NCBI GenBank assembly: GCA_017859745.1
Contig: JAFMML010000022.1
Span: forward strand, 1-48,054
Length of the DNA stretch: 48,054 bases
Reading direction: 5' to 3'
Source of the DNA: Planctomycetota bacterium
GTDB taxonomy: Bacteria; Planctomycetota; Phycisphaerae; Phycisphaerales; SM1A02
Shown: piece after piece, positions 1-48,054 of the stretch
Layout: the number at the start of each line of letters is the position of its first letter
Numbering within the stretch: position 1 is the first letter of the stretch
Notes under the pieces: generated by a model
Told to the model about the DNA's origin: nothing
What the model saw: the letters and a program-made list of their open reading frames with translations, nothing else
The model's database searches: none
Translations under genes and position numbers: made by a program

Positions 1-153
1 GTCTCGATGATGGTGCTCGTCACGATCCCCCTGCTCGTCACCTACCACCTGCTGGCCCGCGGGACGGCGATCGGGGCCACGCTTTGCGGCCGCACCTACC
101 CGGTGTGGCCGTTCACGCGGACGCGGGCACCGGAGCCTCCGCCGACCGAGTGA
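1..153 (+). CDS. C-terminal fragment of a membrane protein, possibly acyltransferase-3 family
   Basis: Only the last 50 codons lie in the window; the gene starts upstream. The fragment opens with a hydrophobic stretch (residues 2-19 of the fragment, key run MMVLVTIPLLVTYHLL), then has ARGTAIGATLCGRTYPVWP and a short proline-rich tail before TGA. A last transmembrane helix followed by 'YHLL.RGT.IG..L.GR.YP' resembles the end of acyltransferase-3 (OatA/MdoC-type) membrane O-acyltransferases, but no catalytic residue is visible, so the family is a guess. It converges on the YkgJ-type gene with 13 bases between the stops. Confidence 0.55.
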   Translation, partial: VSMMVLVTIPLLVTYHLLARGTAIGATLCGRTYPVWPFTRTRAPEPPPTE

Positions 154-166
154 GAGGTACGACCCC

Positions 167-1417
167 TCACCAGTTCGCGAGGACCAGTCGCCGCAGTCCG
201 TCGTCGGCTGCGAAGTAGCGAAGCCGCAGACGTTCCCCGGCGCTGCCGAGCCACACCGCCCGCCCACGAGCTCGATCGATGCGCCCCAGCGCCTCCTCGA
301 CCGACGCGAGATCGACGGCGGCCTTCCCCTCGCCGGCGGCGTGTGCCCGTGCGAGCCATCCCAGGCACGCCACGTCGAGGGCGAGGGCCTGCATGCCGTC
401 GGCGATCGGCCAACCGTAGTAGCCGCTGCCCCAGGCGCGACCGCCGAGAAGGGTGGCTCGGAGCCAACGCAGCACGAGGTCCGCGATCGGCGGATCGCCC
501 GCGACCGACGGCACCGCCTCGATGGCGGCGAACGTCGCGGGCGTGCGCCATCCCCGTGCAAGCGGGGGCACGGCACCACGACCTCGCGCAAAGCGCCGGC
601 TGCGTCGCCACTGGGAAAGCCGCGCTCGCAGCGACGGCGTCGATTCGTCCCCCGTGAAGCGAGGGTCTTCGATGCGGGCGAAGCTGGCCTGCCGAAGCAT
701 TCGTCGCTGACCGCGACCCGGCGGATCCACTGGCAGGTGGTCGAGTTCCTGAGGCAGCGCAGACACCAGCAGGTCGGCGAGTTCACGCACCCGGGCGTCG
801 CGCACCTTCTCGAAGTTCGCCGCCCCGAGACTCTGGCAGAGCCATGCGAATCCGTCGAGCCGGACTCGCAGCGGAATCCCGGACCGCCGCAGCCAGGCGT
901 CGAGACTCTCGGCGATGGCGTCGACCTCGGATGCCGTGGCGCGGCGTCGGCGATCGAGTCGCGGCGGCGCGACCGTCGCGGCCTCGGGCACCTGCCGCAG
1001 GGCCCGTACCAGGTCGTCGCGATGCGCCGGAAGACCTCCGCCTCGATTGGCTCTCACGCTCGAACACGCGAAGTTGAGACCCGCGGTCGTTCCCCGTGCA
1101 TCGGGGGCGAGATTGAATGGAAAGAGCCGGCAGGCCACCGGCTTCTCGTCGAATCCGAACTCCGCGTGGATCCGGCAGAGTCCGTCCTCCTGCAGGAACA
1201 CGCAGGCACCGTCGGGACGCTGCCGCAGGTACCGCTGCCCGCGGAACTCGACGACGATCCGCTCGCCGAGTCGCTCCTCCCAACGCTGCCTGCCCAGTCG
1301 ATCGAGATCCTCGTCGCGCAGCTGCACACTGAAGTCCCGGCAGCAGTCGCCGCAGCCGTGACAGGAGTACCGCTGTTCGCGGAGATCGAGGATCGAAAGC
1401 GGCACGGGCTTCGGCAT
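167..1417 (-). CDS. YkgJ-family cysteine-cluster (metal-binding) protein
   Basis: A 416-residue protein whose first third carries the YkgJ/FliB signature: CHGCGDCC near residues 19-26, then CVFLQEDGLCRIH and KPVACRLFPF. These cysteines are typical of the PF03692 family, thought to bind an Fe-S cluster or zinc. Some members act as flagellin lysine N-methylases, but most have no assigned function. The rest of the chain has tryptophan- and arginine-rich helices with no motif I recognise. The ATG at 1417 lies only 2 bases after the rdgB stop, so the two genes are almost certainly cotranscribed. Substrate and role cannot be read from the sequence. Confidence 0.8.
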   Translation of the reverse strand: MPKPVPLSILDLREQRYSCHGCGDCCRDFSVQLRDEDLDRLGRQRWEERLGERIVVEFRGQRYLRQRPDGACVFLQEDGLCRIHAEFGFDEKPVACRLFPFNLAPDARGTTAGLNFACSSVRANRGGGLPAHRDDLVRALRQVPEAATVAPPRLDRRRRATASEVDAIAESLDAWLRRSGIPLRVRLDGFAWLCQSLGAANFEKVRDARVRELADLLVSALPQELDHLPVDPPGRGQRRMLRQASFARIEDPRFTGDESTPSLRARLSQWRRSRRFARGRGAVPPLARGWRTPATFAAIEAVPSVAGDPPIADLVLRWLRATLLGGRAWGSGYYGWPIADGMQALALDVACLGWLARAHAAGEGKAAVDLASVEEALGRIDRARGRAVWLGSAGERLRLRYFAADDGLRRLVLANW

Positions 1418-1419
1418 GG

Positions 1420-2088
1420 TCAGGCGACGCCGGTGTCCGAGTTCGTTCCGGAGGCGCCCGTGTCGACGCCCGACGCCCCGAGCCGAGCCGCGATCGCCCG
1501 GGTGGCCGCGCCACGGTGGCTTCGGGCGTTCTTCTCCGCAGGCGACAGTTCCGCGCTGGTCCGATCCTCGCCAGGCAGCATCAGATGCGGGTCGTAGCCG
1601 AATCCGTTGCCCCCCCGCGGCGACTCGACGACCACGCCTTCGAAGGTGCCACGGCTCTCCGCGAGGATCGTGCCGTCCGGCGCGGCGAGGCACATCGCGC
1701 AGACGAAGCGTGCGGTGCGATCGGCCTCCGGGACGTCGCGAATTCGCTCGACCAGCTTGCGGTTGTTGGCCGCGTCTCGAGTGGACCGATCGCCCTCGAC
1801 GCCGGACCATCGGGCGCTGCGGACGCCGGGCTCTCCGCCCAGGCCGTCGACCTCGAGGCCCGAATCGTCGGCCAGACATGCCCGGCCGAGGATCGCGGCG
1901 TAGGCGCGGGCCTTGATTCTCGCGTTCGCCTCGAAGGTGTCTCCGTCCTCCTCCGGCTCGGGAAGGTCCGCTCCACCCGCGTCGGCGAGCCCGAGAACCT
2001 CGATGCCGAGCGGCGCAAGCACCGCGGCGATCTCCTCGATCTTGTGGGGATTGCCGGTCGCGACGACGAGTTCGGAGCACATGGCCAT
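1420..2088 (-). CDS. rdgB: XTP/dITP pyrophosphatase (RdgB/HAM1)
   Basis: Hydrolyses non-canonical purine triphosphates (dITP, XTP, ITP) to the monophosphate and pyrophosphate, keeping deaminated purines out of DNA and RNA. Family motifs are all present: VVATGNPHKIEEI at the N-terminus, LADDSGLEVDGLGGEPGVRS with the catalytic Asp pair, GFGYDPHL in the substrate pocket, and ELSPAEKNARSHRG near the C-terminus. The product is 222 residues, slightly longer than the roughly 200 usual for the family because of a C-terminal tail rich in Ala, Gly and Thr. Start codons at 2088 and 2082 are both possible. A TAGCAT hexamer lies 6 bases before the first. Confidence 0.95.
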   Translation of the reverse strand: MAMCSELVVATGNPHKIEEIAAVLAPLGIEVLGLADAGGADLPEPEEDGDTFEANARIKARAYAAILGRACLADDSGLEVDGLGGEPGVRSARWSGVEGDRSTRDAANNRKLVERIRDVPEADRTARFVCAMCLAAPDGTILAESRGTFEGVVVESPRGGNGFGYDPHLMLPGEDRTSAELSPAEKNARSHRGAATRAIAARLGASGVDTGASGTNSDTGVA

Positions 2089-2094
2089 GGGCGA

Positions 2095-2100
2095 ATGCTA
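2095..2100 (-). promoter_or_regulatory. Putative -10 element for rdgB, start-proximal
   Basis: TAGCAT (4 of 6 matches to TATAAT), read leftward, ends 6 bases before the ATG at 2088. There is no Shine-Dalgarno sequence. A transcript from here would begin at or next to the start codon. No convincing -35 box is seen. Confidence 0.35.
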
Positions 2101-2205
2101 CGCCGCGGTGGATCTCGAACCGGTCGTTTCCCCGAATACGGATTGGCATTCCGCCGGGATCGCGGCACCCTTGGCCAAGGATCGCATTCGTCTCAGGAGG
2201 GCCCC

Positions 2206-2964
2206 ATGGACTGCAGGAATCTCGTCGCCGCCACGGCCGCTGCCGGGCTCGCGATCTTCGCGGGCTCCGCCACCGCGCAGCTTGCCGGCATCGAGGCGAC
2301 ACGCAACGCGACGCTCTACGAGTCTCCCACCGGCGCTCTCGCCAACGGGGCGGGCGAGTGGTTCTTCACGGGCATGAACAACCAGGGCCTGCGGCGCCGC
2401 GGCCTGGTCCTGTTCGACCTCGAGGCGTTCGCCGACAGCGTCGCGGGGCAGCAGATCGAGATCCACGCCGTCTCGGTCCGCCTGAACCTCACCCAGGGCG
2501 CCGGCACGCCCACGACCGTCTCGATGCACCGACTGTTCGCGGACTGGGGCGAGGGCGACTCGGACGCCTCCGGCAACGAAGGCGGCGGCGCCGCGGCGAC
2601 CCCGGGGTCGGCGACGTGGCTGCACACCTTCTCCGACACCTCGTTCTGGTCGACGCCCGGCGGCGACTTCGCGGCCGTCGCAAGCGGCACGTTCGCGATG
2701 AATCCCCCGGCAACCTACACCTTCTCCTCCGAAGGTCTGCGACAGGACGTGCTCGCGTGGCTCGACGATCCCTCCTCGAACTTCGGCTGGATGCTGCTGG
2801 GCGACGAATCGCAGTTCGGAACCGCGCGTCGCTTCGACTCTCGGCGCTACGGCGATCCGACGACCCGGCCCCTTCTCGAGATCGACTACTCGGTCGTGCC
2901 CGCTCCCGCGGCGGCGGCGATGCTCTCGCTCGGAGGTGTGCTCGCGCGACGTCGGCGTCGCTGA
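2206..2964 (+). CDS. Secreted DNRLRE-like protein with PEP-CTERM-type sorting tail
   Basis: A 252-residue exported protein. It begins with a signal peptide (LVAATAAAGLAIFAGSATAQ). The body looks like a DNRLRE-type jelly-roll domain: FDLEAF..., SVRLNLTQ, VSMHRLFADWGEGDSD, TWLHTFSDTSFWSTPGGDF and a closing EIDYS strand. The C-terminus is a PEP-CTERM-like anchor: VVPAPAAAAMLSLGG, a short hydrophobic helix, then an arginine cluster. Here Pro-Ala-Pro replaces the usual Pro-Glu-Pro. Such tails are processed by an exosortase, but none is encoded in this window. AGGAGG at 2195-2200 sits 5 bases before the ATG, fixing the start. It converges on the carboxylase gene with 13 bases between stops. Confidence 0.8.
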   Translation: MDCRNLVAATAAAGLAIFAGSATAQLAGIEATRNATLYESPTGALANGAGEWFFTGMNNQGLRRRGLVLFDLEAFADSVAGQQIEIHAVSVRLNLTQGAGTPTTVSMHRLFADWGEGDSDASGNEGGGAAATPGSATWLHTFSDTSFWSTPGGDFAAVASGTFAMNPPATYTFSSEGLRQDVLAWLDDPSSNFGWMLLGDESQFGTARRFDSRRYGDPTTRPLLEIDYSVVPAPAAAAMLSLGGVLARRRRR

Positions 2965-2977
2965 GCCCCGCGGTCGA

Positions 2978-4645
2978 TCAGGTCTGCAGGACCCCGGTTC
3001 GGAACGGCGCGTCCATCGGGCTGCCCGCGGCGAGGCGGAGGGCGAACGCCAGTTCGTCTCGGGTCTCGAGCGGATCGATCATGCGATCGATCCAGCCCCG
3101 CGCCGCGCCGTACAGCACGTCCTGCTGCTCGGAGTAGCTCGCGGTGATCGCCGCGAGGAGAGTCGCCCGCTCCTCCTCGTCGATCTTCTCTCCGCGGCGC
3201 TCGCGAGCGGCGAGGTCGATCTGCAGCAGGGTGCCGGCCGCCTGCGCCGCCCCCATCACCGCGCACTTCGCACCGGGCCATGCGAGGGTAAGGAATGGAT
3301 CGAACGCCCGGCCGCACATCGCGTAGTTGCCGGCTCCGTAGCTCGATCCGGTCATCAACACGACCTTCGGCACCACGCAGTTGCTCATGGCGTTCACCAT
3401 CTTCGCGCCGGCACGGATGATGCCGCCCTGCTCGCTGTCGCGACCGACCATGAAGCCGGTGGTGTCGTGGAGGAAGACCAGCGGGATCCGCTTCTGGTTG
3501 CAGTCCATGATGAAGCGGGCGCTCTTGTCGGCGCTGTCGTCGTAGATGACCCCGGGCATGTTCATCGACTTCGCGGGTCCCGCCTTGCCGCCCGGCATGG
3601 AGCGATCGGTGAGCTTCCGCTGGTTGGCGACGATGCCGCACGCCACGCCGCCGATGCGGGCGTACGCGCAGACGATGCTGCGGCCGAACTCGCCGCGGTA
3701 CTCGTCGAGGCTCTCCGCATCGACGACGCAGGCAAGCAGGTCCCGAACGTCGTACTGACTGCCGGGGCCGCTCTTGAAGACCTCCAGCAGATCGGCGGCG
3801 GGACGGGACGGCGCTGCGCCGGCTTCGGACGCCCAACGGCGAACGCCTTCGACCGCGGACATCTGCCGCCGCAGACGCAGGAGCGCCGCGGGATCGTCGG
3901 GCTCCTTGAAGTCGATCGTCCCCGAGATCTCCGCATGCATCGCGGCGCCGCCAAGCTCCTCGCTCGACACCTCCTGCCCGATCGCCGCCTTCACCAGCGC
4001 CGGGCCGGCGAGGTACAGGCCACTGCCCTCGGTCATGATCAGGGTGTCGCAGAGGACCGGCAGGTAGCCGCCGCCGGCGACGCAGTTGCCCATGATCGCG
4101 GCAAGTTGCGGAATGCCGGCCGCCGAGATCACCGCGTTGTTCCGGAAGATCCGACCGAAATCGTCGGTGTCGGGGAAGACGTCCTCCTGAAGAGGCAGGA
4201 AGACGCCGGCGCTGTCGACCAGATAGAGGAGCGGCACGCGAGCTCGCTCTGCGATCGTCTGGGCTCGGATGATCTTCTTGCAGGTCATCGGGAAGAACGC
4301 GCCCGCCTTCACGGTGGCGTCGTTGGCGACGACCATGCACGGCCTGTCTTCGACGATGCCGAGCGTGGTCAGGACGCCCGCCGCCGGTGCGCCCCCCTGC
4401 TCTCGATACATCCCGTAGGCCGAGAACAGACCGCACTCCAGACGCGGCGAGCCGGGATCGAACAGGCGATCGAGCCGCTCCCGAGCGGTCAGGCGGCCGT
4501 GACGGTGCTGACGGGCCACCCCCTTCTCGCCTCCGCCCTGTTCGAGACGGGAAACCGCTTCGAGCAGGTGCTCGCGGGCGGCGGCGAGGCCCTCGGGCGT
4601 CTCGGTGGGTGCTGGCGAGGCGGACTGGGGTGACGATTCGCTCAT
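2978..4645 (-). CDS. Acyl-CoA carboxylase carboxyltransferase (beta) subunit, methylcrotonyl-CoA type
   Basis: A 555-residue carboxyltransferase that moves the carboxyl group from carboxybiotin to an acyl-CoA. The two crotonase-fold halves are visible. The N half has VANDATVKAGAFFPMT, LVDSAGVFLPLQEDVFPD and MGNCVAGGGYLPVLCD. The C half has CNQKRIPLVFLHDTTGFMVG, SSYGAGNYAMCGRAFDP and WPGAKCAVMGAAQAAG. The AGNY-MCGRAF signature and the C-terminal IDPLETR...GVLQT favour methylcrotonyl- or geranoyl-CoA carboxylase over propionyl-CoA carboxylase. Length fits MccB (about 535). I place the start at 4645 (MSESS). The frame is open farther upstream but that stretch is arginine-rich and unlike the family. 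No biotin carboxylase or biotinylated subunit is adjacent. Confidence 0.9.
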   Translation of the reverse strand: MSESSPQSASPAPTETPEGLAAAREHLLEAVSRLEQGGGEKGVARQHRHGRLTARERLDRLFDPGSPRLECGLFSAYGMYREQGGAPAAGVLTTLGIVEDRPCMVVANDATVKAGAFFPMTCKKIIRAQTIAERARVPLLYLVDSAGVFLPLQEDVFPDTDDFGRIFRNNAVISAAGIPQLAAIMGNCVAGGGYLPVLCDTLIMTEGSGLYLAGPALVKAAIGQEVSSEELGGAAMHAEISGTIDFKEPDDPAALLRLRRQMSAVEGVRRWASEAGAAPSRPAADLLEVFKSGPGSQYDVRDLLACVVDAESLDEYRGEFGRSIVCAYARIGGVACGIVANQRKLTDRSMPGGKAGPAKSMNMPGVIYDDSADKSARFIMDCNQKRIPLVFLHDTTGFMVGRDSEQGGIIRAGAKMVNAMSNCVVPKVVLMTGSSYGAGNYAMCGRAFDPFLTLAWPGAKCAVMGAAQAAGTLLQIDLAARERRGEKIDEEERATLLAAITASYSEQQDVLYGAARGWIDRMIDPLETRDELAFALRLAAGSPMDAPFRTGVLQT

Positions 4646-4654
4646 GGGCGGTGG

Positions 4655-4660
4655 AGAATA
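4655..4660 (-). promoter_or_regulatory. Putative -10 element for the carboxyltransferase gene, start-proximal
   Basis: TATTCT, read leftward, ends 9 bases before the ATG at 4645, and no ribosome-binding sequence intervenes. This supports the 4645 start and suggests a leaderless or near-leaderless mRNA. No clear -35 box. Confidence 0.4.
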
Positions 4661-4833
4661 CCCGTCCGATCGACGCAGGATGGCGTCCGAACCCCGCCAA
4701 GACCACGCCAAGACCCCTCCAAGACCCCGCCGATGGGCTCTTCGGCGGAGCTCGGGTCGGCAGCGAGACCGGGCCGGTCGCGGCCGGGGGACGACCCCCT
4801 CCGCCGGTCGGTCCGAGTCGGGCAAGGCGAGGC

Positions 4834-4861
4834 TTCCCTCGGCCGGGGGATCTGCTATCTT
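4834..4861 (+). promoter_or_regulatory. Possible sigma-70-type promoter for rpsO
   Basis: TTCCCT and TATCTT are separated by 16 bases and lie about 78 bases upstream of the rpsO ATG. Spacing is acceptable and the -10 box matches 4 of 6, but the -35 box is poor. This is the best candidate in the interval. Confidence 0.3.
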
Positions 4862-4938
4862 CCGCGATTCGACACTAGGACCGAGTTTCCCGGCGCCGCC
4901 TGCGTGGCGACGCCCGTCAACGAGACGTTGGACGACGC

Positions 4939-5208
4939 ATGAGTTCAGAGACCATCGACAAGCAGCGGGTGATCGGCGAGAACCGTCGGCACGAGAGCGA
5001 TTCTGGTTCCCCAGAGGTCCAGATCGGCATCCTCACCGAGCGGATCAACCACCTGCAGAGCCACTTCAAGGCCAACCCCCACGATCACAGTTCCCGCCGC
5101 GGCCTCCTCCTGATGGTGGGTCGCCGGAACCGTCTTCTCAAGTATCTCGCGGCCTCCGATCGCGATCGGTATCTCGACACGATCCGACGCCTCGGCCTCC
5201 GCAAGTGA
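4939..5208 (+). CDS. rpsO: 30S ribosomal protein S15
   Basis: An 89-residue protein matching the normal length of S15, which binds the central domain of 16S rRNA and bridges to the large subunit. Recognised by GSPEVQIGILTERINHLQSHFK, HDHSSRRGLLLMVGRRNRLL and the end YLDTIRRLGLRK. The conserved His and Ser residues of the HDHSSRRGLL helix, which contact rRNA, are intact. It is followed by pnp with a 228-base interval, the common bacterial order rpsO-pnp. A strong hairpin begins 6 bases after the stop. Confidence 0.97.
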   Translation: MSSETIDKQRVIGENRRHESDSGSPEVQIGILTERINHLQSHFKANPHDHSSRRGLLLMVGRRNRLLKYLAASDRDRYLDTIRRLGLRK

Positions 5209-5213
5209 TCCAA

Positions 5214-5238
5214 CGCCGCGTCCCTGCGGGGCGCGGCG
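5214..5238 (+). promoter_or_regulatory. Stable hairpin between rpsO and pnp
   Basis: CGCCGCGTCCC pairs with GGGGCGCGGCG around a TGC triloop: 10 Watson-Crick pairs plus one T-G wobble. No T-run follows, so it is not a simple intrinsic terminator. By analogy with the E. coli rpsO-pnp interval it may be an RNase processing site or a 3'-end stabiliser of rpsO mRNA. Confidence 0.5.
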
Positions 5239-5403
5239 ACCTCCCCGCCGCCCTTGATGGCAGTGGGCACGGCACAGTGATCGCTTCGGAGACGTCGCCG
5301 GCCGCGATCGGCGAGCGGTTCAGCCTCCGCGACTCGCACTGTCCCATGCCTTCTGCCAACGGGGCGGCTCCCCGCCGCCGCGGCATCGCCGCGCGGCCTG
5401 ACC

Positions 5404-5420
5404 CGCCGGACCTTCCGGCG
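5404..5420 (+). promoter_or_regulatory. Hairpin just upstream of the pnp ribosome-binding site
   Basis: CGCCGGA pairs perfectly with TCCGGCG around a CCT loop. It ends 2 bases before the AGGAG at 5423-5427, so folding, unfolding or cleavage here could set ribosome access to pnp. A control role is inferred from position only. Confidence 0.4.
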
Positions 5421-5436
5421 TTAGGAGCGTGCCACC

Positions 5437-7581
5437 ATGGCCACCACCATCGTCGAACGTGAAGTGGGCGGACGCCTGCTTCGATTCGAGACCGGACGCG
5501 TCGCGAAGCTCGCGAGCGGATCGGTCATCGTCACCTACGGCGACACCGTCGTTCTCTCGACCGCGATGCGGGCGAACCCCCGCCCGGGCATCGACTTCTT
5601 CCCGCTGCAGTGCGACTACCGCGAGCGGATGTCCGCGGGCGGCCGGTTCCCCGGCGGCTTCCGGAAGCGCGAGGGACCCCCGAGCGAGAAGGAGATCCTC
5701 ACCATGCGGATGATGGATCGTCCGATCCGTCCGCTGTTTCCCGATGGATTCGTGGACGAGGTCCAGATCCAGGCATGGGTGATGAGCCACGACGGCCAGA
5801 ACGATGCCGACGTCGTCGCCTGCTGCGGTGCCAGCGCCGCGCTGTGCCTGACCGACGCGCCGTTCGAGGGTCCGATCGCGACCATCCGCGTGGGCCGAGT
5901 GTTCACCGAGAGCGGCCCGCAGTTCGTGATCAATCCGACCCAGGCCCAGATGGACTTCTCCGATCTCGATCTGGTCCTGTCCGGCCACGCCGATGGGATC
6001 AACATGATCGAGGTCGGCGCCGCCGAGATCGACGAGGCGACCATGCTCGAGGCCATCAAGTTCGGCTACGCGCACGGCATCACCCCGATCCTCGAGCTGA
6101 TCGGCGAGCTGCGTGAGAAGAGCGGCGCTCCCGCGGCCAATCCGGGCGCGTCGATGCTTCCTCCCGCGGAAGTCGCCGACGCCGTCAAGGCGAAGGTCTG
6201 GGATCGCCTCGTCGAGGCCCGCAAGATCCACGGCAAGCAGGATCGCAACGCCGCGGTGGGCGCCCTTCGCGACGAGATGCTCGCGGAGTGCTTCCCCGAT
6301 CCCGCCGACGGCTCCTACGCCGCCCACATGGCGGTGGAGACGGCGCGGAAGCAGGCCAAGGAGGCCTTCCGCACCCTCGAGAAGAAGGTCACCCACATGC
6401 TCGTGGCCGAGCAGGGCATCCGCCCCGACGGTCGCGGGCTCGCGGAGATCCGCCCCATCGACATCTCGGTGGGCATCTTCCCGCGGACCCACGGTTCGGC
6501 GTTCTTCCAGCGTGGCGAGACCCAGTCGCTGGTGACCTGCACTCTCGGAACCGGTCGCGACGAGCAGATCGTCGACGGACTCATGCCCGAGTACGCCAAG
6601 AAGTTCTACCTGCACTACAACTTCCCGCCGTTCTGCACCGGCGAGGCCGGACGCATCATGGGTCCCGGTCGTCGCGAGGTCGGCCACGGTGCCCTTGCGG
6701 AGCGCTCGCTGCTGGGCATCCTCCCCTCGGCCGAGGAGTTCCCCTACACCGTGCGGGTGGTCAGCGACATCACCGAGAGCAACGGCTCCTCCAGCATGGC
6801 GTCGGTCTGCGGCGGATGCATGGCGCTGATGGATGCAGGCGTGCCGATCAAGGCGGTCTGCGCGGGCATCTCCGTCGGCCGCTTCACCAGCGAGTCCGGC
6901 AAGGTCACCCACGTCACCGACATCCTCGGCGAAGAGGACTTCTTCGGCGAGATGGACTTCAAGGTGTCCGGCACCGTCGAGGGCATCACCGGCATCCAGC
7001 TCGATCTGAAGGCGCGGGGTCTCGACTTCGAGGAGGTCGAGAAGATCCTCGACCAGGCCCGCGTCGGCCGTCTGCAGATCATCGAGCAGATGAAGTCGGT
7101 GCTCGCGGAGCCGCGTCCGGACATCTCCGACTTCGCGCCGCGGATCATCATCGTGAAGATCGATCCAGACAAGATCGGCAAGCTGATCGGCCCCGGCGGC
7201 AAGACCATCCGAGGCATCCAGGAGCGCACCGGCGTCAACATCGACGTGGAGGAGGACGGCACCGTTCTCATCGCGTCGACCGACGGCGAGGCGGGCCGAC
7301 AGGCCAAGGCCGAGGTCGAGGCGCTCGGCGCCGAGATCAAGGTCGGTTCGGTCTACGAGGGCAAGGTCGTCGCGGTGAAGGAGTTCGGCGCGTTCGTCGA
7401 ACTCGTGCCCGGCACCGACGGCATGTGCCACATCTCCGAACTCGCCGAGGGGTTCGTCAAGAACGTCTCCGACGAGGTCAAGGTGGGCGACATCGTCAAG
7501 GTGAAGGTCATCAACGTCGACGAGAACGGCCGCATCAAGCTGTCGCGCAAGGCGCTGCTGGCCCCCGCGGCTGCCGATTGA
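5437..7581 (+). CDS. pnp: Polynucleotide phosphorylase
   Basis: A 714-residue 3'-to-5' phosphorolytic exoribonuclease, close to the 711 residues of E. coli PNPase. Two RNase PH domains are present: the first with DFFPLQCDYRERMSAGGRFP and RPIRPLFPDGF, the second with RPDGRGLAEIRPI, GSAFFQRGETQSLVTCTLG and the catalytic-site region GEEDFFGEMDFKVSGT. A KH domain follows near residue 575 (KIGKLIGPGGKTIRGIQE) and an S1 domain near residue 638 (VYEGKVVAVKEFGAFVEL). AGGAG at 5423-5427 supports the ATG at 5437. The gene lies in the rpsO-pnp pair with a structured leader and ends at a strong terminator. Confidence 0.98.
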   Translation: MATTIVEREVGGRLLRFETGRVAKLASGSVIVTYGDTVVLSTAMRANPRPGIDFFPLQCDYRERMSAGGRFPGGFRKREGPPSEKEILTMRMMDRPIRPLFPDGFVDEVQIQAWVMSHDGQNDADVVACCGASAALCLTDAPFEGPIATIRVGRVFTESGPQFVINPTQAQMDFSDLDLVLSGHADGINMIEVGAAEIDEATMLEAIKFGYAHGITPILELIGELREKSGAPAANPGASMLPPAEVADAVKAKVWDRLVEARKIHGKQDRNAAVGALRDEMLAECFPDPADGSYAAHMAVETARKQAKEAFRTLEKKVTHMLVAEQGIRPDGRGLAEIRPIDISVGIFPRTHGSAFFQRGETQSLVTCTLGTGRDEQIVDGLMPEYAKKFYLHYNFPPFCTGEAGRIMGPGRREVGHGALAERSLLGILPSAEEFPYTVRVVSDITESNGSSSMASVCGGCMALMDAGVPIKAVCAGISVGRFTSESGKVTHVTDILGEEDFFGEMDFKVSGTVEGITGIQLDLKARGLDFEEVEKILDQARVGRLQIIEQMKSVLAEPRPDISDFAPRIIIVKIDPDKIGKLIGPGGKTIRGIQERTGVNIDVEEDGTVLIASTDGEAGRQAKAEVEALGAEIKVGSVYEGKVVAVKEFGAFVELVPGTDGMCHISELAEGFVKNVSDEVKVGDIVKVKVINVDENGRIKLSRKALLAPAAAD

Positions 7582-7586
7582 TCCAG

Positions 7587-7629
7587 GGATGCGGGCGTCG
7601 ACCGCGGCGCCCGCATCCATCTTGTTTTT
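7587..7629 (+). terminator. Intrinsic terminator after pnp
   Basis: GGATGCGGGCG (7587-7597) pairs perfectly over 11 bases with CGCCCGCATCC (7608-7618) around a 10-base loop. A T-rich tract follows (TTGTTTTT, 7622-7629). It starts 5 bases after the pnp stop. This is the clearest rho-independent terminator in the window. Confidence 0.9.
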
Positions 7630-7633
7630 CGGG

Positions 7634-7662
7634 TTGCGGGGCACCGATTCGTGCTCCACAAT
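7634..7662 (+). promoter_or_regulatory. Putative promoter of the cold-shock gene
   Basis: TTGCGG and CACAAT are separated by 17 bases, directly after the pnp terminator. This would give a leader of about 45 bases with GGAGGT at 7705-7710. Box matches are moderate. Confidence 0.4.
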
Positions 7663-7715
7663 CAGACATCCCCCCGGGCTTCGACCCGGCCTTGAATTCA
7701 ATTTGGAGGTGGACG

Positions 7716-8009
7716 ATGGAACATTCCGCTCCCACGACCGACACGGCCACGACCGACGAGGCCATCAACGATCGCGAAGGCTCCGTGAAGTGGTTCGACG
7801 CCCGCAAGGGATTCGGCTTCCTCGTCGGCCCGGAAGGTCAGGACATCTTCGTCCACTTCTCGACCATCGAGCAGGACTCCGGCTTCAAGACCCTGCGCGA
7901 CGGCGAGGCGGTCGTCTACTCGGCGACTCGCGGACCGAAGGGATGGGCCGCCAGCAAGGTCCGAGCGACCCGCCCCGCCGAGGCCCAGCCGGAAACCCAG
8001 CAGGCCTGA
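7716..8009 (+). CDS. Cold-shock-domain RNA/ssDNA-binding protein
   Basis: A 97-residue protein: an N-terminal Thr/Asp-rich extension of about 20 residues, one cold-shock domain, then a short Ala/Gln/Glu tail. The nucleic-acid-binding motifs are RNP1 (KGFGFLVG) and RNP2 (DIFVHFSTI), after the family start REGSVKWFDARKG. These proteins melt RNA secondary structure and act as RNA chaperones. GGAGGT at 7705-7710 fixes the start. It has its own likely promoter, separated from pnp by a terminator. Confidence 0.95.
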   Translation: MEHSAPTTDTATTDEAINDREGSVKWFDARKGFGFLVGPEGQDIFVHFSTIEQDSGFKTLRDGEAVVYSATRGPKGWAASKVRATRPAEAQPETQQA

Positions 8010-8060
8010 GCGGCGACTCCGACGGCCTGCCGTCGACAGACCACGCATTCGAATCCTCGA

Positions 8061-8090
8061 ACGTCGTTGCGATGCCGCGACGTCGTTGCG
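8061..8090 (+). repeat. Pair of 11-base direct repeats between csp and the histidine kinase gene
   Basis: ACGTCGTTGCG occurs at 8061-8071 and 8080-8090, 19 bases start to start (about two helical turns), inside the 224-base gap before the histidine kinase gene. It could be an operator, but this is unproven. Confidence 0.4.
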
Positions 8091-8233
8091 GTTGTGGCGA
8101 TCCGCAAGTCGGCACGGCACGCAGGGACCCGCGGCTGCATGCGAACGGGCCACTCCCGCGGTGAAGGCGACGCGGTGGCGAGTCTCCACGGTCATCCGTC
8201 CGCCTCTCCCTTGCCGATCGCCGCACATCCGTC

Positions 8234-9175
8234 ATGCTTCCGCCGGTGATGGAGTTCGCCACGATCCAGGCCGAGGTCGCGCCGCCCAACTCGGGCGGCG
8301 CGTTGCCTTGGTTCCTGCTGATGGCCGTCGCCATCTCCCTCCTCGTGGTCGCCGTGATCGCGTGGCGTCAGGCACGACGACGCCGATCCCTCGAGCGGCA
8401 TCTCGAGCACCTGCGAGGCAGGATCGCCGAGGTCAGTTCGATGACCGGCGGTCTCGCGCACGAGATCAAGAACCCGCTGTCGACGCTCGTGCTGAACACC
8501 CAGATGCTCGACGAGGAGATCGACGACGCCGTGCCGGATGTCGAGACCCGCGGCCGCCTGCACCGGCGACTGGGCTCGCTGGTTCGAGAGACCGTGAGAC
8601 TTCGAGGCATCCTCGAGGACTTCCTGCGCTACGCGGGCAGGCTGCGCCTCGATCCGCAACCCCTCGACATCGCGGCCCTCGTGGCGGATCTCGTGGACTT
8701 CTTCCACCCGCAGTGCGATCAGGCGTCGGTGCTGTTGAGGGCCGAGATCCCTGCAGGCCCTCTCGAAGCGGAAGTCGATGAAGGGCACCTCAAGCAGGCG
8801 GTTCTGAACCTCATGCTGAACGCCCTGCAGGCGATGGACTCCGACGGCGCGTCGAGCGGCACGCCGCGGCACGAGCTGATCGTGAGAGTCGAAGCGGATC
8901 AGGGCGAGATTCGGATCCACGTGATCGATACGGGCCCCGGGATTCCCGCGGATCGGATCGAAGAGGTGTTCCGGCCCTACGTCAGCGGCAAGCCCGGAGG
9001 CAGCGGACTCGGCCTGCCGACGGCGCGCCGCATCGTCGAGGAGCACGGCGGCACCCTCTCGGTGCACTCGGAACCCGGCCGCGGGAGCGACTTCGTCGTT
9101 CGCCTCGCGAGAAGAGGAGGCCCGTCGGGAGATCCTCGTCCGAACGCGGCGGCAACGACGCCGTCGGCCCGCTAG
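8234..9175 (+). CDS. Membrane-anchored sensor histidine kinase without a sensor domain
   Basis: A 313-residue kinase. One transmembrane helix (about residues 24-44, FLLMAVAISLLVVAVIAW) is followed by a short linker and the dimerisation/phosphoacceptor helix with the H-box GGLAHEIKNPLSTL, His near residue 76. The ATPase domain has an N-box (LKQAVLNLMLNALQAM), G1 (DTGPGIPADRIEEVF) and G2 (GSGLGLPTARRIVEEHGG). The H-box resembles the NtrB/ZraS class. No periplasmic sensor, PAS or HAMP domain fits before the kinase core, so input may come from a partner. No response regulator lies nearby. A second possible start is the ATG at 8249. It converges on top6A with 57 bases between. Confidence 0.92.
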   Translation: MLPPVMEFATIQAEVAPPNSGGALPWFLLMAVAISLLVVAVIAWRQARRRRSLERHLEHLRGRIAEVSSMTGGLAHEIKNPLSTLVLNTQMLDEEIDDAVPDVETRGRLHRRLGSLVRETVRLRGILEDFLRYAGRLRLDPQPLDIAALVADLVDFFHPQCDQASVLLRAEIPAGPLEAEVDEGHLKQAVLNLMLNALQAMDSDGASSGTPRHELIVRVEADQGEIRIHVIDTGPGIPADRIEEVFRPYVSGKPGGSGLGLPTARRIVEEHGGTLSVHSEPGRGSDFVVRLARRGGPSGDPRPNAAATTPSAR

Positions 9176-9232
9176 CGAACTCGCACGATCGTCGATCGGA
9201 CCTCCCGACGGCGAACGCCGCCGAGGCCGGCA

Positions 9233-10414
9233 TCACTCGATCCAATCCTTGGCGGCGAGCTTCGCCGGCACGTACTCCTCGGTCACGAAGGAGATGCCCT
9301 TGGTGATGAGCGACTCGACCTCCATCTTGAAGCCGTTCCGCATCATCGTCTTGATCTCCTTCTGCCAGGCCTTGTTGTCGAACCACGGATAGGCGGCGAT
9401 CTGCTTTGCTCGGGTGACGTCGCGATCCGAAAGCGCGATCTGCACGTCGTCGGTCAACCCGTAGGTCTGGTAGTCGCCGGCGCGAATGCCGACGAACTTC
9501 GCCTGGGGGATCGCCATCCGCTCGCTCTCGAAGGCGAGGTTCATCGACCCCTGCTTGATGACGGAGTAGATGTAGTGCCCCCAGGGATCGCAGTCGAGCA
9601 GGCAGTAGACCGGAAGGCCGAGTTCCTCGTGCATCCGACGCAGCAGGCGACGCACGCCGCGCGGAGGCTGCCCGCCGCCTTCGGTCAGGATGCAGTTGTG
9701 CTTCTTCCAGAAGCGATCCTCGTTGAAGCGTGCCCACACCGTGCCCTTCTCCACGTGCAGGATGAACTTCGCCTCGCACTTGCCGAACTTGATCACGCTG
9801 GGCTCGACGATCGAAGGGATCGCGTATCCGCCGGTGCCCATGCGCCGCAGGTCGATCTCGTCGCCGTTGTCGATGATGGTGAGATTGCCGACGACCTTGC
9901 CGCGTTCGCTGGCGAAGACGTGGAGCTCCTCCCGAAGCGACCCGAGCGCGACCTCGAGATCCTCGAGGATCGGATCGGACTCCTCCTGGCCGGTGAAGGT
10001 CTTCTCCTTCGTGCCCGCGATGGTGTGCAGGCTCTTGTAGTACATCGATCGCAACGACAGCGTCTTGCCCTGCTCGATCAGCTCCTTGCAGCCGCTCGCG
10101 AGCAGCATCGTCTGCATGAACTTCCTGGCCTGGCCGAGGTTGAACAGGTTGCGCCGCTGCCGGGCGTCGCCCATCTCGAGGATGCGCCGACGGGTGTTCC
10201 ATCGCGTGTTGGAGAGGGCCCGCGTCGGGATGTCCACGAAGGGATCCTCGCCACCGATCGCGGTGGCGGAGACGTCGCCTCCGAGTTCGACGAGGCGCTT
10301 GATGGTCCGTTCGTCGGTGCTTCGACGCCCCGCGGTGGAGGTCGAGGCCGAGGTCTTGCCACCGGCGGCCTTGCGCGTCGTCTTGCGATGGACGGTCTTC
10401 TTCTTGGTCGCCAT
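9233..10414 (-). CDS. top6A: DNA topoisomerase VI subunit A (Spo11-like)
   Basis: The 393-residue DNA-cleaving subunit of a type IIB topoisomerase. The region after the basic N-terminal extension (residues 1-35, KKKTVHRKTTRK...) carries the tyrosine motif LRSMYYKSL; Tyr125 or Tyr126 is the expected nucleophile. A TOPRIM domain follows with the invariant Glu (ILHVEKGTVW, E222) and the metal-binding DxD (CLLDCDPWGHYI, D274/D276). The C-terminus has YPWFDNKAWQKEI, typical of Spo11/Top6A. Its ATG shares one base with the top6B stop (TGATG), so the subunits are translationally coupled. Topo VI is general in archaea and plants but sporadic in bacteria. Confidence 0.95.
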   Translation of the reverse strand: MATKKKTVHRKTTRKAAGGKTSASTSTAGRRSTDERTIKRLVELGGDVSATAIGGEDPFVDIPTRALSNTRWNTRRRILEMGDARQRRNLFNLGQARKFMQTMLLASGCKELIEQGKTLSLRSMYYKSLHTIAGTKEKTFTGQEESDPILEDLEVALGSLREELHVFASERGKVVGNLTIIDNGDEIDLRRMGTGGYAIPSIVEPSVIKFGKCEAKFILHVEKGTVWARFNEDRFWKKHNCILTEGGGQPPRGVRRLLRRMHEELGLPVYCLLDCDPWGHYIYSVIKQGSMNLAFESERMAIPQAKFVGIRAGDYQTYGLTDDVQIALSDRDVTRAKQIAAYPWFDNKAWQKEIKTMMRNGFKMEVESLITKGISFVTEEYVPAKLAAKDWIE

Positions 10415-12321
10415 CAGCGGCTCCCTCCCCGTTTGGCCTTGCGCCGCGTCTTCGACTTCGAGGCCGATCGTCGCGAGGTCGATCGCTCGGCGCCGCCCTC
10501 TCCGAACAGGTCGCCACCCTCGTCGTCCTCGACCGGCCGCCCCTGTCGCGACTCCACGATCACCACGCCCTCGTCGCGGGCGAGCGACCCACCGTCGTCG
10601 ATGATCCGTCCTTCGTCGTCGAGGATCTGATCGACCTCGGCGGTCTTCACCTCGGCCTGCTTCAGCAGCGCCTCGTGGACGGCGGTCGGATCCCGTCCGG
10701 TCAGTTCACCGCAGCTCTTGGCGATCTCCCCGATGTAGCGGAGAAATGCGCTGCGCCGTTCGCCCTGGCGAGCCATCCTTCTGCGGCGATTCAGGTAGGT
10801 CTGCAGCTTCCGACCACACTCCTGCAGCGCGAGGCGCATCTCCTTGCGGATCTCGTCGTAGTCGGCGATCGCCTCCTTGCTCTCGCTGGTGAACGGCACC
10901 CACACGCTCGCCATGTGGATCATCACCGTGAGCGGCGCCACGGGGACGCCTCCACGCGGCTGGGTGAGGCCGTAGTTCCTCCAGTTGGTCTCGAGCACCG
11001 CCTTGAAGCTCGAGCACGCGGACTGCTGGTACTGCAGCGGCACGCGGTTGGCGAAGCGGATGACCCGAGAGGGCTCGTCGCCGGGAAGATCCCCGCCGTA
11101 GGCGATCGCCGCCTCGATGATGAAGGGACGTCCGCGATACACCGACGGTGGACGAGTGCTGGCCGCATAGAACTCGCCTCGCACCTCCTTCAGCAGACCC
11201 GACAGCAGCGTCTTCGTGCCGATCGCCTGCACGCAGGACGTCGGCGGCGCAGGAACCCGGACCTCCTGGATCGCCGCGTAGAGACGCTCCGCCTCGTCGT
11301 GGCCGACCTGCTTGATCCAGCTCCGATCGGAAAGGCCCGCCCGGCGACAGATCTCCTTCGCGGAGGTCGGGCCGACCCGGCAGAACTCCTGCTTGAAGAA
11401 GGCCCCGAGCTGTGTCGCGCTGGTCCGCTCCAGCATCTGGATCAGGGTTCCCAGCTCGATGCCCATCGGATGGGGCTTGATCTCCTCGGTGTCCGGCGGC
11501 AGTTCCTCGACGGCTCGGTCGAAGAGGATCTCCTCGCCGGTCGGCGTGCGGTACTCGATGCGGGCGTGCGGGTTCGCGATCGCGGTCTGCTCGAGATATT
11601 CGTCGACCGACTGGCGTCCCTTGAGATGCCGCCCCTCGAGTTCGATCGAGACCTCGGTGCCGTGTCCGTCTGGGAAGCGATCGGCCTCGCCCGGACGCTC
11701 CTCGTCGCTGACGATGTCGGCGCGATTGCGGGAGGTGTCCATCTTCAGGACCACCTCGTGCACCGGCGTCTTGGCGGAGGTGCGGCTGAGGATGACCACC
11801 GGCTTGCCGGTCGTCATGAGGCCGTACATGCCGGCCGCGGAGATTCCGATGCCCTGCTGGCCCCGGCTCATCTTCAGGCGATGGAACTTGGATCCGTACA
11901 GCAGGCGACCGAAGACGTTCTCGATCTGCTTGCGCACGATGCCCGGCCCGTTGTCGCGAACGAGCACCTTGAAGCGGGTCTCCGTCAGCGGCAGCAGCTC
12001 GACGCGGAGATCGGGCAGCACCCCCGCCTCCTCGCAGGCGTCGAGGGCGTTGTCGACCGCCTCCTTGACGGTGGTCAGCAGCGCCTTGCGGGGATTGTCG
12101 AAGCCGAGGAGGTGTCGGTTCTTCGCGAAGAACTCGCTGACCGAGATCTCGCGCTGCCGCGTCGAGAGCTCCTCGGCGGTGGACCCGCGAGCGCCCGCGC
12201 GGCGGCTGGTGGTCTTGCGTCGTCCGCCGGGCAGGGTCGGGGCCTCCTTCGCAGGCGCGGCTCTCTCGGTCGGCGGTCCCGACTTCGGGGGAACGAGTGT
12301 CGGCGTCTCCGTGCCGCTCAT
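10414..12321 (-). CDS. top6B: DNA topoisomerase VI subunit B (GHKL ATPase)
   Basis: The 635-residue ATP-dependent strand-passage subunit. The GHKL ATPase shows the N-box KEAVDNALDACEEAG (residues 86-100), VRDNGPGI (121-128) and SRGQQGIGISAAGMYG (152-167). A transducer domain follows (IEAAIAYGGDLP, RFANRVPLQYQQSACSSFKA, MIHMASVWVPFTSESKEAIA). Compared with archaeal Top6B (about 530 residues) it has an extra N-terminal basic/proline segment of about 50 residues. Its C-terminal tail is acidic (DDEGRIIDDGG) then strongly basic (SKSKTRRKAKRGGSR). The start at 12321 has a GGAGG about 5 bases upstream. First gene of a two-gene operon, divergent from ndk. Confidence 0.95.
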   Translation of the reverse strand: MSGTETPTLVPPKSGPPTERAAPAKEAPTLPGGRRKTTSRRAGARGSTAEELSTRQREISVSEFFAKNRHLLGFDNPRKALLTTVKEAVDNALDACEEAGVLPDLRVELLPLTETRFKVLVRDNGPGIVRKQIENVFGRLLYGSKFHRLKMSRGQQGIGISAAGMYGLMTTGKPVVILSRTSAKTPVHEVVLKMDTSRNRADIVSDEERPGEADRFPDGHGTEVSIELEGRHLKGRQSVDEYLEQTAIANPHARIEYRTPTGEEILFDRAVEELPPDTEEIKPHPMGIELGTLIQMLERTSATQLGAFFKQEFCRVGPTSAKEICRRAGLSDRSWIKQVGHDEAERLYAAIQEVRVPAPPTSCVQAIGTKTLLSGLLKEVRGEFYAASTRPPSVYRGRPFIIEAAIAYGGDLPGDEPSRVIRFANRVPLQYQQSACSSFKAVLETNWRNYGLTQPRGGVPVAPLTVMIHMASVWVPFTSESKEAIADYDEIRKEMRLALQECGRKLQTYLNRRRRMARQGERRSAFLRYIGEIAKSCGELTGRDPTAVHEALLKQAEVKTAEVDQILDDEGRIIDDGGSLARDEGVVIVESRQGRPVEDDEGGDLFGEGGAERSTSRRSASKSKTRRKAKRGGSR

Positions 12322-12479
12322 GACTTCCTCCATGGTGCCTCGAAACCGTGGCGGCGACCGCGGGATGGCGGTTCGGGCACTCGGTTCGGAGGCAGCGTAG
12401 GCGATCGGCATCGATTCGACATCGCCTCGAAAGTTCGGTTGCCCGCCCGAACCGCGACGCGCGGCATGGCGACTCGTGC

Positions 12480-12485
12480 TACCTT
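12480..12485 (+). promoter_or_regulatory. Putative -10 element for ndk, start-proximal
   Basis: TACCTT, preceded by TGC (an extended -10 look), ends 9 bases before the ndk ATG. There is no Shine-Dalgarno sequence between. A very short leader or none is implied. Confidence 0.35.
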
Positions 12486-12494
12486 TCCCGCCCC

Positions 12495-12965
12495 ATGGAA
12501 ACCACACTCATCATCCTGAAGCCGGACGCGGTCCAACGAGGCCTCGTCGGACGCATCATCTCCCGCCTCGAGGACAAGGGCCTGCAGCTGGTCGGTCTCA
12601 AGCTGATGCAGATCGACGACGCCCTGGCCTCCAAGCACTACGCCGATCACCGTGAGAAGCCGTTCTATCCGGGCCTCGTCCGGTTCATGACCAGCAGCCC
12701 CGTGGTCGTGGCGGCGGTGCGCGGCGTCGGCGCGATCGGCGTCTGCCGCAACCTGATGGGGGCCACCTTCGGCTCGAAGGCCGCCGCGGGCACCATCCGC
12801 GGGGACTTCGGGGTCTCGAACAGCTTCAACCTGATCCATGGATCCGACAGTCCCGAGGCCGCGGCCAAGGAGCTGTCGCTGTTCTTTGGCGATGGCGGCG
12901 TGGTCGACTTCGACCGGCCCATCGACTGCTGGGTCTACGACACCTCGGGCGGATCGCCCGAGTAG
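12495..12965 (+). CDS. ndk: Nucleoside diphosphate kinase
   Basis: Transfers the gamma phosphate of ATP to nucleoside diphosphates through a phosphohistidine. Motifs in order: METTLIILKPDAVQRGLVG, HYADHREKPFYPGLVRFM, the CRNLMGAT nucleotide-site segment, and SFNLIHGSDS with the catalytic His. It is 156 residues, against about 140-150 for most bacterial enzymes; the extra length is a short C-terminal tail (DTSGGSPE). The start with METTLIILKP matches the family, although the frame is open upstream. It is divergent from top6B with a 173-base shared upstream region. Confidence 0.97.
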   Translation: METTLIILKPDAVQRGLVGRIISRLEDKGLQLVGLKLMQIDDALASKHYADHREKPFYPGLVRFMTSSPVVVAAVRGVGAIGVCRNLMGATFGSKAAAGTIRGDFGVSNSFNLIHGSDSPEAAAKELSLFFGDGGVVDFDRPIDCWVYDTSGGSPE

Positions 12966-13731
12966 ACGCCGGCGACACTTCGAGAAGCAGTGGGAGATCC
13001 CCGGTCACCGTGCGTCCCCGGACGGACGGCTGTCTCATGCGCCGAGCCTCTTCTCGGAACCCCCTGAAGCGTCCGACGTGGCGTTGGCATCCGCCCCTCG
13101 GACCGAGCCGAGCGGGTTGATGGATCGGGCCCGAGGGTCCGGGTTCAACCCTCGTTGAAACCGAATCTCAATGGAGACGTACATAGAGGGGAGAGATGGC
13201 GTGGTGATTCGGATCCGTGACGCCCCAGGGCCGGCTTCGGAGATCGGAATCCGTGGAACTCCACGAACTTGCGCGTCTCAGTGCTCGTAGCGATTGCTTC
13301 GGGCCACCCCATGGGGTCGAGCGGATCTGCCCGTTGGAGGCCTTGGTTTCGAATGCCTCTTGTCGTCGTTCCTTCTCGATCAGTCAGACATCTGCCTCGA
13401 ATGTGCCTCCTTCTTCAGTGAAATACCCCAGCAAAGCAGAGCATCCCACCAACAAGTAGACGCCTTGATTGTGAGTGACGCAGATCGGCGCTAAGAAAAT
13501 TCACCAATGGATGATCAACAGCGATCATCACCTCGTCAGAATAAGGGGCCTCTCTGGTCTGACGCGAACTCGGGAAGGTTCCCCAACACCAGCCAGCAAA
13601 GGAACTTGGAGTCGAAACTACGCTCGAAGCGATGAGACCCATCAGCATGCCAGACCGTTATCGAACCAAGTTGATCGATCAGACCCCCCTCACCACTTCC
13701 CGGATTTGATGAGGCTCGAAGGCGAACGACG
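12966..13731. other. Gene-poor 766-base interval of visibly lower GC
   Basis: No open frame here looks like a real protein. The part from about 13380 to 13700 is visibly richer in A and T than the rest of the window. Structures seen: a perfect 7-bp stem CGAGGGT/ACCCTCG at 13132-13154 with a 9-base loop and no T-run, and an inverted repeat GATGATC/GATCATC with a 6-base spacer at 13510-13529. It could be a long leader or control region for the sigma factor gene, an RNA gene I cannot identify, or the decayed remains of inserted DNA. I see nothing decisive. Confidence 0.5.
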
Positions 13732-14808
13732 ATGCTCAAGCCAATGAGTCAAACCATGATCGGCAGGAACTCGCCGCTCGACCGGCTGAACCGCCGCCGG
13801 GGCCTCACCCGGCCCGGCAGTCGGGTGTCGACGACCGGCAAGGCGGCTCGGGCGGAAGTCCGCCTGACGGCCGAGGAGGAACGACTCGTCAAGCAGATCC
13901 TCGAGGAGCCGATCGACTACATCGACTCCGAGGAGTTCTACCGCGAAGGGGCCGAGAAGCGGATCTACGACGAGGCCCCCCCGATCCAGAAGCCCGACGT
14001 CTCCTGGTACCGACCCCTGATGGACAGCTTCATCAGCGGCCGCGAGCGGGAGACTCGATCGCGAAACACCGGGACGGTCCTGCTGACCGGGGCCGAGGAG
14101 CGGGTCCTCTTCCTTCAGTACAACTACGCCCGACACCGCGTTCGGGAGATCCAGAAGCGCCTCGGCGACCGCCTTCCGGACGCCGCCACCGCCCGCGACC
14201 TGCTCTCCTGGTACCGCATCGCCCGCGGATATCGCGAGCAGATCGCCGAGACCAACCTCGCTCTGGTGCTGGCGATGGCCAAGCGGACCCGGATGAGCGA
14301 AGTCGACTTCGCAGACATGGTGAGCGAGGGGAACATGGCCCTGCTTCGTTCGGTCGACAAGTTCGACTGCGGCCGCGGTTTCAAGTTCTCGACGTACGCC
14401 TGCCGGGCGATCCTCAAGGCCTTCAGTCGCCAGGGAATGAAGCTCAGCAAGTACCGACAGCGGTTCCCGACCGACTTCGACCCGGCCATGGAGAAGTCCA
14501 ACCACCTCGAGACCCTGCGAGCCACCCACGAACGGGAGTGCGCCGACGAGGTGAAGCACATCGTGGCCACCAACGAGGCCGATCTCTCGGATGTCGAGAA
14601 GACGGTCATCCACTACCGATTCGGCATCGACACCGACACGCGGGAAGCCTCGCCACTGACCCTCGAGCAGGTTGGACAGATCATCGGGGTCACCAAGGAA
14701 CGGGTCCGCCAGATTCAGAACAAGGCCCTGGAGAAGATCCGACTCGCGTTCGAGCAGATCTATCCCGCCGATGGCGAGTCCACCGGCGAAGGCGTCTCCG
14801 AGAACTGA
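13732..14808 (+). CDS. Sigma-70 family RNA polymerase sigma factor, atypical
   Basis: A 358-residue sigma factor. Region 2 is clear: NLALVLAMAKRTRMSEVDF, DMVSEGNMALLRSVDKFDC, then RGFKFSTYACRAILKAFSRQ. Region 4 is a helix-turn-helix: LTLEQVGQIIGVTKERVRQI, then QNKALEKIRLAF. Between them, KHIVATNEADLSDVEKTVIH begins the usual lead-in to region 4. Region 1.1 is absent. About 120 N-terminal residues (EERLVKQILEEPIDYIDSEE and a charged stretch) match no sigma region I know. Start codons at 13732, 13744 and 13756 are all possible; none has a strong ribosome-binding site. A terminator follows. It may be a lineage-specific alternative sigma factor; its regulon is unknown. Confidence 0.9.
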   Translation: MLKPMSQTMIGRNSPLDRLNRRRGLTRPGSRVSTTGKAARAEVRLTAEEERLVKQILEEPIDYIDSEEFYREGAEKRIYDEAPPIQKPDVSWYRPLMDSFISGRERETRSRNTGTVLLTGAEERVLFLQYNYARHRVREIQKRLGDRLPDAATARDLLSWYRIARGYREQIAETNLALVLAMAKRTRMSEVDFADMVSEGNMALLRSVDKFDCGRGFKFSTYACRAILKAFSRQGMKLSKYRQRFPTDFDPAMEKSNHLETLRATHERECADEVKHIVATNEADLSDVEKTVIHYRFGIDTDTREASPLTLEQVGQIIGVTKERVRQIQNKALEKIRLAFEQIYPADGESTGEGVSEN

Positions 14809-14847
14809 TCGCGATCCTGCCGAGTTCGGTCCCACTCCGATCCCCCC

Positions 14848-14883
14848 GTGGGCGGCCCCGTTCGGGTCGCCCGCGTTCGTTTT
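14848..14883 (+). terminator. Intrinsic terminator after the sigma factor gene
   Basis: GTGGGCG (14848-14854) pairs with CGCCCGC (14868-14874) with one T-G wobble. The loop can pair further internally (CCC with GGG), and TTCGTTTT follows. It begins 40 bases after the stop. Confidence 0.65.
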
Positions 14884-14912
14884 GACGCCGTTCGAGGCCT
14901 GGACGATGGCGG

Positions 14913-14918
14913 TACGAT
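14913..14918 (+). promoter_or_regulatory. Putative -10 element for the CoA-transferase gene, start-proximal
   Basis: TACGAT (4 of 6 matches to TATAAT) ends 7 bases before the ATG at 14926. No Shine-Dalgarno sequence is present, and a terminator lies just upstream, so a promoter is needed here. Confidence 0.4.
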
Positions 14919-14925
14919 CCTCCCC

Positions 14926-15624
14926 ATGCGAGACAAGATCGTCGACAGTGCGGCCAACGCTCTCGAAGGCCTGGTCAGCGATGGAATGACCATCGCGGTG
15001 GGCGGGTTCGGTCTCTGCGGCATTCCCGAGCAGTTGATCATCGCGCTGCGCGACAGCGGGGCGAAGGATCTGACCGTCGTCAGCAACAACGCCGGGGTCG
15101 ACGGCTGGGGACTGGGCCTTCTGCTGGAGTCCCGGCAGATCCGGAAGATGGTCTCGAGCTACGTCGGTGAGAACGCGGAGTTCGAGCGCCAGTTCATGGC
15201 AGGAGAGCTCGAGGTCGAGTTCACGCCTCAGGGGACTCTGGCCGAGCGAATGCGGGCCGGCGGCGCCGGAATCCCGGCCTTCTACGTCAAGACGGGTGTC
15301 GGAACCGCCATCGCCGAGGGCAAGCCGACTGCGGACTTCGACGGCGAGACCTATGTGATGGAGCGTGGCATTCGGGCGGATCTGGCCTTGGTGAAGGCCT
15401 GGCGGGCAGACCCTTCCGGGAATCTCATCTACAGAAAGACCGCCCGGAACTTCAACCCACCCGCGGCGACCTGTGGTCGCATCACGGTGGCCGAGGTGGA
15501 GGAGATCCTGCCCGTTGGGGAACTGGCCCCAGACGACATCCACACGCCTGGGATCTTCGTGGATCGCCTCGTCCGAACCGAGTCGGAGAAGCGGATCGAG
15601 CAGCGAACCATTCGCCCCGGATAA
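14926..15624 (+). CDS. scoA: 3-oxoacid CoA-transferase, subunit A
   Basis: A 232-residue alpha subunit of a family I CoA-transferase (succinyl-CoA:acetoacetate or related). Signatures: the [13 protein letters not shown] coenzyme A motif, [49 protein letters not shown] and the end [20 protein letters not shown]. Length fits ScoA (about 230). The beta subunit, which carries the catalytic glutamate and normally follows directly, is not downstream: the next gene, 290 bases on, is unrelated. The enzyme therefore needs a partner encoded elsewhere. The gene stands between a terminator and the secretion operon. Confidence 0.93.
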
Positions 15625-15914
15625 CCACCCTCTGGCCTCGAACGGGCTGCGAACAGGGGAGCTTGGGTGGCGTAGTCTCCTCTGGTTCACCCGATCGGGG
15701 GATCTCGCGGTCGGCGCCCGGCACAACCGTTGCAAACGGCCCCGGCAAGGGTGGAGTCGACTCGGAATCGTTGGATCCCGCCGTAGTTGCCCGGCGCGTG
15801 CCGATATCCTCAAGTCCTCGGGGATTCCGCCATATTCGAACCCCGTGTCCGTTGTAGTCCCAACCGATCCAATCACGATCCCTCACCGATCCCGTCGGAC
15901 CCGAGGCCCCAGTC

Positions 15915-17342
15915 ATGCAGCACCCCTACCGAACCATCCGTCTCCTGCCCGCCACCATCGCCGCGACCGTCTGTGTGGCGCCGGCGGTCGCGCAGTTCGG
16001 GGGCGATGCCGGCCTCGCCGATGCCTTCCGCCAGGACTTCTACCGGCGAGATCTGGTCATCTTCAACAACGTGCTCGATCTCGAGGACTGGCAGCGACCC
16101 ATCGTCGAGGTGCTGCTCGAGGACTACGCCGCCTCGTTCGAAGCCGGCCTGACCGCGATGCGGAACGAGATCGCCGACATGCGCGTCGACGCCTCCGGCG
16201 ACGGCCGGGCCATCATGGAGCGCATGATGCAGCCCCTCGAGGCGTGGGAGCAGGACAAGGAGCTGCTTGCCGACCAGTTCCTCGCCAACGTCCGGACCCA
16301 GCTCAGCCCGGTGCAGGAGGCCCGCTGGCCGGCGCTCGAGCGAGCGCTGCGTCGCGAGAAGGATCTTCCGCAGTCGGAACTCTCGGGCGAGGGCCTCGAT
16401 CTCGTCGCGGTGCTGGCGAGAGTTCAGGTTCCCCCGCAGGTGCTCGAAGCGATCGCCCCGACCATCGACCAGTACGAGACCGACCTCGATCGCGCCCTGC
16501 TCGCGAGAGCGCAGCGCATGGACTCGCTGCAGCCGGCGGTTCGTGAAGCCATGCAGGAGATGAACTTCCAGCGGGGTCTGCAGATCATGGAACAGATCAT
16601 GGCGGCCCGCATCGAAGTCCGCTCCGCACAGGAACGGGGCCTCGAGGCGATCGCCTCCGCACTTCCAGAGGAGTTCTCGGCGACCTTTCGGCAGGAGGCG
16701 CTCGAGCAGGCGTTCCCGAAGGTCTACGGTCCGAACTCGACCATCTCCTTCATCGCCGCCGCGAAGGCGATCGAGGATCTGACGCCCGAGCAGCTCGAGG
16801 GCATCGAGGCGATCGAACGCGACTACCTCGCGCAGCTCGAAGTCCTCAACGCCCGCATGCGAGAGCTCTACCGCATCGAGGAGCCGCAAGAGCCGCAGCG
16901 TCGATTCGAGCGAATCCTGCAAAGGCAGCAGGGCGAGTCTCCGCGTCGCCGCACGTCGGGCGAACCCGAGGCGATTCGCACCGTGCGTGGCGAGCGGGAG
17001 GAACTCGGACGTCGCACTCGCGAGGCGATCCTGGCCCTGCTGACTCCGGATCAGAGCACTCGCCTGCCCGGCTTCGCCAAGCCCGGCAGCATGCTCGACA
17101 AGGGCCAGTCCGACGGACGGAACTACCAGGAGACGCCAACCCTCAACGCAGGCGGTCTCGGCGCCAAGGGGCCCAGCAAGGATGAACGCCGCGGGAACGC
17201 CTTCGCCCCAGTGGACCGAAGCCCCCGCAACGAGGAGATCGAGGTGGAGAAGCGCAAGGATTCCGACCGGATCCGATCCCAGCCCAGCCGCGGTGGGACG
17301 GGCGGCCGGGGCGGCAGCACGCCCTCGGGCCGCGACGACTGA
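15915..17342 (+). CDS. Secreted helical protein of unknown function heading the secretion operon
   Basis: A 475-residue exported protein with a signal peptide (LLPATIAATVCVAPAVAQ). From about residue 35 to 340 it is almost entirely charged amphipathic helix, with repeated features such as DLEDWQRPIVEVLLEDY, LSPVQEARWPALERALRRE and LTPEQLEGIEAIERDYLAQ. The 'LTP.Q' elements recall Spy/LTXXQ-type periplasmic chaperones, but this is a resemblance only. The last 130 residues are low-complexity and basic (ending in a Gly-rich stretch). I know no family for the whole. It lies 43 bases upstream of gspE in the same direction and probably belongs to the operon, suggesting a periplasmic role with the secretion machine. 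Confidence 0.75.
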   Translation: MQHPYRTIRLLPATIAATVCVAPAVAQFGGDAGLADAFRQDFYRRDLVIFNNVLDLEDWQRPIVEVLLEDYAASFEAGLTAMRNEIADMRVDASGDGRAIMERMMQPLEAWEQDKELLADQFLANVRTQLSPVQEARWPALERALRREKDLPQSELSGEGLDLVAVLARVQVPPQVLEAIAPTIDQYETDLDRALLARAQRMDSLQPAVREAMQEMNFQRGLQIMEQIMAARIEVRSAQERGLEAIASALPEEFSATFRQEALEQAFPKVYGPNSTISFIAAAKAIEDLTPEQLEGIEAIERDYLAQLEVLNARMRELYRIEEPQEPQRRFERILQRQQGESPRRRTSGEPEAIRTVRGEREELGRRTREAILALLTPDQSTRLPGFAKPGSMLDKGQSDGRNYQETPTLNAGGLGAKGPSKDERRGNAFAPVDRSPRNEEIEVEKRKDSDRIRSQPSRGGTGGRGGSTPSGRDD

Positions 17343-17385
17343 CCAGCAGGTTCCCTTCCTCCGACCCGAGAATCGAACATCCACC

Positions 17386-19011
17386 GTGAGTGATCTCAGC
17401 GACGCCATCGCCTCCGCCAACGGCACCGTGACCCGAACCGAGGTTGCGCCGCCACTTCGCGAACGATGCGAAGCGCTCGGCATCGACTGGTTGGACAAGG
17501 CCCCCGCGGCCGACGACGAGGCCGTCGATCTGCTCGACGCCGACGTCGCGGTGCGACTGAGGGCGGTGCCGATCGGCCTGTCCGGACGGCGTCTGACCGT
17601 GGCGATGGCCGACCCCACCGACCTCGCCTCCGTGGACGAACTCGCGGCGATGACGGCGCACGCGATTCGCCGCGTGGGCATCGAGGGCGCGGCGTTCGCC
17701 GAGCTGATGCGATCGGCGTACGGAACCACGGCGGCCCGCATGGCCCAGTCGCTCGCCGACGACGGCGGACTCGCCACCCCCGAGGCCGAACACAACCTCG
17801 ACGCCATCGAGGCCGACGACGTCCACCGGATGGCGGAGCAGCCGACGCTCATCAACCTGGTGAACCTGCTGCTTCTCGAGGCGATCCAGTCGCGAGCTTC
17901 GGACGTCCACATCGAGCCGTTCGAAAGCGAGTTGCGGGTCAAGTACCGGATCGACGGCGTGCTGGTGTCCCAGCAGTCCCCGCCGAAGCATCTTCAGGCG
18001 GCCCTGATCGGCCGCGTGAAGATCATGGCCAACATGAACATCGCCGAGCGGTACGTGCCGCAGGACGGACACATCACCCTGCGGTTCGAGGGTCGCAAGG
18101 TGGACATCCGCGTGTCCACGGTCCCCACGCTGTACGGCGAGAGCGTGGTGATGCGTCTGCTCGACAAGAGCTCGCTTCCGCTCGATCTGGTCAGCCTCGG
18201 CATGAGCGAGCGACATCGCGAGCTGATCGATCGGATGATCGCCAAGCCGCACGGCCTCGTTCTGGTGACCGGCCCCACCGGATCGGGCAAGACCACCTCG
18301 CTGTACGCGGCGCTCAGCAAGCTCTACGACCCCCGCAAGAAGATCATCACCATCGAGGATCCCGTCGAGTACGAACTCGAAGGCATCAACCAGATCCCGG
18401 TGAATCCCAAGCGGGGCCTCACGTTCGCCACCGGCCTGCGGGCGATTCTCCGGCAGGACCCCGACGTGGTCTTCGTCGGCGAGATCCGCGACGCCGAGAC
18501 GGTCGACATCGCGATCCGCTCGGCGCTGACCGGCCACCTCATCTTCAGCACCCTGCACACCAACGACGCCATCAGCTCGATCGGTCGTCTGGTGGACATG
18601 GGCGCGGAGCCGTTTCTCGTGGCCTCCGTGGTGGAGGGCTTGATGGCCCAGCGGCTCGGACGGCGGATCTGTCCCAAGTGCGCCGTGCGCCGTCCCATGC
18701 CCGAGGAGACCGCGGTGCGACTCACCGAGCGGGAACTCGCCGCCTTCGGAGGCGAGATCACCATTGGCGAGGGTTGCGAGGAGTGCGGCGGATCGGGATT
18801 CAAGGGTCGGATGGGCTTCTTCGAAGTCATCCGCATCGGCGGTCCGTTGCGGGCCGCGATCGCCGCCAACCGGCCGGTCATCGAGCTCAAGTCGATTCTC
18901 GGCGACGACTACATCACCATGCGTCGCGACGGCATCGAGAAGGCTGCAGCGGGCCTGACCACCGTGGACGAGGTCCTCCGGGCGACGCAGGACGTCGACG
19001 AGTTGGAGTGA
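17386..19011 (+). CDS. gspE: Type II secretion assembly ATPase GspE
   Basis: A 541-residue cytoplasmic ATPase that powers pseudopilus assembly. It has an N-terminal T2SSE_N-like domain (residues 1-130), then SRASDVHIEPFESELRVKYR, Walker A GPTGSGKTTS near residue 296, the Asp box ITIEDPVEYELEG, Walker B LRQDPDVVFVGEIRD and the His box HLIFSTLHTNDA. Two CxxC pairs (CPKC at about 429, CEEC at about 464) form the zinc module typical of assembly ATPases rather than PilT. I chose the GTG at 17386, 43 bases after the preceding stop. The frame is open farther upstream but would overlap the previous gene. First recognisable gsp gene, followed by gspF after 7 bases. Confidence 0.95.
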   Translation: MSDLSDAIASANGTVTRTEVAPPLRERCEALGIDWLDKAPAADDEAVDLLDADVAVRLRAVPIGLSGRRLTVAMADPTDLASVDELAAMTAHAIRRVGIEGAAFAELMRSAYGTTAARMAQSLADDGGLATPEAEHNLDAIEADDVHRMAEQPTLINLVNLLLLEAIQSRASDVHIEPFESELRVKYRIDGVLVSQQSPPKHLQAALIGRVKIMANMNIAERYVPQDGHITLRFEGRKVDIRVSTVPTLYGESVVMRLLDKSSLPLDLVSLGMSERHRELIDRMIAKPHGLVLVTGPTGSGKTTSLYAALSKLYDPRKKIITIEDPVEYELEGINQIPVNPKRGLTFATGLRAILRQDPDVVFVGEIRDAETVDIAIRSALTGHLIFSTLHTNDAISSIGRLVDMGAEPFLVASVVEGLMAQRLGRRICPKCAVRRPMPEETAVRLTERELAAFGGEITIGEGCEECGGSGFKGRMGFFEVIRIGGPLRAAIAANRPVIELKSILGDDYITMRRDGIEKAAAGLTTVDEVLRATQDVDELE

Positions 19012-19018
19012 AGCCGCC

Positions 19019-20248
19019 GTGGCGACCTTTCGATATCAGGCGATCGACAGCGGCGGCACCGTCTCCACGGGATCGCTCGACGCACCGGACCGCATGGTCG
19101 CGGTGAAGATGCTGGAGCAGCGGGGACTCGTTGCGCTTGCGATCGACGGGGATGGCGTCGCGACGGCGGCCGCGGGAGTGGCCGCTCGGCGCCGCAACAG
19201 TCGCCCGACGATCTCGAGAGCCGAGACCGCCACGCTGGTCCGAGAGATCGCCACCGCGATCGAGGCCGGCCTGCCCCTGCTGCAGGCGTTGCGGACGGTG
19301 CGACGCCAGGCCGGCAATCGGAAGCTCGAGACGATTCTCGACTTTCTCATGGAACGGGTCGAGGCCGGACAACCGCTGGCACGGGCCGCCCAGGAGTACG
19401 GACCGCCCTTCGACGATCTCATCGTCGGCATGTTCCGCGCCGCCGATGCGACCGGTCGCACCAGCGAAGTGCTCCATCAGCTCGCCGACCTCCTCGACCG
19501 CGCGGTGGAACTGCGGCGAGAGGTCGTTGCGGCCACCGTCTATCCGATGATCGTCGCGGGCCTCATCGCGGTCAGCACCGCAGTGCTGGTGACCTTCCTG
19601 CTGCCGAGACTGATGGCGCCGATCGCGGGACAGAGCGGCATCGAACTGCCCTGGCCCACCGTGGTGCTGCTGGGCGTGGCGGACCTCCTCGGATCGTGGT
19701 GGTGGGCGATCGCCGCGGCCGCCGTCGGACTCGTGGCGCTGTGGCGATGGTGGATCCGCGACGCCGGCAACCGCCTGATCTTCGACCGCTTCGTGCTTCG
19801 GGTCCCGATCCTGGGCCGCCTGGTGCGGGACATCGCCGTGGCCCGCTTCACGAGGACTCTCGGCACGCTCGCTTCGGCGGGCATTCCGATCCTCTCGGCG
19901 CTGCGCATCGTCCGCGACACCCTGGGCAACGCGGCGCTGATCCGCGCCATCGACGAAGTGCAGGACAAGGTGACCACGGGCCAGTCGCTGGCCGATCCCC
20001 TCGAACGCAGCGGTCACTTCCCGCCCCTGCTCATCCAGATCGTCAACATCGGTGAACGGTCCGGCCGACTGGAGAGCATGCTGCTCCATGCGGCGGTCGC
20101 CTTCGATCGACAGGTCGACTCGTCGCTGAAGATCTTCACCAAGGCGCTGCCGCCGCTGCTGCTGGTGGTCATGGCCTCCCTTGCCGCCTTCGTGCTCGCG
20201 GCGATCATCCTTCCGCTTCTCCAGATGCAGGAGGCGATCGGCGCCTGA
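19019..20248 (+). CDS. gspF: Type II secretion inner-membrane platform protein GspF
   Basis: A 409-residue polytopic platform protein with the usual layout: an N-terminal cytoplasmic segment (ATFRYQAIDSGG), two T2SSF repeats and three transmembrane helices (about residues 175-195, 225-245 and 378-402). Repeat motifs: VREIATAIEAGLPLLQALRT and FTRTLGTLASAGIPILSALR. It starts with GTG, 7 bases after gspE, so the two are coupled. It is one of two GspF/PilC-type proteins in the window; the other, at 38487-39713, is associated with PilT. Confidence 0.93.
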   Translation: MATFRYQAIDSGGTVSTGSLDAPDRMVAVKMLEQRGLVALAIDGDGVATAAAGVAARRRNSRPTISRAETATLVREIATAIEAGLPLLQALRTVRRQAGNRKLETILDFLMERVEAGQPLARAAQEYGPPFDDLIVGMFRAADATGRTSEVLHQLADLLDRAVELRREVVAATVYPMIVAGLIAVSTAVLVTFLLPRLMAPIAGQSGIELPWPTVVLLGVADLLGSWWWAIAAAAVGLVALWRWWIRDAGNRLIFDRFVLRVPILGRLVRDIAVARFTRTLGTLASAGIPILSALRIVRDTLGNAALIRAIDEVQDKVTTGQSLADPLERSGHFPPLLIQIVNIGERSGRLESMLLHAAVAFDRQVDSSLKIFTKALPPLLLVVMASLAAFVLAAIILPLLQMQEAIGA

Positions 20249-20298
20249 CCAAGACCTCCAGCCGAGACCTCCCACCGAGACCTTCAGGTATCCCTCCC

Positions 20299-20739
20299 AT
20301 GAGCAATCGCAGTCATCGTTCCCGCGACCCACGACGCCAGCGAGGCTTCAGCCTCATCGAGGTGATCGTCGCGGTCACCATCATCGCCATCCTCGCGGCC
20401 CTCGTCGCTCCGCGTCTCACCCGGTTCCTGGGTCAGGCCAAGGAGAAGAAGGCCTACGCCGACACCCAGAGCCTCGCGCAGCAAGTCAAGCTGTACATGA
20501 CCGAGCAGGGCCTCAGCCGGCCCTCCGACGACTTCGAACTCGACATGCTGCTCGAGGGCGACGATCCCTACCTGGACAACGCCGACCAGTTGATCGATCC
20601 GTGGGGCAATCGATACGTCATCGTCATCCCGGGCGAGGTCAACGTCGACTTCGACATCGTCTCCTACGGCTCGGATGGCGAGCGTGGCGGCGAGGGCGAC
20701 GCCGCCGACATCGTGCACGGACTTCGTCCGGACTCGTGA
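20299..20739 (+). CDS. gspG: Major pseudopilin GspG
   Basis: A 146-residue prepilin. A short basic leader ends at Gly16, and cleavage before GFSLIEVI's Phe gives the methylated Phe1 and Glu5 (FSLIE). After the hydrophobic helix comes the typical GspG domain with DNADQLIDPWGNRYVIVIPG and the calcium-site loop SYGSDGERGGEGDAADI. The Gly/Asp-rich loop near the C-terminus is the GspG hallmark and separates it from other pseudopilins. It follows gspF after 50 bases. It needs a prepilin peptidase, which is not encoded here. Confidence 0.95.
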   Translation: MSNRSHRSRDPRRQRGFSLIEVIVAVTIIAILAALVAPRLTRFLGQAKEKKAYADTQSLAQQVKLYMTEQGLSRPSDDFELDMLLEGDDPYLDNADQLIDPWGNRYVIVIPGEVNVDFDIVSYGSDGERGGEGDAADIVHGLRPDS

Positions 20740-20755
20740 TTCCGACATCGCTCCC

Positions 20756-21328
20756 ATGCGACCTTCCGCCCCGTCACCGCGTCGTGGGTTCAGCCTCGTC
20801 GAGATCCTGATCGTCGTGGCGGTCATCGCCATCCTCGCCGGACTCGTGGTGCCCCGCGTCGGTGGACTGAAGAGGCGAGAGGAGTCGCTGGCGGTGGATC
20901 GCGTGGCGGACCTCCTGACGATGTTCGCCTTCCGAACCTCGGCGGGCATGCAACCGGTGGGCCTTCTGCACGACGCCGAGGCCGGTCGGATCGAGCTCCT
21001 GATCCTCGACATCGATCCGTCGCAGGCGGACATGCCGGTGGTGTGGCAGCCCGATCGCCTCAGCATGCCTGTTCTGTTGCCGGAAGGCCTCGAGATCGTG
21101 TCGGCGTCGGAGGATCTCGCCTCGCTGCCCCGAGGGGACTGGATGATCGCCTCGAAGCCCGGAGGCGATCGGCCCCGCATCGAGCTTCGACTCGAGGGCG
21201 ACGGCGTCCAGGTCGACATCGTGCTGGAGCCGCACGACCTCGCGGCGAGGCGCTCCGATCGTTCGCAACTCCGACGACGGGAGCCGCGGGATCTCGACGA
21301 GGAGGGGCTCGACCGCGACCAATGGTGA
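20756..21328 (+). CDS. gspH: Minor pseudopilin, GspH-like
   Basis: A 190-residue prepilin-type protein. The leader MRPSAPSPRRG is followed by FSLVEILIVVAVIAILAGLV, with Glu at +5. The C-terminal domain (VDRVADLLTMFAFRTSAGMQ, then beta-rich sequence ending VDIVLEPHD) fits GspH by size and position after gspG. Sequence similarity to canonical GspH is weak, so the letter rests mainly on gene order. A charged tail (LRRREPRDLDEEGLDRDQW) follows. The stop overlaps the next start by 7 bases (ATGGTGA). Confidence 0.8.
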   Translation: MRPSAPSPRRGFSLVEILIVVAVIAILAGLVVPRVGGLKRREESLAVDRVADLLTMFAFRTSAGMQPVGLLHDAEAGRIELLILDIDPSQADMPVVWQPDRLSMPVLLPEGLEIVSASEDLASLPRGDWMIASKPGGDRPRIELRLEGDGVQVDIVLEPHDLAARRSDRSQLRRREPRDLDEEGLDRDQW

Positions 21329-21798
21329 CCTACGCCATCCAACACGGGTGCCGGCACCGCGGCTTCGCGCTCGTCGATGCGATCGTCGCCGGCCTGCTCC
21401 TCGCAATCGGGCTTGCGGCGATCATCTCGCTCGGCTCGCGTGCGCTGTCGCTGCAGCAGCGGGGCGAACGGGAGGTCGTCGCGGCGTCGCTTCTGGACGA
21501 GATCCTCGCAACGGTCCTGATGGAGGGCCCCGCCGACTATCCGAAGCTGCACTCGATGTCCGGCGTCTTCGACGAGCCCTTCGCGGCCTTCGAGTACGAG
21601 GTGGCGATCGACGAAGGTGCTCCGGGCGTCCCGTTCCGGGTGGTCGCGACGGTGCGGCACGAGTCGGGAGACTCCTACAGTTGCGAGACGTTGATCGCTC
21701 CGAAGCTCGGCGAGGAGCCGGATCCGCCACGACAACCGCTCGAACCGATCGATCGCGAGGCGGCGCTGCTCGAGGCCGAAACCGAGGACCAGCCATGA
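21322..21798 (+). CDS. gspI: Minor pseudopilin, GspI-like, with Asp at mature position 5
   Basis: A 158-residue prepilin-type protein. The leader ends at Gly14, and the mature N-terminus is FALVDAIVAGLLLAIGLAAI, giving Asp instead of Glu at position 5. The remainder, with LLDEILATVLMEGPADYP and a short beta-rich domain, fits the small GspI pseudopilin by length and position. Its start overlaps gspH by 7 bases and its stop overlaps the next ATG by 4 (ATGA). The substitution matters because Glu5 normally pairs with the N-terminal amine of the neighbouring subunit. Confidence 0.8.
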   Translation: MVTYAIQHGCRHRGFALVDAIVAGLLLAIGLAAIISLGSRALSLQQRGEREVVAASLLDEILATVLMEGPADYPKLHSMSGVFDEPFAAFEYEVAIDEGAPGVPFRVVATVRHESGDSYSCETLIAPKLGEEPDPPRQPLEPIDREAALLEAETEDQP

Positions 21799-22820
21799 AC
21801 GAGAGGAGTCCCATGACGACACCGCACCCCAACGCCGCCCGTCGGGCCGGATTCACGTTGATCGAGATGATCGTCGCCGGCGTGATCGCGGCCCTGGTGC
21901 TCGGCGCGGTCACCTTCAGCCTCTCGCAACTCGGCCGCTCCCGAAACGTCGCGGTGGCGAGGCTGGAGAGCTCGATGCGGGCGAGGGCGGCCTTGGAGAA
22001 CGTTCGTCGGGACATCGCCGGCGTCATCCGCGATGCCGATCTCCTGAAGGTTCGGGTGCTGCTCGTGGACGGCACCGCGCCGACCGCGTTCGGCCTGGTC
22101 GATCGCGACGAACTGCTGCTCTTCTCCAACAGCCTGAGATCCACGAGGGAGACCGCGTTCAGCGGCGAGGGCATCGAGTACGAGACGCACTACCGGGTGG
22201 AGGAGGACGATCTCGGCAGCGTGCTCTGGCAGCGTCGCGACTTCATGCCCGACGGCTATCCCGACGCCGGCGGCATGGCGGTGCCGCTGGTCGAGGGCGT
22301 GGTCGCCCTGCGCATCGAGGCCTACGACGGGGTGTCCTGGTACGAGGAGTGGGACAGCGACCTCGACGGCCTGCCGTGGGCCCTACGGGTCTCCGTCAGC
22401 ACGCTTCCGTCGGACGAGGATCTCTCCGACCCCGACCCGCGTGGTCTGACCACGCTCCGGACCTTGGTGCCGATCGATCGGATCGTGCCTCCGCCACAGG
22501 AGACCGAAGAGGACAAGCTGGCCGAAGAGGCCGCCGCCGAGGCGGCGGCGGACGACGCGGCCGCGCAATCGCTTGAAGGTGGAGACGCCGGCGGCCTTGG
22601 AGGCGGATTCGGCAACGGTGGCGGTCGTGGCGGCGACGGCGACGGTGGCGGTCGCGGCGGAAACGGAGGCGGTCGGGGCGGTCGGGGCGGTGGCCGAGGA
22701 GGCCCGACTCTGGGACCAGGCCTTGGACCAGGCCTTCGGGCGTCGCCGGCGAACCTCAACCCCAACACATCCGTCGGCCGAGGCAGCAGGACCAATCGGC
22801 TCGGCGTGCAGGACTTCTGA
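21795..22820 (+). CDS. gspJ: Minor pseudopilin, GspJ-like, with long Gly/Arg-rich tail
   Basis: A 341-residue prepilin-type protein. The leader (MNERSPMTTPHPNAARRAG) is followed by FTLIEMIVAGVIAALVLGAV with Glu5. The globular part to about residue 240 (VRRDIAGVIRDADLL, WALRVSVSTLPSDEDLSD) suits GspJ. It then has an acidic/alanine segment (EEDKLAEEAAAEAAADDAAA) and about 60 residues of Gly/Arg/Asp low complexity, absent from canonical GspJ (about 200 residues). The ATG at 21795 overlaps gspI by 4 bases. An alternative ATG at 21813 has GAGAGGAG just upstream and may be the true start. The neighbouring gene is gspK. Confidence 0.82.
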   Translation: MNERSPMTTPHPNAARRAGFTLIEMIVAGVIAALVLGAVTFSLSQLGRSRNVAVARLESSMRARAALENVRRDIAGVIRDADLLKVRVLLVDGTAPTAFGLVDRDELLLFSNSLRSTRETAFSGEGIEYETHYRVEEDDLGSVLWQRRDFMPDGYPDAGGMAVPLVEGVVALRIEAYDGVSWYEEWDSDLDGLPWALRVSVSTLPSDEDLSDPDPRGLTTLRTLVPIDRIVPPPQETEEDKLAEEAAAEAAADDAAAQSLEGGDAGGLGGGFGNGGGRGGDGDGGGRGGNGGGRGGRGGGRGGPTLGPGLGPGLRASPANLNPNTSVGRGSRTNRLGVQDF

Positions 22821-22821
22821 C

Positions 22822-24180
22822 ATGCGTCGCGGCGCCGTCGTCGTCATCGTGATCTGGGCGATCGCAATCGCCGCGTCGATCGTGGCGGCGGTTCAGTTGG
22901 TCTGCTTCCGGCAGGCGACCATCGGACGGGAGACGCTGGCGAGGGTTCAGGCCCGCTGGGCCGCCCGCGCCGGCATCGAAGAGGCGATCGCCATCATGGC
23001 CTGGCACGGCGAGAACCCCGATGCCGACGATCCCCGCGCGGTCGTTCGCGATCTCGAGCTCGCTGCCGACGGCGATCTGTCGACGGGTTCGTGGAGGATC
23101 CGCCACCTGCGGGACGGCATCGAGCGTCTCGGTCCCCTCGACGAGCATTCCAAGCTGAACGTCAACCGTCTCGGTCGAGGCGAGCTCCTGAACCTCGAGG
23201 ACATGTCCCTCGACGTCGCCGACGCGGTCATCGACTGGCGAGACGACGACGACGAGGTCACGGGCATCGGCGCGGAGAGCGACTGGTATCGGAATCGAGA
23301 CAGCGGCTACCAGCCCCGAAACGCGGACTTCCGCCATGTGTCGGAACTCGAACTGGTCGCGGGCATCTGGCCGGAGCGGCTCCGCGGCGAGGACTGGAAC
23401 CTCAACGGCCGCCTCGATCCCAACGAGGACGACGGCGACGCCAGCTTTCCCGACGACAACGCGGACGGGGTGCTCGATGGCGGCTGGGCCGCGGTGCTGA
23501 CCGCCTCGAGTCGGAGCAGCGGCCGCACCACCTCCGGCGAGCCGCGCCTCGATCTGCGGACCGCCGAAGAGGGGGATGTGCTCGAGCGCCTCGGCCTCGA
23601 CGACGAGCAGGCCAAGGCCCTGATCTCCTACGCCCAGCGTCCGGACGCCTCGATGGAGGCGCTTCTGATCGAAGACCTCGGCACGCTCGCAGCCGGTCAG
23701 ACCTCCTCGAGTTCGGGGACCGCGGTGGCCCGAACCCGCCGAAGCCGGGCGGGGATCGGCCGGAGTTCAAGCTCCTCCAACGCTCGACCGCTCGACCAGG
23801 TTCAGCTCCGAACGCTGTTCGCCGAGGCGACCATCGGCCAGGACGATCTCGAGCCGGGGCCGGGACGCCTGAACCTCAACTCCGCCTCCGCCGAGGCGCT
23901 GCGGGTGCTGTTCCCGGACGATCCGGGCATCGCCGACTCGATCGTCTCCTATCGGGACTCCAAGCCGGAGGGTCTCACGAGCATCGTGGACCTTCTCGAG
24001 GTCGATATGATCACCCCTCAGCGGTTGGCGGCACTTCGCAATCAGGTCGACGTGACCGGAGACGTGTTCACGATCTCCAGTCGAGGCCGGGCGGAGGCAA
24101 CGGGGCTGGAAGTGGAAATCCTCGCCACCGTGGATCGTTCCACCCTTCCGGTTCGCATCCTCGAGTACCGCGAACCGTAG
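22822..24180 (+). CDS. gspK: Pseudopilus tip protein GspK with EF-hand-like loops
   Basis: A 452-residue protein that would cap the GspI-J-K tip complex. As in other GspK, the N-terminus (MRRGAVVVIVIWAIAIAASI) has no Glu at position 5. Family motifs include ARAGIEEAIAIM, GPLDEHSKLNVNRLGRGELL and SLDVADAVIDWRDDDDEVTG. The late LNLNSASAEALRVLFPDDPG and IVDLLEVDMITPQRLAAL are helix-hairpin-helix-like and usual in GspK. A canonical EF-hand loop (DWNLNGRLDPNE, residues 191-202) and a second partial loop (DDNADGVLD, 211-219) lie in the middle. A Ser-rich insertion occupies about residues 295-330. The start is 2 bases after the gspJ stop. Confidence 0.9.
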   Translation: MRRGAVVVIVIWAIAIAASIVAAVQLVCFRQATIGRETLARVQARWAARAGIEEAIAIMAWHGENPDADDPRAVVRDLELAADGDLSTGSWRIRHLRDGIERLGPLDEHSKLNVNRLGRGELLNLEDMSLDVADAVIDWRDDDDEVTGIGAESDWYRNRDSGYQPRNADFRHVSELELVAGIWPERLRGEDWNLNGRLDPNEDDGDASFPDDNADGVLDGGWAAVLTASSRSSGRTTSGEPRLDLRTAEEGDVLERLGLDDEQAKALISYAQRPDASMEALLIEDLGTLAAGQTSSSSGTAVARTRRSRAGIGRSSSSSNARPLDQVQLRTLFAEATIGQDDLEPGPGRLNLNSASAEALRVLFPDDPGIADSIVSYRDSKPEGLTSIVDLLEVDMITPQRLAALRNQVDVTGDVFTISSRGRAEATGLEVEILATVDRSTLPVRILEYREP

Positions 24181-24210
24181 TCGACGCTCCCGAGTCCCCC
24201 AACGTCCCTC

Positions 24211-26145
24211 GTGCCCTCCACGACCTCGCGAACTTCCCGCCCTCGGCCCAGCTCCGGCGATCCGGATCGGACGCTGGCGGCGCGTTCCGCATCCGGCGGC
24301 GGCTGGGAGTGCCTGCTGATCGAGTGCGCCTCGACGGCCGATCCCGGCTCGCGGCGCCTGCTGGACCGGCGGTCGTGCCGATCGGACGAGGAACTCGCCT
24401 CCTGGGTCGAGGAGAGCCGGGCGGGCCGATGCCTGATGATGCTGCCATCGGCGGCCACGATCTGTCGGGTCTTCCGATTCCCCGGCATGCCCGGGGATCA
24501 GATCGATCAGGCCTTGCGGCTTCAGGCGGAAAGTCACCTGCTGGGTGGAATCGCCTCGCACCGCACCACGATCGTCCGGGTGCCTCAGCCTGAGAGTGGC
24601 GAAGCCGTCGGACTGCTGCTGGCATGGCCCGAGCAGGCAACGACTCGCATGCCTTCCGGTCGAGCTCGCCAATGGGAGATGGTTCCCGAGATCGCAGCCC
24701 TGCTCGAAGCATGGCGAACCGCCTCGGTCAAGACGCCACTGGTCTGGGCCGATCCCGCAGATGGGTCGATCGGCGTGGTTGCCGGCGACGCCGGGACCCC
24801 GATGCTCCGGGCGACCTGCGAGGCGGCGGAGGGCGACGAACCGTGGGATCAGGTCGTCCGCCGCGTCGTTGGTGAAACGGTGCTCGCGGCAGGAGGCAGC
24901 GCCGAGGTCGCCAAGAGCACCGTCGAACGGGCCGACGCCGGCATGATCGAGCAGGACTCGGTGCGTGCCAGTCGTCCCGGACTCTTCAGCGACCTCGATG
25001 GCCTTGACGGCCGCGACTCGGTCGGCGCCCTGCTCGACGCCGCGATTCGCACGGCTCGCGGCCCCCTCGCCGCCGCCGCGACCCTGACCGCCGAACCGCC
25101 CTCCATCCGTCGAACCGGAGTGTCGGCGACGTTCGAGCGTGTTGCGATCGCCCTGACGACGCCCCGGACGGCGATCCGAGTCGCGATCGTCGCCGTCATC
25201 GTGGCGCTGGCGATGCCGCTTGCAGGCGCCGGCCTGCGAACCGCCATCCTTCGCGCGAAGCTTCCCGACCCGGATGCCTTCGAGGCGGCGATGAAGGCGT
25301 CTGAACAGCAGCTCGCGGTCTACCGCGAACTGGAGGCGCAGGCCTGGCCCATGATGAAGATCCTCGGGGACCTCTCCAACTGCATGCCCGAGGCGATCGA
25401 GGTCGAATCGCTCACGATGGGCCATGGCGAGCCGGTCGTCGTTCGAGGCTTCGCCAAGCCGGATGGCGACATCACCGGTGCCGATGCGGTGCTCGAGATG
25501 GAGCGACGACTGCGGGCGACCCGCGTCTTCGACAAGATCACCAAGAGCTGGGATCCCCCGGACGCCCGCGGGATCTACGAGTTCTCGATGTCGGCCGAGG
25601 TGGCCCGCCCCACGACACGGGCCCGGGTCGACGAGAACGACGACTTCGCCGTCAACACCCTTGCCATTCGCCGCTACGGCCCTCTGGTCGCGGGAGGCGT
25701 CACCTCCGCCGGCGATGCATCCGAGGCCTCCCCGTCGATCCCCGACTCGACGGGAGACGAGGCAAGCACCGCATCATCGGACAACACCGCACGAGGCCGA
25801 ACCGATACGGAGGCGGCGACATCGCCCCCCGCTTCGGCCGATTCGGCGACAGCCTCCTCGTCTGGCGGCAGCACCCCCTCGCGTGGCATCGGTCGGCGCG
25901 GGTCCTCCGCATCCGGCGATGCCCCTCCCGGTGGTCGGGGCGTGGACATCCCGAGTTCCTCCACACCCAGCGAGACCGTCGACTACAGCGATGCGGAAGT
26001 CGCCGCGATGAGCAAGGCCGAAGCGCAGTCGGCCCTTGGGCGCGTCGCCCGGGCCAGACAGTCGGCGTCGCTCGACGACGCGGCCAAGGAGCGCCTGCGA
26101 GCGCTCTTCGACAAGTTGCTGCAGCGGGTGAGGGAGGCCGAATGA
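24211..26145 (+). CDS. GspL-equivalent: PilM/PilN-like fusion with extra C-terminal module
   Basis: A 644-residue protein starting at GTG, 30 bases after gspK. Residues about 30-240 look like a cytoplasmic actin-like PilM/GspL domain (LLIECASTADP, GRCLMMLPSAATICRVFRFP, QIDQALRLQAESHL). One transmembrane helix lies at about 320-345 (RVAIVAVIVALAMPLAGAG). A periplasmic PilN-like domain follows (VYRELEAQAWPMMKILGDLS, VRGFAKPDGDITGADAVLEM). A Ser/Thr/Pro-rich linker (about 480-590) leads to a charged helical module at 592-644 that is repeated at the end of the GspC-like protein. It would link GspE to the periplasmic frame. Assignment rests on layout and position; direct similarity to GspL is weak. 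Confidence 0.75.
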   Translation: MPSTTSRTSRPRPSSGDPDRTLAARSASGGGWECLLIECASTADPGSRRLLDRRSCRSDEELASWVEESRAGRCLMMLPSAATICRVFRFPGMPGDQIDQALRLQAESHLLGGIASHRTTIVRVPQPESGEAVGLLLAWPEQATTRMPSGRARQWEMVPEIAALLEAWRTASVKTPLVWADPADGSIGVVAGDAGTPMLRATCEAAEGDEPWDQVVRRVVGETVLAAGGSAEVAKSTVERADAGMIEQDSVRASRPGLFSDLDGLDGRDSVGALLDAAIRTARGPLAAAATLTAEPPSIRRTGVSATFERVAIALTTPRTAIRVAIVAVIVALAMPLAGAGLRTAILRAKLPDPDAFEAAMKASEQQLAVYRELEAQAWPMMKILGDLSNCMPEAIEVESLTMGHGEPVVVRGFAKPDGDITGADAVLEMERRLRATRVFDKITKSWDPPDARGIYEFSMSAEVARPTTRARVDENDDFAVNTLAIRRYGPLVAGGVTSAGDASEASPSIPDSTGDEASTASSDNTARGRTDTEAATSPPASADSATASSSGGSTPSRGIGRRGSSASGDAPPGGRGVDIPSSSTPSETVDYSDAEVAAMSKAEAQSALGRVARARQSASLDDAAKERLRALFDKLLQRVREAE

Positions 26146-26792
26146 GCGGTATGCCGATCACGCGCGACGACGGAATGGATCGCAACGGCGACGGCGGCAC
26201 CTCGCTGAAGGACCGCTGGTCCGAGTTGCCGCTGCGATGGAAGCGCCTGCTGATCGCCGTCGGAATCGTGCTCGGCTTCGTGCTGTACGTGGATTGGGTC
26301 TGGCCGATCGCCGAGCGGTGGAACGCCGAGAGCGATCGCATCGAGGCGGTGCTCGACCGTGCCGAGGGCAATCGTCTGGAACTGCCGAACTCGCTTGCCG
26401 CCACGGTCGAGAGTCTCGGTCCGATTCGGATTCCCAGCACCGAGGGCGAAGGTTCGATCGCGCTTGCCGAGACCGTCAACGCGGCGATCCGCAACCATCC
26501 CGTCAGCAACTTCTCGTTCGACGCCCGTGCCGGCGCCAGACTTCCTCCCGCCGCCCTGCGCGAAATCGCCTCGGGCGCGGGGGATCGGGTCGAGCGCGTG
26601 GTCGGCGAGATCGGCTTCACCTCGACCCCCGAGGAGGCCGCCGACATCATTGCCGAACTCGAGGCGAGTCCAGACCTGGAGTCGATCAGCCGCCTCCGCA
26701 TCACCCGCAGTCAGACCCTCGATCGGCGGGTCGACGTGAAGATGACCGTCGAGGCGTGGGTCCTCGGATCCCGCGGCAGGAGACCCCGCTGA
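26142..26792 (+). CDS. GspM/PilO-like inner-membrane frame protein
   Basis: A 216-residue bitopic protein. A hydrophilic N-terminus of about 30 residues precedes one transmembrane helix (LLIAVGIVLGFVLYVDWVW). Then come a helical stretch (AERWNAESDRIEAVLDRAEG) and a compact alpha/beta domain (EIGFTSTPEEAADIIAELEA, VDVKMTVEAWVLG). This is the PilO/GspM layout. The ATGA overlap with the preceding gene and TGATG overlap with the next show tight coupling. It would pair with the GspL-like protein in the periplasm. Confidence 0.75.
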   Translation: MSGMPITRDDGMDRNGDGGTSLKDRWSELPLRWKRLLIAVGIVLGFVLYVDWVWPIAERWNAESDRIEAVLDRAEGNRLELPNSLAATVESLGPIRIPSTEGEGSIALAETVNAAIRNHPVSNFSFDARAGARLPPAALREIASGAGDRVERVVGEIGFTSTPEEAADIIAELEASPDLESISRLRITRSQTLDRRVDVKMTVEAWVLGSRGRRPR

Positions 26793-27880
26793 TGGCCGGT
26801 CGATTCGAACTGCCCTCGGGCGCCCGCTGGTCTGGATCCGCCGTGGCCGCGGTCGTGGCCGGCGGAATCGCCCTGGTGGTCGCCCTCGCAGCACTCGGCA
26901 CCGTGATCGGCACCGTCTTTCGGAGCGGCGCGGAGAGCGTGCAGCCGGACCTCGTCGAACCACTGCTGGTCCGGCACGAGGAACTCGTCGACGTCAGCCG
27001 TCGTCGCTTCGACGGCCGGTCGGCGTTCTTCCTTCCCAAGCCGCCGCCACGCCCGAAGCCGCCACCGCCACCGGTTCGAGACACTCCTCCGGCACCACCG
27101 CCGCCGCCGCCTCGCGATCCGGGACCACCGCCGCCGCCCGCCAGCTACGGCGGGCCGAGACCTCGAAGCGTGATGGGCGACGTCGTGTTCTTCGAGAGCA
27201 CCTCGCCGGACCGGCTTCGGGTCGGCGAGGAGTCCGGTGGCGTCACCGTCATCGCCACGACGCCCCCCTGGAAGGTCCGCCTCGGATGGTCCGGAGGGGA
27301 GTACGACGTCGATCTCTGGGGCGACCGGGTCGAGGGCGTCTTCTCGTCGAACCCCTTCGGCAGCGGCGGAAACTCGTCGTCGCTGTCGGGCGGCAGCAGT
27401 CTCAATCCGAATGTCCCTCCCGCGTCTCGTCGCACCGACGATGGACCGGGAGGACCGGGGTTCGGTCTTCCCCGAGGCGGAGCGTCGGGCGGAGGCGGCG
27501 CAGCGCAAGGTGGTCGCGGCTCCGGCGGATCGGATTCGGCCGGAAGTTCGCCCGGACAGGTCTCCGACTCGGCCGCGCGAAGCGAGGGCCCCAATGCATC
27601 CGCACTTCTCGCCGGCGGAACCGCCGGGGACGACGAGAGCGGCTTCTCCCCCGACAACCCCGCCGAAGTCGGCAGCGTGGAGGGGCGGGAGTTCGTTCCC
27701 ATCTCCGAACTGCCGTCGGCACTCTCTCCTTCCGACATCGACGCCATGAGCCGCGACGAGGCTCGAGCCGCCCTGAGCCGTGTGGCCCGGGCCCGCGGCC
27801 GCAACATCGATCCCCACAGCGCCGAACGCCTCCGCGAGGAGTTCGAGTTGCTGCTTCAACGACTGCGCCGTGGCGACTGA
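26792..27880 (+). CDS. GspC-like protein with proline-rich linker and shared C-terminal module
   Basis: A 362-residue bitopic protein. After a short N-terminus there is one transmembrane helix (AAVVAGGIALVVALAALGTV), then a proline-rich rod (KPPPRPKPPPPPVRDTPPAP and more, residues about 88-125). A small beta domain follows (VMGDVVFFESTSPDRLRVGE, GVTVIATTPPWKVRLGWS) where GspC carries its homology region, which binds the secretin. A Gly/Ser-rich linker leads to a charged helical module at 311-362, homologous to the end of the GspL-like protein. No PDZ domain is seen. Position between the GspM-like gene and gspD supports the GspC role; similarity is otherwise low. The start shares one base with the previous stop. 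Confidence 0.72.
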   Translation: MAGRFELPSGARWSGSAVAAVVAGGIALVVALAALGTVIGTVFRSGAESVQPDLVEPLLVRHEELVDVSRRRFDGRSAFFLPKPPPRPKPPPPPVRDTPPAPPPPPPRDPGPPPPPASYGGPRPRSVMGDVVFFESTSPDRLRVGEESGGVTVIATTPPWKVRLGWSGGEYDVDLWGDRVEGVFSSNPFGSGGNSSSLSGGSSLNPNVPPASRRTDDGPGGPGFGLPRGGASGGGGAAQGGRGSGGSDSAGSSPGQVSDSAARSEGPNASALLAGGTAGDDESGFSPDNPAEVGSVEGREFVPISELPSALSPSDIDAMSRDEARAALSRVARARGRNIDPHSAERLREEFELLLQRLRRGD

Positions 27881-27988
27881 TTCGACCCCGACGCTCCGGC
27901 GGCCTGCCGATCGCTCGGCAATCGCCGCCATGATCCCCCGTTCCGCAGACGCCGACGTCCACCCCCTCGCCCCGAGCGAACCGGAGCC

Positions 27989-30604
27989 GTGCTCGTGACC
28001 CGATTCGAGATCCGCACCGCGTCCCTCGCCCTGCTCGCCTGCCTCGTCGTCCCCGGCGGCGTTCGCCTCGCGGCGGCGCAGGATGAGACCGCACCACCCG
28101 TCGAGGATCGGCCCCTCGTCCTCGAAGGAGGCGAAGCCGTCGACGACCTTCCCGACGAAGCCGCCCCCGTCGCCGAGATCCTCGACCGCCGAAACCGGCG
28201 ACAACCCGCCGACGACTCGCCGGTGGTGCTGGGCTTCAAGAAGGAGAAGCTCGAGTCGGTCATCCCGTTCATCGTCGAGTGGACCGGCAAGGTCGTGATG
28301 TTGCGCCTGACGCAGGTCGCGCCGATCGAGATCACCCTCGTCAACGACCGGCCGATCAGCAAGGACCGGGCCCTGGACCTGATCTTCCAGGCCTTCCGCA
28401 TGAACGGCATCGGCGTCGTCGAGACCGAGGACGTGATCATGATCGAGACGCTGACCGACATGGAGAAGATCCAGCCGGCGGTGATCCTCGGCCCCGAGGT
28501 CGACGTGATGAGGATGACCGAGGATGGCAACATCGTCATCAAGGTGTTCCGTCTCGAGAACACCGCGGCCGGCGAGGTCTTCCAGCGCCTCGAAGGCTCG
28601 ATCCCGACCTACGCGACCCTGACCGTCGACGGCAACTCCAATCAGCTCATCCTCGAGGGCGACGTCGGTCTCGCCAAGCGGGTCCAGCAGCTGATCTCGA
28701 TCCTCGACGTGGATCCATGGGTCGACGTCAAGACCGAGACCTTCCGCCTTGCGTACGCGGACGCCCAGACCCTTGCCGACAACATCCGCGAACTGTTCGA
28801 GCCGACCTCGTCGACGGGAAGCCGCGGCGGATCTTCCAGTCGCACCCCGGCTCGAGGGCGTGGCGGGCAGCAGCAGAACACCGCGGAGATCCCCCAGGTC
28901 GGCACCAGCGACCAGTTGGTGGTCACGGTGCTGCCGCAGAACAATGCGATCACCGTCCGGGCCGAGCCCGACGTCATGGCCAGCATCAAGCGCCTCATCG
29001 TCGAGGCCTGGGACATCCCGCCGACCCGCGAAGGCCAGATCTTCCGCCTCTACGACCTCAAGTACACCGATCCGATCAAGGTGAAGGACGTGCTGTCGGC
29101 GCTGCTCGAGAGCGGCAGCGTCACCCGGCGCCCGGCCTCCGCGGGCGGGCGGGCCCCGGGCGGCGGTTCGGGTGGCGGCGCCGACGTGGCGGTCGCCAAC
29201 ATCTTCCGGATCGAGGCGTATCCCGACTCGAACCGCCTCGTGGTGATCAGCCGCACGCCGGACAACTTCCTCTGGCTCGACCAGTTGATCGATCAGATCG
29301 ACAAGCCGTTGTCGGTCGGCCTTCCGGTGTCGGTGGAACTCAAGCACGCCAACGCGGTCGACGTCGCCGAGATCCTCAACGCCCTGCTGCAGCAGGCCGG
29401 CGGCGGAGCGACGCTCGAGGCCCCGGCCGAGGGTCTCACCGGCATCGACTTCGCCAGCGCAGGCGGTGGCGAGGGCGGCGCGTCCGGCGCCACCGACGAG
29501 GGCAGTCGACAGGAGATCCGATTCCCCTGGCAGCAGGCCCGCGCCGGCACCGACGCCACCGAGGTGAGCGCCATCGTCGGCAAGAGCCGCGTGGTGCCCA
29601 ACGCCGGCCAGAACAGTCTGCTCGTGCTCGCGACCCCCGAGATCCAGGACGCGCTCCTGGAGATCATCGGGGATCTCGACCGCCCCGGGCGCCAGGTGCT
29701 GATCACCGCGGTGCTCGCCGAAGTCGAACTCGGCGACGACTTCGCGTTCGGCGTCCAGTTCGGTCCGACCGGCTCCATCAATCCCCGCAATCCCAACAAT
29801 GCCGTGGTCGTCAACTCGCCGGGATCGGGACCGATGTTCTCCGGCTCGTTGGATCCGGTCTTCCCGGGATCGCTGACCAGTTCGACGCTCAACTTCGGCG
29901 TCGATGCGACGGTGCTGCTGCAGGCCCTCAGCGAGAAGACCAACGTCCGCATCCTCCAGCAACCGCGGGTCTTCACCACCGACAACAAGGAGGCGAAGTT
30001 CTTCGACGGTCAGGACGTGCCCTTCCAGACCTCGACCAGTTCCGGCGGAACCACCGGCGGCACCGTGGTCAGCGACTTCGAGCAGATCGCCGTCGGGATC
30101 GGCCTCAACGTCCGGCCCCGCATCACCAACGAGCGCAACGTCGCCATGGAGATCGCGGTGCTGCTCTCCAACGTCAACACCCAGCCGGGGTTCACCTCCG
30201 TCGGCAACAACCCCGTCATCAACCGGCGTCAGACCAACACCTCGGTCACGATCAAGAACGGCCAGACCATCGTCATCTCGGGCATCCGCCGTGAAGGCAC
30301 CACCAAGGTCAAGTCGGGATTCCCCATCCTGGGCGACATTCCGGTGCTCGACTGGGTCTTCTCCTACACCGACGAATCCGAGGCCGTGAAGGAGCTCGTG
30401 ATCTTCATCACCCCACTGGTGGTGAGCAATCCCGACGAGAACGACACCAACTTCAACGAGGCCGACCGACGTCGCCTCGACCAGCTCAGCCGGCCGCTCG
30501 ACGACATCACCCGCAAGCTGATCATCGAGAGTCGCGTGGTGCCGACCGACGAGGAGGAGAAGGCGGACGAACCGCCGTTGATGGATGCCCCCTCGGAACC
30601 GTGA
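27989..30604 (+). CDS. gspD: Outer-membrane secretin GspD
   Basis: An 871-residue secretin. The signal peptide (ASLALLACLVVPGGVRLAAA) is followed by an N0 domain (VTLVNDRPISK region, IEITLVNDRPISKDRALDL) and N1-N3 repeats (FRLENTAAGEVFQRLEGSIP, FRLAYADAQTLADNIRELF, LKYTDPIKVKDVLSALLES) with Gly/Ser-rich insertions. The C-terminal secretin core has LLQALSEKTNVRILQQPRVF, VGIGLNVRPRITNERNVAME, IKNGQTIVISGIRREGTTKV and GFPILGDIPVLDWVFSYTDE. The frame starts at GTG 27989, with another GTG at 27995 as an alternative. It lies 108 bases after the GspC-like gene and overlaps the following lipoprotein gene by 20 bases. The gene order, with C and D last, differs from the classical C-D-E-F order. Confidence 0.95.
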   Translation: MLVTRFEIRTASLALLACLVVPGGVRLAAAQDETAPPVEDRPLVLEGGEAVDDLPDEAAPVAEILDRRNRRQPADDSPVVLGFKKEKLESVIPFIVEWTGKVVMLRLTQVAPIEITLVNDRPISKDRALDLIFQAFRMNGIGVVETEDVIMIETLTDMEKIQPAVILGPEVDVMRMTEDGNIVIKVFRLENTAAGEVFQRLEGSIPTYATLTVDGNSNQLILEGDVGLAKRVQQLISILDVDPWVDVKTETFRLAYADAQTLADNIRELFEPTSSTGSRGGSSSRTPARGRGGQQQNTAEIPQVGTSDQLVVTVLPQNNAITVRAEPDVMASIKRLIVEAWDIPPTREGQIFRLYDLKYTDPIKVKDVLSALLESGSVTRRPASAGGRAPGGGSGGGADVAVANIFRIEAYPDSNRLVVISRTPDNFLWLDQLIDQIDKPLSVGLPVSVELKHANAVDVAEILNALLQQAGGGATLEAPAEGLTGIDFASAGGGEGGASGATDEGSRQEIRFPWQQARAGTDATEVSAIVGKSRVVPNAGQNSLLVLATPEIQDALLEIIGDLDRPGRQVLITAVLAEVELGDDFAFGVQFGPTGSINPRNPNNAVVVNSPGSGPMFSGSLDPVFPGSLTSSTLNFGVDATVLLQALSEKTNVRILQQPRVFTTDNKEAKFFDGQDVPFQTSTSSGGTTGGTVVSDFEQIAVGIGLNVRPRITNERNVAMEIAVLLSNVNTQPGFTSVGNNPVINRRQTNTSVTIKNGQTIVISGIRREGTTKVKSGFPILGDIPVLDWVFSYTDESEAVKELVIFITPLVVSNPDENDTNFNEADRRRLDQLSRPLDDITRKLIIESRVVPTDEEEKADEPPLMDAPSEP

Positions 30605-31841
30605 TCCTCGCTGGATCCTCGTCGTTCTCGCAGGCGGCGCGTCGGTGCTCCTCGCACCGGCCTGCACTCGGAGCATCGAGAACGAATCCTCGCAGTTCGC
30701 GTTGGAGGGGATTCCACCGCAATTGCCGCCGCTGATCGCCCCCGAAGTGCTTTCGGACCGGGCGACCCGGGCGGGCATCGACGCCGCATTGACTCCGCTG
30801 GGGTTCGTGAAGTCCGACGGCGTTTCGCCGCCGACGCTCTCGCCCGACGGGCGGCATCTGGCCGTGCAGTTGGCACCGGCACCGAACTGGGTCGACCTCG
30901 TGGCCTGGCGACCGGAGATGCCTCGACCCGCTCCCGCCATCGCGCTGGTCCCCGTCGATCCGGATGGCGGCCTGGGCACCCCGGTGGTCCCACGGGAGCC
31001 GCTGCTGCTTGGACGATCCTCCACCAACGACGGAGTGCTGGTCGAACGTCCCGACGGCGATGGCACCCGCAGGATCGGCATGGCCTTCTGGGACTCCGGC
31101 GACGTCGAGTGGCTTGTCGAGGACGACGGCGTGGCCGCGATGGCCGTCCTCGGCCCCGACGGGGATCTCGCCTGGTGCCGGAGCGGCGCCGTCGGAGAGC
31201 CCGCCAGCCTCCGCCTGCTGAGGCGGAACGGCGAGCTACGAGAGTGGCCGCCACTTCCCGAGTCGACTTGGATGCTGCCGGCGTTCGCCGGCGACGGCCG
31301 ACGCCTGTTCGCGATGCTTCTCGAGGACGGTCGGGCTCGGCTCGCCGCCTTCGACCTTCGGGATCCCGACGAGGCCGTCGAGACGTGGACGTTCTCCAGT
31401 CGCGTCGATGCGCCGAGGGCCCTGCGAGCGATCCTCGCGACGGGACCGGACGCCTCGCCACCGGGCGCATCGAGTTGGTCGATCCTCCATCCGGATTGGA
31501 ACGCCCTGTGCCGATGGCATCCCGCCGACGGACGTCTGGATCGCCTTCCGGAAGGCACCTACGCCCTCACCGGCCCCGTCGGCGACGGTCGGCTGCTCGC
31601 GGATGCCAGTGGACTCTGGCACGTCGGATCATCGTCCGGCGATGACGAGCCGCGACTCGACCTGCTGTTCGACGGCGTCTGGATCCCGCGGGTCTTCGAG
31701 ACTTCCGACGGCGGAGCCGCCGCGATGCTCTTTCGTCCGGATCCCACGGGGTTTCAGGTGGTTCGCCTCTCGATCGATCGCCTCGATGCGTATCCAGACG
31801 CCGAGTCCGGGGCATCGAACACCGGACCGCCACCGCGCTGA
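30585..31841 (+). CDS. Lipoprotein of unknown function coupled to gspD
   Basis: A 418-residue protein whose N-terminus is a lipoprotein signal: WILVVLAGGASVLLAPAC with the lipobox Cys near residue 27. The mature part has short repeated beta-rich units (TLSPDGRHLAVQLAP, AVLGPDGDLAWCRSG, PAFAGDGRRLFAMLLED) resembling WD40/TolB-like propeller blades. I recognise no enzyme motif. It starts inside the last codons of gspD (20-base overlap), so it is coupled to the secretin. A pilotin or outer-membrane accessory role is possible by position, but its size is far above known pilotins. Last gene of the rightward operon. Confidence 0.75.
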   Translation: MPPRNRDPRWILVVLAGGASVLLAPACTRSIENESSQFALEGIPPQLPPLIAPEVLSDRATRAGIDAALTPLGFVKSDGVSPPTLSPDGRHLAVQLAPAPNWVDLVAWRPEMPRPAPAIALVPVDPDGGLGTPVVPREPLLLGRSSTNDGVLVERPDGDGTRRIGMAFWDSGDVEWLVEDDGVAAMAVLGPDGDLAWCRSGAVGEPASLRLLRRNGELREWPPLPESTWMLPAFAGDGRRLFAMLLEDGRARLAAFDLRDPDEAVETWTFSSRVDAPRALRAILATGPDASPPGASSWSILHPDWNALCRWHPADGRLDRLPEGTYALTGPVGDGRLLADASGLWHVGSSSGDDEPRLDLLFDGVWIPRVFETSDGGAAAMLFRPDPTGFQVVRLSIDRLDAYPDAESGASNTGPPPR

Positions 31842-32031
31842 CTTCCACGCTGCGGCCCGACGCTGGACGAACCTCCCGGTGATCGATCTCGGTCGCTGGT
31901 GACCGATATGGGCCTCGACAAAGGCCTCGGTTCATCCCCGGCGATGAACGGTGCACGGTTCTGCATCCGGCGAGGCCCCTCGGGGCCCGACATGCACGCC
32001 GAGCGATGGTTGCGGTCAGAGGGCGTCGGAC

Positions 32032-32439
32032 TCAGTCCTCTTCGAACTCGTCGTCCTCATCGTCGTCCTCGAGGTCGTCCTCGTCTTCGTCCTCGTCGTC
32101 CTCGAACTCGTCCTCGAATCCATCCTCGTCGTCCTCGTCCTCGTCATCCTCCTCGTCCTCGTCCTCGTCCTCGTCATCCTCCTCGTCATCCTCGAGTTCG
32201 TCGTCGTCATCGTCATCGTCGTCGTCGTCGTCATCTTCGTCTTCCTCGTCGTCTTCCTCGTCGTCGAAGAAGGGGAAGTCCTCCTCGTCGTCCCAGTCGT
32301 CGCCGGCGACGACCACTGCGAATCCAGGCGATGACCGCTCGAGGGCGGCGAACGATGGCGCCGTCGCGACGGCGGCGTCGGCAAGGGTGGGCTCGGCACG
32401 TCGGAGCATGGATGAGATGGTTGCGTCGACGGTCGACAT
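32032..32439 (-). CDS. Extremely acidic small protein (Asp/Glu-rich tail)
   Basis: A 135-residue protein. Residues 1-46 are ordinary (MSTVDATISSMLRRAEPTLA...). In residues 47-135, 78 of 89 positions are Asp or Glu, with a run of 12 Asp, and the few others are mostly Phe, Leu, Trp and Gly. There is no signal peptide. AGGAG about 8 bases upstream and a good upstream promoter support a real gene starting at 32439. The coding DNA is a near-simple GAC/GAG/GAT repeat. I know no family. It could act as a DNA mimic, a polycation or calcium binder, or a disordered acidic chaperone; none of these is shown. Confidence 0.7.
   Translation of the reverse strand: MSTVDATISSMLRRAEPTLADAAVATAPSFAALERSSPGFAVVVAGDDWDDEEDFPFFDDEEDDEEDEDDDDDDDDDDDDELEDDEEDDEDEDEDEEDDEDEDDEDGFEDEFEDDEDEDEDDLEDDDEDDEFEED
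32042..32300. repeat. Low-complexity CTC/GTC-type repeat tract
   Basis: The plus strand is almost wholly built of CTCGTC, GTCGTC and TCATCC units encoding the acidic tail on the minus strand. A 24-base block beginning GTCCTCGTCCTCGTCATCC appears twice, 30 bases apart, which suggests growth by replication slippage. Confidence 0.8.
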
Positions 32440-32490
32440 GGGCGGCTCCTGTTTGGGTCGAGCCTTTCTATCGGCTCCCCGATCGCGAGA

Positions 32491-32517
32491 GGTATAGCAG
32501 GACTCCAACCTCGTCAA
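32491..32517 (-). promoter_or_regulatory. Promoter of the acidic protein gene
   Basis: Read leftward: TTGACG (5 of 6 matches to TTGACA), a 15-base spacer, then TATACC preceded by TGC (extended -10). It lies between the stop of the 1366-residue gene and the acidic gene, leaving a leader of about 45 bases with AGGAG. The spacer is short but the boxes are good. Confidence 0.55.
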
Positions 32518-32524
32518 CCGGGCC

Positions 32525-35500
32525 TCACCGGAACGGAATCGCCACCGTCGAGGCCGGCGAGCTCAGCAGGATCCAGTTCTCCTCGATTCGGATCGCATCG
32601 AAGCGAGGCCCGAGGGTCCGAAGCTCGAGCGCCGGGGCCAGTTGTCGCCCTCCGTCGGCGAGGCCGAATCGATAGATCGCGTAGGTGAACTCCGTTCTCG
32701 GCGTCCCGTCGTCCCCGATCACCGGTCCCGCTCCCTCGAAGGAGAGCACCACCGCTCCGTCGGACGCGAGGCCCGCGAGCAGGTAGTTGCGATCTTCGTG
32801 GACGGCGTCGAGACCGAGGATCTCGCCGCCGACGTCGAGAACCATCAGTCGGTTGCCGAAGATCGCCGCCGCGCGGCCCTCGGAGTCGATCAGCAGCTGC
32901 TCGAAGCGTTGCACGTTGGTGCGATCGTTCGAAGCGCCCTCTCGCTCGAGGTCGCCAGCCTGCGCCATCCCTCGGCCATCTCGGGTTCGCCAGACGGACA
33001 GGCGATCGGACCCCTCTCGCACGATCAGACGTCCCGCCCGAGGCCACGCCTCGGCGCTGTGCCGAATCTGCGGCTGTCGCAGGGACCAGCGGTCGTCGGA
33101 CGTGCCGTCGCCGGGCAGCAGTCCATTCCAGGAGATCCCGTCGTCGCTGCCCCAGATCACCTCGCCCAGAGGCGTCTGTCGGACCCAGCGAATCGCGATC
33201 TCGGGTGCCGCGTCCAGTTCCCAACGCCGCACGATCCGCCCTTCCCTCGAGATCAGGGCCACGACCGGTGCCAATCCTCCGGCGGCGCGGGACTCGCCCG
33301 CGATCAGCACCCCCAGTGGTCCCGGTTCGACCAGCTGCACACGATCCATGACGCCTTCGAGCGTCCATCGCACCGTGGCGCCGTCGGATGCGTCGAGGGC
33401 GACGAGGTCCCCACTTCGACGTACCAGCACGAGTCGGTCCCCGACGAGAGCCGGAAGAATCTCTTCGGGGTCCTCCTGCCCGCCCCTCGTCGTCCCAGAC
33501 GAGGTCCGTCGACCGCTCGACGCGCCTGCCCCCTCCGGACGAGCGGTGGGAAACAGCGTCGACACCGAGGGATTCAGCCACGGCACCTCGCCGCGTGCCG
33601 CGTCCACCGCCATGACGATCGGCTGTCGCCGGTCAACATTCTGCCAGACGAGCAGCGTCTCGCGTCCACCGATGGCCGTTGCGCCGACGACCAGCGGCGA
33701 GGGATCCTCGATCGGCACGGACCAGACCGTGGTCAACTCCGGACCATCGGTTCGGAGTCGCTGCATTTCGCCCTCGTCCGCCAGCAGCACCAGATCGCGA
33801 AGATCGCCGGCGCTCGGCGCGAACTCCACAAGTCGGCCGGGCCACTCCACAGCCATCCCCGGTGTACGCCCCAATCGTGGAGCCGAAGATCGCTCACGTT
33901 CGACCATCGCATCGAGACGCTCCGCGAGCACCCCCTGTCCGGCACGTCCGACTCCGCCTGCCGCGCCCGCGGACGGATCGAGATCCCCCGCGGCGGCCTC
34001 GACGGCGGCTCGCACCTCGGCCAACCGAGACAGGGTCGCCTCGAACGGCTGCCCGGACCTCTCCAGTCGATCGGCCGCTTCGAGGCGGGCCCGCCCGGCG
34101 GCCTCGGTCAGAGGGAACTCCGCCGCGACGGCGAGCAGCTCGGCCGCGGACGCGCCCGATTCGAGCAGTCGGTCCAGTCGAAGATCCGCCAGCGCCGCCC
34201 CGGGAGCCAACAGACCGTCGCCGTGGACTTCGGCGAGGTCTCGCATGCGCTCGCGTGCCGCGACTCGAACGGCGATGTCCCGACCGTTCTCGCTCACCGA
34301 TCGATGGCCCAGCGTCGGCTCCGAAAGCAGGGACTGCCAGACCTCGATCGCGTCGCCGAACTCTCCGCGGTCGACGTGCCAATCGCCGCGACTCAGGCGC
34401 TCGCGAACCCGCTGACCAGGTTCGATGGCGACGGCGGCAAGCAGATCTCGAACCCGCGTGCCGAACTCGCGATCCCGCCGAACCGCGAGGTCGAAATCGA
34501 TGAGGCGTTCGAAGAGCCGATCCCGCTCGGCGGCGTCGCCGGACCGCTCCACTGCGGCCAGCGCGAGCTCGGCCGCCTCGATGGCGGCTTCTCGGTGGCC
34601 GCTGGCGATCTCGAGATCCATCATGGCGATCGGCCACTCCGGATCGCTCGGCGCCGTGGCCAGCCGCGCCGTCAGACGGACGCGTGCCGCATTCGGATCC
34701 ATGACGGAAGCGATCGATTCCGTCGCCACGAACACGATCTGTCCATCCGTGCTCAACACGTTGGCGGCCTCGCTCCAGTCGAGCGTCCTGCGGATGCGTC
34801 CCGACTCGAGGTCCACGATCCGAAGCGCTTCTCCACCCGGAACCAGCAATGCGTCGCCGACGACCTGCACCCGACCTCGGAGACCGTTGCGATTGGCCAC
34901 GCCGGGGTCGCCCGCCAGAACATCGCGATTCCGTTCGGCGTATCGCCAAAGCGGAGAATCGAGGTCGGTCGCGTCGTAGGCGACCACATCGCTCCCGATC
35001 GCCAGCACGATCCGACGGTCCCGCAACTCGGCACCGAGCAGGTACCGGGGCTGTGCGGCGGCGATCTCGCTGGTGCCGTGCCGGGCAAGCCGTGCCCCGG
35101 TTCGGGCATCGAGTTCGAGGATCGCCGTCTGGTCCGGAGCCATCGAGAGCACTCGATCGGCGACGAGGAGCGGCTGGGACAGTTCCCACGGCTCCGTCGA
35201 GTAGCGGCCCTCGCGAAGCGGCACCGCCTCGCGACGCAACCAGTCGATCGAGCCGTCCGCAGCGTCCACGCTGGCGATGACACCCACGGACGCAGCCACC
35301 AGAACCCGGCCTTCGGACGCGACGGGAGAGGCGTACGGGCGAGTACCCCCGAGACGCACCCCGCCGCAGGATCCCAGCGGCACCAGCCACCGCACCCGCC
35401 CATCCTCCAGATCGAGCGAGGCGAGATAGTCGATCGTCTCGAGACGATTGGTCACCCGCCGAGCCATCACGAAGACGGCATCCGAGTCCACCGCCACGAC

Positions 35501-36625
35501 CCCGTACGGGAAGAGGTCGTCGCTGTCGCGATCGTTGCTCAGGCCCGCCGCGAACGCGGCGAGATCGGTCGTCCAGAGAGGATGCCCCGTCTCGCGATCG
35601 AGGCAGACCACGTGCCCACTCCCGGTTCTCCGGTTGCCCAGCGCGTGCCCGGACAGCGTCACCACGCGATCCCCTTGGAGCGCGACCAGCGTCGGATCCC
35701 CGATCGCTCCAAGTTCCTGCCCACCCGTGGGGTCGATCGGGGTGCTCCAGCGCTCCCGCCGACTGAGACGGTCGATGGCTCGGACCACATGACCTTCGTT
35801 GAAGTAGATCCGCTCCGCATCGGCCGCCGGCATCACCACCAGCAGACTGCCGTCGGCCACGATGCGCTCGGCGGTTCGGGAAGTCGGTCGGCCGGAGCGC
35901 CTCGATTCTCGAAATGCTCGTTCGTAGGGGCTGTCGGGCAGCGATTCCCGCCAGAGTTCCGACCAGGCCTCGGTCGAGAGGTTCTCGGGATCCGCTCCGA
36001 AGGGGTCGGCCGCACGGTCCTCGGCGGGCCATGCTCCAAGGGCCTCGGGGCCCTTGCCCTCGGCCACCCACCGGGCCAGCGTCGTCACGCGATCACGGCG
36101 CGACCGCGCGGACTCGTCGGCGAGGCCCGGGTGCCCCTCGAGTCTCCCGAGCCGACGAAGACTCCGATGTCCGAGGCCCGACTCGGCATCGAGTTGCGCC
36201 AGTCGCAGACCCGCCTCCAGACCCGCCGGGGTCCAGAGCGCCGTTCGGAAGGTCTCCTCGAGTTCACCCGCGTCGAGCAGGCGATCTGCCCGGATGGTCG
36301 CCAGATCCGCAAACGCGGCGGCGAGTTCGGGATCCGAACGCAGGATGGACTCGACCTCCAGACGAACCGCTCGGAAGAGATCGGGGTCGCCCTCGGACGC
36401 CGGCACCAGGCGATCCGGAAACTCCCGCAGCAGGCGATCTGCCAGTCGTGCCCCCTCAAGAAGGTTGTCGGCCCGCTGATCCCGCAGGCGATTGAAGAGC
36501 TGGGTGGCGGTGGCGGACTCGTCCACCATGACCGCCACGGTCTCCTGCGACCAAGCGGCATGATCGACGCCGCCCGGCAGGGCGAACACCGCCGCAACCC
36601 AGCACCAGGATCCGCGTCGCGCCAT
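32525..36625 (-). CDS. Large secreted double PQQ-type beta-propeller protein
   Basis: A 1366-residue exported protein. The start at 36625 gives a signal peptide (CWVAAVFALPGGVDHAAWSQ). Residues about 30-250 are helical. Residues about 255-640 form a first PQQ-like propeller, with blades such as VVRAIDRLSRRERWSTPI, VVCLDRETGHPLWTTDL and ASVDAADGSIDWLRREAV. Residues about 640-905 are TPR-like helices (ASGHREAAIEAAELALAAVE, RGEFGDAIEVWQSLLSEP). A second propeller fills about 905-1366 (LVALDASDGATVRWTLEG, LVLVRRSGDLVALD). No PQQ-dehydrogenase active-site motif is seen, so these are likely scaffold or binding propellers. It is divergent from the small lipoprotein gene at 36700 and sits between the two pilus/secretion gene blocks. 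Confidence 0.85.
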   Translation of the reverse strand: MARRGSWCWVAAVFALPGGVDHAAWSQETVAVMVDESATATQLFNRLRDQRADNLLEGARLADRLLREFPDRLVPASEGDPDLFRAVRLEVESILRSDPELAAAFADLATIRADRLLDAGELEETFRTALWTPAGLEAGLRLAQLDAESGLGHRSLRRLGRLEGHPGLADESARSRRDRVTTLARWVAEGKGPEALGAWPAEDRAADPFGADPENLSTEAWSELWRESLPDSPYERAFRESRRSGRPTSRTAERIVADGSLLVVMPAADAERIYFNEGHVVRAIDRLSRRERWSTPIDPTGGQELGAIGDPTLVALQGDRVVTLSGHALGNRRTGSGHVVCLDRETGHPLWTTDLAAFAAGLSNDRDSDDLFPYGVVAVDSDAVFVMARRVTNRLETIDYLASLDLEDGRVRWLVPLGSCGGVRLGGTRPYASPVASEGRVLVAASVGVIASVDAADGSIDWLRREAVPLREGRYSTEPWELSQPLLVADRVLSMAPDQTAILELDARTGARLARHGTSEIAAAQPRYLLGAELRDRRIVLAIGSDVVAYDATDLDSPLWRYAERNRDVLAGDPGVANRNGLRGRVQVVGDALLVPGGEALRIVDLESGRIRRTLDWSEAANVLSTDGQIVFVATESIASVMDPNAARVRLTARLATAPSDPEWPIAMMDLEIASGHREAAIEAAELALAAVERSGDAAERDRLFERLIDFDLAVRRDREFGTRVRDLLAAVAIEPGQRVRERLSRGDWHVDRGEFGDAIEVWQSLLSEPTLGHRSVSENGRDIAVRVAARERMRDLAEVHGDGLLAPGAALADLRLDRLLESGASAAELLAVAAEFPLTEAAGRARLEAADRLERSGQPFEATLSRLAEVRAAVEAAAGDLDPSAGAAGGVGRAGQGVLAERLDAMVERERSSAPRLGRTPGMAVEWPGRLVEFAPSAGDLRDLVLLADEGEMQRLRTDGPELTTVWSVPIEDPSPLVVGATAIGGRETLLVWQNVDRRQPIVMAVDAARGEVPWLNPSVSTLFPTARPEGAGASSGRRTSSGTTRGGQEDPEEILPALVGDRLVLVRRSGDLVALDASDGATVRWTLEGVMDRVQLVEPGPLGVLIAGESRAAGGLAPVVALISREGRIVRRWELDAAPEIAIRWVRQTPLGEVIWGSDDGISWNGLLPGDGTSDDRWSLRQPQIRHSAEAWPRAGRLIVREGSDRLSVWRTRDGRGMAQAGDLEREGASNDRTNVQRFEQLLIDSEGRAAAIFGNRLMVLDVGGEILGLDAVHEDRNYLLAGLASDGAVVLSFEGAGPVIGDDGTPRTEFTYAIYRFGLADGGRQLAPALELRTLGPRFDAIRIEENWILLSSPASTVAIPFR

Positions 36626-36684
36626 CCGTGGGGGGATCGGCGGTTCCGCGGTCGAACTGGTCCAGAGGGGGAGCAAACCGACGG

Positions 36685-36690
36685 TAGAGT
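36685..36690 (+). promoter_or_regulatory. Putative -10 element for the small lipoprotein gene, start-proximal
   Basis: TAGAGT ends 9 bases before the ATG at 36700 (6 before the GTG at 36697). No Shine-Dalgarno sequence is present. It may serve the pilT-side gene block. Confidence 0.35.
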
Positions 36691-36699
36691 AGTCGGGTG

Positions 36700-37266
36700 A
36701 TGCCCCCTTCCGCACGCTCTGGCCTCGTTCGCGGACTCGCGCCGTTGCTTCTGGTCGCCGCCGGAGGCTGCGGCGCGTTCTCGCAGGCGCCCAGGATCGA
36801 GGTCGAGTCCTTGTCGCTCGTGAAGGTCGGCGAAACGGATGCCGAGGCGGACCTGGTGGTTCGGATCTCCGGAGGCGGGCCGCAGGCCACGATCCTCACG
36901 GACTTCCGATACAGCGTCTTCCTCGAGGGCCGCCGGGCCTTCGACGGCCGTTGGGCGGCGTTGGCGGCCGCGCCCCCGGAGGAGTCCATCGTCCGCACTC
37001 TGCCGGTGGTGATCCCCGGATCGATGCTTCCCGAGGGCGCCAGACCGGACCAGGGCGTCGCGATTCCGTGGTCGATCTCGGGATCGGTCGGATGGGAGGA
37101 CCCCGATCGGTTGGCGCGGATCCTGCTCGATCTGGGCTTCGCAACGCCGCGTTCGGGATTCTCCGGACGCGGCGACGCGATGTCGGCGCCACCGGCCGCA
37201 GACGAGGACGGCGCCGCCGAGGCGCCGGGCGGCTTCGAGTCGATCGAGTCCTCGACGGCCCCATAA
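36700..37266 (+). CDS. Small lipoprotein, possibly LEA14-like
   Basis: A 188-residue protein with a lipoprotein signal: GLAPLLLVAAGGC, lipobox Cys near residue 25. The mature part begins APRIEVESLSLVKVGETDAE and has a beta-rich domain (ADLVVRISGGG, FRYSVFLEGRRAFDG, IPWSISGSVGW). This resembles the LEA14/WHy fold seen in some envelope lipoproteins. It ends in an acidic, alanine-rich tail. A GTG at 36697 could serve as start. It is divergent from the large propeller gene and 136 bases upstream of pilT. Confidence 0.7.
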   Translation: MPPSARSGLVRGLAPLLLVAAGGCGAFSQAPRIEVESLSLVKVGETDAEADLVVRISGGGPQATILTDFRYSVFLEGRRAFDGRWAALAAAPPEESIVRTLPVVIPGSMLPEGARPDQGVAIPWSISGSVGWEDPDRLARILLDLGFATPRSGFSGRGDAMSAPPAADEDGAAEAPGGFESIESSTAP

Positions 37267-37402
37267 CCGTTCCAGCGGCGAACGGTCGAGTCTCGACCAC
37301 ATCACCGCGAGGAGAACGGGCAAACACCGTCAACCCGGTCCCGGAACCGGTCGATCCCCTGCCGTGGAGGCAAGGAGAGGGTTCGATCTGCCAGGGCCGA
37401 CC

Positions 37403-38461
37403 ATGCAACTCCACGACATTCTTCGCCGCGCTCACGAACACGAGGCCTCGGACATCCACATCGTGCCGGGCCATCCGCCCATGATGCGGGTCCACACGGT
37501 CCTCGTGCCCATGGACGACTTCCCCACGCTGACCAGCGAGGCGATTCGTCAGACCATCGAGCAGATCACCACGCCTTCGCAGCAGCAGGTGTTCGATCGC
37601 GAGAGCGACCTGGACTTCTCGCACGAGGTGCCTGGCCTGCAGCGCTACCGAATCAACGCGCATCTTCAGCGGAGCGGCCCGGCGCTGGCGCTGCGTTCGA
37701 TCCGGACGAGCGTGCCGCCGATGGAGAGCCTCGGACTTCCCGAGATCATCGACATGCTCGTGGACCTGCCGCGCGGACTGGTGCTCGTGACCGGCGACAC
37801 CGGCTCCGGCAAGTCCACGACGCTCGCAGCCATGATCGACGCGATGAACCGGCGTCACCGGAAGCACATCGTGACGCTCGAGGACCCGGTGGAGTACACG
37901 TTCACCTCCGACCTCTGCCTCATCGAGCAGCGTGAACTCGGCGCCGACATGCCGACGTTCGCCTCCGGCATGCGTCACGCCCTCCGTCAGGACCCGGACG
38001 TCATCCTCGTCGGCGAGATGCGCGATCTCGAGACCGCGGCGCTCGCCATCTCGGCGGCGGAGACCGGACACCTGGTGCTTTCCACGCTGCACACCGCCAG
38101 CGCCGCGCAGACCGTCGAACGGATCATCGACATGTATCCCGCCGGACAGCAGGCCCAGATCCGGGCGATGCTGTCCAACACCCTGGAGGCGGTGGTGTCG
38201 CAGACGCTGTTCAGTCGCGCCGATCGTCCGGGCATGGTCCCGGCGGTCGAGGTGCTGCTGTGCACGCCTGCGGTTCGAAACCTGATCCGCGAGGACCGGA
38301 CCTTCGAGATCCCCAACGTCATCGAGACCAGCCGGCAGCGCGGCATGAACAGTCTCGACTCCGCGATCTCCGAGCTCTACTTCAACGGCTGCATCAGCCG
38401 CGAGGACGCTCTCGAGAAGGCCACCAACCGCGACAAGCTCGAGCGTCAGCTCGCCGCCTGA
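37403..38461 (+). CDS. pilT: Type IV pilus retraction ATPase PilT
   Basis: A 352-residue hexameric ATPase that depolymerises pili. N-terminal domain: HEASDIHIVPGHPPMMRVH. Core: Walker A GDTGSGKSTT near residue 131, the Asp box VTLEDPVEYTF, Walker B LRQDPDVILVGEMRDLET and the His box HLVLSTLHTASA. The C-terminal AVRNLIRE at about 290 corresponds to the AIRNLIRE motif that marks retraction ATPases. The zinc CxxC pairs of assembly ATPases are absent. Length matches PilT (about 345). It is followed 25 bases later by a PilC-type platform gene. No PilB accompanies it. Confidence 0.95.
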   Translation: MQLHDILRRAHEHEASDIHIVPGHPPMMRVHTVLVPMDDFPTLTSEAIRQTIEQITTPSQQQVFDRESDLDFSHEVPGLQRYRINAHLQRSGPALALRSIRTSVPPMESLGLPEIIDMLVDLPRGLVLVTGDTGSGKSTTLAAMIDAMNRRHRKHIVTLEDPVEYTFTSDLCLIEQRELGADMPTFASGMRHALRQDPDVILVGEMRDLETAALAISAAETGHLVLSTLHTASAAQTVERIIDMYPAGQQAQIRAMLSNTLEAVVSQTLFSRADRPGMVPAVEVLLCTPAVRNLIREDRTFEIPNVIETSRQRGMNSLDSAISELYFNGCISREDALEKATNRDKLERQLAA

Positions 38462-38486
38462 TCCGTTCTCCCGACCGAAGCACACG

Positions 38487-39713
38487 ATGCCGCAGTACCG
38501 CTACCACGTCCGAACCTCCGCCGGCGCCGAGAATTCCGGCACGCTCGCCGCCGAGACCGTCTCCGCGGCGGCCTCGATCCTCCGCGAACAGGGGCTCCAT
38601 GTCCTTCAAGTGGTTCCCGTCGGCGTCTCGGCCGCACGCCTCGGCGGCATCGTCGAGCGTCTGAACGTCTCGACCGGACCCGGCCTCAAGGACGTTCTGG
38701 ACTTCACCACCCAGCTCGCGGTGATGACGCGTGCGGGCATCGGCATCCGGCAGGCCCTCGAGGGCATCGCCGATCAGGTCGAGCATCCGAGGTTCAAGCG
38801 GATCCTCCAGGAGATCCGCATGGACGTCGAGGGCGGCAAGCAGTTCTCCGAGGCGATCGCCCGCTACCCGAAGCTCTTCAGCCCGCTGTACGTGAGCATG
38901 GTCCGGGCCTCGGAGATGTCGGGCTCCTTCGCCAAGATGCTCGACCGCATCGCGAGCTATCTCGCCCAGGAGGTCGAGACCCGTCGGATGGTCGTCGGCG
39001 CGAGCATCTACCCCGGTCTCATCGCCACCATGGCGGTCGCGGTCACGGTGTTTCTTCTGACCTTCGTGCTGCCTCGCTTCGCCGCGGTGTTCTCCGGCCG
39101 CGAGGACGTCCTGCCGGGTCCCACCAAGTTCCTGATGGGACTCTCGAGCTTCATGATCGACTGGTGGTGGATGCTGATCGTGGCGATCGCCGCCGGCATC
39201 TTCGGCGGCATGCTGGGGCTTCGCACCGCGACCGGTCGCCTGCTGTTCGACCGCTTCAAGATCTCATGCCCCGGCATCAACAAGATGTTCCGGGCCCTGT
39301 ACATCAGCCGCAGCCTCCACACCATGGGCCAGCTGCTCAATGCGGGAGTCCCGGTGCTCGACACCATCGCGATCACCGGCGACATCGCCGGGAACGCCAT
39401 GTACCGCCGGATGTGGCGGAACGTCTACGGGGGCGTGAAGCAGGGACGCAAGATCCAGCAGCAGCTCGTGCGACACACGCTTCTGCCCAAGTCCGTGATC
39501 CAGATGATCGGTGCCGGCGAGGAGAGCGGAAAGCTCGGCGAGGTGCTCGAAGAGGTCTCGACCTACTACCACCGCGTCCTGCGGGACGCCATCAAGGCGA
39601 TGACCGGCATGATCGAACCGCTGATGATCGTCGTCATGGGCTCCTGCGTGGGCTTCATCGCGATGGCGATCATCCTCCCGATCTTCAAGATGAGCAGTCT
39701 CGTCACCGGATGA
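38487..39713 (+). CDS. pilC: Second platform protein, PilC/GspF-type
   Basis: A 408-residue polytopic protein of the same family as the GspF at 19019. Start MPQYRYHVRTSAGAENSGTL; first repeat FTTQLAVMTRAGIGIRQALE; second repeat SRSLHTMGQLLNAGVPVLDT; three transmembrane helices, the last being EPLMIVVMGSCVGFIAMAII. The first repeat's RYPKLFSPLYVSMVRASEMS and the pairing with pilT favour a type IV pilus role. The start at 38487 lies 25 bases after pilT. Two such platforms in one region imply either two machines or specialised forms of one. Confidence 0.92.
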   Translation: MPQYRYHVRTSAGAENSGTLAAETVSAAASILREQGLHVLQVVPVGVSAARLGGIVERLNVSTGPGLKDVLDFTTQLAVMTRAGIGIRQALEGIADQVEHPRFKRILQEIRMDVEGGKQFSEAIARYPKLFSPLYVSMVRASEMSGSFAKMLDRIASYLAQEVETRRMVVGASIYPGLIATMAVAVTVFLLTFVLPRFAAVFSGREDVLPGPTKFLMGLSSFMIDWWWMLIVAIAAGIFGGMLGLRTATGRLLFDRFKISCPGINKMFRALYISRSLHTMGQLLNAGVPVLDTIAITGDIAGNAMYRRMWRNVYGGVKQGRKIQQQLVRHTLLPKSVIQMIGAGEESGKLGEVLEEVSTYYHRVLRDAIKAMTGMIEPLMIVVMGSCVGFIAMAIILPIFKMSSLVTG

Positions 39714-39747
39714 ACGACGCCGCCCACGGGCGGCCGAGGGGACCTGC

Positions 39748-40320
39748 ATGCGCACCGCCACACGACGCGGATTCACGCTGATCGAGACCGCACTCGCCAT
39801 CGTGGTGATCGGCGTCGGCGTGCTCGCGCTGCTCGCGGCGCAGGTCGCCTTCCACCAGCAGAATCGCTGGTCGACCCATGCCAGCCGCGCCATGTTCCTC
39901 GCCAACGAGCTGCGGGAGACGATGATGCACCTGCCGCGTCACGATCCCGTCACCGGACACGACGCCGCCGCCACCGTCGATCCCGCGACCGGATACGACC
40001 CCGAGACCGGACTCAGTCCCTGGGGGCCGGAGTTGAACGAGTTCGACGCGGGCGACTGGGACGACGTCGACGACTTCGACGGCGCCGAGTTCTCCGGACC
40101 GCTCGGCAACGGTCCGATCGACGCCTCGCGCCGAGTCGTTCCCGGCCTCGACGGGTGGATCCAGCGGGTTCGGGTCTTCCACGTCGATCCCTTCGATCTC
40201 GACGAGGAGCGACCCCGCTTCTCCACCGATCTCGTCCAGGTCGAGGTGGTGGTGCTCTACCAGGCGCCGGGCGCCGGTGAACCCGAGGAACTCACCCGAC
40301 TGAACTGGCTTGCACCGTGA
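39748..40320 (+). CDS. Prepilin-type protein (PilV/GspI-like)
   Basis: A 190-residue prepilin. The very short leader MRTATRRG precedes FTLIETALAIVVIGVGVLAL with Glu5, followed by a helix with QNRWSTHASRAMFLANEL. The exposed part has an acidic segment (FDAGDWDDVDDFDGAEFSGP) and a beta-rich end (FSTDLVQVEVVVLYQAPG). Fits PilV/GspI-type minor pilins. Its stop overlaps an in-frame GTG of the next gene by 4 bases (GTGA). Confidence 0.85.
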   Translation: MRTATRRGFTLIETALAIVVIGVGVLALLAAQVAFHQQNRWSTHASRAMFLANELRETMMHLPRHDPVTGHDAAATVDPATGYDPETGLSPWGPELNEFDAGDWDDVDDFDGAEFSGPLGNGPIDASRRVVPGLDGWIQRVRVFHVDPFDLDEERPRFSTDLVQVEVVVLYQAPGAGEPEELTRLNWLAP

Positions 40321-40331
40321 GGAGTTCGCCC

Positions 40332-42752
40332 ATGCACGACGACATCCGCAGCAGGAGCGTCCGCTTGTCGAGACGCCGACCGGTCCGCCGCGGCGTCTCC
40401 AGCGTGTTGAGCATGATGTTCCTGGTGATCTTCGGCTCCCTCGGAGCGGCGATGGCCGTCGTCGCCCAAGGCAACCTTCGAACCGCGGACTCGGCGCTTC
40501 GCGTGGCTCGCGCCGGGAGCGCCGCGGAGACCGGCATGGTCTTCGCCAGTCGCCGCCTGACTCTGGAGGCCGCCCGCTTCGTGGTGCGTCGCGGCGTGGT
40601 CGATGCGAAGTTCGCCGAACAGCTCTGGCGCGGCACCTACTCGCCAACTGGGCCTGGGGATCTCGTGATCCTGCCGCCGGAGGGGTACGAGACCACCAGC
40701 CCGCCGGTGGGCATCGCCCAGGCGATCCTCGATGCGCACTTCGTCGACGAGGGCACCGTCGCCCTCGAACCCGGAGACGGCATGCTGCCCGCCTTCGACG
40801 AGGTCAGTGGGCAGATCGACGCCGCCCCCATGCGCCTCGGCACCGCTGCGGACGATCCGACGTTTCGCATCAGCTACCGATTCGTCCCGGACACCTCTCG
40901 GATCCTGATCGTCAGCGAGGGTCGAGACGGCGACGTGCGTCGCACCCTTCAGATGCAGTTCGAGCTCGACAAGAGGATCGAGTACGCGGTGCTGTCTCCG
41001 AACCGCCTCATGATCGGCAAGAACGTGGTCGTCGAGGGTCCGCTGGGAACGACCTACGGCCTCGCCGACGGCGAGTTGAACGCGACGCACGGCCATCCCC
41101 TGCTGCTTCGCAGCGACTTCAACTACCTCGACGATGTGCTCGACGGATCACTGCAGATCCTGGCCGAGGCCATCGCGGCCCACGACGTCGACGGGGACAA
41201 CCGCCTCCGCACGCAGCATCCGCTGGAGATGGTCGCGCTCGCGGGAAGTCCCGCGCTCGTCGACCACGACGGGGACGAGTACGTGGACGACTTCGATCTG
41301 TTCCTGGGGCGATTCGACCTCGACGGCGACGGACGGGTCGTCTGGGACGCCTCGCGGGCCGCCGCCGCCGGACACGGCGCGTTGGACGTCGAGTTCTCGG
41401 GGATCGACGACCAGCTCGCCCGCCTGCTCGATCGGGCGAGGTCCGACCGCGACGGCGATGGACTCGTCGACGAGGCGGATCGCCGACTCGGCTGGGACGA
41501 CGGCATCGTCGATGCGCTCGACCGAGTCGCGAAGATTCGCGGAGACGTGCGTCTGGCCGTGAGCGAATCGGACTGGGAGGACGCGGCCGGAGCCTCCTGG
41601 CAGACCCTTGTCCGAGGCACCATCCGCGCCGGAGAGATCGCCCCGACGACCTTCGCGATCCCTCCGGAGGACCTCCGGGTGATCACCACCGACATGTTCT
41701 CCGACACCGCCACATGGTTCGGGGGACGGGCGGACGGCGACTTCGCCCTGCAGGTCGCGCAGGGCGTCTCGGGCGGTGGGACCTTCACGCCTGCGGACGA
41801 AGCGGACTGGGAGGAGGTCCCCTTCGGCTCACCCAACGCCTACGACTGGTACCGCCGCCCGGTCTACGAGGGCATGACCTTCCGCAATGTCCGCATCCCG
41901 GCGGGCACCAACGCCCTGTTCCGCGACTGCACCTTCGAGGGCGTCACCTACCTCGAGACCGAGACGAACTGCGAGGACGTGCATTGGAACTACGCCGGCG
42001 CGATGGAACGCATCGAAGGCGCCGAGGACTCCGAGCCGATCTTCGCCGTCCGCTATCCGGACATCGTGGCCGCGATTCCGGGATCGCCCGATCCGGTCAC
42101 CGACACGAAGGCCGTCTCCAACAACCTGAGGTTCGACGGCTGCACGTTCCTCGGTTCGATCGCAGGCGACACGCCGGCGGCGTACACGCACTGGCGCAAC
42201 AAGGTCCAGTTCTCCGGTCCGACCCGCCTGTTCAACGATCCCGACGATCCGGATCTCCTCTCGCAGCCCGACGGTCCCCTGCTGGCCGCGGCGCTGTCGT
42301 CGCTGTCCGAGAACGACCTGAAGGAACTCCGCAAGAGTTCGATGATGCTGCCCGGGTGGTCGGTCGACGTGGGCAACTTCTCCAACGAGCAGGCGGAGGA
42401 CCCCGACGACACGGCCCGCATCCGGATGAGCGGCACCGTGGTCGCAGGCATCCTCGACATCCGCGGAACCGCGGATCTGCACGGCACGCTGCTCATGACG
42501 TTCCAGCCGATCGAGGGCCAGGGCCCCCTGCACTTCGGGGGCAAGCCGGACGCGTTCAACACCACCATCGGCTACTTCGGGAGCCTCGACGGCGACTTCG
42601 AAGGCTCGACGCCGGGCGAGGACACCTTCGAGGGCTTCGGAGAGATCAGTCTTCGCTGGGATCCCGATGCGGATCTTCCAGACGGCATTCCGTGGCCCAT
42701 CCATGTGGTGCCCCTGCCGGAGTCCTACCGCGAAGCGAGGACCGAATCGTGA
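40332..42752 (+). CDS. Very large PilX-like minor pilin with calcium-loop motifs
   Basis: An 806-residue protein. After a basic leader it has a PilX-type N-terminal hydrophobic helix (VSSVLSMMFLVIFGSLGAAM) and NLRTADSALRVARAGSAAET, as in PilX/GspK-like proteins. Residues 285-383 carry several D-x-D-G-D loops: DVDGDNRLR, DHDGDEYVDDFD, DLDGDGRVVWD and DRDGDGLVDEAD, like dockerin or EF-hand calcium sites. Residues about 480-760 have right-handed beta-helix-like repeats (FRNVRIPAGTNALFRDCTFE, LRFDGCTFLGSIAG). I chose the ATG at 40332 because GAGGAG lies 7 bases upstream; GTG 40317 is an alternative. Canonical PilX is about 170-200 residues, so this may be a tip adhesin. Confidence 0.82.
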   Translation: MHDDIRSRSVRLSRRRPVRRGVSSVLSMMFLVIFGSLGAAMAVVAQGNLRTADSALRVARAGSAAETGMVFASRRLTLEAARFVVRRGVVDAKFAEQLWRGTYSPTGPGDLVILPPEGYETTSPPVGIAQAILDAHFVDEGTVALEPGDGMLPAFDEVSGQIDAAPMRLGTAADDPTFRISYRFVPDTSRILIVSEGRDGDVRRTLQMQFELDKRIEYAVLSPNRLMIGKNVVVEGPLGTTYGLADGELNATHGHPLLLRSDFNYLDDVLDGSLQILAEAIAAHDVDGDNRLRTQHPLEMVALAGSPALVDHDGDEYVDDFDLFLGRFDLDGDGRVVWDASRAAAAGHGALDVEFSGIDDQLARLLDRARSDRDGDGLVDEADRRLGWDDGIVDALDRVAKIRGDVRLAVSESDWEDAAGASWQTLVRGTIRAGEIAPTTFAIPPEDLRVITTDMFSDTATWFGGRADGDFALQVAQGVSGGGTFTPADEADWEEVPFGSPNAYDWYRRPVYEGMTFRNVRIPAGTNALFRDCTFEGVTYLETETNCEDVHWNYAGAMERIEGAEDSEPIFAVRYPDIVAAIPGSPDPVTDTKAVSNNLRFDGCTFLGSIAGDTPAAYTHWRNKVQFSGPTRLFNDPDDPDLLSQPDGPLLAAALSSLSENDLKELRKSSMMLPGWSVDVGNFSNEQAEDPDDTARIRMSGTVVAGILDIRGTADLHGTLLMTFQPIEGQGPLHFGGKPDAFNTTIGYFGSLDGDFEGSTPGEDTFEGFGEISLRWDPDADLPDGIPWPIHVVPLPESYREARTES

Positions 42753-43342
42753 GTCGCAAGCGTCGAATCCCCACCGCGCGACGCGGCTTCAGCCTCCTCG
42801 AACTGATGGTCGCACTGGCGATCTCGGCGCTGCTGTTGACAGCTGCGCTGGTGGCTCTCGACGCCTCCTTCCGGGCGTATCGACGCACCACCGAGGAGGC
42901 CGCCACCCACACCACCGCGCGCATCGCGATGCACCGCCTGCTGGCGCTGGTACGCACCGGCAGCGACTTCGGTCCGCTTCCGACGAATCCTCTCGACGAG
43001 GAGTTGGAAAGCGAGTACCTCGAGGTCCGAACGCCCGACGGTCGGTGGGTGGTGATCCGATGGGACGGCGAGGGCGAGCGGCTGCTGATCGCCGTGGACT
43101 CCTCCGATGGGGATCCCGGAACGCCCCACGTCCTGCTCGGCGGCGTCGAGCCGCAGTTCCACGCCGACGGAAGCCCCATCCTTCCCTTCCGAATCGCCTA
43201 TCAGGACGGATGGCGCGTCCGCCGGGTCACCGTGGATCTGTCGATCCAGCCCGACGACGACATCTCCACCAGCATCGCCCACGAGCCGCCGCCGCCGATC
43301 CGTCTCGTGGGCAGCGCCAGTCCGCGTTCGATCGCGCCCTGA
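42749..43342 (+). CDS. Prepilin-type protein (PilW/GspJ-like)
   Basis: A 197-residue prepilin starting at GTG 42749, overlapping the preceding stop by 4 bases (GTGA). The leader SRKRRIPTARRG is followed by FSLLELMVALAISALLLTAA with Glu5. Then comes a helix (VALDASFRAYRRTTEEAATH) and a beta-rich domain (SEYLEVRTPDGRWVVIRWDG, WRVRRVTVDLSIQPDDD). Layout fits PilW/GspJ-type minor pilins. Last gene of the pilT block; it converges on ppk1 with 9 bases between stops. Confidence 0.85.
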   Translation: MSRKRRIPTARRGFSLLELMVALAISALLLTAALVALDASFRAYRRTTEEAATHTTARIAMHRLLALVRTGSDFGPLPTNPLDEELESEYLEVRTPDGRWVVIRWDGEGERLLIAVDSSDGDPGTPHVLLGGVEPQFHADGSPILPFRIAYQDGWRVRRVTVDLSIQPDDDISTSIAHEPPPPIRLVGSASPRSIAP

Positions 43343-43351
43343 CGAAATCGA

Positions 43352-45496
43352 TCAATCCGCATCGGACTGAAGTCTCGCCTCGTAGTGGGCGACCGTGGCA
43401 GCCATGAGTCTTTGGTGGGCGCCCAGCGTCGAGGGATCGTCGGCATCGAGACCTTCGGTCGAGCGCTGCACGTACGTGCCGTCGGATCGCATCTCCCACG
43501 CCTGCCTGCGGTCGTCGAGGGCGATCTGCAGGATCTCCCACAGGCGACGACGCAGCGGCGGAGTCTCGACCGGGGTCGCGACCTCGACTCGGGTGTTGAG
43601 ATTCCGATACATCCAGTCGGCGCTGCCGATGTAGAAGTCGCCTTCGATCGGATTCTCCCGCCCCCCGGAGAACCAGAAGATCCGGCTGTGCTCGAGGAAG
43701 CGGCCGATGACGGAGATCACCCGGATGTTCTCGCTCAGGCCCGGCACCCCCGGTCGCAGGCAGCAGAATCCGCGCACCATCAGGTCGATCCGGACACCCG
43801 CGCAGCTGGCCTCGTAGAGGGCCTCGGTGACGCTGCGATCCTCGAGCTGGTTCATCTTCGCGATGATGCGCCCCGGTCGCTCCGGCGAGTGGAGATGCAT
43901 CTCGCGTTCGATCAGATCGAGGAACGATCGCTTCATGCCCACCGGCGCGACGAGCAGCTTCTGGTACTCGCGCTGTCGGCTGCGGCCGGTCATGTAGTTG
44001 AAGAGTGCGACCAGATCCTCGGTGATCGCGGGATTGCAGGTGAAGAGACCGACGTCCTCGTAGAGCCGCGCCGTCTTGGAGTTGTAGTTGCCGGTCCCGA
44101 TGTGGGCGTAGCACCGGATGCCGCTGCCCTCCTGCCGGACCACGAGCGCGGTCTTGGTGTGGGTCTTGAGCCCCACCACGCCGTAGGCCACGTGCACTCC
44201 GGCATCCTCGAGCTTTCGGGCCCAGGTGATGTTGCGGGCCTCGTCGAAGCGGGCTCGCAGCTCGACCAGCACCGCGACCTGCTTGCCGCTCTCGGCGGCC
44301 CGGATCAGGTTCGGGATGAACGGGCTGTCGCCGCTGGTTCGGTAGAGCGCCTGCTTGATGGCGAGCACCCGGGGATCCTCGGCGGCCTGTTCGATGAACC
44401 GCTCGACGCTCGCATCGAACCGCTCGTAGGGATGGTGCACGAGGATGTCGCCGCCGCGCATGCGGCTGAAGACGTCGGCGTCCTCGCCCTCGAGCCCCGG
44501 CGGCACGATCCCCCTCCACTTGGGATACCGCAGTTCGGGCATGTCGAGATCCGCGATCTGGTGCAGCACCCCGTAGTCGAGCAGGCCGCGATTCTCGTAG
44601 ATCTCGTCGGGCCGCAGATCGAGCTCCTCCATCAGGAAGCGCAGGATTCTCGGGTTCGGGTTGGGCGTCAGTTCCAGACGCACCACCCGGGCGAAGCGCC
44701 GTTCCTTGAGGGTCTGCTGGATGTGCTCGAGCAGATCCTCGGCATCCTCGGCGTCGCCTTCGACGTCGGCGTTCCGGGTCACCCGGAACGGCATGACCTT
44801 CAGAACCTCCATGCCGGGGAAGAGGTCGTCGAGGTTGTTCTCGATGATCTGTCGAAGCGGAATGAACCGCCTGGATCCAGCGAGGCGATGCAGTCGGGTC
44901 GGGAGCTCGGGGACCTTGACCCGCGCGAACAGCTGCTCGCTCTCGCCCGGCCGTCGCAACATCACGCCCAGCGACATGCTGAGGTTCGAGATGAAGGGGA
45001 ATCGATGCCCCGGATCGACCGCGAGAGGGGTCAGGATCGGGAACACGTTGCGCCGGTACCAGGCTTCCGCCTCTTCACGTTCGCCGGCGTCGAGGTCCTG
45101 CCATGAGGCCACCTCGATGCCCGCCTCTCGAAGTTCGGGAAGGATCAGGTCGCGATAGGCCCGGGCCTGGGCGTCGATGTCCTCGAGCACCGCCGCCCGG
45201 ATCTGCGCCAGCAGTTCCGCCGGAGGCGTCGGCTCCCACGGCACGCTGCCCACGCCGGCCTCGATCTGGCGGCGGAGGCCACCCACCCGCTTCATGAAGA
45301 ACTCGTCGAGATTGCTGGCGAAGATCGCCAGGAAGCGGACCCGCTCGAGCAGCGGCGTCCTCGCGTCGAGGGCCTCGTGCAGCACGCGTCGGTTGAACTC
45401 CAGCCACTGCAGATCGCGACTGAGGAACCGCGACGGCTCCTTGCCCGACTCGGAGGCGCTCCAGTCGTCGATGGGTGGTTCGGCGACGCGGCTCAT
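43352..45496 (-). CDS. ppk1: Polyphosphate kinase 1
   Basis: A 714-residue PPK1, which makes long-chain polyphosphate from ATP. N-terminal domain: FLSRDLQWLEFNRRVLHEAL and FLAIFASNLDEFFMKRVGGL. Head domain: RVTRNADVEGDAEDAEDLLE. The catalytic region has KQALYRTSGDSPFIPNLIRA and CYAHIGTGNYNSKTARLYED with the phosphorylated His at residue 465. LEHSRIFWFSGG supplies the second conserved His (603). Length is normal (about 690-720). Its ATG overlaps the stop of the upstream PTPS-family gene by 4 bases, so both are read from one promoter. Confidence 0.97.
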   Translation of the reverse strand: MSRVAEPPIDDWSASESGKEPSRFLSRDLQWLEFNRRVLHEALDARTPLLERVRFLAIFASNLDEFFMKRVGGLRRQIEAGVGSVPWEPTPPAELLAQIRAAVLEDIDAQARAYRDLILPELREAGIEVASWQDLDAGEREEAEAWYRRNVFPILTPLAVDPGHRFPFISNLSMSLGVMLRRPGESEQLFARVKVPELPTRLHRLAGSRRFIPLRQIIENNLDDLFPGMEVLKVMPFRVTRNADVEGDAEDAEDLLEHIQQTLKERRFARVVRLELTPNPNPRILRFLMEELDLRPDEIYENRGLLDYGVLHQIADLDMPELRYPKWRGIVPPGLEGEDADVFSRMRGGDILVHHPYERFDASVERFIEQAAEDPRVLAIKQALYRTSGDSPFIPNLIRAAESGKQVAVLVELRARFDEARNITWARKLEDAGVHVAYGVVGLKTHTKTALVVRQEGSGIRCYAHIGTGNYNSKTARLYEDVGLFTCNPAITEDLVALFNYMTGRSRQREYQKLLVAPVGMKRSFLDLIEREMHLHSPERPGRIIAKMNQLEDRSVTEALYEASCAGVRIDLMVRGFCCLRPGVPGLSENIRVISVIGRFLEHSRIFWFSGGRENPIEGDFYIGSADWMYRNLNTRVEVATPVETPPLRRRLWEILQIALDDRRQAWEMRSDGTYVQRSTEGLDADDPSTLGAHQRLMAATVAHYEARLQSDAD

Positions 45497-45876
45497 CGAC
45501 CGGACTCCTTCCGTTCAGGTCGGTAGATCGCCGTGCAGCCAGGGGCCTCGCCCACGGCGACCTCGACGAGATGAACTCCTTCGGGCAGTCCCGACGCCAT
45601 CGCCTCTCCGAAGTGCCGGGCCAAGGCCTCCGCGGTGGGATTGACGCGGTCGAAGGGGGGCACGCCGTTCACCGTGCGGTTCCGGAAGGGATCGATGGCT
45701 CGGTCGAGTCTGGCTTCGAGGTCGTGAAAATCGCAGAGCAGCTCCTCACCGTCGAGACTCGGTCCCTCGACCACCACCCCCACCCGGAAGTGGTGCCCGT
45801 GGATCTCCTCCGCCTCGCCACAGATGGTGATCGAGTGGGCGGCCGGAAACTCGCGATCGACTCGAAGTCGGTACAT
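45493..45876 (-). CDS. 6-pyruvoyltetrahydropterin synthase/QueD-family protein
   Basis: A 127-residue T-fold protein. Family features: FPAAHSI (first zinc His), IHGHHFRVGVVVEG (second and third zinc His), LLCDFHDLEARLDRAIDPF, FDRVNPTAEALARHF and VAVGEAPGCTAIY with the C-terminal Glu. In QueD the catalytic Cys lies 4 residues before the HGH motif; here that position is Ala, and the only nearby Cys (ITICGEAEE) is 7 before. The reaction may therefore differ from QueD. The start MYRLRVDREF at 45876 matches the family. TATACT lies 8 bases upstream with no ribosome-binding site. First gene of the operon with ppk1. Confidence 0.85.
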   Translation of the reverse strand: MYRLRVDREFPAAHSITICGEAEEIHGHHFRVGVVVEGPSLDGEELLCDFHDLEARLDRAIDPFRNRTVNGVPPFDRVNPTAEALARHFGEAMASGLPEGVHLVEVAVGEAPGCTAIYRPERKESGR

Positions 45877-45884
45877 GCGAAACG

Positions 45885-45890
45885 AGTATA
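45885..45890 (-). promoter_or_regulatory. -10 element of the PTPS-ppk1 operon, start-proximal
   Basis: TATACT, read leftward, matches TATAAT at 5 of 6 positions and ends 8 bases before the ATG at 45876. No Shine-Dalgarno sequence is present. It is the clearest case in the window of a promoter that would give a leaderless message. Confidence 0.5.
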
Positions 45891-45957
45891 GATCGCACCG
45901 GTTCGTCTCCATGACTCGAGGGCGTGTTTCCAATCGACCTCCCGGCGGCGAGCGACC

Positions 45958-45963
45958 GATAGT
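45958..45963 (+). promoter_or_regulatory. Putative -10 element for the phosphohexomutase gene, start-proximal
   Basis: GATAGT ends 7 bases before the ATG at 45971. A weak -35 (TCGACC) lies 18 bases upstream of it. No Shine-Dalgarno sequence is present. Confidence 0.35.
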
Positions 45964-45970
45964 TCCTGCC

Positions 45971-47362
45971 ATGGACGCGACCGGTTCCGACGCCCCCCTG
46001 ATGCTCTCGGTCTCTGGCGCTCGCGGCATCATGGGTCGCAGCATGACTCCGATCGTGGCGGCACGATTCGCGGCGGCATTCGGCGGCCGCCTCGCGGCCT
46101 CCAGCCCCGGCGGCACCGTGTGCGTCGGTCGCGATGGCCGGGCGGGTGGCGAGGCGCTGTCGTCGGCGGTCTCCGGCGCGCTCGCCGGAGCCGGTCTCAG
46201 GGTCGTCGACCTCGGCGTCGCGACCACGCCCACCGTGGGCGTCGCCATCGCCCACCACGGCGCCGTCGGCGGCATGGTGGTCACCGCCAGTCACAACCCC
46301 CAGGCGTGGAACGGTCTCAAGTGCCTCGACGGCAACGGACTCGCCCCGCCCCCTGCGATCGCCGGCGAGATCATCGAGGCGTTCAAGGCCGACCAGGCGA
46401 GCTGGGCGAGCCCGACGGCGATTCCAGCCATCACCCGCGACAAGGAGGCGACGTCGCGCCACATCGACCGAATCGTCGGCTGCGTCGATGCCGAGGCGAT
46501 CCGGAACGCGGGACTCTCGACCGTGGTCGACTCGGTCAACGCCTCGGGCAGCCGCGGGGCCGCCCTGCTGCACGAGCGACTCGGCGTCGCCGAAGTCCAG
46601 CTGCACGGCGATCCGTCGGGCGTCTTCCCGCACACGCCCGAACCCCTTGCGGAGAACCTCTCCGAACTCTGCGAACGCACCGCCGCGACGGGTGCAGCCG
46701 TCGGGTTTGCGCAGGATCCGGATGCGGACCGACTGGCCCTCGTCGACGAGCGGGGGCACTTCATCGGCGAGGAGTTCACGCTCGCACTCGCCGCGTGGCG
46801 GGCGCTCGAGCGGTTTGGACCGGGCGTGATGGCCGCGAACCTCTCGACAAGCCGCCTGATCGATGCCGTCGCCGAGCGGTTCTCCGGTGCGAGCGTCGTC
46901 AGGACCGCGGTCGGCGAGGCGAACGTGGTGGCGGCGCTCCGTGAACACGATGGCCTCGTCGGTGGGGAAGGCAACGGCGGCATCATTCTGCCGCGAGTCG
47001 GCTGGGTCCGGGACTCGCTGGCCGGCATGGCGCTGGTGCTCGATCTCCTGGCGTCCCACCGTCGCCCGCTGTCGGAACTCGTGGCCGACCTGCCTCGCCT
47101 GTCGATGGTCAAGCGCAAGCACGATCTCGCCTCCATCGGCGGGCTCGCAGCGGTGCCGGCGATGATGGATCGCCTTCGCGAGGAGTTCACCGACGCCGCC
47201 GTCGACGACGTGGACGGCATCCGCTTCGATCTTGCCGAGGGCTGGGTGCACTTTCGTGCGAGCAACACCGAACCGATCGTGAGGCTCATCGCCGAAGGCG
47301 TCGACGACGCTGCGGCGGCGGCGCTTGCGGATCGTGCCGCCCGCGGCGCCGGTCTCGCCTGA
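45971..47362 (+). CDS. Phosphohexomutase (phosphoglucosamine mutase/phosphomannomutase family)
   Basis: A 463-residue alpha-D-phosphohexomutase. Four family signatures in order: the substrate-recognition start SVSGARGIMG, the phosphoserine loop VVTASHNPQAWNGLK with Ser107, the metal-binding loop DPDADRLAL, the sugar loop GGEGNGGII, and the phosphate-binding loop FRASNTEPIVRLI. Length and the GGEGNGG loop fit GlmM (glucosamine-6-P to glucosamine-1-P) or an archaeal-type PMM/GlmM; I cannot tell which. The start at 45971 lies just upstream of the conserved MLSVSGARG. It is divergent from the PTPS-ppk1 operon with a 94-base shared promoter region. Confidence 0.93.
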   Translation: MDATGSDAPLMLSVSGARGIMGRSMTPIVAARFAAAFGGRLAASSPGGTVCVGRDGRAGGEALSSAVSGALAGAGLRVVDLGVATTPTVGVAIAHHGAVGGMVVTASHNPQAWNGLKCLDGNGLAPPPAIAGEIIEAFKADQASWASPTAIPAITRDKEATSRHIDRIVGCVDAEAIRNAGLSTVVDSVNASGSRGAALLHERLGVAEVQLHGDPSGVFPHTPEPLAENLSELCERTAATGAAVGFAQDPDADRLALVDERGHFIGEEFTLALAAWRALERFGPGVMAANLSTSRLIDAVAERFSGASVVRTAVGEANVVAALREHDGLVGGEGNGGIILPRVGWVRDSLAGMALVLDLLASHRRPLSELVADLPRLSMVKRKHDLASIGGLAAVPAMMDRLREEFTDAAVDDVDGIRFDLAEGWVHFRASNTEPIVRLIAEGVDDAAAAALADRAARGAGLA

Positions 47363-47392
47363 GACGCGGCCCGGCACGCGATCGATGTCGCC

Positions 47393-47998
47393 CTATCCGA
47401 GACTGGTCTCGGGATTGTCGAAGATGAACTGCAGGCGTTCTCGCAGCACGCCGTCGAAGCGGTCGAGCATCTCCGGCCTCAGCAGCCCGATGTGCACCAT
47501 GTCCCGAAGATGCGCCCGATCGTGGTCCCGCCACGCGAGCAGCTTCATCCGCAGGATCTCCTCGAAGCCCACCCTCGGATAGGGATGCGACTCGCTGACG
47601 TGGGTCGGCTCGATGTCCGGGGCCGGAAGCGGATCGCCCTCCCGGGTGATCTCGTTGGCCCACACGATGTGCACCGCCCGCTTGGGACGCGGATCCTCCG
47701 GATCGAGCCACATCGGGACGCCGTGGACCTCGACGAACTCGAAGCCCCCCTTGGCGACCGCGGCGTTGGCCCGCTCGAGATCCTCCCGCCGCAGCAGGAC
47801 GTCGACGCCCTTCGTGGTCCGGGTGGCGTCCTCGTCGACCTCCGCGACCCAGGCCGCGACCGCCCACCCCCCGCAGATCGCGAACGGCACGTCGCCGTCC
47901 TGAAGCAGCTGCACGATGCGGATGAGGCGGTGTCTGACCATGGCGATCGCCCGAAAGACGGGATCGCTCATCGGCAGGTCCTCGTGGTACCAGCTCAT
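47393..47998 (-). CDS. Nucleotidyltransferase-fold protein
   Basis: A 201-residue protein of the minimal nucleotidyltransferase type. Visible are FAICGGWAVAAWVAEVDEDA (the GG motif after a helix) and RTTKGVDVLLRREDLERANA (the Asp-containing strand where these enzymes bind metal). The sequence then reads EFVEVHGVPMWLDPEDPR and FEEILRMKLLAWRDHDRAHL. Related proteins include toxin-antitoxin antitoxins, AbiEii-like toxins and uncharacterised tRNA/nucleotide modifiers. The GVDVLL motif has one clear Asp where active enzymes often show two, so activity is uncertain. There is no partner gene in the 56 bases remaining upstream. An internal ATG at 47971 is an alternative start. Confidence 0.75.
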   Translation of the reverse strand: MSWYHEDLPMSDPVFRAIAMVRHRLIRIVQLLQDGDVPFAICGGWAVAAWVAEVDEDATRTTKGVDVLLRREDLERANAAVAKGGFEFVEVHGVPMWLDPEDPRPKRAVHIVWANEITREGDPLPAPDIEPTHVSESHPYPRVGFEEILRMKLLAWRDHDRAHLRDMVHIGLLRPEMLDRFDGVLRERLQFIFDNPETSLG

Positions 47999-48054
47999 GC
48001 CGAGAGCGTATCCCCACTTCCGATGATCGCCCGCGTCGATCGCCGCGATGGCAA

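Follow-up and report, generated by a model that had tools for sequence, protein, structure and literature searches.

The GspL-like and GspC-like proteins encoded in the 48,054-nucleotide stretch of planctomycete DNA analysed here (the window) end in one homologous helical module, as confirmed by sequence comparison. The module is an original part of GspL that was gained once by GspC and was copied, at least once, from gspL onto another exported protein. It suggests a plug, specific to the lineage, by which proteins dock with one another outside the inner membrane. Our preferred reading, to which we give a probability of roughly 0.4, is that the tail is an autonomous docking module of about 55 residues, probably completed tail to tail by a second copy.

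The genes described here lie on the plus strand. The gspL gene (24211..26145, GTG start, 644 aa) encodes, from N- to C-terminus, a cytoplasmic PilM/GspL-like domain, a TM helix, a predicted ferredoxin-like periplasmic domain, a disordered linker and the tail module. Neither GspL nor the GspC-like protein of the window has a Pfam or NCBIfam match at E<=1. In Foldseek, a model of GspL built from three sequences matched PilM (5eq6, E 5.1e-5) and the GspL cytoplasmic domain (4pht, 2.6e-4, and 1yf5, 5.0e-4), with low TM-scores of 0.23-0.37 on the target. We read the model as a predicted actin-like, PilM-like cytoplasmic domain with a single TM segment, which lies inside the helix of residues 318-350 (25162..25260; an AlphaFold2 helix of hydrophobic sequence and low local pLDDT). 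Residues 396-464 are predicted as strands plus a helix, with Foldseek matches of this AlphaFold2 model to PilO only at E 0.065-0.15, and the position of the gene between gspK and gspM fits the GspL identity. A low-complexity linker with pLDDT under 50 (residues 467-588, 25609..25974) precedes the tail (residues 592-644, 25984..26142). The next gene, gspM (26142..26792), shares 4 bases with gspL and 1 base with gspC, has a weak Pfam match to T2SSM (E 0.063) and bears no tail detectable with an HMM of GspL ends.

The gspC-like gene (26792..27880, 362 aa) encodes an N-terminal TM segment, a Pro-rich stretch, a four-strand domain at the HR position, a linker and the tail module (residues 311-362, 27722..27877). 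Its AlphaFold2 model, built from three sequences only, is poor (mean pLDDT 51), and only the tail was trusted; the four strands (142-175) have low pLDDT. No Pfam T2SSC match was found for the HR domain, and Foldseek and a PDB profile search of it gave nothing. The assignment as GspC is drawn from gene position, topology and a weak Pfam match to T2SSB (E 0.13) in one of 16 orthologue segments. Pfam found no PDZ domain, and the C-terminus is occupied by the tail module instead of a PDZ domain or coiled coil; since some known GspC proteins have no PDZ domain, its absence does not exclude GspC. The secretin gene gspD (27989..30604), which served as tree marker, is tail-less in this genome.

Comparison of full-length GspL with full-length GspC by BLASTP gave 29 identities in 65 positions (E=2e-9). 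The first-pass annotation had reported about 24 identities between GspL 592-644 and GspC 311-362; both positions were confirmed, and we count 25 by eye in the same 52-53 residue stretch. With the tails removed, the best alignment of the two proteins falls in the Gly/Ser/Ala/Pro-rich linker. The tail pair reached a local-alignment score of 107, whereas 20,000 shuffles averaged 27.7 and never exceeded 63. A significant profile match between the tails, named beforehand as a test, was found: 29 GspL tails aligned to 22 GspC tails with a probability of 99.6, 41% identity and E=1.9e-24 (this E-value is for the pairwise comparison and does not refer to a database search). We then searched the 6,030 six-frame ORFs of 61 loci with an HMM trained on GspL ends only. 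Besides GspL, its training set, the HMM matched 27 GspC-position ORFs at E<=1e-5 and one marginally (L094, E=0.25), and the sole other ORF was a GspC end in another frame (L070, E=6e-4). The genome of the window itself has only these two clear tail copies, on GspL and GspC, the next match having E=0.36.

AlphaFold2 predicts three helices in the module, at residues 594-599, 602-616 and 623-642 of GspL (pLDDT 75-91) and at 313-318, 321-335 and 341-360 of GspC (pLDDT 78-89 for 311-360). Together with the alignments, these models support the earlier description of one helical module on both proteins, on the periplasmic side and preceded by disordered sequence. The copies are diverse in sequence, with the strongest conservation at hydrophobic positions and few near-invariant polar ones; the hydrophobic pattern (in GspL 592, 597, 600, 605, 609, 612 and 615, and 629, 633, 636, 637 and 640) is kept across families. 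Pfam searches of the 29 GspL and 22 GspC tails returned scattered weak matches (best E 0.002), with no family in more than three members; SHOCT, which we take to be PF09851, was without a match at E<=1 in the same set, and no sequence relation to GspB was seen. A PDB profile search found no full-length match to the tail. Its best match (E 2e-6), to a designed repeat protein, adds up short pieces of which the best has E 8.7, and the next, NblA (E 0.012), covered 21 residues; no Pfam or PDB family fits the module.

A general profile detected the GspL tail in 57 of 61 loci of the family. In other families of the order, the 55 of 59 matching genomes usually have a single copy, carried by an ORF the size of GspL, and these tail-bearing sister families make up only part of the order; the tail is essentially absent from the rest of a 294-genome sample of the phylum, and five weak matches outside the order (E 0.002-0.009) were regarded as noise. 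As judged from this distribution, the tail is ancestral on GspL. All GspC tails fall within one GspD clade (SH-aLRT 100 in a quick tree without bootstrap), in which 28 of 30 rows carry one, and the tail is missing from GspC in the 25 family loci outside it (25/54). One of the genomes with a tailed GspC is L148, which belongs to the family. These data indicate that the GspC copy arose once and was then retained, and retention in 28 of 30 rows suggests selection. The module was at first taken as a property of the GspL/GspC pair. That view is not supported in this form: the module is ancestral on GspL alone, occurs on GspC in one clade only and is found in relatives on other exported or membrane proteins too. 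Nor is the pair present at every locus, since only one of the two proteins is tailed in 27 of 54 loci, which refutes an obligatory pair and not the module itself.

Other tail-bearing proteins were found in 18 of 86 family genomes at a cut-off of E 1e-4. A partial module in L161 (E 9.5e-4) is excluded from this count, and the matches in L150, L151, L160, L162 and L163 were regarded as noise. Of these, L162 (E 7.5e-5) would pass the cut-off, but its genome, G076, is counted in the 18 regardless. Pfam assigns the carriers to DUF1579, AhpC-TSA, Pkinase-TPR, beta-lactamase, vWF_A/YfbK_C, WD40 and GspD, and STN-like proteins and tiny lipoproteins were recognised by eye; the kinds include redoxins, a beta-lactamase-fold protein, membrane kinases and VWA-like proteins. 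They span inner-membrane, outer-membrane, lipoprotein and soluble proteins. Hydropathy places the module outside the inner membrane in nearly all of them, and in nearly all readable carriers it follows a hydrophobic segment compatible with a signal peptide or one TM helix; in three kinases the TM segment lies between kinase and TPR. The DUF1579 carriers have two tandem copies, which could form an intramolecular four-helix bundle. In one genome of family f2 (relative G494) GspD itself bears the module, which in this way reached the GspC-GspD axis a second time.

For 20 of the 37 modules outside GspL and GspC (one of the 37 being a chance stretch, E 0.53), the nearest of 57 GspL tails was that of their own genus. 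In a relative, a 263-bp copy of the gspL end, 93.5% identical and fused to another gene, extends from the linker of gspL across the stop codon into the first bases of gspM. Because the copy still trails the gspM start, gspL must have been the donor at least once, and similar tails on other exported proteins arose, at least once, by copying from gspL.

How would such a tail work? Its hydrophobic pattern would let the two longer helices pack as a hairpin, and what completes this hairpin would most probably be another copy of the tail. A self-complementary tail would link the GspL subunits of the platform to one another, and GspL elsewhere forms dimers and tetramers, as reported in PMC6233222. 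A copy on GspC would give the GspL/M platform an additional, flexible connection to the GspC arm, which extends to the secretin. Other exported proteins with the tail would be recruited to this place or kept together. The basic function must be possible without another tailed protein, as many genomes have the GspL copy alone. Several observations count against docking tail to tail. The tails of GspL and GspC are no more alike within a genome (31.3% identity) than across genomes (31.0%; 28 pairs), and their divergence is not correlated given GspD (partial Mantel r = -0.016, p = 0.57). There is thus no sign of a co-evolving interface, and gene conversion or co-evolution keeping the two tails alike found no support in the same figures. 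All tail copies would also fit a common tail-less partner, and SHOCT, for which its authors considered oligomerisation, did not oligomerise its test carrier protein according to PMC3581485.

A common receptor is the strongest competitor, although we consider it somewhat unlikely. All copies would share one binding partner in the envelope that has no tail itself, be it peptidoglycan, an outer-membrane protein or a soluble scaffold, and T2SS parts and other proteins would be anchored at one site without mutual contact. The genomes with GspL alone tailed, the missing co-divergence and the range of carriers, as for a general anchor, speak for it, as does the Dickeya T2SS protein OutB, which attaches the secretin to peptidoglycan (PMC9239104), but the best-conserved tail positions are hydrophobic and near-invariant polar ones are few. 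A rather improbable alternative is an end-cap: a small helical fold, lacking any specific partner, that would keep long disordered C-termini stable or protected and spread as harmless and helpful. A disordered linker does precede the tail on GspL and GspC, and the copies are diverse; however, the module is N-terminal or internal in L135, L138 and L152, its hydrophobic pattern is kept, and tandem copies and the retention on GspC exceed such a role. The narrower proposal of the first-pass annotation, a GspL-GspC tail heterodimer specific to this operon, has a still poorer chance. The two proteins share compartment and operon, the GspC gain was single and long retained, and CLM complexes exist in other T2SSs (PMC11981180), but 25 of 54 loci, all outside the C-tail clade, have no GspC tail, unrelated proteins bear the module and co-divergence is not found. 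Chance similarity of two Ala/Arg-rich amphipathic helices is ruled out for practical purposes by 0/20,000 shuffles, the profile match, the 6,030-ORF specificity and the DNA-level copy in a relative.

A further extension of the docking reading is unlikely: the tail of GspL would serve the type II secretion platform as a self-complementary address tag that draws any exported protein with a copy to the GspL/GspC assembly. If true, the tag would recruit such proteins for secretion, surface display or regulation, and copying of the gspL 3' end onto cargo and partner genes would have given the lineage a modular recruitment code. To our knowledge, T2SS cargo recognition and the tie between platform and secretin arm are open questions. 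The module on GspL, GspC, once GspD and exported proteins offers a direct test of a platform tail as docking code, for which one family supplies natural pairs with and without it.

Among known systems, the GspL core resembles GspL (EpsL/PulL/XcpY) and the type IV pilus proteins PilM/PilN, with a PilM/GspL-like cytoplasmic fold and a predicted ferredoxin-like periplasmic domain. As far as we know, GspL proteins elsewhere end at that domain, whereas the GspL described here adds a linker of about 120 residues and the tail; we know of no such tail in GspL. As in PulC/OutC, a periplasmic module at the C-terminus follows the HR position of a protein linking platform and secretin (PMC6882859), but in the GspC-like protein this module is a helical homologue of the tail of GspL, in place of PDZ. 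Envelope anchoring as in GspB/OutB, whose C-terminal extension tethers the secretin to the inner membrane and peptidoglycan (PMC9239104), would by analogy be a rival role for the tail. The closest parallel in behaviour is SHOCT, described in PMC3581485 as a short helical module, mostly C-terminal and mobile across unrelated proteins; the tail is likewise short, mostly C-terminal and found on many unrelated carriers. It differs in its length of about 55 residues, its extracytoplasmic location, its centre on GspL and its confinement to almost only part of one planctomycete order. The tail offers an exceptionally clear example of how part of a machine becomes a mobile domain, in which a DNA scar gives the direction of copying.

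The window is contig C29 of a 3.24-Mb genome in 147 contigs and carries a type II secretion operon on the + strand, running from gspE (from 17182) to the end of gspD (30604). In this operon gspL (24211-26145) overlaps gspM (26142-26792) by 4 bases, and gspM overlaps the gspC-like gene (26792-27880) by 1 base. When the 644-aa GspL and the 362-aa GspC-like protein were compared by BLASTP, their C-terminal ends shared 29 identities over 65 positions (E=2e-9), and none of 20,000 shuffles approached the score of the tail-pair alignment. Outside the tails the two proteins could be aligned solely via a low-complexity linker. These results bear out the first-pass annotation, which had proposed a common C-terminal module on two otherwise unrelated proteins and had placed it exactly (GspL residues 592-644, GspC-like residues 311-362). 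Support was obtained for a PilM/GspL-like GspL core. The other protein is assigned to GspC from its gene position and topology, together with a weak GspB-type match in one orthologue. AlphaFold2 models built from only three sequences had mean pLDDT of 51 (GspC) and 54 (GspL), and despite this low overall confidence both tails were predicted well, as a short helix followed by helices of 15 and 20 residues. Judging from this secondary structure rather than from coordinates, the two longer helices probably form a hairpin. A second T2SSE-family ATPase domain, which is among 11 such matches of this genome, lies at 37409-38218. Located 3' of the operon, a minus-strand ORF at 32032-32517 encodes an extreme Asp/Glu-rich run; its other frames are Ser-, Arg-, and Thr-rich.

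A GspL match is present in 143 of the 151 genomes of the window's family. The gspL region was taken from 60 of the 143 and its ORFs were read, giving 61 GspL with the window; 57 of these carry the tail at E<=0.01 with a general profile (window included), and among the four that scored without it, L096 is masked by N at that site. Searched against 6,030 ORFs, a profile built solely on GspL ends detected 27 GspC tails at E<=1e-5, a marginal GspC tail (L094), and a frame-shifted GspC tail (L070), with no match besides GspL and GspC tails. In L070 (genome G122; ORF 4273-4831, minus strand) the tail is out of frame with the rest of gspC, apparently by a frameshift in the genome or in the assembly. 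The profile of 29 GspL tails matched that of 22 GspC tails at E=1.9e-24; the first-pass annotation had taken the lack of such a match as refuting. On the tails Pfam gave only scattered weak matches, and a profile search of solved structures found no full-length match.

In a sample of the phylum 11 of 294 genomes matched the tail, six convincingly and all within the window's order, the other five marginally (E 0.002-0.009). Within that order 173 of 301 genomes matched, falling in the window's family and sister families f2, f93, and f94, plus one marginal match in f4; no match was found in f3 or the remaining f4 genomes among those listed (108 further non-matching genomes were not itemised). A broader profile recovered the tail in 55 of the 59 matching genomes outside the window's family, mostly as a single copy on a GspL-size ORF, and in the seven f2 loci read GspL was identified by blastp in five and by gene position in two. 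The tail pair does not accompany the operon everywhere, a point on which the first-pass annotation had called for a check: the GspC tail was found in just 27 of 54 family loci reaching gspD. A GspD tree with 62 rows, built by a quick method and without bootstrap, places every GspC tail within one 30-row clade (SH-aLRT 100); the label changes 4 times against a shuffled mean of 20.5, one change being due to the wrongly labelled L148. With L148 added to the 27, 28 of the 30 rows carry the GspC tail; the exceptions are L094, where it is degenerate, and L046, where it is lost. The tail is thus old on GspL; it was added to GspC a single time and retained thereafter. The L046 GspC (G139; 4556-5485, minus strand) ends in the linker and is a natural deletion for comparison. 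The f2 genome G494 carries a second clear tail copy at the C-terminus of secretin GspD (L140, ORF 3264-5894, minus strand), the sole clear case seen in the 59 matching genomes outside the window's family.

Additional carriers were first detected with a profile of GspL tails alone, and 86 family genomes were then surveyed with a profile built on 39 varied copies that included some of these additional carriers. This profile matched 84 of the 86 genomes; at least one carrier other than GspL or GspC occurs in 18 (E<=1e-4; at least one carrier read per genome), and none was found in the window's own genome or most of those surveyed. The carriers comprise DUF1579 proteins with two tandem copies (L117, L119, L121, L122, and L154, two genera), redoxin/AhpC-TSA proteins bearing either a single copy or two, a beta-lactamase-fold hydrolase, three Ser/Thr kinases from one genus with a TM between kinase and TPRs, a vWF_A/YfbK_C protein and a second, similar-looking one, small STN-like (secretin N-terminal) proteins assessed visually, with a single weak Pfam match, and tiny lipoproteins with little beyond lipobox and module; a WD40 carrier comes from a genome outside the 86. 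In the tiny lipoproteins of genus g35 (L146, L155, L156, L158, and L159, the last truncated at a contig end) the lipobox is joined by a short CGY.PAPKPPGYDS segment and a single module, and these proteins are candidate membrane anchors for the module. By Kyte-Doolittle hydropathy, which is not a signal-peptide predictor, nearly all carriers with a readable N-terminus have a hydrophobic stretch ahead of the module that would fit a signal peptide or single TM; it is absent in L118, while L137 and L159 start at contig ends and L123 is masked. The module is not C-terminal in L135, L138, and L152. The pattern of hydrophobic positions is common to GspL, GspC, and other-carrier modules.

When 37 carrier modules were scored against 57 GspL tails, the same-genus GspL tail ranked first for 20 of them, in 7 of 10 genera (for L138 and L139 by a single score point). 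It ranked 12-48 for DUF1579 modules and 2, 7, and 11 for most lipoproteins (L146: 1); the DUF1579 and most lipoprotein modules look like old, separate lines. GspC tails showed no such closeness to their own GspL, which ranked 16.5 of 28 on average. In genome G007 the 3' end of an unrelated exported STN-like gene matches that of gspL over 263 bp at 93.5% identity (L125:3268-3530 vs L065:6238-5976), a recent copy that forms the end of the STN-like gene. The match spans linker, tail, stop codon, and the opening bases of gspM; the ATG that starts gspM is CTG in the copy. Since the match continues past the gspL stop into the gspM start, gspL was the donor. Compared at the DNA level, nine such GspL/carrier pairs gave matches in G007 and three more (71-76% identity) and none in five.

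The module should be autonomous, as in many genomes it works with no other carrier than GspL, at whose end it sits, and it is transferable to other proteins. We favor tail-to-tail pairing, in which two hairpins would form a four-helix bundle and the GspC copy would couple the platform to the secretin-binding arm; the GspD copy in G494 is a second move onto the GspC-secretin axis. GspL oligomers have been described (PMC6233222), and PulC spans the periplasm at about two copies per PulL (PMC6882859). No co-divergence of GspL and GspC tails was found, which counts against such pairing, and the data are accounted for nearly as well if all copies bind one shared partner that has no tail.

The module was absent from the titles and abstract openings of the listed papers on type II secretion, GspL or GspC in planctomycetes, Phycisphaerales included, planctomycete C-terminal domains, and GspL C-terminal extensions, a scope that left most subscription papers outside. 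In kind, this module most resembles SHOCT, a short helical mobile tail domain for which oligomerisation was not found by its authors (PMC3581485).
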